A stretch of 35,921 nt of DNA from Chitinophaga pinensis (GTDB lineage Bacteria > Bacteroidota > Bacteroidia > Chitinophagales > Chitinophagaceae), in NCBI GenBank assembly GCA_943327275.2, contig CALPWM020000003.1, positions 1 to 35,921 on the forward strand, in the 5' to 3' direction. The notes below the pieces were generated by a model that was not told the DNA's origin, ran no database searches, and worked only from the letters and a program-made list of their open reading frames with translations. Numbering within the stretch: position 1 is the first letter of the stretch; each line of letters starts with the position of its first letter. The translations under genes and the position numbers were made by a program. This document shows positions 1 through 35,921 of the stretch, piece by piece.

Positions 1-740
1 TAGAGCAATTGTGCGTTCGCCTTGTAAGCCAAACAGGTAGACTTTACTGCACGACCCTGCCAGTTGGCATAACTCTGGCCATAGAAACTGGCATAGTTTT
101 CTGGCAGATATTTCATGGCTGAATCAAGGTCCTTTTTGATAAATGCCACCACTTCATCAACCGTATTCCTGGGAAGATTGAAATCCTCAGTGGCCCCGTA
201 AGACCTGGTTACAATGGGGACTGCGCCATAATATTTAAACATCTCAATGTAATTGAATGCCCTCAGGAAAAAAGCCTCACCCTTCAACCGTTCCAAAAGA
301 TAATAAGCATTGGCAAATCCATCGTCGGAAAGTTTGATGGTGTCTTCATTCTGAATGACTACTACATTTTTGATGTTCTCAAAAAACACATTGATCTTCC
401 TTACTGTAGTAAAGCTTTTCCCCCAAATATCAAAAGGTGTATTCAATGCGTTCCATGAACCATTGTAAAAGACCCGGCTGGTATTGGTTGTACTTCCATG
501 AATGGCCTCGTCACTACCAGCAGCGAATCCTGCGTTGCCCAAAATGGTATACTCATTGACACGATCATTGTAAATATTGTTGATCCAGTTTCTGGCATTC
601 CTGATGTCTTCAAATGATTCCCCCAACGGAACATAATCATCAAGAGGCTTTTCAAGAAAAGATTTTTCGCAGGATGACAACATCAGCAATGCAGCGGAAG
701 CTGTCAGCAGAAGCACTTGTTTAACATTTATTTTTTGCAT
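1..740 (-). CDS. SusD/RagB-family outer-membrane lipoprotein, partial (C-terminus beyond window)
   Basis: This is the N-terminal ~246 residues of a SusD-like nutrient-binding lipoprotein. It is missing from the ORF track because it runs off the left edge without a stop. The start is the ATG at 738-740, giving MQKINVKQVLLLTASAALLM, then a lipobox LSSC, so the protein should be lipid-anchored and surface-exposed. The family signature GEAFFLRAFNYIEMFKYYGAVP near residues 150-175 and a DEVVAFIKKDLDSAMKYLP helix are typical of SusD. Known family role: it caps the paired SusC barrel and binds the glycan or peptide ligand. It follows SusC (787-3807) by 46 bases and is the fourth gene of the tandem SusC-SusD-SusC-SusD operon. 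The ligand cannot be read from sequence. Confidence 0.93.
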   Translation of the reverse strand, partial: MQKINVKQVLLLTASAALLMLSSCEKSFLEKPLDDYVPLGESFEDIRNARNWINNIYNDRVNEYTILGNAGFAAGSDEAIHGSTTNTSRVFYNGSWNALNTPFDIWGKSFTTVRKINVFFENIKNVVVIQNEDTIKLSDDGFANAYYLLERLKGEAFFLRAFNYIEMFKYYGAVPIVTRSYGATEDFNLPRNTVDEVVAFIKKDLDSAMKYLPENYASFYGQSYANWQGRAVKSTCLAYKANAQLL

Positions 741-786
741 CGAATACGCTTTTAGATATTTCTTTGATGTCTTGATTGCTATTGTA

Positions 787-3700
787 TTAGAGATTCAATT
801 TGAATCCAACATTCACCACTTTCAACATGGGATAATCGTTCTGGATACCTGCTGAAGGACCTTCAGGATCAACCTCCGGAACAACACTCCATGTTGCAAG
901 GTTGCTGCCATTTACAAAAATGGTACCTGTTTTCATGCCCAGCTTTTTGAGGGCGTTGTTGCTTAGGTTGTAGGCAATTTCCAGGCTCTTCAAGCGGACA
1001 AAGTTTCCATTTGTCAACCATAAAGTGGAGTTCCGATAATTGTGGGTGTTGGCAACTGTGGTCAGGCGTGGCATGGTTGCAGTGGATGCTGTAGCAGGTG
1101 TCCAACGGTTGTTGAGAATATAGTCGGTTGGTCTTGCAGAAGACGGCAAAAATGACCTGAACACTTCGTAGTTGTGAAGGAAAATACTTCTGCTCTCTGA
1201 ACCGGTGAACAGTGCATTGATTTCAAAATTCTTGTACTTGAAACCAAGTTCTGCAGAATAAAAAATTTCAGGGTTGAATGGCTTTCCAATTGCAACGTCA
1301 TCACGGAAATCAATCAGGCCATCCTTGTTCTGGTCAACATATTTCACATCACCAGGCCTCAAATTTGCCTCATAAGATGATCTTGCACTGGCGGCAATGT
1401 CAGCGGCATCCTTGAAGAAACCTGCAGCAACCAATCCAAAGGGTTGGCCAATGGGCAGGCCAGTCCTGACTTCCCAGGGATTTTCTCTGATGGCCTCAGC
1501 TTGATAAACAATTTTGTTCTTGGTAAAGGTTGCCATTGTTTTGATGTATGCGCTCCAGTTCTTGCTGTAGGGCTTTTGCAATTTCAGCACCACATCTGCA
1601 CCCCTGTTGTTGCTGATCCCTACATTGGTGAATGGTACGGCAATACCGATGATGCTGCTGATATCCGCACGCCTTACTGGTGTGCCAGTTACATCCTCGT
1701 TGAAAACTTCTACCATCCCGGATAGCACTTCCTTGAAGAAAGAGAAATCAACACCAATATTGGTTTGCTTGTAAATCATCCAAGAGGCATCGGGATTACC
1801 CAAGGTACCTTCCGACAGTCCAGAAACCGTTGTTGGGGTTACACCAAAGGCAGGAGTTCCTCCAGATACGACCCTTCCGTTTTCATACGGGAATCGGAGA
1901 CCGGCGAAATGATCACTGCCCATTTCACCGTATGACCCACGAATTTTGAGAAGGTCAATCCACTTGGCACGGGCAAGTAATTTTTCCTTGGAGAGGATCC
2001 AGGATGCACCTGCTGAGGGGAACATGCCATTCTTTTTACCTTCCGCGAAGTTGTCACTTCCGCTATAAGAGGTCGCAACATCCAAAATATATTTCTCCTT
2101 GTAATTATAAGAGACTACGGCAGAAAGATTTCTCCTTGAAAAAGGAAGATCGGTTCCTGGTTCTTTCTGCCTTACCATGTAGGCCTTTGTTCTGACATTG
2201 AGCACGTGATTTTTTGCAATGGTCTTGTCATAATCAATGCCGCCTTCAAAAATATAACTGTGCCTCAGTGTAGAGCTTGTAACGGCTGGTTGCAAAACCA
2301 TGTCGTTTCCGTACTTGGTCAATGGAAGGCTTGGTCCATTGTATGTAAATACAGCATAATCGGCCTTCTGTGCCAATGCAGGCCTGACGAAGGTATTGAA
2401 TGCAAATCCTATGTTTGTCCTAAGACCTTTTGCAATGAAATCCAATTTCCTGAACACCCTGGCATTGCTCTCAGCGAAGCGGTGATCTTGGTGCTGATAA
2501 CCAGTGCTTTTCAAATATCCCACCGGATTGCGCTGGAAGGCATTGGTGCCGCCATAACTTCCATCAGGATTGTTGATGGGAAATAGCCCTGGAGGGTAGG
2601 CTGAGATATTTCTCCAAAGGGTTGTGGTACTGAAGTCTGTATGGGGTTGCACGCGGCGCTCAAGCCTTACGTTCACATCAAGTTGAACCAACGTATTCTT
2701 ATCAATGTCTACATCAATATTGGACCTGAAATTATAACGGTGATAGCTCTGGCCAAGCCTGTAGTTTGGATTGGAATTGCCATACTTAAAAAGCCCTTCC
2801 TGGTTGGTTGTTCCGAGCATAATAAAATACCTCGCAGTATTGCTACCACCTGAAGCGGTCAGGTTGATGCGTTGCTGCATCGCAGTCTTGTTTAAAACTG
2901 CTCCGTACCAATCTACATCCGGATATTTATATGGATCGCTGCCACTTTTGTATCCATCAAGATGAGCCTGGGTATACAATTGTGGAACACCGTCATTGGC
3001 AGATGCTTCCATGTGCAACATGGCATAGTCATAGGCCTTCAAAGACTTGGGCATGAAGATGGGTGATTGAAAACCATTTTGTACCAATACCGAAATATTG
3101 TTTTGGTTAGCAACCCCTCTTTTGGTTGTCACATAGATGCTTTTTCTTCCTCCTCTGTTGCCATATAGGGCATTGGAGATAGGATCTTTCAAAACATTGA
3201 GTGTGGCTATTTCAGCTGGCTCCAACTCTGCAAAGTTTCGCTCATACCCATCAACAAGGGTGTTGATTCCACCACCATCATTGAAAGAGGACGTGCCCCT
3301 GATCAGCAGGGTTGGATCTTCAAACCCAGGCTCAGCGTCACTTTGAGAGACAAACAAACCTGATAACTTTCCTGCAACGGTGTTTCTAAGGTTGATAAAA
3401 GGATTTTTCAAAAGGTCTTCCTCTCCTATTGTTGCAACAGATCCTGTCATCAACAATTTCTTTTTGGAATAAAACATCATGTTGACATTCTTGTTCCACT
3501 CATTTACAACAGAGAGCTTAACCTGTATTTTGTTTCGGTCTTTCACAATATATTCTTGCGCCTCATACCCTAAAGCAGTTACAACGAGGGTATCGCCATT
3601 GGTTATGCCATCAAGGCTGAATGTTCCAAACCGATTCGTTGTGATATCCTTGTTCAGGAACTTAGACTTGACATTTGCACTCTTTAATTGCTTGCCGAAC

Positions 3701-3807
3701 ATGTCCGTCACAAGTCCTCCGGCAGTAGTTTTGTTTTCTTTTTGTGAAAATGCTGCAAAAGATGATGTCAGCATGACCAGCAGAAAGAGTTTGAATTTAG
3801 TATTCAT
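787..3807 (-). CDS. SusC/RagA-family TonB-dependent transporter, divergent second copy
   Basis: This is a 1006-residue outer-membrane receptor. It has a signal peptide (about 1-21), a carboxypeptidase-like regulatory domain (about 28-100), a plug (about 118-230) and a beta-barrel to the C-terminus. The SusC-type DGYERNFAELEPAEI and VTTKRG are recognisable. It is odd in two places. Where canonical SusC has a TonB-box-like (E)VIVVGYGTQ, this protein reads NKNVNMMFYSKKKLLMTGSV. The usual LKDASAxAxYGxRGANGVI is LKDPISNALYGNRGGRKSIY. Such divergent second SusCs occur in tandem Sus operons, so this may be a subfamily feature and not decay. The frame is intact. The gene starts 26 bases after SusD (3834-5528) and is followed by its own SusD. 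The transported ligand is unknown. Confidence 0.93.
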   Translation of the reverse strand: MNTKFKLFLLVMLTSSFAAFSQKENKTTAGGLVTDMFGKQLKSANVKSKFLNKDITTNRFGTFSLDGITNGDTLVVTALGYEAQEYIVKDRNKIQVKLSVVNEWNKNVNMMFYSKKKLLMTGSVATIGEEDLLKNPFINLRNTVAGKLSGLFVSQSDAEPGFEDPTLLIRGTSSFNDGGGINTLVDGYERNFAELEPAEIATLNVLKDPISNALYGNRGGRKSIYVTTKRGVANQNNISVLVQNGFQSPIFMPKSLKAYDYAMLHMEASANDGVPQLYTQAHLDGYKSGSDPYKYPDVDWYGAVLNKTAMQQRINLTASGGSNTARYFIMLGTTNQEGLFKYGNSNPNYRLGQSYHRYNFRSNIDVDIDKNTLVQLDVNVRLERRVQPHTDFSTTTLWRNISAYPPGLFPINNPDGSYGGTNAFQRNPVGYLKSTGYQHQDHRFAESNARVFRKLDFIAKGLRTNIGFAFNTFVRPALAQKADYAVFTYNGPSLPLTKYGNDMVLQPAVTSSTLRHSYIFEGGIDYDKTIAKNHVLNVRTKAYMVRQKEPGTDLPFSRRNLSAVVSYNYKEKYILDVATSYSGSDNFAEGKKNGMFPSAGASWILSKEKLLARAKWIDLLKIRGSYGEMGSDHFAGLRFPYENGRVVSGGTPAFGVTPTTVSGLSEGTLGNPDASWMIYKQTNIGVDFSFFKEVLSGMVEVFNEDVTGTPVRRADISSIIGIAVPFTNVGISNNRGADVVLKLQKPYSKNWSAYIKTMATFTKNKIVYQAEAIRENPWEVRTGLPIGQPFGLVAAGFFKDAADIAASARSSYEANLRPGDVKYVDQNKDGLIDFRDDVAIGKPFNPEIFYSAELGFKYKNFEINALFTGSESRSIFLHNYEVFRSFLPSSARPTDYILNNRWTPATASTATMPRLTTVANTHNYRNSTLWLTNGNFVRLKSLEIAYNLSNNALKKLGMKTGTIFVNGSNLATWSVVPEVDPEGPSAGIQNDYPMLKVVNVGFKLNL

Positions 3808-3833
3808 AAAATTTTCAATTACTTTTTTATGGA

Positions 3834-5528
3834 TTAGTACCCAGGATTTTGAACCAGTTTTCCTTTGCTCTTGTCAATCTCAGCTTGTGGGATTGGATAG
3901 AGATCCCAGTGGGGCAAGTACTTTCTTACCTGGAAGGCATACCGCGGAAACGAATATTTCTTGGTTGCATCATCATACAAAACCCTGAATCCCCACATGT
4001 TGCCTGCAAAATCTTTTGCTGCTGTTCTCCACCTGCGTGCATCGAAATTCCTATGTTCTTCAAAAGCCAGTTCAACATCACGCTCATTTCTGATGCGCTT
4101 CACAAGTGAGTCTTTGCTGATGGTGCTGGCAATGGCAGGCATTGCTACCCCAACCCTTGCCCTGACTGTATTCACAGCAGCAAAAGCTGCAGCCTGTGTT
4201 GTTGTATTTGCTTCAGTCAATGCTTCAGCATAGTTGAGATAAAGTTCTGCTAACCTGATCAAAGGCCAGTTCCTGTTGGCTGCAGCGCCTGGATCCATGA
4301 ACTTTTTGAACACCATGCCTGTCCAGCTTCCATCCGATTGCTTGTTGCTGTAAGTAGACCTGCTGTCAGCACCACCGGGGCCCCACCATGGCGCGTAATT
4401 AAATCCTCTGAAAAGCTCACCAGCCTGAATGACTGAAAGGCCCAGACGGGGATCTCTGTTCAAATAAGGGTTCGCTGGGTCATAACCGGAACCAGCATCG
4501 TAGATGGCCCTTCCCGTTGTTCTCATTTCATACTTGTCGATATGGTTCAGTGTTGGATTGGTACCGCCGTAAGCCAGGGATGGCATTCCCTCATAGGTAT
4601 CCAATGAGCAACCGCAGTTTTGGAATACAAACCAAATGATCTCGGAAGCACTTCTGGAAGCAGAAGTAAACAATGTCTGATAGTTGTTGAACAAAGCTGC
4701 ACCGTATTTGGTTGCCGTATCAATTGCCTGCTTGTTCGCCAATGCTGCATCCTGCCACCTGGCATTGAGTTTTGTCGGATTGTGCAATGGACTTGCGTAA
4801 TAGAGCAGCAGTCTTCCTTTCAATGCAACACTGATGGCCCGGTTCATCCGTCCAACGGTAGCAGCACTTGTGGGTGTCGGAGGAGGAAGATATTTTGTGA
4901 CAGTATCCAACTCATTTTTGATGAACTGCACTGTTTCATCCACCGTTTTTCTTGGCTGATTGTAATCATCGGTATTGCCAGACAAGACCCCTGCGGTACT
5001 CATTACATTGGTAACCAAAGGAACCCCACCATATCTTTTGAACAATTCGAAATAGTAAAATGCACGGAGGCCTCTGGCTTCCATCTTGGTCCTTAAAATG
5101 GTTGCCGCATCAATATCTGTAACCTTGTCTATGTTTTCCAGGTACATGTTGCAACGGCGAATTCCCTGATATGAAACATTCCAGACATCATCAGGATTAT
5201 AGTACTGATTGAATGTACCATTGGTCACATTCCAACTGCCCGTCCAAATAAAACTATTGGTTGCCTCATCTGTATAGGCAGCCAGGTATGAAGTTCCGGA
5301 CCTGTTTGACCCTACACGTATATTGAATCCGCTGTAGTTTTGCAGGTAGCCATACGCTGCGCCGAGTACTTTTTCTGCCTCAATCCAGGTTTTAAAAACA
5401 GCATCCTGTGTAAAAGCTGATGATACTGAAAAGTCTGGAGCCAGAAAATCTTTCTTACATGATGCATTAAGCAAGATGATGCCCATCAAGCCAATAAACA
5501 CTTTTTTATAATTAAACATGTATTTCAT
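3834..5528 (-). CDS. SusD/RagB-family outer-membrane lipoprotein
   Basis: This is a 564-residue SusD-like lipoprotein. The signal peptide has lipobox LNASC (Cys about 24), followed by KKDFLAPDF. The SusD-like N-terminal helical region contains RTKMEARGLRAFYYFELFKR and GGVPLVT. The C-terminal SusD_RagB region contains WPLIRLAELYLNYAEALTEA and RNERDVELAFEEHRNFDARR, which are hallmark motifs. It should form the surface lid of the SusC encoded 14 bases upstream (5543-8584). A stretch rich in aromatic and small residues (FNYAPWWGPGGAD) in the middle could line a ligand site, which is inference. Length is normal for the family. The start could be Met1 or Met4; both give the same mature protein. Confidence 0.96.
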   Translation of the reverse strand: MKYMFNYKKVFIGLMGIILLNASCKKDFLAPDFSVSSAFTQDAVFKTWIEAEKVLGAAYGYLQNYSGFNIRVGSNRSGTSYLAAYTDEATNSFIWTGSWNVTNGTFNQYYNPDDVWNVSYQGIRRCNMYLENIDKVTDIDAATILRTKMEARGLRAFYYFELFKRYGGVPLVTNVMSTAGVLSGNTDDYNQPRKTVDETVQFIKNELDTVTKYLPPPTPTSAATVGRMNRAISVALKGRLLLYYASPLHNPTKLNARWQDAALANKQAIDTATKYGAALFNNYQTLFTSASRSASEIIWFVFQNCGCSLDTYEGMPSLAYGGTNPTLNHIDKYEMRTTGRAIYDAGSGYDPANPYLNRDPRLGLSVIQAGELFRGFNYAPWWGPGGADSRSTYSNKQSDGSWTGMVFKKFMDPGAAANRNWPLIRLAELYLNYAEALTEANTTTQAAAFAAVNTVRARVGVAMPAIASTISKDSLVKRIRNERDVELAFEEHRNFDARRWRTAAKDFAGNMWGFRVLYDDATKKYSFPRYAFQVRKYLPHWDLYPIPQAEIDKSKGKLVQNPGY

Positions 5529-5542
5529 TTTGATTATAGTGT

Positions 5543-8500
5543 TTAGAAGGTTGTATAAATGGTGAAATTGTATGTCTGCAATTGAGGATACACATTACCA
5601 GCAGAAGTCCTGATTTCAGGATCAAACCATTTGAAGGATGACCATGTGTAAATATTGGCAGCGGTAAGCGACAACCGCAATGCATCTACCCCTAAACGCT
5701 GAACAATTGTTTTTGAGAAATTATAGCTCAAGGCAACATTTTTCAACCTGATATAAGAGGCATCCCTTACCCAGAAGGTTGAGTTTTGGAAATTGTTCTT
5801 GGCTGTTGATGAAGACTGTGTCAGCCTGGGATAGGTTGCAGTAGCGGCTGTTGCAGGTGTCCAGCGACCCATGTGGTGATTGGCCACCTTGGCACTGTTG
5901 TAAAACTCCCATCCACCTTGTGAAGAAACAAGAAGACTGGTGTTGGTTACACCCTGGAACATGACATCGAGATCAAAGTTCTTGTATGAAATTCCATTGG
6001 TGATGGCATAGGTGATTTCAGGAAGATCCGGGTTGCCGATATTGCCCTGATCATATTGATCAATCTTGCCATCACCGTTCAAATCCTTGTACTTGATATC
6101 GCCGGGAACAATCACTCCAAAAATGGATTGATCTGCCCATTTGCTGATCTCTTCTTTTGAATTAAAAAATCCTTCTGCGATATAGCCAAACTTCTCACCG
6201 AAGCGCTTGCCAGTCCTTTCCATCCAGGGGTATGGCCTTTGAGGTTCTGTTTGGTATAGGATTTTGTTGCGGGCATAATTGTAATTGCCTCCAATGTCAA
6301 AGGCAAAATCTTTGGACAGGCGTTTGTTGTATTTCACTTCCAACTCATACCCTTTGTTCTCCATCTTTCCAACGTTAACAGGAGGCGTATTGGCTTGACC
6401 TATCAATGTTGGTACATCTTGTCTGATCAGGAGAATATTATCCCTCTTGTCATAGAAAACATCAAAGTTTACACTCAGGGACTTGTTGAAAAACATCGAC
6501 TCAATTCCAATATTGTGTTTCCATGCTGTTTCCCAAGTTACATTTGGATTACCCAGGTTCAACTCGAAAGAACCACCGAGGGCATTGGCAGCGCCTGACC
6601 CAAAATTATATCCAGTTGCTGCTCCCCATGTATCAGGAAGATAGAGATAGCGGCGTCCACCAATGTTCGCATTACCTACTTTACCGCTGGACAACCTGAG
6701 TTTCAGGTAACTGATCCAGGGTGCTTTCTTTTCCATCCAGGCTTCTTCTGTAATCAGCCATCCTGCTGAGAAGGCTGGGAAGAATCCCATCCGCCTTCCC
6801 TTCGCAAAATTCTCAGTACCGTTGTATCCTATGTTGGCTTCAGCCAGGTATTTCCCTTTATAGGCATAGGTTGAACGGCCTGCGTAACCCAGCTTGGAGA
6901 ATGGGAAACTGCTACCACTTCTTGTTCTGTCTGCAAAAAACAAGGCCAATCCAGTAAACTCATGCTTGCCTGCAAAAGCCCTTTTGTAATCAAATGCACT
7001 TTCAACATAGGTATGCTTCGTTGAGAAGGTGCTCACCCATGTAAATGCCAATGCACTTTCAGCCCCTCTGGCTGTATATACAGGACGGCCGCCTGCATTG
7101 AGTGAATAATCAAAAGCCTGGTATGTTTTTGACCTTCTCTCCGCATATTCAAAATAAGTATCGTACACAAACTTGGTGCGAAACGAAAGACCTGGAGTAA
7201 TCATGTCTAACTTTTGCTTCAGGTCCATGTTGGCTTCGATATCCGTACGGAAATTATTGGTAAAGCCTCTTCTCGCTATATCTCCAACAAGGTTGGAATT
7301 GCCATAGAATGCACCAAGGGTACCATTGGGGTTGTACACAGGTGCATGATTGGGCGCCCACCTTGCCATGTTCCACCAGAGCAAACTGGTGGCACCGCTA
7401 CCAAAATCCAATCCGTCAGAAGGCACCACCTGCTTGGCATGCTTTGCCGAAAGAGACATGGAGAAGATGGTATTCTTGGTCAGTGAATAATCGATATTGC
7501 TCCTGAAGTTGAAACGCTGGTATTTGGTATTGGTATTGTAACCACCAAATTTGGTCAACTCAGGCCTCAACAATCCTTCCTGATCAAGAAAGGTACCGGT
7601 AAGAAAATACTTCAACTGGGAAGTACCGCCCCTTACGGTTACGTTGGCCTGTAACTGCGGTGCAGAGGGCCTCAACAAGGTATCGTACCAGTTGACATCA
7701 GGAAACAGATAGGGGTCAGAACCGTCTTTGTATTTTTGAAGTGCAGTAGCATCGTAAGGCATGAAATTGGGATCGCCCCCATCGTTCAAGTAAGCCTCGT
7801 TGAACAACGTTGCATAATCATAGGACTGGAGGTATTTTGGAAGCCTTGTAGGCCTTTGCATGGTGCGGTCTATCGAAACTGTCACCTTGGGTGCACTCAA
7901 AATACCCCGCTTTGTGGTGATGATGATTACACCATTTGCACCCCTCACACCAAACACAGCTGTTGCAGATGCATCTTTCAGGATGGAAATATTATCCACC
8001 TCATTGAAATCCACCTCATTGAACCTTCTTTCCACGCCATCCACAAGAATCAATGGAGTTTGACCGGCAGTATTAAAAGTACCGTATCCCCTGATCAGCA
8101 ACAATGAGGCATCGCCACCGGGCAAGCCAGACCTTTGTTGCGTAATCAACCCCGGAAGACGACCGGCAAGTGCATTGACAACGTTGGCAGTTGGCGTATT
8201 CTTCAAATCAGCCTGGCTTACAGAAACGATGGCCCCTGTTTGTGAGGCTTTTTTTTGTGTACCAAAGCCTACAACGATGACCTCACCCAATTCTGTATTT
8301 TTTGAAACCAGATTTACCTCTGTAACGTTGGTTGAATTTACGGTGATGGTCTTGCGCTGGTAGCCTGTGAAAGTGACTTCCAGGTTGGCTGGCAAGGCGG
8401 CCACACTGACTGTAAACATCCCGGAGGAATTGGTAAATGTCCCTTTTTGGGACTTTACATCTACAATACTTGCTTCTTCGAGGGGTTTCCCATTGTCCCC

Positions 8501-8584
8501 TTTTACAATTCCCTTGATTTGCACCTGAGCCACTGCCAGGCTGGAAATGAAAAGGAGGCTGAGAAAAACAAATGTTTTTTTCAT
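5543..8584 (-). CDS. SusC/RagA-family TonB-linked outer-membrane transporter, canonical copy
   Basis: The ORF track starts at 8638, but the signal peptide begins at the internal ATG 8582-8584 (MKKTFVFLSLLFISSLAVAQ), so I place the start there, giving 1013 residues. Domains: carboxypeptidase-like regulatory domain (about 22-95), TonB-box-like EVIVVGFGTQ (101-110), plug (about 115-227) with LKDASATAVFGVRGANGVII, then a beta-barrel. The SusC-typical acidic loop GDIKYKDLNGDGKIDQYDQ, resembling a calcium-binding loop, lies near the C-terminus. It imports an oligomeric nutrient with its SusD partner (gap 14 bases) using TonB/ExbBD energy. It lacks the STN signalling domain of the 11595-15191 SusC, so an ECF/FecR relay through this protein is not expected. 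It is the first gene of the four-gene operon. Confidence 0.96.
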   Translation of the reverse strand: MKKTFVFLSLLFISSLAVAQVQIKGIVKGDNGKPLEEASIVDVKSQKGTFTNSSGMFTVSVAALPANLEVTFTGYQRKTITVNSTNVTEVNLVSKNTELGEVIVVGFGTQKKASQTGAIVSVSQADLKNTPTANVVNALAGRLPGLITQQRSGLPGGDASLLLIRGYGTFNTAGQTPLILVDGVERRFNEVDFNEVDNISILKDASATAVFGVRGANGVIIITTKRGILSAPKVTVSIDRTMQRPTRLPKYLQSYDYATLFNEAYLNDGGDPNFMPYDATALQKYKDGSDPYLFPDVNWYDTLLRPSAPQLQANVTVRGGTSQLKYFLTGTFLDQEGLLRPELTKFGGYNTNTKYQRFNFRSNIDYSLTKNTIFSMSLSAKHAKQVVPSDGLDFGSGATSLLWWNMARWAPNHAPVYNPNGTLGAFYGNSNLVGDIARRGFTNNFRTDIEANMDLKQKLDMITPGLSFRTKFVYDTYFEYAERRSKTYQAFDYSLNAGGRPVYTARGAESALAFTWVSTFSTKHTYVESAFDYKRAFAGKHEFTGLALFFADRTRSGSSFPFSKLGYAGRSTYAYKGKYLAEANIGYNGTENFAKGRRMGFFPAFSAGWLITEEAWMEKKAPWISYLKLRLSSGKVGNANIGGRRYLYLPDTWGAATGYNFGSGAANALGGSFELNLGNPNVTWETAWKHNIGIESMFFNKSLSVNFDVFYDKRDNILLIRQDVPTLIGQANTPPVNVGKMENKGYELEVKYNKRLSKDFAFDIGGNYNYARNKILYQTEPQRPYPWMERTGKRFGEKFGYIAEGFFNSKEEISKWADQSIFGVIVPGDIKYKDLNGDGKIDQYDQGNIGNPDLPEITYAITNGISYKNFDLDVMFQGVTNTSLLVSSQGGWEFYNSAKVANHHMGRWTPATAATATYPRLTQSSSTAKNNFQNSTFWVRDASYIRLKNVALSYNFSKTIVQRLGVDALRLSLTAANIYTWSSFKWFDPEIRTSAGNVYPQLQTYNFTIYTTF

Positions 8585-8913
8585 TTTGATGAACGAAAGT
8601 TTTGGTTTGCTAAAGCGGTTACGTGGTGGAAGGGACATCTGTTTGTTAGATCAAACAATCAAATTAAATTGCCCTGATTGCGGTTGAATACATGTGATTT
8701 TTGGTTTGATTAAGGGATGTTAAAGATTTGTGAAAGATAATTAAAAAAATAAATGCCTATGTTAAAATTATTTAATACAATACCTGATTTAACATAAAAA
8801 TCATTTTGAAAAAAAGTGGCCTTCTCCTCATGCATTTATGTATACCCAATTCCACTCATAAATAAAAAAGCCCCTTGGATAACCAAGGAGCTCTCTTTTT
8901 AAAAAAAAATCAA
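8585..8913. promoter_or_regulatory. 329-base intergenic region upstream of tandem Sus operon
   Basis: This is AT-rich and holds no ORF that I support. It contains the terminator of the upstream TlpA operon (8869-8892) and presumably the promoter of the SusC-SusD-SusC-SusD operon. I found no exact Bacteroidota -7 box (TAnnTTTG) on the minus strand. The nearest is TTAATTTG (8660-8667 read on the minus strand), 76 bases before the start codon and without a convincing -33 element. The octamer ATGTTAAA occurs at 8717-8724 and 8759-8766, and inverted at 8788-8795; the last two sit in a 9-base inverted repeat TATGTTAAA/TTTAACATA. These could be binding sites for a regulator encoded elsewhere, which is inference. 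Confidence 0.45.
8869..8892. terminator. Bidirectional rho-independent terminator after TlpA gene
   Basis: AGCCCCTTGG-ATAA-CCAAGGAGCT forms a 10-base stem with one mismatch. On the minus strand it lies 22 bases after the TlpA stop and is followed by TTTTTTATTTAT. On the plus strand it is followed by CTCTTTTT. The main role is most likely to end the sigma/FecR/SusCD/TlpA transcript before the next Sus operon. Confidence 0.85.
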
Positions 8914-10083
8914 TTAGTCCGGCATCAACTCTGCCAATTTCTTTTCAAGGGTTTTATGAAGGTTCTCACTTGTTCCAAGTATTTTTAAAACGAACTTGCC
9001 ATTGCGATCAATCAGGAATTTTGTTGGATACCCGTTGATGTCGTGAGACTTTGCAAGATCATTGATATCTGCGTCATTCAACACATGCAACCAATCAATA
9101 CCATCTTCCTTGATGGCCTTGCGCCATGACACATCTTGCTGAGCTTTGGATCCACCAGCACTGAAAGCTTCGTTGGAAATACCGATGATCTCCAACCCCC
9201 TTGACTTGTATTTTGCATACAATTCCTTGAGCGCAGGGTGGCTTTTGCGGCAGGGCACACACCAGCTTCCCCAGAAATCAAGCAGAATGACCTTGCCTTT
9301 CAAATCGGCCGTATTGACTTGTTTGCCATCAACGCCCACCAGGGAAAACTGAATCATGGGCTGGCCCAGGGCAGTCTTTCTGTTGCTTTCTACTTTAAGG
9401 CCAAGTCCTTTTCCAGCTTTTGTATCCTTGTAGCGGGCATCGATTGCTTCATAACGCCTGTACATGTCATCAGAAGACATGACAAGAAAAAGATTGGACA
9501 ACATCAGGATGCTGGAAAATGAGGCAGGATGGGCATCAATGAACCTCATCCTCACTTGCTGATTCTCTTTGCGAAGCACGGAAAGCTTGGCCATCAGTAC
9601 TGCATTGCCAACAGTATCTTTTGCATTCAATTTTCTGTTGATTTCTTTTTGTATCTCCCAAGTTGCTCGGTTGAATGCAATCTCATCTTTCCGGTATGTC
9701 TCGTAGTCAATAATTTCTTTGTCCTTGGATTTGATGCTCGCGGCAAACGCCTCCTTGGCATCACCGGTGATGGTGATGGCTGCATTGGTCAACACAAACA
9801 TGAGGAAAGGAGGTGTCGATGCTGCCTTTCCAACACGAAGCATCAGGCTTGTGTCCAACACTTCCATGCGCACAATCTGTGGCTCATCCAACTGACCTTC
9901 CCACAGCACAATGCCCTTTTTGTTGGCTACCAGTGTATCATTGGTGTATTTTCCGTTTTTGTAATAAGATGCCTTCACTTTGTTGGTTCCCAAATGATCA
10001 AACTTGGCTTTCACGGTGAACCCTTCTTGCGCGAAGATGATCAAGGGCAATAAAAAAAGAATGAGCGTTGCTGTTTTTTTCAT
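8914..10083 (-). CDS. TlpA-like periplasmic thioredoxin-fold protein with DUF4369 domain
   Basis: This is a 389-residue exported protein: signal peptide MKKTATLILFLLPLIIFAQ, an N-terminal DUF4369-like beta domain (about 21-115), a helical linker (about 120-225), then a C-terminal TlpA/AhpC-TSA thioredoxin domain (about 240-389). The active-site motif WCVPC is at 274-278 and the cis-proline loop GYPT is at 351-354. It is expected to reduce or exchange thiols in the periplasm. This architecture is common in Bacteroidota and is often encoded after SusC/SusD pairs. Here it is the last gene of the sigma-fecR-susC-susD operon (32 bases after SusD) and is followed by a strong terminator. The natural substrate is unknown; it might be a metallo-ligand or Cys-containing peptide imported by the system, which is speculation. 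Confidence 0.94.
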   Translation of the reverse strand: MKKTATLILFLLPLIIFAQEGFTVKAKFDHLGTNKVKASYYKNGKYTNDTLVANKKGIVLWEGQLDEPQIVRMEVLDTSLMLRVGKAASTPPFLMFVLTNAAITITGDAKEAFAASIKSKDKEIIDYETYRKDEIAFNRATWEIQKEINRKLNAKDTVGNAVLMAKLSVLRKENQQVRMRFIDAHPASFSSILMLSNLFLVMSSDDMYRRYEAIDARYKDTKAGKGLGLKVESNRKTALGQPMIQFSLVGVDGKQVNTADLKGKVILLDFWGSWCVPCRKSHPALKELYAKYKSRGLEIIGISNEAFSAGGSKAQQDVSWRKAIKEDGIDWLHVLNDADINDLAKSHDINGYPTKFLIDRNGKFVLKILGTSENLHKTLEKKLAELMPD

Positions 10084-10115
10084 GTTACGATTTCTTGTTT
10101 GTAAAGTAAAGGTTA

Positions 10116-11573
10116 TTATTGATTGTCTGGCATGCCAGGATTCAATCGCAGAATTGCAGGGGGTATTCTCATGACCAGCCTATCTGCTTTAAGGGTGTAT
10201 GTTGCTCCATCCAATGGATGGGTAGCATCAACATTGTTGTACTTGGTGTCGTTCCAAAGACGCCTCATGTCGAACCACCTGAATCCTGTACCTGCAAACT
10301 CACGCTTTCTTTCATCCAAAATTGCTTTCATGATTGCATCTTGAGTGGTAGCGGCAACTGTTGCCTCAGCCAAAGGCATCCTTGTCCTTCTGAGTATTTC
10401 TAGGTCAGCCTTGGCACCAACAATATCGTTGGCCCTTGCCTTGCACTCAGCAATCATCAAATACAAATCTGCCAGATTGGGCCCCCAATTGACGGAGATG
10501 GGTCCATTCCGCTGTTGGCCAGGCAACCCCGGTGCAGGAACTGCATTGGTAGTGCTGTTGTTGAAATAGAATCTTCTCCTTTGATCGTTTGTGCTAAAAA
10601 GTGCAAAAACATTGGGCTTCAGGTAGACGGTATTTCTTGCCGTAGCAAAATTCAAGCTCATTATTTTGAGATAGATGTTTTCATTGCTGAGGGTTTGGGC
10701 AGGATATCTATTCGCGCCCAACCATGCCTGACCAGTCGTAATCCAGCTTGGCATGACTGTATTGTAGTTGTACAATGAAACCCCTACAGTATGGTTGGGC
10801 ATGGAGGCAAGCGACAAATTCAGTTGAACAAGCGCATTGGCATAGTCACCCATCCAGAAATAGGTTTGTCCCAACAAATAATAGCCTGCGGTTTGTCCCA
10901 ACCTAGCCCGGTTAACGGTGCGAACCGGCAAATCAGGAATGGACGCCTTTAACTCATTGATGATAAAATCATATACCTCCTTTACCGTTGCCCTTTTGAA
11001 ATTGGATCCGCCTGCATCTGCAACAGCCACAATGGGAATACCCAAGTCAGTCGATGCTGTTGAGGCATTGTATGGCTTTGCAAAATAGTTTACCTGAAAG
11101 AGATGCATATAAGCCCTGTTGGCCCTTGCTTCAGCCAACAATTCCTTTTTCTGTTGGAGGGTTCCATCAGTTGCATCCATCACGCCATTGGCAATAACAT
11201 TGTAGATGTAGTTCTGTGAGTAGAAGGTTCCCCATTCACTGGACTCATCCTCTTCCTGAAAAAGGTCATCCTTCCATTGGTACGCATTCTGATATGACAG
11301 TGGCTGTGTACTCAAATAGGCTGCGCTTGAAAAAACATCATCAGACATCAGTAGCGGTGCTCCGGGATATCCAATGATAAAAGGCAAGCTTCCTGGCACG
11401 CTCCTTACGTTGATCAGGCTGTAGAGATTCGTGTTATTAAAAAGCCCGTTATAATGATCAATTCTTTTGATCAGGTCAAGTCCTTTCGGTTCAACATCAA
11501 GAAACTTTTTACACCCTTGAAATCCTGTCATGAGTGAAATCAGCATCACTGCACTAAGCAATATTCTTTTCAT
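10116..11573 (-). CDS. SusD/RagB-family lipoprotein of the sigma/FecR-linked operon
   Basis: This is 485 residues long, with a lipoprotein signal (GFQGC, Cys about 21) followed by KKFLDVEPKG, the classic start of a mature SusD-like protein. The internal motif LLAEARANRAYMHLFQVNYF and the C-terminal motif ERKREFAGTGFRWFDMRRLW fit SusD_RagB. It is shorter than the 564-residue SusD at 3834-5528, as is common for SusDs paired with STN-type SusCs. It sits 21 bases after the STN-SusC gene and 32 bases before the TlpA-like gene, so the three are surely co-transcribed. It should act as the ligand-capturing lid for that SusC. The substrate is unknown, and no glycosidase lies in this operon, so a peptide or non-glycan ligand is possible. 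Confidence 0.95.
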   Translation of the reverse strand: MKRILLSAVMLISLMTGFQGCKKFLDVEPKGLDLIKRIDHYNGLFNNTNLYSLINVRSVPGSLPFIIGYPGAPLLMSDDVFSSAAYLSTQPLSYQNAYQWKDDLFQEEDESSEWGTFYSQNYIYNVIANGVMDATDGTLQQKKELLAEARANRAYMHLFQVNYFAKPYNASTASTDLGIPIVAVADAGGSNFKRATVKEVYDFIINELKASIPDLPVRTVNRARLGQTAGYYLLGQTYFWMGDYANALVQLNLSLASMPNHTVGVSLYNYNTVMPSWITTGQAWLGANRYPAQTLSNENIYLKIMSLNFATARNTVYLKPNVFALFSTNDQRRRFYFNNSTTNAVPAPGLPGQQRNGPISVNWGPNLADLYLMIAECKARANDIVGAKADLEILRRTRMPLAEATVAATTQDAIMKAILDERKREFAGTGFRWFDMRRLWNDTKYNNVDATHPLDGATYTLKADRLVMRIPPAILRLNPGMPDNQ

Positions 11574-11594
11574 GATAATTTTCTTTTTCCTTTG

Positions 11595-14500
11595 TTATTT
11601 GAATGTAGTCCTGAAACCAACGGTATAGAAAGCAGGCATCCTTCCGGTTCTTGTTCCACTGCTTAGGTTGAAGAATTCAGGATCAATGTTCGCATCGTTG
11701 TTGTTCCACAACATTACATTGTTGACCTGCGTATAAAAGGAGCACTCTGACATGCCCAACTTGTTAGCCACTGATGCTGGAATTGCATAATTCAACGTCA
11801 TGTCGCGCAATTTAGCATAGGCTGCACTAACAATATGGGTATTGGCTTGCGTATAAATGTTCAGCAGGCGCAAACCATTCTGTGCAGTATTGCCAGTATA
11901 ACGGGGCACATTTGTATTTTGCTCATCACCGGGTTTTTGCCATCTTTCTGCAAGATATGTTGGGACATTGCTGGTCAAACGACCAGTAAAGAACTGGTTA
12001 ACATCCCTGCGCATTACATTGCCAAAATTATAAACTACCAGAAAAGAGACTGTGAATGGTCCATATGTAAGGTTATTTGTAATTCCACCATACCAGAGCG
12101 GCTGGGTTGTTCCCATGTACAAAGGATCACCGATGGTAAAATCACCAGACCGGCGGGCAGAGTCCTTACCATTGGCCTTCAATGCAACAGGATTTCCAAA
12201 TCTATCCAGGCCTGCATAATTGTATGCGAACAAACCATAAGCAGAATATCCTTCAGTGAAAGTTGAATTGACTCTTGAAGCCGCAGTTTGCGTCAGAGCA
12301 GACTTCAGGCTAAGGATCTTGTTCTCATTGTATGAGAGGGTAAAATCAGTTGTCCACTTGAATTTTTTGCTTTGGACATTGCTCGTATTGATTTGAATTT
12401 CAATTCCCTTGTTCTCGAGATTCCCCAGGTTGTTGTAAGCGAATGACCAACCGGTTGTGGGATCAGCAGGCTGAAAGCCCAGGAGGTCTGTTGTATTTTT
12501 CTTGTAGACATCAACAGATCCGGAAATCTTGTTGCCAAACAATGCAAAATCTAACGCAATATTGGTTGTGGCCGTTCTTTCCCATCCTATTTTCTCGTTA
12601 CGTGGATACAATACATTGTACCCGGTTCCAAGTCCAGAGAAATAGGCAACATTGGCTGCTGTCACAATATCATATGGTCCTCCAGATCCGGGATTGGGAG
12701 CATTTCCACCCAATCCGTAGGTCACCCGAAGGTTGAGGTTGTTGATGTTGTTTGACTTGAAAAAGGATTCCTTGGAAATATTCCAGGCACCACCCAAACT
12801 CCATATGGGCTTGTATTGCAGGCTCCTGTCGGTTCCAAATAAATTGGACTGATCAACACGGATACTGCCGTTAAATGTATATTTCCTGTTGTACGTGTAT
12901 GCAGTATTTGCATAAGCAGATACAAAACGTCTCTCCACTTCGGAATAGGTAACTGGTCTTGAATTCAATACGTTGTTGGTTGTTCTCGCTGGTTGAAAAT
13001 TAACCGGAGCAACAACACCCCTTACTGCCAATGAATCTTCATTGTACAAAGCATAGGTCATGGTTTGAAAATCATAGCCGCGTCTGTAGTTCTGCACACC
13101 AGTGTTCAGGTTGTTCCTGAGCTCTGTACCTGCAATAGCAGTCACCTGGTGTTTCTGTGCGAAGATCCTGTCAAAATTCAACTGATTCCTTACTGTCCAG
13201 GCTACTGCAGATGCATTTTGTGTGCTGTAATGACCGCCTGTTCTGGGGAGGAAATAGGTGGGTGCAACACCCGGGCTGCCGCCCGCTCTTGTAAAGTATA
13301 CCAACTCATCCCTGACCTTGTAGGAATTTTGATTGTAGTATTCATACCCATCTGTATTGGCCCTCTGGTATTGTGCCCTCGCCTCATACGTCAGTCCCCT
13401 GAAGAGTTTGATGGTAAGACCGGCATTGATGCGGGCGGAAAAATTAACCCTGTCGTTCAAGGTGTTGGCAGGTTCCCGCAATGGAACATAATCAAGGTTG
13501 ACCAAACTTTGCGCCTCAGAACTGGCCCTGAATTCTTCCTGGCGCTTCAGATAGGCTTGCGAAAGCGGATTGCCCTGGGCATCTGCAAACATGGCATAAG
13601 GCAGGTAGTTGCTGTTGGTTCCTGGAAGATCGCTCAGGAGGAAATTTTTGGTTTTCTCATAGGCGATATTGGTAATAATATCCAACTTGATGGCGGGCGA
13701 AAATGTAAAATTCTGCCTGAGATTCATCTGGTAACGGCTGAGATCGGTCTTCTTGTCGTTTTTATCCAATGTATAAGCAAGCGATCCATAATAAGAGTGA
13801 AACTTGCTGCCACCATCAAAGTTCAAACTGTTGTTGACCAGCATGGATGGCTGCGTCAAATACTGGTTGATTTGTCCGCGGTTGTTGTATTGTGCCAATG
13901 AATCAAACCTTGAACCGGCAAGTGATGCACTGATCAGCCCACGAGAGAGGTCGTACTGAATCCGCTCATGTGGAGGGATGATGGGCGTGGCACCAATAAA
14001 GTTGGTCACCGTAGCCCAGGGATAATCCGTTGCTGAGAAAATCCCTTTAGCAGTTTCTAAAAATTGTGATGTTCCCATCATGTTGAAATAGTCCAGATCG
14101 GGACGGCCCCTGAATGTGGTAAAGGCATTGAACTGCAACTTAATCTTCTGTGGCTGGTTCGTGCTTTTGCCTTTCTTTGTTTCGATGACGATAACGCCAT
14201 TGGCAGCAGCCGCACCCCAGATGGAAGCTGCTGTCGCATCACGCAATACTGTCATTGATTCAACATCCTGCGGATTGATCAGTGTAGACACTGAAGCATA
14301 ATCACTGATGGGTACTCCATCCACCACAATCAATGGTGACCTTGAGGCCTGTATGGTGGTAAGCCCCCTGATCAGGAACTTTTCATTGCTTGCGCCGTAG
14401 TTGACGGAAAGCCCTGGAACCAGTCCCTCCAGACGATCAACCACATTCATGCTCAGGCTTTTCTTATTGATGTCTTCATTGTTCACCGTTGAGAATGAAC

Positions 14501-15191
14501 CAGTACTTCTTTCCTTTGACAGTGCCTGGTAACCTGTATACACCAAGGCAATTGATTTCAGGTTCTGAGACTGTGGAACCAACTGGATATTGTATACTTT
14601 GTTTGATCCCAATTTGTAAGTGGCCATTGTGTAACCAACAAAAGAAACAACAATGGTTTGACCAGGGTCTGCGTCAATGCTGAATTTGCCATCCTTGTTG
14701 GTAACCGCCATCTTGTTGGTTTCTTTCACAGTGATGGTGGCACCTTCCAACGGAACACCAAGGGTATCTGTCACCCGGCCTGAAATGGTATTGGCCAACT
14801 GCTGCAATGCTTTTGAGGGTGATGATATTGCCTGCTTTTCCTTTACAACAATTGTCTTTTCCACAACAGAAAAACCGATGGGAAGATTTTTGAAACACAA
14901 TTCCAGTGCATCCTTCAGGTTGCCATTGGAGATGTCAATGCTGACCTTTCCAGCCTTGTTCAACAATTCATCTTTGTAAAAAAATTGGAACCCGGTTTGG
15001 CGATTGATTTCTGTAAAAACCTTCTGCAGCGATGCGTTTTTTAGGTTCAATGTCACCTGCTGTGAATAGGAATGTGCGGAAACCTGTAAAAAGGCCGCCA
15101 ACAACATCACCGCAGTGAACTTCATCTTGAGCAGGCTTTTAGGCCCTTTTCCTGCGCGGAAATACAGGAAACCCTTCTTCTCTACATGCAT
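11595..15191 (-). CDS. STN-domain SusC/RagA-family TonB-dependent transducer/transporter
   Basis: This is a 1198-residue receptor with an extra signalling domain. After a long n-region, the hydrophobic signal (KMKFTAVMLLAAFLQVSA) ends near residue 44. An STN (secretin/TonB short N-terminal) domain follows at about 45-117, then a carboxypeptidase-like regulatory domain (136-208), a TonB-box-like IALVYTGYQ (213-221), a plug (about 225-342, with LRDATAASIWGAAAANGVIVI) and the barrel. In FecA-like systems the STN domain reports ligand binding to a FecR anti-sigma factor, and the fecR and sigma genes lie just upstream, so the operon is self-regulating by analogy. The start could be Met1 (15191) or Met23 (15125); the longer form is common in Chitinophagaceae and I keep it. 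The ligand is unknown. Confidence 0.95.
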   Translation of the reverse strand: MHVEKKGFLYFRAGKGPKSLLKMKFTAVMLLAAFLQVSAHSYSQQVTLNLKNASLQKVFTEINRQTGFQFFYKDELLNKAGKVSIDISNGNLKDALELCFKNLPIGFSVVEKTIVVKEKQAISSPSKALQQLANTISGRVTDTLGVPLEGATITVKETNKMAVTNKDGKFSIDADPGQTIVVSFVGYTMATYKLGSNKVYNIQLVPQSQNLKSIALVYTGYQALSKERSTGSFSTVNNEDINKKSLSMNVVDRLEGLVPGLSVNYGASNEKFLIRGLTTIQASRSPLIVVDGVPISDYASVSTLINPQDVESMTVLRDATAASIWGAAAANGVIVIETKKGKSTNQPQKIKLQFNAFTTFRGRPDLDYFNMMGTSQFLETAKGIFSATDYPWATVTNFIGATPIIPPHERIQYDLSRGLISASLAGSRFDSLAQYNNRGQINQYLTQPSMLVNNSLNFDGGSKFHSYYGSLAYTLDKNDKKTDLSRYQMNLRQNFTFSPAIKLDIITNIAYEKTKNFLLSDLPGTNSNYLPYAMFADAQGNPLSQAYLKRQEEFRASSEAQSLVNLDYVPLREPANTLNDRVNFSARINAGLTIKLFRGLTYEARAQYQRANTDGYEYYNQNSYKVRDELVYFTRAGGSPGVAPTYFLPRTGGHYSTQNASAVAWTVRNQLNFDRIFAQKHQVTAIAGTELRNNLNTGVQNYRRGYDFQTMTYALYNEDSLAVRGVVAPVNFQPARTTNNVLNSRPVTYSEVERRFVSAYANTAYTYNRKYTFNGSIRVDQSNLFGTDRSLQYKPIWSLGGAWNISKESFFKSNNINNLNLRVTYGLGGNAPNPGSGGPYDIVTAANVAYFSGLGTGYNVLYPRNEKIGWERTATTNIALDFALFGNKISGSVDVYKKNTTDLLGFQPADPTTGWSFAYNNLGNLENKGIEIQINTSNVQSKKFKWTTDFTLSYNENKILSLKSALTQTAASRVNSTFTEGYSAYGLFAYNYAGLDRFGNPVALKANGKDSARRSGDFTIGDPLYMGTTQPLWYGGITNNLTYGPFTVSFLVVYNFGNVMRRDVNQFFTGRLTSNVPTYLAERWQKPGDEQNTNVPRYTGNTAQNGLRLLNIYTQANTHIVSAAYAKLRDMTLNYAIPASVANKLGMSECSFYTQVNNVMLWNNNDANIDPEFFNLSSGTRTGRMPAFYTVGFRTTFK

Positions 15192-15225
15192 AATCTTGGT
15201 TGTTTTGGTTTATGATCAATATATA

Positions 15226-15268
15226 GTCTACTTTATAGGTAGACAATACCTTAATTGTCTGATAGGTA
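15226..15268. promoter_or_regulatory. Overlapping inverted repeats and direct repeat between fecR and susC
   Basis: Two inverted repeats are packed together: GTCTAC (15226-15231) with GTAGAC (15239-15244), and AGACAAT (15241-15247) with ATTGTCT (15254-15260). They share bases 15241-15244, so the two hairpins cannot both form fully. ATAGGTA occurs at 15235-15241 and 15262-15268, 27 bases apart, reading TACCTAT on the minus strand. No housekeeping TAnnTTTG box is visible. The site could be the ECF-dependent promoter or operator for the SusC gene, or an alternative leader structure. All functional readings are inference. Confidence 0.45.
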
Positions 15269-15294
15269 ACCCATTGCCACAGGATTGTTTGTGA

Positions 15295-16497
15295 TTAAAA
15301 CACAACAATCGTCCTTCCTTCTATTGCAAATCGAACTCCGCCCTCTTCCATAATTTTCAGTACTTGAGACAGATTGCTCTTCCGGCTCACAATACCTGAA
15401 AATGTCTCTGGATTCAGCTTCCCCTTGTAAACAACATCAATGTCGTACCAGCGACTGATCTCTCGCATGATGCTTTTTACATCCATGCCCTTGAAAATGA
15501 AAAGGTCATTTTTCCAGGCAACTTCCTGTTCCACATCAACATCATCAATCACCTGCATTTCAGGTTGTCTATAGGCAACCCTGATTTGCTGCCCGGGAAG
15601 AAGGGCCTGGGTTTTACCCAGCATCATGAAGTTGATTTTGCCTTCGAGCAGGGTGGTTCTCAGCAAATCCTCATCCTGATATGCATTGACATTGAAGGCA
15701 GTGCCCTTCACTTCGATCCTGGAACCGTTTTGCAAAGAAACCTTGAAAGGTTTTTCACCTTTTTTAACCTCGAAATATGCTTCACCCATCAGTTCCACCT
15801 GTCTTTCCTTGCCTTTAAACACAACCGGAAAACGAAGGGATGAGGCTGCATTTAACCAGACAAGCGTTCCATCAGACAAGACCAATTGGTACTTGCCTCC
15901 CCTTGGTGTCTGGATGGTATTGTAGGTGATTTCAGCATTTTCATTATCGCCATTGTACTGCAGGGTCCCATCCAACTTTATCACTTGTACATTCCCTTCT
16001 GCAGCGATGTCACCATTGGGAGCAGCATCAAGAGAAATGATTTTGCCATCAGCCAAAGTAAGTGTTGCCTTTGTTCCTCCCGGGAGTATCTCAACAGGCG
16101 CTGCTGAAGATTGAACAGGCTGGTCCATATTTGTTCTCCAGATAAAAAATGATGCCACCAATACTGCTGCCGCTGCTGCTGCCCAGGCGAAACGCTTGCG
16201 AAAACTGGACATATCTTTAATAACAGATGCTGATTGGCTTATTTCTGATGCAGCGCTCACCTTGTTCCAGGCAGCATCCACAGACAAGGAATTCATGAAA
16301 TCAATGGCAGATTGCTGTGCTTTTCCCTCAATAAGCCCATCATAAACCATTTGGTTGGATGGATTGGCCTCTAACCAGGCATTCAGTTTCAGTTGCTCAT
16401 CTGGCGTCAACCCATGGTTGATCTGCTTGGAGATCAGATTGGCATAATATATAATCTTTTCCTGTTCCATTGGCTGGTTATTGACCTGCTGCTGCAA
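15295..16497 (-). CDS. FecR-family anti-sigma factor / signal transducer
   Basis: This is 400 residues: an N-terminal cytoplasmic segment (1-100) with the FecR-family YYANLISKQINHGLTPDE and a likely sigma-binding role, one transmembrane helix (about 103-120, rich in Ala), a periplasmic FecR domain (about 193-288, with TPRGGKYQLVLSDGTLVWLNA and GEAYFEVKKG), and a C-terminal DUF4974/STN-like domain (about 328-398). Known role in this family: it holds the ECF sigma factor until the STN domain of the partner receptor signals ligand binding. The partners are the sigma factor 89 bases upstream and the STN-SusC 103 bases downstream. The start could be Met10 (MEQEKIIYY), which looks equally good; I keep the longer form. 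Confidence 0.95.
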   Translation of the reverse strand: MQQQVNNQPMEQEKIIYYANLISKQINHGLTPDEQLKLNAWLEANPSNQMVYDGLIEGKAQQSAIDFMNSLSVDAAWNKVSAASEISQSASVIKDMSSFRKRFAWAAAAAAVLVASFFIWRTNMDQPVQSSAAPVEILPGGTKATLTLADGKIISLDAAPNGDIAAEGNVQVIKLDGTLQYNGDNENAEITYNTIQTPRGGKYQLVLSDGTLVWLNAASSLRFPVVFKGKERQVELMGEAYFEVKKGEKPFKVSLQNGSRIEVKGTAFNVNAYQDEDLLRTTLLEGKINFMMLGKTQALLPGQQIRVAYRQPEMQVIDDVDVEQEVAWKNDLFIFKGMDVKSIMREISRWYDIDVVYKGKLNPETFSGIVSRKSNLSQVLKIMEEGGVRFAIEGRTIVVF

Positions 16498-16586
16498 TTC
16501 AGCATGAATTGTGATAGCAATAATTATTAAAACAACTGAACCTGTATTCCGGGTGAAAGAAAAAGAAAATAAATGCTAAGTAATAA

Positions 16587-17150
16587 TCAGGGGTTGAGTA
16601 GGAGCAACAAGGCAAAGGCGCGAGGGTCCATTTTCAGCCGCAACAATTGAAGGGCCCTTTTCTTTTGGGTCTTTACGGTGTTGATGGAGATATTCAGCTT
16701 TCGGGCGATTTCCTCATTTTTCATGCCTTCAAAAAAAGAAAGGGTAATGACTTTTTTACAGCCACTGGGAAGTCCCATCAACGCAAGGTGAACTTCACCA
16801 TAAACCTCAGCCCTGATCAGGTTGTTCAATGCAACAGGATCCTCTGAAATTGAGAGATGAGCAGAAAGGGCATGCTTCTCTTCAACAGCCTTGTGTTTGA
16901 TTTGATTGAGGCAGGCATTTTTTACCGATAAATAAAGAAAGGATTTGAGGGCATTTTCAGCAAAAAAATCATGTTTGCGACCCTGCAGCCGCAGGAAAAC
17001 ATCCTGCACCATGTCTTCCGCCATTTCCTTGTTATCGAGCATGGTGAATGCAAAATAGCAAAGCCTGGGATAATAGGCCCGAAATATCCCCTCCATGTTT
17101 TCTATTGCAACAGGTGAAGGATCCGTATTTCCGTCAGACATTGGCTGCAT
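16587..17150 (-). CDS. ECF RNA polymerase sigma factor (FecI-like)
   Basis: This is a 187-residue sigma-70 family ECF protein. Region 2 spans about 20-88 (AFTMLDNKEMAEDMVQDVFL, then KSFLYLSVKNACLNQIK). Region 4 spans about 117-171, with the helix-turn-helix NEEIARKLNISINTVKTQKK. There is no C-terminal extra domain, only a short hydrophobic tail (AFALLLLLNP). It is paired with the FecR gene 89 bases downstream and should drive the SusC-SusD-TlpA genes when released. Met1 or Met4 (17141) could be the start. No clear housekeeping promoter box is visible in the 87 bases before it, so some read-through from the NHL gene upstream on the same strand is possible. Confidence 0.95.
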   Translation of the reverse strand: MQPMSDGNTDPSPVAIENMEGIFRAYYPRLCYFAFTMLDNKEMAEDMVQDVFLRLQGRKHDFFAENALKSFLYLSVKNACLNQIKHKAVEEKHALSAHLSISEDPVALNNLIRAEVYGEVHLALMGLPSGCKKVITLSFFEGMKNEEIARKLNISINTVKTQKKRALQLLRLKMDPRAFALLLLLNP

Positions 17151-17237
17151 GCCTTAAAATTAACGAATTAGGCATGAAATGGAATGAAAGGATACAGAAC
17201 TGCAGGAAAAATTGGTACCCCAGGGTTGAAATTCTCA

Positions 17238-18284
17238 TCAAACCCTCTCCAAAAAAACAGGATAGGTATTCCCGGCATTCCATTGTGCAACAATAAGATT
17301 TTTGTCCGGGTCAACACAGACATCATGGCAATGCTTGAAAATTGGTTTGTCTTGCACCATTGGTAACAGTTCACCATTCTTGTACGTGGGCCTGGTTCCG
17401 CCGGGGTTTGATACCACTTTGTTCTTTCCATCAAGGATGGTCACAAAACCAGCGTTGTAGGTAAGCATATGGTTTTTCAATGCTGAGAAACAAACACCGG
17501 AATACATCATCTCCCCATCAAAAACGGCGCGGCTGACATAGGCGCCGGGCACCTGAATGCTATACCTGTATTCTCCGTTGAGGCTGAATACCTTGAAACA
17601 GGTCTTGACCCTGTCGGTACACATCAGGACCGGATCATTGGGATTGCGTGTATCAAGGGTTATACCATGCGCCTGCTTAAAATATTTTTCACCAAAACTA
17701 TCCCCACCAAACTTTCTGATGAACTCGCCCTTGGCCGTATACTGCAAAATAAACTGGGAACCATAGCCATCCGCCACGTAGATATCGCCATTTGGGCCAA
17801 TGCAGGTTTCAGTAGGTTTGAATTTGTCGCAGTCTCCGTATGCCCCAATGAATTTGGGATGCTTCAAGGTCAGCAAGATCTTGCCGTCCAGGGTTGTCTT
17901 GTATACTTCGCCCAGCTCATGGTCGGTGACATACAGGAACTCCTCACCACCTTCATCGTGTATGGTCAAACCATGCCCTCCGGGGAACTGGTGACCCCAA
18001 CTGTCCAATAGTTTTCCTGAACGGTCGTAAATGATGATGTTGTTCTTGACCTCATTGGTAAGCAAGAAAATCCTCTTTTTCCTGTCCATCACCATCTCAT
18101 GGCAATCCTTGACCGGATGGCTTGTGCCAAGATTCCCCCAATTGTAATTCACGCGGTACTTAAAATCTCCGTGACCAATGACCGGGCCATCGTTGTTGAT
18201 TCGGTGAATGATGTTAAAAGGCTTTGCAAAAGCCATGCCTGCGATCAATACGGATGATTGTTTGACGAAATCGAGCCTTTTCAT
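17238..18284 (-). CDS. Secreted NHL-repeat propeller, peptidyl-alpha-hydroxyglycine amidating lyase-like
   Basis: This is a 348-residue exported protein. The N-terminus MKRLDFVKQSSVLIAGMAFA resembles a degenerate Tat signal (KR in place of RR). NHL-type blades are visible: HEMVMDRKKRIFLLTNE, GGHGLTIHDEGGEEFLYVTD, KPTETCIGPNGDIYVADGYG, AHGITLD and HCHDVCVDPDKNLIVAQW. The spacing matches the catalytic PAL fold as I remember it: His104, His206 and His320 as zinc-ligand candidates, Tyr174 in the DGY motif and Arg225 in TDR as catalytic candidates. PAL splits peptidyl-alpha-hydroxyglycine into peptide amide and glyoxylate. No PHM-like hydroxylase is nearby, so the real reaction is uncertain and a plain six-bladed propeller remains possible. 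It is divergent from the acyltransferase gene and 87 bases before the sigma gene. Confidence 0.85.
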   Translation of the reverse strand: MKRLDFVKQSSVLIAGMAFAKPFNIIHRINNDGPVIGHGDFKYRVNYNWGNLGTSHPVKDCHEMVMDRKKRIFLLTNEVKNNIIIYDRSGKLLDSWGHQFPGGHGLTIHDEGGEEFLYVTDHELGEVYKTTLDGKILLTLKHPKFIGAYGDCDKFKPTETCIGPNGDIYVADGYGSQFILQYTAKGEFIRKFGGDSFGEKYFKQAHGITLDTRNPNDPVLMCTDRVKTCFKVFSLNGEYRYSIQVPGAYVSRAVFDGEMMYSGVCFSALKNHMLTYNAGFVTILDGKNKVVSNPGGTRPTYKNGELLPMVQDKPIFKHCHDVCVDPDKNLIVAQWNAGNTYPVFLERV

Positions 18285-18361
18285 GTTGCTTTAGTTTGAA
18301 GGTTGCAGAACAATCTGCACCACTGTCCGTTTGTACAAGGTATACATTTCGGAAACATAAA

Positions 18362-19570
18362 ATGACCAAACAAACCAAATGGTTTAATTTTGAATGCTCA
18401 ACTGAACCTTTGAGCCTTCCCTATTCCCATCAAATTTATCGCCATACCGATACGCTGCCCGTTTCCTGGGATTTGCTTGCAATCAACAACATTTTCCTGT
18501 CCAGACATTACCTGGAAGCCCTGGAAAAAGCAGCGCCAACCAACATGACCTGCCATTTTATTGGGGTCTTCAGGGGAACCGAGCTGGTTGCCATTGCATT
18601 GTCCCAATTCCTGGATTTGAATGCTATTGATTGCTACGGAAACAAAAACCAGATCAGGCATCTCTCCCTGAAAAACTACCTTTTCAGAAAATATTCCTCC
18701 AGGATCCTGGTGATGGGCAACAACATGCTGAGTGGACAAAATGCCTATGCAGTGTCAGAAACTGCCAATATTCCCAATGTGCTACAAGCCCTGAAGGATG
18801 CTGCAGATGCGCTAAAAACAGATTTCACTGCCAGGGGAGTCAACATCCACCTTACAACCTTCAAGGATTTTCAAGCCACTGAAATAGAAGATTTCAAAAT
18901 GCCCGCGTTCAAAGATGACCTGCGGTTTACTGTACAACCCAACATGGTGCTTGCCCTCAGCAATGAGTGGAAGACTGAGCAGGATTATGTCAATGCCATG
19001 TCTAAAAAATACAGGACCCAGTTCAAACGCAGCCGGACCAAGGCAATGGGCATTGAAAAAAGAGAACTTGGTCTGGAAGAAATCAGGGAACAAGAAGACA
19101 AGCTGCAGGAGCTCTATCTTCATGTGGCCAGCAATGCCCCATTCAACACTTTCTATCTGCCCAAACACCATTTCAGTGTACTGAAAGAAAAGCTTCAGTC
19201 TGCTTTCATGCTGATAGGATATTTTATGGATGATCAACTGATCGGCTTCAAAACCATGATCAGCAATGGAGAGGTGCTGGACACTTATTTTTTAGGGTAT
19301 GACGACAGCATCCAAAAAGAAAAAATGTTGTACCTGAACATGCTCTACGACATGACCAGCCATGCCATCTGTAAGGGTTTCAGTAAAATTATTTTTGGCA
19401 GGACTGCCCTCGAAATCAAAAGCTCCATCGGAGCGAAGCCAGAGGAAATCATCGGATTGATGAAACACAGCAACAGAACAATCAATCGCTTCCTGCCCTT
19501 CTTCTTCAATTACCTTGAGCCGAAAACAGTTTGGCAGGAACGGAACCCGTTTCAAGCTTCTTCGCAATAA
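18362..19570 (+). CDS. GNAT/FemAB-like acyltransferase of the BioF2-like type
   Basis: The ORF track starts at 18296, but the 22 residues before Met23 look unlike protein of this family, and the ATG at 18362 sits 78 bases from the divergent NHL start, so I use it (402 residues). No signal peptide or membrane segment is seen, so it is cytoplasmic. The N-terminal half carries a substrate-binding part (FIGVFRGTELVAIALSQF). The C-terminal half looks like a GNAT fold of the FemAB/Acetyltransf_6 type: KKYRTQFKRSRTKA, LIGYFMDDQLIGFKTMI, DTYFLGYD and IIFGRTALEIKSSIGAKPEE. Such proteins move aminoacyl or acyl groups to cell-envelope or small-molecule amines; the substrate is not predictable. Its last 65 bases overlap the convergent arginase-family gene. 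Confidence 0.8.
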   Translation: MTKQTKWFNFECSTEPLSLPYSHQIYRHTDTLPVSWDLLAINNIFLSRHYLEALEKAAPTNMTCHFIGVFRGTELVAIALSQFLDLNAIDCYGNKNQIRHLSLKNYLFRKYSSRILVMGNNMLSGQNAYAVSETANIPNVLQALKDAADALKTDFTARGVNIHLTTFKDFQATEIEDFKMPAFKDDLRFTVQPNMVLALSNEWKTEQDYVNAMSKKYRTQFKRSRTKAMGIEKRELGLEEIREQEDKLQELYLHVASNAPFNTFYLPKHHFSVLKEKLQSAFMLIGYFMDDQLIGFKTMISNGEVLDTYFLGYDDSIQKEKMLYLNMLYDMTSHAICKGFSKIIFGRTALEIKSSIGAKPEEIIGLMKHSNRTINRFLPFFFNYLEPKTVWQERNPFQASSQ

Positions 19571-20492
19571 ACGACAAAACCTCAAATGCAGTCTCAGCCA
19601 TCCTGTTTCCCTTGTTGTCCAGTAGGGGATTGATTTCTGTAAATTCTATGCAACATACCTTTCCGCTATCCATCAATACATCAAGGATATTGATGATTTC
19701 CATGGGATAAAACCCAGTAGGGACAGGTGTTCCAGTTCCATAGGAAATGCTGTCGCAATCCATGGAATCTACATCAAATGAAATGTAGATACTATCACAA
19801 TCCTGTAATTGTTTCAGGCATGTTTCTACACAAGCTGAAATCTTTTTCTCCCGCATCTCATCAACCCTGTAATGCAATATCCCTTGCTGACGGATTAACG
19901 CTTCTTCAGCATGTTCAAAATCACGCAAGCCAAAATAAGCCAAATGATCAGGCCTGAGCTTGGGGCCCTCAATACCAATGTTCTTGACCTTGCTCCAGAA
20001 ATATTCTGTTGCTGCTTCTATAGGATTGAGTTGATGTTCGAGATTGTCCATGCCCAGCACTGCAGCCAGTGGCATGCCATGGATATTTCCAGATGGGGAT
20101 GTATAAGGCGAATGGAGATCGGCATGTGCATCCAGCCAGATGACACCAAGGGTATGGTTTGGATTGGCCGCTTTTATACCGCTGATGGTGCCCAGGGCAG
20201 AGGAATGATCGCCAGACAATACAATGGGGAAATGATTTGTTTTGATTGAAGTACGAACAGCATCAGCCACCCGTTCACATTGTTCAAATACATGTTCTAT
20301 GCGCTTGGCAAAAGGATTGGTATTTTTGTTGTAAATGCTTTCATTGTGCGTCTCTACATCAACATGCTCATGGCGATGAAAAAAATCATCGCCCTTGTTG
20401 ATGGACGCAATTTCCATGGCATCAATCCCCATGTCAGAACCCCGGGTCCCTGCGCCGATATCAGACCTGTTCTTGATGAGTTGAATGTTCAT
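19506..20492 (-). CDS. Arginase/ureohydrolase-family enzyme
   Basis: This is a 328-residue cytoplasmic enzyme of the ureohydrolase superfamily. The two-manganese site is complete: His96 in SGDHSSALG, Asp121-His123-Asp125 in WLDAHADLHSP, Asp240 and Asp242 in SFDVDSMD, and Glu286 in EFTEINP. The N-terminal GAGTRGSDMGIDAMEIA fits the Bacteroidota arginase group. The likely reaction is arginine to ornithine plus urea, although agmatine or formiminoglutamate cannot be excluded from sequence alone. The last ~16 residues (ETGSVPAKLFSAQGN) extend past the expected C-terminal helix and are encoded in the stretch that overlaps the acyltransferase gene. The gene has its own promoter region shared with the divergent gene at 20614. 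Confidence 0.92.
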   Translation of the reverse strand: MNIQLIKNRSDIGAGTRGSDMGIDAMEIASINKGDDFFHRHEHVDVETHNESIYNKNTNPFAKRIEHVFEQCERVADAVRTSIKTNHFPIVLSGDHSSALGTISGIKAANPNHTLGVIWLDAHADLHSPYTSPSGNIHGMPLAAVLGMDNLEHQLNPIEAATEYFWSKVKNIGIEGPKLRPDHLAYFGLRDFEHAEEALIRQQGILHYRVDEMREKKISACVETCLKQLQDCDSIYISFDVDSMDCDSISYGTGTPVPTGFYPMEIINILDVLMDSGKVCCIEFTEINPLLDNKGNRMAETAFEVLSFIAKKLETGSVPAKLFSAQGN

Positions 20493-20502
20493 ACCACTAA
20501 AA

Positions 20503-20532
20503 TAAACGGGAATATTGAAAAGGCCCCGTTTA
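20503..20532. repeat. 8-base inverted repeat in the divergent promoter region
   Basis: TAAACGGG (20503-20510) and CCCGTTTA (20525-20532) form a perfect inverted repeat around a 14-base spacer. It is in the 121-base gap between the arginase start (20492) and the plug-protein start (20614), 11 bases before the arginase start codon on the minus strand. It could be an operator or an mRNA leader hairpin of the arginase gene; no T-tract follows, so it is not a terminator. Confidence 0.5.
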
Positions 20533-20613
20533 ATTGATGATGTTGCTGTTAATTATTTTTAAAAATACGATGCCATATAAAACAAAGTGGCTTGCTGATT
20601 TATCCTTATTTTC

Positions 20614-21918
20614 ATGGGCAATAGAAGAAGAAAATTGAAGCGATTTTTTATAAAATGCCTGAGCACCATCTTGGTGTTGATCTGGGGAACATCCCTTTCA
20701 GCACAAATCAATCTTGTGAGCATTGCATTTTTTCCTGAAGGTGGAAAACTCATCACCGGGGAATCCTGCATCATTGGATTCAAGGCCACGTCAGCAAAGG
20801 GAGAGCCGATGGTTGTTCGGTGCAAAATTGTAGATGATAAAAAAAATATCTACGGAGAAGCCAGTACTTTTCATGAAGGAAGAGGATCTTTTGAAATCAT
20901 ACCCGAAGAGGGATACCAGTACTTTTTGACCTGCAGATTGGACAGCGCAGAGCAATCTTTTCCCTTGCCCACACATACTGCAAAAGGATTGGCACTGAAA
21001 CTGAGCCAGCATCCGCAAGGGTTTCAGTTTGAAATGGCCAACCATGCTGAATCAACGGAAGAACAACCTGCATCGATCATTGGAGCAATGAATGGGCGCA
21101 CCGTGTTCAGGATTGAAGTGCCCGTGGGAAAGCAAAATTTTCGGGGTGTCATTTCAACAGCATCTGCATCGATTCTTTCCGGTATCATGCAAGTTGCTGT
21201 CTTGAACAAGGAAAACAAGGCGATTTCAGAGCGGCTTGTATTTGTGCATCGCCCCATTGAAAAACTCCAGGTGACGAAAATAGATGCCCTTCTCCTTGAA
21301 GCCAATTGGTATGTTCAAACCACGGAGGATTCAGCCAAACAGGCACTGGACCTTCAGATGCTGACCCTTGATTTCAAACCCGGACTGATTCAACTGCTCA
21401 GCGGGAATGCCCCCATGGTCGTGGATTCCATCAAAAGCATGAATGAAGTGGTTGTGCGCGGCAAAAAAAGATCTGCCACCGAGGAACTGAATGACTTCTA
21501 TTCAAAGGGATTTTTTTCATCAGGTGAAACCAAGATTATTGACCTGGTCAATGGGCCAGACAAGATTGTGCATGAGAACATCATTGAATTCCTCAAGTTC
21601 AAAGTGCCGGGACTTTCTGTAGTTGACCCCAATTATGAAAATGCACCAATGCCAAGCATGGACCCATTTGATGAACCATCAGGATACCGGATTTATTTCC
21701 GACAGCAGGCCACGATCAGCAGTCTAGGCAACGCCCCCATGGCCATTTATTTGAATGAAGTTCAGATCAGCCCCACTGTGTTGGCCACGGTTCCCGCCAA
21801 TGACATTGTGATGATCAAAGTGTTCAGCAATTTTGCTATGGCTCCCGGAGGTGGAGCAGGCGGGGCTTTGGCGATTTACACCAAAAAGCCCAACTCCAAA
21901 AAAGGTTCATCATTTTGA
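20614..21918 (+). CDS. Secreted macroglobulin-like/TonB-plug domain protein without barrel
   Basis: This is 434 residues, with a basic n-region (NRRRKLKRF) and a signal peptide ending near SLSA-Q (30-31). Residues about 34-115 resemble the MG2-like domain seen in long Bacteroidota plug proteins (IAFFPEGGKLITGESCIIGFKA). A middle beta-rich part (about 150-260) follows, then MNEVVVRGKK (276-285), which looks like a TonB-box/plug entry, and a plug-like domain (about 290-425) ending with GGGAGGALAIYTKKP. There is no outer-membrane barrel after the plug and the protein stops nine residues later. It is much shorter than the 800-1000-residue relatives I know. Its 3' end overlaps the convergent barrel gene by 9 bases. 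Function unknown; it may act as a plug-like adaptor in the periplasm. Confidence 0.8.
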   Translation: MGNRRRKLKRFFIKCLSTILVLIWGTSLSAQINLVSIAFFPEGGKLITGESCIIGFKATSAKGEPMVVRCKIVDDKKNIYGEASTFHEGRGSFEIIPEEGYQYFLTCRLDSAEQSFPLPTHTAKGLALKLSQHPQGFQFEMANHAESTEEQPASIIGAMNGRTVFRIEVPVGKQNFRGVISTASASILSGIMQVAVLNKENKAISERLVFVHRPIEKLQVTKIDALLLEANWYVQTTEDSAKQALDLQMLTLDFKPGLIQLLSGNAPMVVDSIKSMNEVVVRGKKRSATEELNDFYSKGFFSSGETKIIDLVNGPDKIVHENIIEFLKFKVPGLSVVDPNYENAPMPSMDPFDEPSGYRIYFRQQATISSLGNAPMAIYLNEVQISPTVLATVPANDIVMIKVFSNFAMAPGGGAGGALAIYTKKPNSKKGSSF

Positions 21919-24693
21919 GCGCTTAGCCCCGTTGAATTTTCTCAAGTGGTAGGTAAAACTCAGGAGAAAATACCTGTTCAATACTTCTTGGCGCACGTCT
22001 TCAATGTAGTTGAGCTCAACATTTCTGTTGACGCTCTTGTTTGCATTCAACAGATCAAACATGGTGAGCCTCAACTCTGCTTTCTTTGCCTGCCCAAAGA
22101 GTTTGGCAACACCAGCGTTCCATAGTGGGATGGATTGGTTGATGGCAGAAGCATTTCCCCTGAACATGATGTAATCAAAATCGTTGGTGAAGAGCCATCC
22201 CTTTTTGGTATTGATGGTAGGCTCTGCAGAAATCCGGTGGTTGAAAAAATTGGCATTCTGCCTTCCTGCAATGGTGTACTTGATGTAATTGATGGATGAA
22301 TTTCCTGAGAGACCAAGATCTAACCAGTCTTTCAGGTTCAAATTGAAGTTCAGGCGACCGCCATAGGTATCCCTGAAGGTATAGCCTTTCACAGCATTGA
22401 AAAGGCTTACCTCTCTGCTGTTGTTGATCCAGGACATGATGTTGATGGAAGATTTGGGATTCTTCATCGATATGCTGTAATGAATGTTAACCCCTGAGGC
22501 ATATGCTCCATCAAGGTTCAATGGCTTGATGTATTGGGCTCCATTGGGCAAAGAATAGCCATCAACCAAAAGATTGGTGCCAGTTGTGTTCAATGTAATG
22601 GCATTGGATATTTTTCTTGCCGTGGTGGAGGCATTCATGTTGATGGAAAGATTGTTGGTCTTTCGCTTGTTCAGAAAATTATACGTAGCCTCCAGCCTGT
22701 TGGTGAATTCCTGCTTCAACAAAGGATTGCCTGCACGCACATACATGATGCTGCTGTTGTTGACCACGTCCTGCAGCTGGGTTACATAGGGCTGTTGAGT
22801 GAAGCCACGGTAATTCAGGCGCAAGCTCTGGGAACGACCCTTTCTGTATTGAAGAAAAAAGGTAGGAAAAACATCGACAAAAGAATTCTTGAGATCAGAT
22901 TTAGTGGTTCTGTTGTTGCTGGTCAGGGTTGCTTTTTGCACAGCAAGCCCCGCAACATAATTCCATAGTGGACTTATCTGCCTGCGGTAACTGACCCCAC
23001 TCCTGTTCGCTTTGTTGTCATTTTCAAAAGCATTGGTCAGGCCCGGAACCTTGATTGAATAGACCTTGGTCAACTTATTCAATTTGTTGGCCTGCTGATC
23101 AGATGTTCCTGTATTGTAATTGTAACTGTAAGTAAACTCGAGTTGAGATTTGGTGTTCAAAGGCTCGGTATAGGAAAGGCTTGCACCATAACGCATGCCA
23201 TCAACCAATGTTTCAGTCACCTGGTCCAAAGTATCGATGCCCCTGCTGTAGCGGTTATTGTAAGATAAATTCCTGGATTCTCGTTCGCTCTCATTTGCAC
23301 CATGGCTAAGATAGAGGCTCATGGTTCTTCCGCGTTTTTTGAATTTGTGACGGTAAAGGATGCTGCTGTAGACATTATAGCCCTGGCTGAAATAATTATT
23401 TACTGTGCTGAGGGCATTGATGGGCAAGGACTTTCCTTTGGTTGTAGTGGAACTGGAGCTGCTTGATGCATCAGACCACTGGTTGTTGTAATTCGATTTG
23501 ATCAATACTGAATTGGAACTGTCAAACATGTGATCAATCTCAATGTTGGCCCGGTGATTTTTATTGGTAGTGCCGGAAAATATAATACTTGAGTTGAACA
23601 ATGATGAATCTTTGACCACATAGGTTTCCCGCAATCGTTCCCGGTTGGTATTCGAAAAAATATCGCTGTAGAAATAACTCCCGCTCACTTTTGTAGTCTT
23701 CCCCCATTGGTCATCAAAATTCAATCCACCGCCTTTGGTTGTAGAAATTCCGTTGGCATTCCCGGAAAAAACATTGGTGCTTCCGTTTGGCGAAGCGTTA
23801 TTGCCCCCTCCGGCCTGCCCTGCTGTACCAAGGAAATCCTGCACCGAAAAATTCTGGTTGTTGATGTTGTTCATCTGACCGATGAAAGAAATTTTCTGGT
23901 CTCCATTGATCCTGTTGGCACTCACCGCATGGGCATAGCGTCCTTCATTTCCGACGGCAGCACTGCCCTTGCCAAAAAGTCCTTTTTTCCTGTCTTTCTT
24001 GGTGATGATGTTGATGGTGCGGATCCTGTTGCCATCATCAAATCCACTGAAGGCGCTCTGGTCGCTTACCGCATCAATGACCTGGATTTTTTCGATGATG
24101 TCAGCTGGAAGGTTCCTGGTAGCCATTTTGGGATCATTCCCATAAAATGGCTTTCCATCCACCAAAATCCTGGCCACCGGCTCACCCTGGGTTTTGATGG
24201 ATCCATCACGGTCTACCTCAACACCAGGCATTTTTTTCAACAGGTCTTCGGTGGATGCATTGGGAATGGTCTTGAACTGGCTGGCATTGAATTCAGTGGT
24301 GTCTCCATTGATGGCCATGGCAGCGGCCCTGATGATGATGCCGTCCAGCACGGTAGAAAACTTTACCATTGGGATGGTCCCCATATTTTTTTCGGGAGAT
24401 GCTTCGCTCAAGTCAAAAGGCTGGTCAACCTGCTGGTATCCTGAATAGGTAATGCGCAGGAGATAAGCCCCAAGGGGAAGATTGGCAATCTGAAAATCGC
24501 CATTGGCATTGGACATTCCATACCTCAGGAGGGCAGAGTCCTTTGCTTTCAATACTGAAACAGTAGCACCCTTTAGGGCAAGGGTGGAATCTTTCAAGGT
24601 ACCCTTTACCAATCCCGTCTTGTTCGATTGGGCCACTAGTGCTAAAGGCATTGCACATATGACAATAAAAACTATCCTAAAAATGAACCTCAT
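21910..24693 (-). CDS. TonB-dependent receptor-like outer-membrane beta-barrel protein
   Basis: This is 927 residues: a signal peptide (about 1-21, PLALVAQ), a carboxypeptidase-like regulatory domain (about 26-108: VKGTLKDSTLALKGATVSVL, ANGDFQIANLPLGAYLLRIT), a plug (about 130-235: TEDLLKKMPGVEVDRDGSIK, VARILVDGKPFYGNDP, INIITKKDRKKG), and a long barrel of the OMP_b-brl_3 type to the C-terminus. Ser/Asn/Gly-rich loops (GTAGQAGGGNNASPNGS, SDASSSSSSTTTKG) look like extracellular loops. It is not a SusC: it lacks the SusC plug motifs, and no SusD is next to it. This family is widespread in Bacteroidota and the ligand is usually unknown. It diverges from the GH2 gene with 141 bases between them. 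Confidence 0.92.
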   Translation of the reverse strand: MRFIFRIVFIVICAMPLALVAQSNKTGLVKGTLKDSTLALKGATVSVLKAKDSALLRYGMSNANGDFQIANLPLGAYLLRITYSGYQQVDQPFDLSEASPEKNMGTIPMVKFSTVLDGIIIRAAAMAINGDTTEFNASQFKTIPNASTEDLLKKMPGVEVDRDGSIKTQGEPVARILVDGKPFYGNDPKMATRNLPADIIEKIQVIDAVSDQSAFSGFDDGNRIRTINIITKKDRKKGLFGKGSAAVGNEGRYAHAVSANRINGDQKISFIGQMNNINNQNFSVQDFLGTAGQAGGGNNASPNGSTNVFSGNANGISTTKGGGLNFDDQWGKTTKVSGSYFYSDIFSNTNRERLRETYVVKDSSLFNSSIIFSGTTNKNHRANIEIDHMFDSSNSVLIKSNYNNQWSDASSSSSSTTTKGKSLPINALSTVNNYFSQGYNVYSSILYRHKFKKRGRTMSLYLSHGANESERESRNLSYNNRYSRGIDTLDQVTETLVDGMRYGASLSYTEPLNTKSQLEFTYSYNYNTGTSDQQANKLNKLTKVYSIKVPGLTNAFENDNKANRSGVSYRRQISPLWNYVAGLAVQKATLTSNNRTTKSDLKNSFVDVFPTFFLQYRKGRSQSLRLNYRGFTQQPYVTQLQDVVNNSSIMYVRAGNPLLKQEFTNRLEATYNFLNKRKTNNLSINMNASTTARKISNAITLNTTGTNLLVDGYSLPNGAQYIKPLNLDGAYASGVNIHYSISMKNPKSSINIMSWINNSREVSLFNAVKGYTFRDTYGGRLNFNLNLKDWLDLGLSGNSSINYIKYTIAGRQNANFFNHRISAEPTINTKKGWLFTNDFDYIMFRGNASAINQSIPLWNAGVAKLFGQAKKAELRLTMFDLLNANKSVNRNVELNYIEDVRQEVLNRYFLLSFTYHLRKFNGAKRSK

Positions 24694-24834
24694 CTAGGGA
24701 TAAAAATATCTACTTTCTCTTTAAAAAACTTGATTTTATTTGGGGTCGTAATCAATTCTTTTGAAAAACCAAAACAGCAAAGGCTTTTCACTGCATAATT
24801 GCATAAATTAGGGGATTAAACATTATCACTGAAC

Positions 24835-26649
24835 ATGAAACCATTTTTGCTTGCTGCTGCCTTTTCCTTATTTACCGTTCTTGCCATCGCTCAAGACTGG
24901 AAACCGGTTGGAGATAAAATCAAAACCCAATGGGCAGAAAAAATTGACCCAGCCAATCCTTTGCCAGAATACCCACGCCCACAACTGGTGCGCGAACAAT
25001 GGCAGAACCTGAACGGATCCTGGGACTATGCCATTCTTCCAAAGGGAAGCAACGAACCTGCCGCATTTGATGGCAAGATCCTTGTTCCCTTTGCGATTGA
25101 ATCCAGCCTATCCGGTGTACAGAAAATGGTGGGCGATAAAAACGAGCTCTGGTACCACAGAACCTTCACTGTTCCGGCAGCTTGGAAAAACAAATCGCTG
25201 GTTCTGCATTTTGGAGCGGTAGACTGGAAAGCAGACATCTGGATCAATGACATAAAAGTAGGCGCACACCAGGGTGGCTATACCCCATTCAGCCTGGACA
25301 TTACTCCATTTATCTTGAAAGACAAGGCACAAAAGCTTGTTGTCAAGGTTTGGGACCCAACCGACCAGGGTTTTCAGCCACGGGGAAAACAAGTAAGCCT
25401 TCCAAAAGGAATCTGGTATACATCTGTTACCGGCATCTGGCAAACTGTTTGGCTTGAACCAGTTGAAGCTTCACATGTATCGGCATTGAAAACAGTGCCC
25501 AACATCGATGGTGGAAATATATCTGTATTGGCTTCCACATCTGGTACATCTGCCAACGACCTCATTGAGGTGAAGGTGATGGACAATGGCAAAATTATCG
25601 GTACGGGCAAGGCTGTTGTTGGACAAGAGGTTACCGTTGCTGTTCCCAATGCAAAATTGTGGAGCCCAGAATCGCCCTTTCTTTACGACGTGGAAGTTTC
25701 TATCCTGCACAATGGTGTTGCCACAGACAAGCTGAAAAGTTATTTCGGTATGCGCAAGATTTCGACCCAAAAAGATGCCAATGGAATCTTCCGCATGCAG
25801 CTGAACAACAAAGACTATTTCCAGTTTGGTCCGCTCGACCAGGGCTGGTGGCCTGACGGACTGTATACTGCCCCAACGGATGAAGCCCTTTTATATGATA
25901 TCAAGAAAACAAAAGACTTTGGTTTCAACATGATCCGCAAGCACGTGAAAGTGGAACCAGCAAGATGGTACTACCACTGCGACCGTGAAGGAATCCTGGT
26001 ATGGCAAGACATGCCCAGCGGAGATGCCAATCCCAAATGGCAGACACGCAATTATTTCAATGGCCAGGAATTGCAACGAAGTAAATTATCAGAGCAGAAT
26101 TTTATACAGGAATGGAAGGAAATCATGGACCTGACCTATTCCAATCCATCGGTTGTAGTGACAGTTCCTTTCAATGAGGCATGGGGGCAATTCAAAACAC
26201 CTGAAATCATTGAATGGACCAAGAATTACAACCCCTCCAGGCTCGTGAACCCTGCTAGCGGCGGGAATCATTATGATGTTGGCGACATGATTGATATCCA
26301 CAACTACCCCGAACCCGTGATGGGTTTGTTTGATTCAAAACGTGTCAATGTATTGGGCGAATATGGTGGCATTGGTCTGGTCAAAGACAACCATGTATGG
26401 GAGACCAACCGCAACTGGGGATATGTGCAATACAAAACCAGCGAAGAAGCCACAAAGGCATATGTTGATCTTGCAGAAAAGCTGAAAAAATTGATCCCCT
26501 TTGGCTACTCCGCGGCCGTTTATACCCAAACCACTGATGTCGAAAGTGAAATCAACGGCATCATGACATACGACAGAAAAGTTGTAAAACTCAACGAGGA
26601 ACAAATCAGAAAAGCCAACCTTGAGGTGATTGCTACTTTGAAAAAATAA
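24835..26649 (+). CDS. Exported glycoside hydrolase family 2 enzyme
   Basis: This is 604 residues with a signal peptide (MKPFLLAAAFSLFTVLAIAQ), so it is periplasmic or secreted. Domains fit GH2: a sugar-binding jelly roll (about 53-207, QNLNGSWDYAI, WYHRTFTVP, HQGGYTPFSLDIT), an immunoglobulin-like sandwich (about 213-306, AKLWSPESPFLYDV) and a TIM barrel (about 308-602). The predicted catalytic acid/base is Glu448 in VPFNEAWG and the nucleophile is Glu509 in VLGEYGG. RKHVKVEPARWYYHCDREG is the GH2 strand that typically carries substrate contacts. The sugar specificity (galactosidase, glucuronidase, mannosidase or other) cannot be fixed. The gene has its own terminator and is not part of a Sus operon here. 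GCATAATTGCATAAAT, a tandem 8-mer, lies at 24793-24808 before the start; its meaning is unknown. Confidence 0.93.
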   Translation: MKPFLLAAAFSLFTVLAIAQDWKPVGDKIKTQWAEKIDPANPLPEYPRPQLVREQWQNLNGSWDYAILPKGSNEPAAFDGKILVPFAIESSLSGVQKMVGDKNELWYHRTFTVPAAWKNKSLVLHFGAVDWKADIWINDIKVGAHQGGYTPFSLDITPFILKDKAQKLVVKVWDPTDQGFQPRGKQVSLPKGIWYTSVTGIWQTVWLEPVEASHVSALKTVPNIDGGNISVLASTSGTSANDLIEVKVMDNGKIIGTGKAVVGQEVTVAVPNAKLWSPESPFLYDVEVSILHNGVATDKLKSYFGMRKISTQKDANGIFRMQLNNKDYFQFGPLDQGWWPDGLYTAPTDEALLYDIKKTKDFGFNMIRKHVKVEPARWYYHCDREGILVWQDMPSGDANPKWQTRNYFNGQELQRSKLSEQNFIQEWKEIMDLTYSNPSVVVTVPFNEAWGQFKTPEIIEWTKNYNPSRLVNPASGGNHYDVGDMIDIHNYPEPVMGLFDSKRVNVLGEYGGIGLVKDNHVWETNRNWGYVQYKTSEEATKAYVDLAEKLKKLIPFGYSAAVYTQTTDVESEINGIMTYDRKVVKLNEEQIRKANLEVIATLKK

Positions 26650-26656
26650 AAGCAAT

Positions 26657-26679
26657 CCTGATGTGATTACAGCATCAGG
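26657..26679 (-). terminator. Hairpin downstream of FAD oxidoreductase gene
   Basis: CCTGATG and CATCAGG form a 7-base stem with a 9-base loop. Read on the minus strand it is followed by ATTGCTTTTATTTTTTC, a loose T-rich run. It lies 44 bases beyond the stop of the FAD gene and can end that transcript. On the plus strand it precedes the stronger GH2 terminator. Confidence 0.5.
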
Positions 26680-26684
26680 AAATG

Positions 26685-26725
26685 AATCCTTCTGAGGAAT
26701 TACATATTCCCCAGAAGGATTTTTT
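26685..26725 (+). terminator. Rho-independent terminator of the GH2 gene
   Basis: AATCCTTCTG pairs with CAGAAGGATT (26712-26721), and inside it GGAAT pairs with ATTCC around TACAT, separated from the outer stem by one A/C mismatch. The stem is followed by TTTT ATTT on the plus strand. The T-run overlaps the stop codon of the convergent FAD gene (26724-26726). Confidence 0.85.
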
Positions 26726-29700
26726 ATTTGCGAAGGATTTGTCCTGCCTTGATCATCTCCTTCTCCAACACATCATAAGGAACCTGCTGCATGCTGACTT
26801 TCTTGTCAATGGCCAATGATGCAGCAAGCGCGGCAGATTGGCCAAGAATCATGAACACCGGCTCCATCCGAATAGAGCCATAGGCAATATGTGAACTGGA
26901 TACGCATACCGAAACCAGCAGGTTTGAACATTCTTTTTCTTTTGGCAAGATTGCTCCAAAGTCAATGGAATAGGGCCTTTCAGGCTTCACCCCGATATCT
27001 CCTTCATTCTGAAGAAAACCATCAGGTGTGACATAGCGCTGTGTATTGTGTGAATCCAAAGAGTATGAACCCATGCCGATAGGACGTTTGATGTCAGTCT
27101 TGCCCAGAGCATCTTTTTCCGTCATCACAAAATCACCCAACATCCTCCTGGCCTCTCTGACATAAAGCTGATAAGGCCATCCACCATTGTCAACAAATTC
27201 ATCCTTGGCCAATCCATAGGTATTGAACTGCTGTTGGATGTCCTTGGGCACAGAAGGGTCATTGGCCATGAAATAGAGATAGCCCTTCTGGTACTTTTCG
27301 TGCTCCAAGATGATCTCCTTTCTGCGCACATAAGAAGCATCCGGATAATCATAGTTGGCCCCAATAAAATCACTGCTGAAAGGGCCATGGTTGTTGGTAT
27401 CCGTCTTCTTGTTGGGAACTGCATCAAACTTGGGAAATACATCGCGCCAGCCTGCTGCAAAAAGCCTTGAAAGAATTTCATAGCGCTTGGGGTCATAACC
27501 CTCCGGCTTGGGAAATGGAATGCTGTTGGCTGCTGCTGTACTCATGCACAACCGGTAACAGTAGGCCTGGATTTTATTGTCGCCATCACCCTTTTTCCCT
27601 GGAGGCGCAGCACTGACTTCTGGAAGCAAGCCACTTGAAGGAAGTCCGGGAATTTTATACGGATCAATTTTCTGTTTGAAATGGTGCGCATGGTGAAATA
27701 CCTCCGTTTGTACACCATTAAATTGTTCGCCGTATTGACCAGTCGCTTCCCTTCCAACTGTATATTTAACACCGGCGGCGGCCATCAGATCACCCTCGTA
27801 AGTGGCATCGATGAATGCCTTCCCTGCAAAGACCATTCCATCCAGTGTTTTAAAGGAAAGGATTTTATTGCCTTTCATGTTTACTCCTTCAAGAGAACGG
27901 TCAAGCCAACGGTCGCGGTAGACCATGATCCTGTTTTCGCTGATCATCGCTTCAAATGCTGCTTCAGCAACATGGGGTTCAAACAACCACATGGTTTTGT
28001 ATGCCGTGTCATTGGCAACAGTTCCTTGCCCTCGATTGCCAAACGCACTGCGTTGCTGCCATTTCCATGCACTGTCTGTTTGATAATGGTTGTAGAGTCG
28101 ATGATAGAAATTCCTGGCCAATCCACCGATGACGGTCTTGTCGCCAGTGTCGGTGTAACCCAAGCCATTTGATGACAATCCACCCAAATGCAAATCAGGA
28201 GAAACCACCACCACAGATTTCCCCATTTGTACCGCCTGCACGGCTGCAATGACGGCAGATGAAGTTCCACCATATACGACGATGTCTGCAGTGATTTTTC
28301 TTTCCAAAGACAAGACCTGCCCATCTTTCAGCAACTGTGCTTTCAAGCTTTCATAGGAAAGATCCTGCACATCGATATTTTTTTCCAAAGCCATGACTGC
28401 TGCAGTGGCAGCGGATTGCCCGAGCACCATGTACACCGGTTCCATGCGGATGGAACTATAGGCCACATGGGATGCAGACAAACAAACAGGCACCAGCAAA
28501 TTTGAACACTCCTTTCTTTGGGGGATGATGGAACGGAAACTGATTCCATAATAGGTTGACTTCTGCTTTCCATATCCACCCTCGAGCCTTACCTTCCCCT
28601 CGTTGTCCAATACCCGTGCTACATAATGACAATCCAAAGGATAGGTCGCTACTGCAACCGGATCAGCCACAGGCCTTGCTCCATTGCAGTTTTGCTCTGT
28701 CATGACGTAGTCGCTGATCATCCTTCTTGCTTCCCTCACATAAACCTGATAGGGAAAATGATCGGTATCGAGATATTCATCCTTGGGCCATCCCCAGGTT
28801 TTCATTTCTGTGCGCATGCTCAACGGCAATCGTTCGTCATTGCCAAGAAACCAAATCAGCCCCATGGAATAGTCTTTGTGCTTTGCGGCAATCTCAACCC
28901 TGGTTGCATGATCTGCATTGGGCCACGCATAAGAATTTCCCACAAAATTGCCCTGGTTGGTATCTGTCTTTTTGTTGGGCATGGGAGTGAATGAAATGAT
29001 GCTGCTCAATTCAATATCTGGATTGAGGGCAATCATTCTTGCCAAAAACTCATACCAAAGTGGGTTATAGTTCTTGGGCTTTACAACATCAATGCGGTTG
29101 GCAGCATCATTGGTCAAGGTCAGCCGATAGCAATAGGTTTGTGTGCGGTCATCACCAGTACCCTTATCACCTTGGGGCTTCGGATCAATGAAAGGCAATA
29201 ATCCGCTTTCTGGCTTTCCGGGAATAACATAAGGGTCGATGGATGTTTCGCCATTGCCGACAACTGCCCCGAGGCGAATGCCGTTCATGGTTTCGCCATA
29301 GGTGGCGTTGCTTTCACGACCAACCTTGAAAGAGAGTCCGGCCATGCGCATGAGATCACCCTCATAACTGGCATCAATGAACATTTTGGCAGGTATCTTC
29401 ATCCCGCTTTCCATGCTGATGATTTTCAAACGCCCGTTCTCTTTTATTGGCTCAGACTTGAGGTTGATGCGTTGGTTGTAAATCACCGTTACACCATGAT
29501 CTTGCAACATCTGTTTGAAGATTTTTTCACCGATGCCAGACTCATAGACCCACTGCATTTTCAATGAATCATTTTTGCCTGTAAAGGTTCTTTTCTTTGA
29601 CCGTTCAAAAAAATCTGTCCGATTTTCAGATTTCCATGCAGCTGAATCTAAGTAATATGCATAAATACGCTGGTAAAATTCCTTTGTAAACCCTCCAGCA

Positions 29701-29954
29701 ATCCGGAAATTGTTGAGGTCTGTTGCAGTGAGCCCCGAAGTAGCCATCCCCCCAAGATGCTTATTGGTGCTAATCAAAACCACAGACTTTCCCATCTTGG
29801 CTACCTGTAATGCAGCGGTGATGCCTGCAGGCGTTTCTCCATAAACGCATACATCAAAAACCCTTTCTTTTGCAGTGGCCGATGAAAAAATGAAGATGAT
29901 CAACAAGGGAATACTGAGCAGTCTTTTTAACAGGTTTTGGAAGCAGAACATCAT
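26724..29954 (-). CDS. Tandem two-module FAD-dependent oxidoreductase (FAD_oxidored family), exported
   Basis: This 1076-residue protein contains two full copies of a family usually about 550 residues long. A signal peptide (about 1-28) comes first. Module 1 covers about 33-546 and module 2 about 555-1076. Each has an N-terminal dinucleotide-binding strand (VCVYGETPAGITAAL at 36-50; IVVYGGTSSAVIAAV at 558-572), then FIDASYEGDL/FIDATYEGDL, YCYRL, PNKKTDTN, YVREARRM, and a C-terminal ECSNLLV...SIRMEP motif. The glycine patterns differ: GETPAG in module 1 and GGTSSA in module 2. Relatives are often mislabelled 'xanthan lyase'. The substrate is unknown and a sugar or polyol oxidation is only a guess. 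It is convergent with GH2 and divergent from the nitroreductase gene. Confidence 0.88.
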   Translation of the reverse strand: MMFCFQNLLKRLLSIPLLIIFIFSSATAKERVFDVCVYGETPAGITAALQVAKMGKSVVLISTNKHLGGMATSGLTATDLNNFRIAGGFTKEFYQRIYAYYLDSAAWKSENRTDFFERSKKRTFTGKNDSLKMQWVYESGIGEKIFKQMLQDHGVTVIYNQRINLKSEPIKENGRLKIISMESGMKIPAKMFIDASYEGDLMRMAGLSFKVGRESNATYGETMNGIRLGAVVGNGETSIDPYVIPGKPESGLLPFIDPKPQGDKGTGDDRTQTYCYRLTLTNDAANRIDVVKPKNYNPLWYEFLARMIALNPDIELSSIISFTPMPNKKTDTNQGNFVGNSYAWPNADHATRVEIAAKHKDYSMGLIWFLGNDERLPLSMRTEMKTWGWPKDEYLDTDHFPYQVYVREARRMISDYVMTEQNCNGARPVADPVAVATYPLDCHYVARVLDNEGKVRLEGGYGKQKSTYYGISFRSIIPQRKECSNLLVPVCLSASHVAYSSIRMEPVYMVLGQSAATAAVMALEKNIDVQDLSYESLKAQLLKDGQVLSLERKITADIVVYGGTSSAVIAAVQAVQMGKSVVVVSPDLHLGGLSSNGLGYTDTGDKTVIGGLARNFYHRLYNHYQTDSAWKWQQRSAFGNRGQGTVANDTAYKTMWLFEPHVAEAAFEAMISENRIMVYRDRWLDRSLEGVNMKGNKILSFKTLDGMVFAGKAFIDATYEGDLMAAAGVKYTVGREATGQYGEQFNGVQTEVFHHAHHFKQKIDPYKIPGLPSSGLLPEVSAAPPGKKGDGDNKIQAYCYRLCMSTAAANSIPFPKPEGYDPKRYEILSRLFAAGWRDVFPKFDAVPNKKTDTNNHGPFSSDFIGANYDYPDASYVRRKEIILEHEKYQKGYLYFMANDPSVPKDIQQQFNTYGLAKDEFVDNGGWPYQLYVREARRMLGDFVMTEKDALGKTDIKRPIGMGSYSLDSHNTQRYVTPDGFLQNEGDIGVKPERPYSIDFGAILPKEKECSNLLVSVCVSSSHIAYGSIRMEPVFMILGQSAALAASLAIDKKVSMQQVPYDVLEKEMIKAGQILRK

Positions 29955-30052
29955 TGAGAAATTTTAATGCGCGCAATTTATTGCATTCTACATTCTGATG
30001 GATTGATTTTCAGTGTGTATTTTATTGTAAAAATGAATCAAGAAATGCGCAT

Positions 30053-30060
30053 TACCTTTG
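30053..30060 (+). promoter_or_regulatory. Candidate Bacteroidota -7 box for nitroreductase
   Basis: TACCTTTG matches the Bacteroidota -7 consensus TAnnTTTG exactly, 17 bases before the GTG start of the nitroreductase. The nearest -33-like TTG (30025-30027) is about 25 bases upstream, longer than the usual spacing, so only the -7 part is convincing. The implied leader would be about 10 bases. Confidence 0.35.
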
Positions 30061-30077
30061 CCATCTAAATCATTCCC

Positions 30078-30803
30078 GTGTACCAAGAAGCATTTGAAGC
30101 CATTGTCAACAGCAGAAGATCCAACCGCAGTTATGACCCAGCAGTGGAAGTGCCTGATGAAGTCATCAAGAAAAGCCTGGAGCTGGCCATTTTATCCCCC
30201 AACAGCAGCAACATGCAATTGTGGGAATTCTATTGGATCAAATCTGAGGAATTGAGGGAAAAATTCACGCCACTTTGTTTGGGACAATCAGCGGCAAAGA
30301 CAGCCAAACACCTGATGGTCTTCGTTACTAGGCAAGACCACTGGAAGGCCCATGCCAAATGGAATTACAACAATTTCAAGGCAACGATTGTCGACAATGC
30401 ACCCACCAAAAGACAACAACGAGGGTTGGATTATTATGGAAAGCTCATGCCCGTGGTGTATGCCCAAGACTGGTTTGGTTTCATGACATTGATCAGAAAA
30501 GTTGTTTGCTTCATCAAAGGATTCAACAATCCTTTCGCACGCATCTCGGGCAGCCGTGATCAAAAAGTGATTGTTCACAAATCCTGTGCACTTGCAGCGC
30601 AAACCTTCATGCTGGCCATCTCTGCCCACGGATACGATACCTGCCCAATGGAAGGTTTTGATTCAAAGCGTGTAAAAAAATTGATGGGGCTTCCTGCCGG
30701 CGCTGAAGTCAACATGATTGTATCCATAGGCAAAGGCACTGAAAAAGGCATCCACGGAGAAAGAAAAAGACTGCCTTTTGAAGAGGTGGTTTTTGTGCGC
30801 TGA
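30078..30803 (+). CDS. Nitroreductase-family flavoprotein
   Basis: This is 241 residues, cytoplasmic, with no signal peptide. The N-terminal RRSNRSYDPAVEVPDEVIKK and SPNSSNMQLWEFYWIKS match the FMN-binding entry of nitroreductases. The C-terminal AAQTFMLAISAHGYDTCPME and MIVSIGKGT fit the rest of the fold. It is slightly longer than a minimal nitroreductase because of the insertion around RQDHWKAHAKWNYNNFKATI. The likely role is NAD(P)H-dependent reduction of nitro- or quinone-like compounds; the physiological substrate is unknown. The start is a GTG: an in-frame TAA at 30066-30068 blocks extension and the next ATG is too deep inside the fold. It stands alone between two divergent or convergent neighbours. 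Confidence 0.87.
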   Translation: MYQEAFEAIVNSRRSNRSYDPAVEVPDEVIKKSLELAILSPNSSNMQLWEFYWIKSEELREKFTPLCLGQSAAKTAKHLMVFVTRQDHWKAHAKWNYNNFKATIVDNAPTKRQQRGLDYYGKLMPVVYAQDWFGFMTLIRKVVCFIKGFNNPFARISGSRDQKVIVHKSCALAAQTFMLAISAHGYDTCPMEGFDSKRVKKLMGLPAGAEVNMIVSIGKGTEKGIHGERKRLPFEEVVFVR

Positions 30804-30877
30804 CAATATTCCTAAAACAATGACGGAAATTGTATTTCGAGAGGTCTAGTCTTTTGGAATTATATGGGCTAAATTGC

Positions 30878-31531
30878 TCAATCTGTATCCTCTGCTTTCA
30901 ACAGCCTGATATCCCTCTCAAGCTGCTCCATGTCCAGATCGAGCGTACCATTGTAAATACCCCTGATCCTTCCGGTTTTATCTACAAGCAATACATGTTC
31001 GGTATGCAAAAAATCTGTGCTGTCTTTGGTAAAACCCAATGCCTCTTCTGCAAAATAAGACCTGCGGGCAAGGGTATAGATATCCGATTTGGGGCCGGTT
31101 AGTAAATGCCAATTGGGAGCATTGATCTTGTTCGTGTTGGCGTATTCCCTCAACCTTGAAACACTATCGCGCCAGGGAGTGACAGAAAAAGAAAGAAATA
31201 CTACCGCAGAATCCTTTTCATATGCATGGTTGAGTTTGGCAATCTTATTCATCATTCCAGGACAGATACTCCCACAACCGGTAAAAAAGAAATTGGCCAC
31301 ATGGATTTTGCCTTCTACATCTTTCTCAGAAAATGCATGACCATTCTGGTTTTTCAAATCAAATCTACCAATGGTATGGGTGATTATTTTTTCAACTGAT
31401 GCTGCACCATTCAAAAAAATCGGACTAAAATCTGGTGTATTATAATAGGGCAAAGCCTTTACTGAAGGCTGTTGCCTGCAAGCCGCCATCAGAAAAAACA
31501 AACTAATTGATGCCAACACTATCCGATACAT
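30878..31531 (-). CDS. SCO1/SenC-family copper chaperone-like lipoprotein
   Basis: The ORF track starts at 31639, but the lipoprotein signal MYRIVLASISLFFLMAAC begins at the ATG 31529-31531, so I use that (217 residues, Cys18 lipidated). The thioredoxin fold of SCO proteins is seen from about 45 to 215. The CxxxC copper site is TGCGSIC (Cys86, Cys90) and the conserved His is probably His176 in FLHTEHVLLVD. FSVTPWRDSVSRLREYA and NWHLLTGPKSDIYTLARRSY are typical SCO regions. Known role: delivery of copper to, or thiol reduction of, the CuA site of cytochrome oxidase, or copper-linked redox sensing. It is the last gene of the sigma/sensor operon and overlaps the MORN lipoprotein gene by 29 bases, so the two are probably translationally coupled. 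Confidence 0.92.
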   Translation of the reverse strand: MYRIVLASISLFFLMAACRQQPSVKALPYYNTPDFSPIFLNGAASVEKIITHTIGRFDLKNQNGHAFSEKDVEGKIHVANFFFTGCGSICPGMMNKIAKLNHAYEKDSAVVFLSFSVTPWRDSVSRLREYANTNKINAPNWHLLTGPKSDIYTLARRSYFAEEALGFTKDSTDFLHTEHVLLVDKTGRIRGIYNGTLDLDMEQLERDIRLLKAEDTD

Positions 31532-32021
31532 TGATACAGTTTTTTGTTCCGAGCAGACCGTAACGCCTGCCATTGCGGATGATGTAATTGGAACGGATGC
31601 TGCCATCGTCGTACCATTGTTTTTGCGCACCCGATTCATACCCCCTTTCGTAATTCATTTCACGAACTAGCTTTCCTTCTGGATTCCACTCTCTGCAAGT
31701 GCCCTGGTATTCTCCATTGGCGAAAAAATACTGCGCTTGTATTTTTCCATTGCTCCAATACCTTTTCAATGGGCCGGTTTTGACGCCCTGCACATAATAG
31801 CGCTGCTCCATCAAAACACCATTCTCATGAAACCTTCTGAACTCGCCATGTTCCATGCCATTGTAAAAAGATCTAACAGCAAGGGTATCAGCAGTACCGG
31901 GATAAAATTCATACTGCGCAATACCCTTGGGTTGCATCTTGCATCCCATCAAAAAAATCAGGCAAAGCGCAAACCAACTAATTCGAAACCGTACCAGCTG
32001 TTCCAAAGAAACCATTTCCAT
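31503..32021 (-). CDS. MORN-repeat (YwqK-like) lipoprotein
   Basis: This is about 172 residues from the ATG at 32021 (Met23 of the ORF-track entry; the ATG at 32015 is an equal choice). A long n-region leads to FALCLIFLMGC, a lipobox. The rest is a run of four to five MORN_2-type repeats: NGMEHGEFRRFHENG, QGVKTGPLKRYWSNG, NGEYQGTCREWNPEG, GYESGAQKQWYDDG and NGRRYG. Such repeats form beta-hairpin ribbons that often act as protein-interaction surfaces. Its start lies inside the end of the YHYH gene (44-base overlap) and its end inside the start of the SCO gene. It belongs to the metal-sensor operon and may bridge the two neighbouring lipoproteins, which is inference. Confidence 0.85.
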   Translation of the reverse strand: MEMVSLEQLVRFRISWFALCLIFLMGCKMQPKGIAQYEFYPGTADTLAVRSFYNGMEHGEFRRFHENGVLMEQRYYVQGVKTGPLKRYWSNGKIQAQYFFANGEYQGTCREWNPEGKLVREMNYERGYESGAQKQWYDDGSIRSNYIIRNGRRYGLLGTKNCINVSDSVGIN

Positions 32022-32748
32022 TGATATAAGGATCTGCATCCGTGATATGATAGTGATAAATGCCAGCAGGATAATCTGCTGTGGCATGCTTGTGCCCGTG
32101 GTAGGCGTCCAGGCTTGTGTTGCTCACTTTCGCACCATTCTCTTCTGGACCATATACCGGAAAGCCATCCAACAGAAAACCCAACAAGGATGACTTGTTC
32201 AACTTAGTTTGGGTCAGGTAAAGTGGCTCAACATGATAATGGTACATGCCGCCAGGAGCTGGATGGCCCCAGCTTTGGTCAAAGCTCGCCATTTCTCCAG
32301 TCAATGGTTGATTGGGGCCAGCATACTGGTTGAAGAATGGCACGCCATTTACAGTTACACCTATTGGCCCCAAGGGAGTTGGCTTCTTAATGCTTGCTTC
32401 AGCAGGATTGATGGGGATTTTGAAGGTATAGGAAAGTGTATTGATGGAATTGGGATTCTTCACAAATATTTTCCCTCCAAAAGTGGCCCCTGAAAATGCT
32501 TCATAGAGTGGATTTGTTGTTGCATAATAAGCACTCTTATGGTCTGGTGTGCCAGTGCTTTTGATGGTAACGAAAGTTCCATCAGCGGTGATGCTGGTGG
32601 CGCCGTATATCTTCTTGTAAACATCGGGGACCGCAGATGATGTTGAAGGGGTTGAGGGGGTTGAAGGAGTTGAAATTGCGGCCTTCTTGCAGGCGAAACC
32701 AAGAATGATGAGTGCCAATAAAGTGAAAAAATTGTTTTTCGTATTCAT
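31978..32748 (-). CDS. YHYH-domain lipoprotein
   Basis: This is 256 residues: signal peptide with lipobox LGFAC (Cys20), a low-complexity STPSTPSTPSTSS linker (26-38), then a YHYH domain. The diagnostic motif occurs twice, GMYHYHVEP (169-172) and GIYHYHITDADP (231-234), with LLGFLLDGFPVYGP between them and HGHKH at 217-221. DHK near residue 70 and WGHPAPG at 160-166 add further histidines. The domain is found in bacterial exported proteins of unknown function; the His clusters suggest metal binding. Here it sits between a metal-sensor gene (18 bases upstream) and the MORN and SCO1-like genes, so a role in periplasmic copper or other metal handling is the best inference. The evidence is motif and context only. 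Confidence 0.9.
   Translation of the reverse strand: MNTKNNFFTLLALIILGFACKKAAISTPSTPSTPSTSSAVPDVYKKIYGATSITADGTFVTIKSTGTPDHKSAYYATTNPLYEAFSGATFGGKIFVKNPNSINTLSYTFKIPINPAEASIKKPTPLGPIGVTVNGVPFFNQYAGPNQPLTGEMASFDQSWGHPAPGGMYHYHVEPLYLTQTKLNKSSLLGFLLDGFPVYGPEENGAKVSNTSLDAYHGHKHATADYPAGIYHYHITDADPYINGNGFFGTAGTVSN
32635..32673 (-). repeat. Short 9-base tandem repeat coding (STP)n
   Basis: About four copies of a GTTGAAGGG-like 9-mer encode the STPSTPSTPSTSS linker of the YHYH lipoprotein. The copies are imperfect (GTTGAGGGG, GTTGAAGGA). Slippage would change linker length in frame, in steps of three residues. Confidence 0.7.
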
Positions 32749-32766
32749 GTTTGCGATTTTAAAAAT

Positions 32767-33549
32767 TTATTGTTGATCGGGGGGAGGCAAAGGGCGTTTT
32801 CCACCATGGGGAGGATGGCCCTCACCTTGTTTCGGAGGATGTCCTTCTCCGGGAGGTGGTGGGCGATGTCCTTCTCCGGGAGGAGGTGGGCGATGTCCTT
32901 CTCTAGGTGGTGGTGGATGACCTTCACCGGGTGGAGGTGGTGGGCGATGTCCTTCTCCAGGTGGTGGCGGATGTCCCTCTCCGGGAGGTGGCGGGCGATG
33001 CTGATCAATTGCCGATGGATGTTTCCTATTGCTATCCGCTGCTGATGCAGGAAGATGATGATCAACAGGGCCGGGTGGAGCACCTTGGGGGGCTCTTGAT
33101 TCAGCCATCAAACCAGCCAATTGATCCAATAACCCATCAAATTTCTTTTTTTGCCTGTCGTTGCAGAGTGCCCTCAATTGTTGAAAATGTTCCAGATTGA
33201 GCAACTCCAGATCCTGAATTTTTATGGTGATGGCCTCTACTGCTTTCATTTTCTCCGGCTCGGGAATGACGGGTTGCTTAAGCAGTTGGAAAAGGTTTTC
33301 TTTGGCAATCCTGATATCCTTTTTTAAGGACCTTGCTGATGCCTGATGCGCCTCAATTAAATCCTGAAAAGAAAGCAGCTGACTTGAATCCAATTCAAGG
33401 GTTTGGACCAGAAACTCCCTGGGAGATCCTTTCTGGACTTGACTTTTAGAGGGCCTATTGATCCAAAATAACAAAATGGTTACTGCGTTGGCTAACAGGA
33501 GAAAAACAACCCACCAGGTAAGCACCCTGCTTTTTATCGTATTGTTCAT
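32767..33549 (-). CDS. Membrane-anchored periplasmic heavy-metal sensor (CnrX/Spy-like) with Pro/His repeat tail
   Basis: This is 260 residues. A transmembrane helix at about 9-30 (LTWWVVFLLLANAVTILLFW) anchors a periplasmic helical Metal_resist-type domain (about 44-150): FLVQTLELDSSQLLSFQDLI, EAHQASARSLKKDIRIAKENLF, HFQQLRALCNDRQKKKFDGLL. This fold is shared by CnrX, ZraP and Spy proteins. The last ~100 residues are a tail with seven (G/R)EGH units joined by PPPP, with 12 histidines in total, ending in HPPHGGKRPLPPPDQQ. Such a tail is a plausible metal sink or sensor extension. It is preceded by the small TM protein (12 bases) and followed by YHYH (18 bases). By analogy with CnrYXH it signals metal to the sigma factor; which metal is unknown. 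Confidence 0.85.
   Translation of the reverse strand: MNNTIKSRVLTWWVVFLLLANAVTILLFWINRPSKSQVQKGSPREFLVQTLELDSSQLLSFQDLIEAHQASARSLKKDIRIAKENLFQLLKQPVIPEPEKMKAVEAITIKIQDLELLNLEHFQQLRALCNDRQKKKFDGLLDQLAGLMAESRAPQGAPPGPVDHHLPASAADSNRKHPSAIDQHRPPPPGEGHPPPPGEGHRPPPPPGEGHPPPPREGHRPPPPGEGHRPPPPGEGHPPKQGEGHPPHGGKRPLPPPDQQ
32815..33000 (-). repeat. 24-30-base tandem repeats coding (R)PPPP(P)GEGH
   Basis: Seven imperfect copies of a unit reading on the plus strand like GGAGGTGGTGGGCGATGTCC encode HRPPPPGEGH-type blocks. Unit length varies (24, 27 or 30 bases) because of optional Arg and extra Pro codons, always in frame. Related strains would be expected to differ in copy number. Confidence 0.8.
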
Positions 33550-33561
33550 GATCTCAACGGT

Positions 33562-33864
33562 TTAATAAATTGAATTGATGGATTGATTGTAGTCAGACGC
33601 AAAACGCTGAATTGAATACCCTTCGGCTTGGCTTTTCTCTTTTGATGAAAATTGAAAAAATAGGAAGCCATTCAATACCAACAAAAGTGACAATGCGGCA
33701 ATCGCCATTGCTGGTCTGACCACAAAGCCCCATTCCTCACCTGCTTTTCTGGCTTCCATTCTTGCCTTTAACCTGGTATAAAAAAACTCATCCGTTCCAA
33801 CTTCCTGGATATTATCCAACAACTGAAGATGGTCATCCAGCAAACTGTTTGAACTCTTGTTCAT
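33562..33864 (-). CDS. Small single-TM protein, probable anti-sigma factor (CnrY-like position)
   Basis: The ORF-track start at 33897 is a TTG that lies inside the sigma gene; the ATG at 33862-33864 gives a 100-residue protein starting 11 bases after the sigma stop and is the better choice. The first ~45 residues (SLLDDHLQLLDNIQEVGTDEFFYTRLKARMEARK) are helical and acidic-basic, followed by a TM helix (about 50-70: RPAMAIAALSLLLVLNGFLFF) and a short periplasmic end. No family was recognised with confidence. Location between an ECF sigma factor and a Metal_resist sensor, plus topology, matches the anti-sigma CnrY/NccY role of holding the sigma factor at the membrane. This is inference from context. 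Confidence 0.7.
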   Translation of the reverse strand: MNKSSNSLLDDHLQLLDNIQEVGTDEFFYTRLKARMEARKAGEEWGFVVRPAMAIAALSLLLVLNGFLFFQFSSKEKSQAEGYSIQRFASDYNQSINSIY

Positions 33865-33874
33865 TGCACTTTTT

Positions 33875-34447
33875 TTATTGGTTGTAATATTGTTCAAGAT
33901 TCTTTTTTAGGATTTCTTTTGCCCTGCTTACCAAAGATTCGATCGCCTTTATCCCTAATCCCATGATTTCTGTTGCTTCCTCATATTTCATCCCTTGTAT
34001 CCGGATCAAGGTGAACGCCAATTGTTGTTTTTCAGGGAGTTGGCCGATGGCCCTGTACAAGGCCGTCGCTTTCTCCTTGTTTTCTGCAGCAATTCCAGGA
34101 TTCATTTCCACCACATCAATACTTCTCTTTTCTTCGGGCATCCACCAGGGAATGATGGCGTGTAGCCTTTGCCTGGTTTTCCTTTTCCTCAATTTTTCCA
34201 ATGCTTTTCTGATGGCGATTTTCTGCACCCAGGTGGAGAGTTTTGAGTCTCCCTTGAATGACACAATCGACCCATGAATCTGAATAAAGGTTTCCTGCAG
34301 CACATCTTCGGCATCATCCCTGTCTTGCAGAATGTTCAATACGGTATGATGTATGCGGTGGCTGAGGCTGTTCACCAACCACCGAAAAGCAAGTTCATCC
34401 CCCTGCCTCAAACCGCTTATGAGTTCCGCTTCATTCACATTACTCAT
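33875..34447 (-). CDS. ECF RNA polymerase sigma factor of the metal-sensor operon
   Basis: This is a 190-residue sigma-70 family ECF protein. Region 2 (about 18-88) shows AFRWLVNSLSHRIHHTVLNI, DRDDAEDVLQETFIQIH and KLSTWVQKIAIRKALEKLRK. Region 4 (about 128-182) shows LPEKQQLAFTLIRIQGMKYEEA and IKAIESLVSRAKEILKK. The stretch between them (IIPWWMPEEKRSIDVVEMNP) is longer than average. It is the first gene of the six-gene operon (33875 down to 30878) and is not close to a FecR gene, so it is wired to the small TM protein and periplasmic sensor in place of a TonB receptor. The 40 bases between it and the terminator at 34488-34520 hold no clear TAnnTTTG box. Confidence 0.95.
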   Translation of the reverse strand: MSNVNEAELISGLRQGDELAFRWLVNSLSHRIHHTVLNILQDRDDAEDVLQETFIQIHGSIVSFKGDSKLSTWVQKIAIRKALEKLRKRKTRQRLHAIIPWWMPEEKRSIDVVEMNPGIAAENKEKATALYRAIGQLPEKQQLAFTLIRIQGMKYEEATEIMGLGIKAIESLVSRAKEILKKNLEQYYNQ

Positions 34448-34487
34448 TTATAGATGCATACAAGATCGTAATCCTTCGGGGCAAAAC

Positions 34488-34520
34488 AAAAAAAGGGGAG
34501 CCATCTTACGATAGCCCCCC
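34488..34520 (-). terminator. Rho-independent terminator of the T9SS gene
   Basis: Read on the minus strand, GGGGGGCTATC-GTAA-GATGGCTCCCC forms an 11-base stem with two G-U wobbles, followed by seven T. It lies 25 bases after the stop of the T9SS gene (34546) and isolates that transcript from the sigma operon downstream. Confidence 0.88.
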
Positions 34521-34545
34521 CTTCGAGTTTAATTTTGAAAACCTA

Positions 34546-35921
34546 TTAATTTGCCTTAATCAATTTTCCAGTTGTGCTGTAGGTTCCATTTCTGAATACA
34601 AACACAAGGTTTTTCCTTTGTGCAGCAGGCACATTGTACTCAATGTTTGTGGTTGTATTTGCTTGCATTTCACCTTCAAACAAATTGGCAACTTTCTGAC
34701 CAAGCATGTTATAGATAACAAGACTTGATTTGGCAGTTTGTTTGGCAGTCAAACGGAAGCTGATCTTATCGTTATAAGGATTGGGGAATGCTCCTACCGC
34801 GACGTTAACAGATCCACCATTGGAAGACGCACCCATCTCTTCTTGTGCGCCAATCATGGTCATGGCAGCACTTCTTTTCTTGCGATCATCATCATCGTCG
34901 TCATCTTTGCCTTTTTTGCAATCTGTAAATGCTACAAAGAATCTTCCGCGATCAAATGCCTCATTGACGGCTTTCAAGGTTTTGGTGATATCCTTGTAAG
35001 AAACATTGGCAGGAAGTTTAGACTTGTCAAACAAGACATCAACGGCAAACTTAACGAGGTCATTGATTGATTTTGATCCAGCAACACCATTCAGCACTTT
35101 AGAAGAAATGAACCTCTTCTTGTCATCATCTCTGTCGTCAGCGTCACAGTCATCATCTTCCCTATCATACTTTTCTTCTTTCCTGTCAACACAACCTGGG
35201 GCTCTCTTGGTAATGATACACTTATCGCCAGCTTTGCTCAGATCAAAGTTTCCAAGATCATCACCAACTTCAGGGATGCCAGTGTTCAAGGCAAGTGCAA
35301 TCACCTGTCCAAGCAACTCATTGTTGACTTTCAATGCTCTTTCTTTGCTCTTTTTATCGTTGCTGTTGCACTCGTAAGCTTCGCGGATGGCATCAGACTT
35401 GCCAGACATCGGAAGCATCCCGTTAAGGTTAACGCTTTCATTCCTGCTGATGATAAACATTCCCTTATATCCATCCTTTCCACCTTTCTCACCGAGTTTC
35501 AATGAGTAACCAGTCAATTTAGAAAGAGATGCATTGATAAGATCAATTGGCCTGTTGTAGGGGGTTGTTGCTGCTGCCTTACCATCTTTTACTTCAGTAA
35601 TGATGCATACTTTTCCTTTTTTGCTACCATAGTAAGATTGCGTGAAAGTATAGTAGGGAACTGAAACAATGTGAATATCCACGTTAGAACGATCACTTTC
35701 ACATCCATGCGCATTGGTCTGTGAATATTGGTACTTATACTTTTGCCCTGATTTTTCAGTTGAAGGCTTTGGTGCACTTTTGCTAGACTTCTCTACTGAT
35801 CCTTCATTCCAATACCAGTTTGATGTGTTGCTTCCTGTAGGTTTCAATGAAACCTCTTTGCTAACACCACCATGGTTATGGTCTTCCTTGTGATCAGCAT
35901 GTTTAGCAGGCTTGGGATGAA
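34546..35921 (-). CDS. T9SS-exported Asp/His-rich protein, partial (N-terminus beyond window)
   Basis: The ORF track begins at a TTG (35847), but the frame stays open to the window edge, so this is the 3' part (at least 457 residues) of a longer gene. Visible order: a His-rich stretch (HPKPAKHADHKEDHNHGG), an Ig-like repeat of the Bacteroidota surface type (APKPSTEKSGQKYKYQYSQT, then GCESDRSNVDIHIV), a central domain of unknown family (about 65-330 from the TTG) with two Asp-rich runs (REDDDCDADDRDDD; KDDDDDDD), and a C-terminal type A sorting domain (about 353-433: FPNPYNDKISFRL, LVIYNMLGQKV). It should cross the outer membrane by type IX secretion and be surface-bound or released. The acidic runs suggest Ca2+ or other metal binding, which is inference. 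Confidence 0.85.
   Translation of the reverse strand, partial: HPKPAKHADHKEDHNHGGVSKEVSLKPTGSNTSNWYWNEGSVEKSSKSAPKPSTEKSGQKYKYQYSQTNAHGCESDRSNVDIHIVSVPYYTFTQSYYGSKKGKVCIITEVKDGKAAATTPYNRPIDLINASLSKLTGYSLKLGEKGGKDGYKGMFIISRNESVNLNGMLPMSGKSDAIREAYECNSNDKKSKERALKVNNELLGQVIALALNTGIPEVGDDLGNFDLSKAGDKCIITKRAPGCVDRKEEKYDREDDDCDADDRDDDKKRFISSKVLNGVAGSKSINDLVKFAVDVLFDKSKLPANVSYKDITKTLKAVNEAFDRGRFFVAFTDCKKGKDDDDDDDRKKRSAAMTMIGAQEEMGASSNGGSVNVAVGAFPNPYNDKISFRLTAKQTAKSSLVIYNMLGQKVANLFEGEMQANTTTNIEYNVPAAQRKNLVFVFRNGTYSTTGKLIKAN

Follow-up and report, generated by a model that had tools for sequence, protein, structure and literature searches.

The open reading frame at 26724-29954 on the minus strand of the window, which is the whole 35,921-nucleotide stretch of Chitinophaga pinensis DNA analyzed here, encodes an exported protein of 1076 residues in which two FAD_oxidored (PF12831) modules, named A and B, are fused in one chain. 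We consider it likely that two exported FAD_oxidored genes of one module each, long distinct from one another, were fused to give this gene, with both halves binding FAD and carrying out two related oxidations. What is new is the two-module architecture, as the underlying FAD_oxidored family is already known.

The reading frame contains no internal stop codon. A probable Sec signal peptide, read from the sequence, occupies residues 1-28 (MMFCFQNLLKRLLSIPLLIIFIFSSATA; 29871-29954, minus strand) and has no lipobox cysteine, and the 1076-residue protein is probably Sec-exported to the periplasm. Module A (residues 29-553; 28296-29870, minus strand) was assigned to the A subfamily of FAD_oxidored based on PF12831, the tree and an AlphaFold2 model, and module B (residues 554-1076; 26727-28295, minus strand) to the B subfamily based on PF12831 and the tree. 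The nucleotide-binding loop of module A is GETPAG (residues 39-44; 29823-29840, minus strand), identical in the single-module orthologues at loci L207 and L208, and that of module B is GGTSSA (residues 562-567; 28254-28271, minus strand), the same or nearly the same in most single-module B genes. Comparison with single-module A and B genes places the fusion junction between Lys553 and Ile554 (28294-28297, minus strand), where the natural module ends abut with no extra linker. PF12831 was found twice in the reading frame, with 696 bits in total; the two matches each cover profile positions 1-416 and reach 336.9 bits for A and 357.6 bits for B, the curated cut-off being 27 bits. By BLASTP, 216 of 526 aligned positions (41%) are identical and 62% are positive over the whole modules (414 bits, E 3e-144). 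The original prediction of two complete FAD_oxidored modules in one exported protein is thus borne out by the BLASTP E value and by two profile matches far above the cut-off. The motifs that it named (FIDA-YEGDL, YVREARRM, ECSNLLV, GETPAG, and GGTSSA) are all present, and its end-to-end alignment of the halves was reproduced at 41% over 526 columns.

Gene arrangements in other genomes suggest that A and B act as a pair, because B-type genes often lie directly downstream of another PF12831 gene. Of 24 B-type singles, 8 have a PF12831-like neighbor on the same strand no more than about 175 bp away, and in six of these it lies upstream, like A in the fusion. A further PF12831/B-type tandem pair was identified in genome G1203, and a looser pair, about 730 bp apart, in G1227. 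According to the tree, the partners upstream of B-type genes belong to subfamilies C and D, not A, which indicates that the tandem pairs are not recent duplicates. No genome in which separate A and B genes adjoin each other was found among the matches listed in the genomes searched. Judging from these arrangements, B-type enzymes may often be accompanied by another, divergent member of the family, and such a pair may have become permanent in the fusion. A mere clustering of paralogues in utilization loci is a weaker explanation of the tandem pairs.

The frequent adjacency of B-type genes to another family member, together with the nearly linker-free junction, would also suit a fixed intramolecular heterodimer that copies an ancestral dimer, in which the halves need each other for stability and not for a second activity. 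The original prediction proposed modeling the intramolecular dimer. Module A alone was predicted by AlphaFold2 with a mean pLDDT of 92.9, and the model contains the N-terminal beta-alpha-beta nucleotide-binding unit (E5-10, H14-25, E30-33). The full-length model has a mean pLDDT of 84.1 and shows both modules complete, with beta-alpha-beta nucleotide-binding elements in both halves and low confidence in the signal-peptide region (residues 1-28); in its input, nearly all single-module rows were aligned to half B and only a few sequences to half A. Its pTM is 0.59 and the relative placement of the halves is uncertain, which speaks against the heterodimer. Furthermore, the A and B subfamilies each occur alone, including at distant sites in one genome. 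We regard a heterodimer held together for stability as an unlikely, though conceivable, account of the chain.

The preferred reading is that of two active enzymes in one chain. Each half would bind its own FAD, the halves would perform two related but different oxidations on the breakdown products of sugar polymers, and the fusion would tie both enzymes together in a 1:1 ratio. At certain fixed positions, the A and B subfamilies have different residues. A point against FAD binding in both halves is that the textbook GxGxxG is absent from the A loop and from the B loop. A bolder form of the two-enzyme reading, which we hold to be rather doubtful, is that B-type proteins are obligate partners of a divergent A, C or D member in successive steps on one substrate, and that the fusion would be a periplasmic di-flavin enzyme passing an unstable oxidized sugar between its two sites.

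The divergence of the two loops had led the original prediction to propose that one half may have lost FAD binding. Such a pseudo-dimer, with one half lacking FAD or catalysis and only scaffolding or regulating the other, could draw on the unlikeness of GETPAG and GGTSSA, and on the departure of module A at several positions fixed in B- and C-type proteins, where it lacks both the H-x-F loop (757-759 in B) and Ser860. However, most of the departures of A, including both losses, are common to free-standing A-type enzymes, and both loops match those of intact single-module orthologues. The loops of A-type singles are GETPAG, GESAAG or GATSAG, and those of B-type singles are GGTSSA, GGTSAA, GGTAAA and similar. 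Nearly all the positions fixed in exported single-module relatives are retained in both halves; most of the exceptions in A recur in free-standing A-type proteins, and those in B amount to a handful. The two halves are under equally strong purifying selection, with dN/dS ranging from 0.06 to 0.11 in A and from 0.05 to 0.08 in B over all 15 pairs of six doubles, and the predicted folds of both are complete. These observations speak against the proposed loss of FAD binding, and a dead half is improbable. The loop differences are subfamily signatures and not decay, and the protein is predicted to carry two FAD per chain and to have two activities.

The halves come from two subfamilies that are known as separate single-module genes. 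In maximum-likelihood trees, the A halves cluster with single-module A-type genes (100/100), and the B halves are nested among single-module B-type genes, which form a large clade, and have singles of the same genus as their nearest relatives (100/100). The closest A orthologues among the matches listed are single modules of G1314 and G1322, which are 65-66% identical to A and have the GETPAG loop, and the B-type singles in the window's genus are 66-70% identical to B. In G1314, A and B are separate genes about 350 kb apart. The junction can be read directly from such genes: a single-module A orthologue ends in ...GQVLSLDRK followed by a stop codon, whereas the fused protein continues as ...GQVLSLERK|ITADIVVYGG..., and B-type singles have a signal peptide immediately ahead of the corresponding ADIIIYGG, where the fusion has module A. 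An A-type gene thus lost its stop codon and a B-type gene its signal peptide when these two old paralogues were joined cleanly in frame. The original prediction had instead described a tandem duplication. That one module was duplicated internally and then diverged would account for two halves alignable end to end at 41%, but each half resembles separate singles (65-70%) far more than it resembles the other half, and forcing the A and B halves into a single clade lowers the log-likelihood by 295 units (AU p = 4e-61), which rejects A and B as sisters and, unless the tree was distorted by strong convergence or gene conversion, leaves an internal duplication highly improbable.

The double was seen in seven MAGs, the window's included, all of one genus. 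The other MAGs contribute five full-length doubles and one cut by a contig end, at 86-94% identity, and the six complete doubles are stop-free. Most of the doubles are flanked by a nitroreductase gene and/or a GH2 gene, which indicates that they represent one orthologous locus. An assembly or read-through artefact uniting two adjacent genes has next to no probability, since, common as separate tandem genes are among relatives and although G029 and G433 gave long frames that yet held stops, no stop codon, second signal peptide or start region lies between the modules in the window and the identical junction was found again in the other MAGs of the genus. The double thus is a genuine fusion of two subfamilies, conserved and so far restricted to one genus.

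The rarity of the double was assessed among Bacteroidota relatives. The genome sets, which overlap, comprised 41 for the genus, 299 and 200 for the family, 399 for the order, 395 for the class and 396 for the phylum. Apart from the doubles of the seven MAGs, no pair of PF12831 modules in one chain was found among the matches listed for these several hundred Bacteroidota genomes. The statement that family members are normally single modules holds for the other relatives checked, among the matches listed. The original prediction had counted the existence of many relatives with the double and both FAD sites intact as a point against it; six close relatives do have the double, with both motifs kept, and none was found beyond the genus among the matches listed. 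For some genomes of the genus, the matches listed include a single-module B (66-70% identical) but no A, which suggests that the fusion is characteristic of one subgroup within the genus. Several candidates were rejected as doubles. The long frames of G029 (contig C3, open frame 1120) and G433 (contig C59, 1142) each hold a pair of genes with intervening stop codons, G1227 (contig C64) likewise has two separate genes, and ORFs of more than 1100 residues with one PF12831 match are fused to unrelated domains instead. Besides, two tandem single-module A-type genes, about 51-52% identical to A, were observed on contig C16 of G178 (L103:16453-19715, minus strand), and a third A-type gene lies about 11 kb from them; the A subfamily has expanded locally there.

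The gene neighborhoods of relatives bear on the substrate. In the window, the gene is flanked by a nitroreductase gene in divergent orientation and a GH2 gene in convergent orientation; that it is not part of a SusC/D operon counts against a role in sugar metabolism. The A orthologue of G1314 lies in the order SusC-SusD-A-MFS-GH2-like, the B gene of the same genome adjoins a GH78 alpha-L-rhamnosidase gene, and other relatives adjoin SusC/SusD, sulfatases or a glucuronyl-esterase-like gene. Likewise against such a role, the neighbors of the B-type genes of G225 and G205 are TIGR03364/DUF5690 genes and not sugar genes. The B-type gene of G225 (contig C30, L115:5843-9949, minus strand) is downstream of genes for a TIGR03364 FAD-dependent oxidoreductase and a DUF5690 protein, and G205 (L117) shows a similar arrangement, in which the neighbors were assigned by sequence likeness only. 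Collectively, the glycoside hydrolase fusions of the family and the GH78 and SusC/D neighbors of relatives point to periplasmic sugar oxidation, and our best guess is that the double would oxidize oligosaccharides or sugar acids in the periplasm.

Fusions of FAD_oxidored to other domains were also observed. Elsewhere in the window's genome (G000, contig C23), an ORF of 888 residues combines an N-terminal GH43 domain with a C-type FAD_oxidored module (L175:6843-9506, plus strand), and a long ORF of G222 (L067) resembles it. FAD_oxidored is joined with GH88 and Golvesin_C at L184:2023-5382 (plus strand) and with GH28 and Golvesin_C at L187:1561-4992 (plus strand), and these fusions provide further ties of FAD_oxidored to the breakdown of pectin-type sugars. 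An ORF of 1185 residues in G116 (contig C1, L186:1811-5365, plus strand) contains the N and C domains of a GMC oxidoreductase and FAD_oxidored, and an ORF of 1191 in G188 is of a length akin to it.

No match to a Bacteroidota-type promoter was found near the gene, neither promoter- nor terminator-like sites were in excess, and Rfam gave no match. Further along the window, three minus-strand ORFs (30878-31639, 31503-32087, and 31978-32748) in different frames span 30878-32748, each overlapping the next at its end; by eye, the first is SCO1/SenC-type-like and the last YHYH-domain-like. An adjacent region (32767-33549, minus strand) holds an ORF of 260 residues that is made up, over its C-terminal third, of a Pro/His/Gly-rich repeat of HPPPPGEGH units; a probable sigma factor and a short membrane protein are encoded next to it.

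Bacteroidota have many exported FAD_oxidored proteins, and these are present in sugar-polymer utilization loci. The lineage bearing the fusion belongs to freshwater Bacteroidota, and the fused architecture is unusual for a common family. A natural fusion of two subfamilies is a 'Rosetta stone' hint as to which members may work together, and, with the tandem pairs elsewhere, it offers a concrete enzyme pair to express and assay.

Profile and fold searches found no solved structure covering the FAD_oxidored module, the matches stopping at the nucleotide-binding unit; no member of the A or B subfamily with a measured activity was found, and a literature search for PF12831 / FAD_oxidored returned nothing on these subfamilies. 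The protein shares the N-terminal Rossmann nucleotide-binding fold with GR2-type flavoproteins such as flavocytochrome c3 fumarate reductase and the HI0933-like 2i0z, but the sequence likeness is confined to the N-terminal part and the fold matches are partial, with a TM-score of about 0.3. The flavocytochrome c3 profile matches the query at 2-54 only. Membership of the HI0933-like family (PF03486) was rejected at 26.4 bits against a cut-off of 50, and that of the flavocytochrome c3 / fumarate reductase family for want of likeness past the Rossmann unit and the TM-score of about 0.3. The closest known systems are the exported single-module PF12831 members of Bacteroidota (L207 and L208 for A, L054 for B), which share the whole module, the loops, the invariant residues and the signal peptide; they have one module, whereas the fusion unites two subfamilies in one chain behind one signal peptide. 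In the PF12831 fusions with GH43, GH88, GH28, and GMC, FAD_oxidored is likewise joined covalently to a second catalytic domain, but the partner is a glycosidase or an unrelated flavoenzyme and not a second FAD_oxidored. Among them, the GMC fusion of 1185 residues (L186) is, like the A+B double, a chain of two flavoenzymes.
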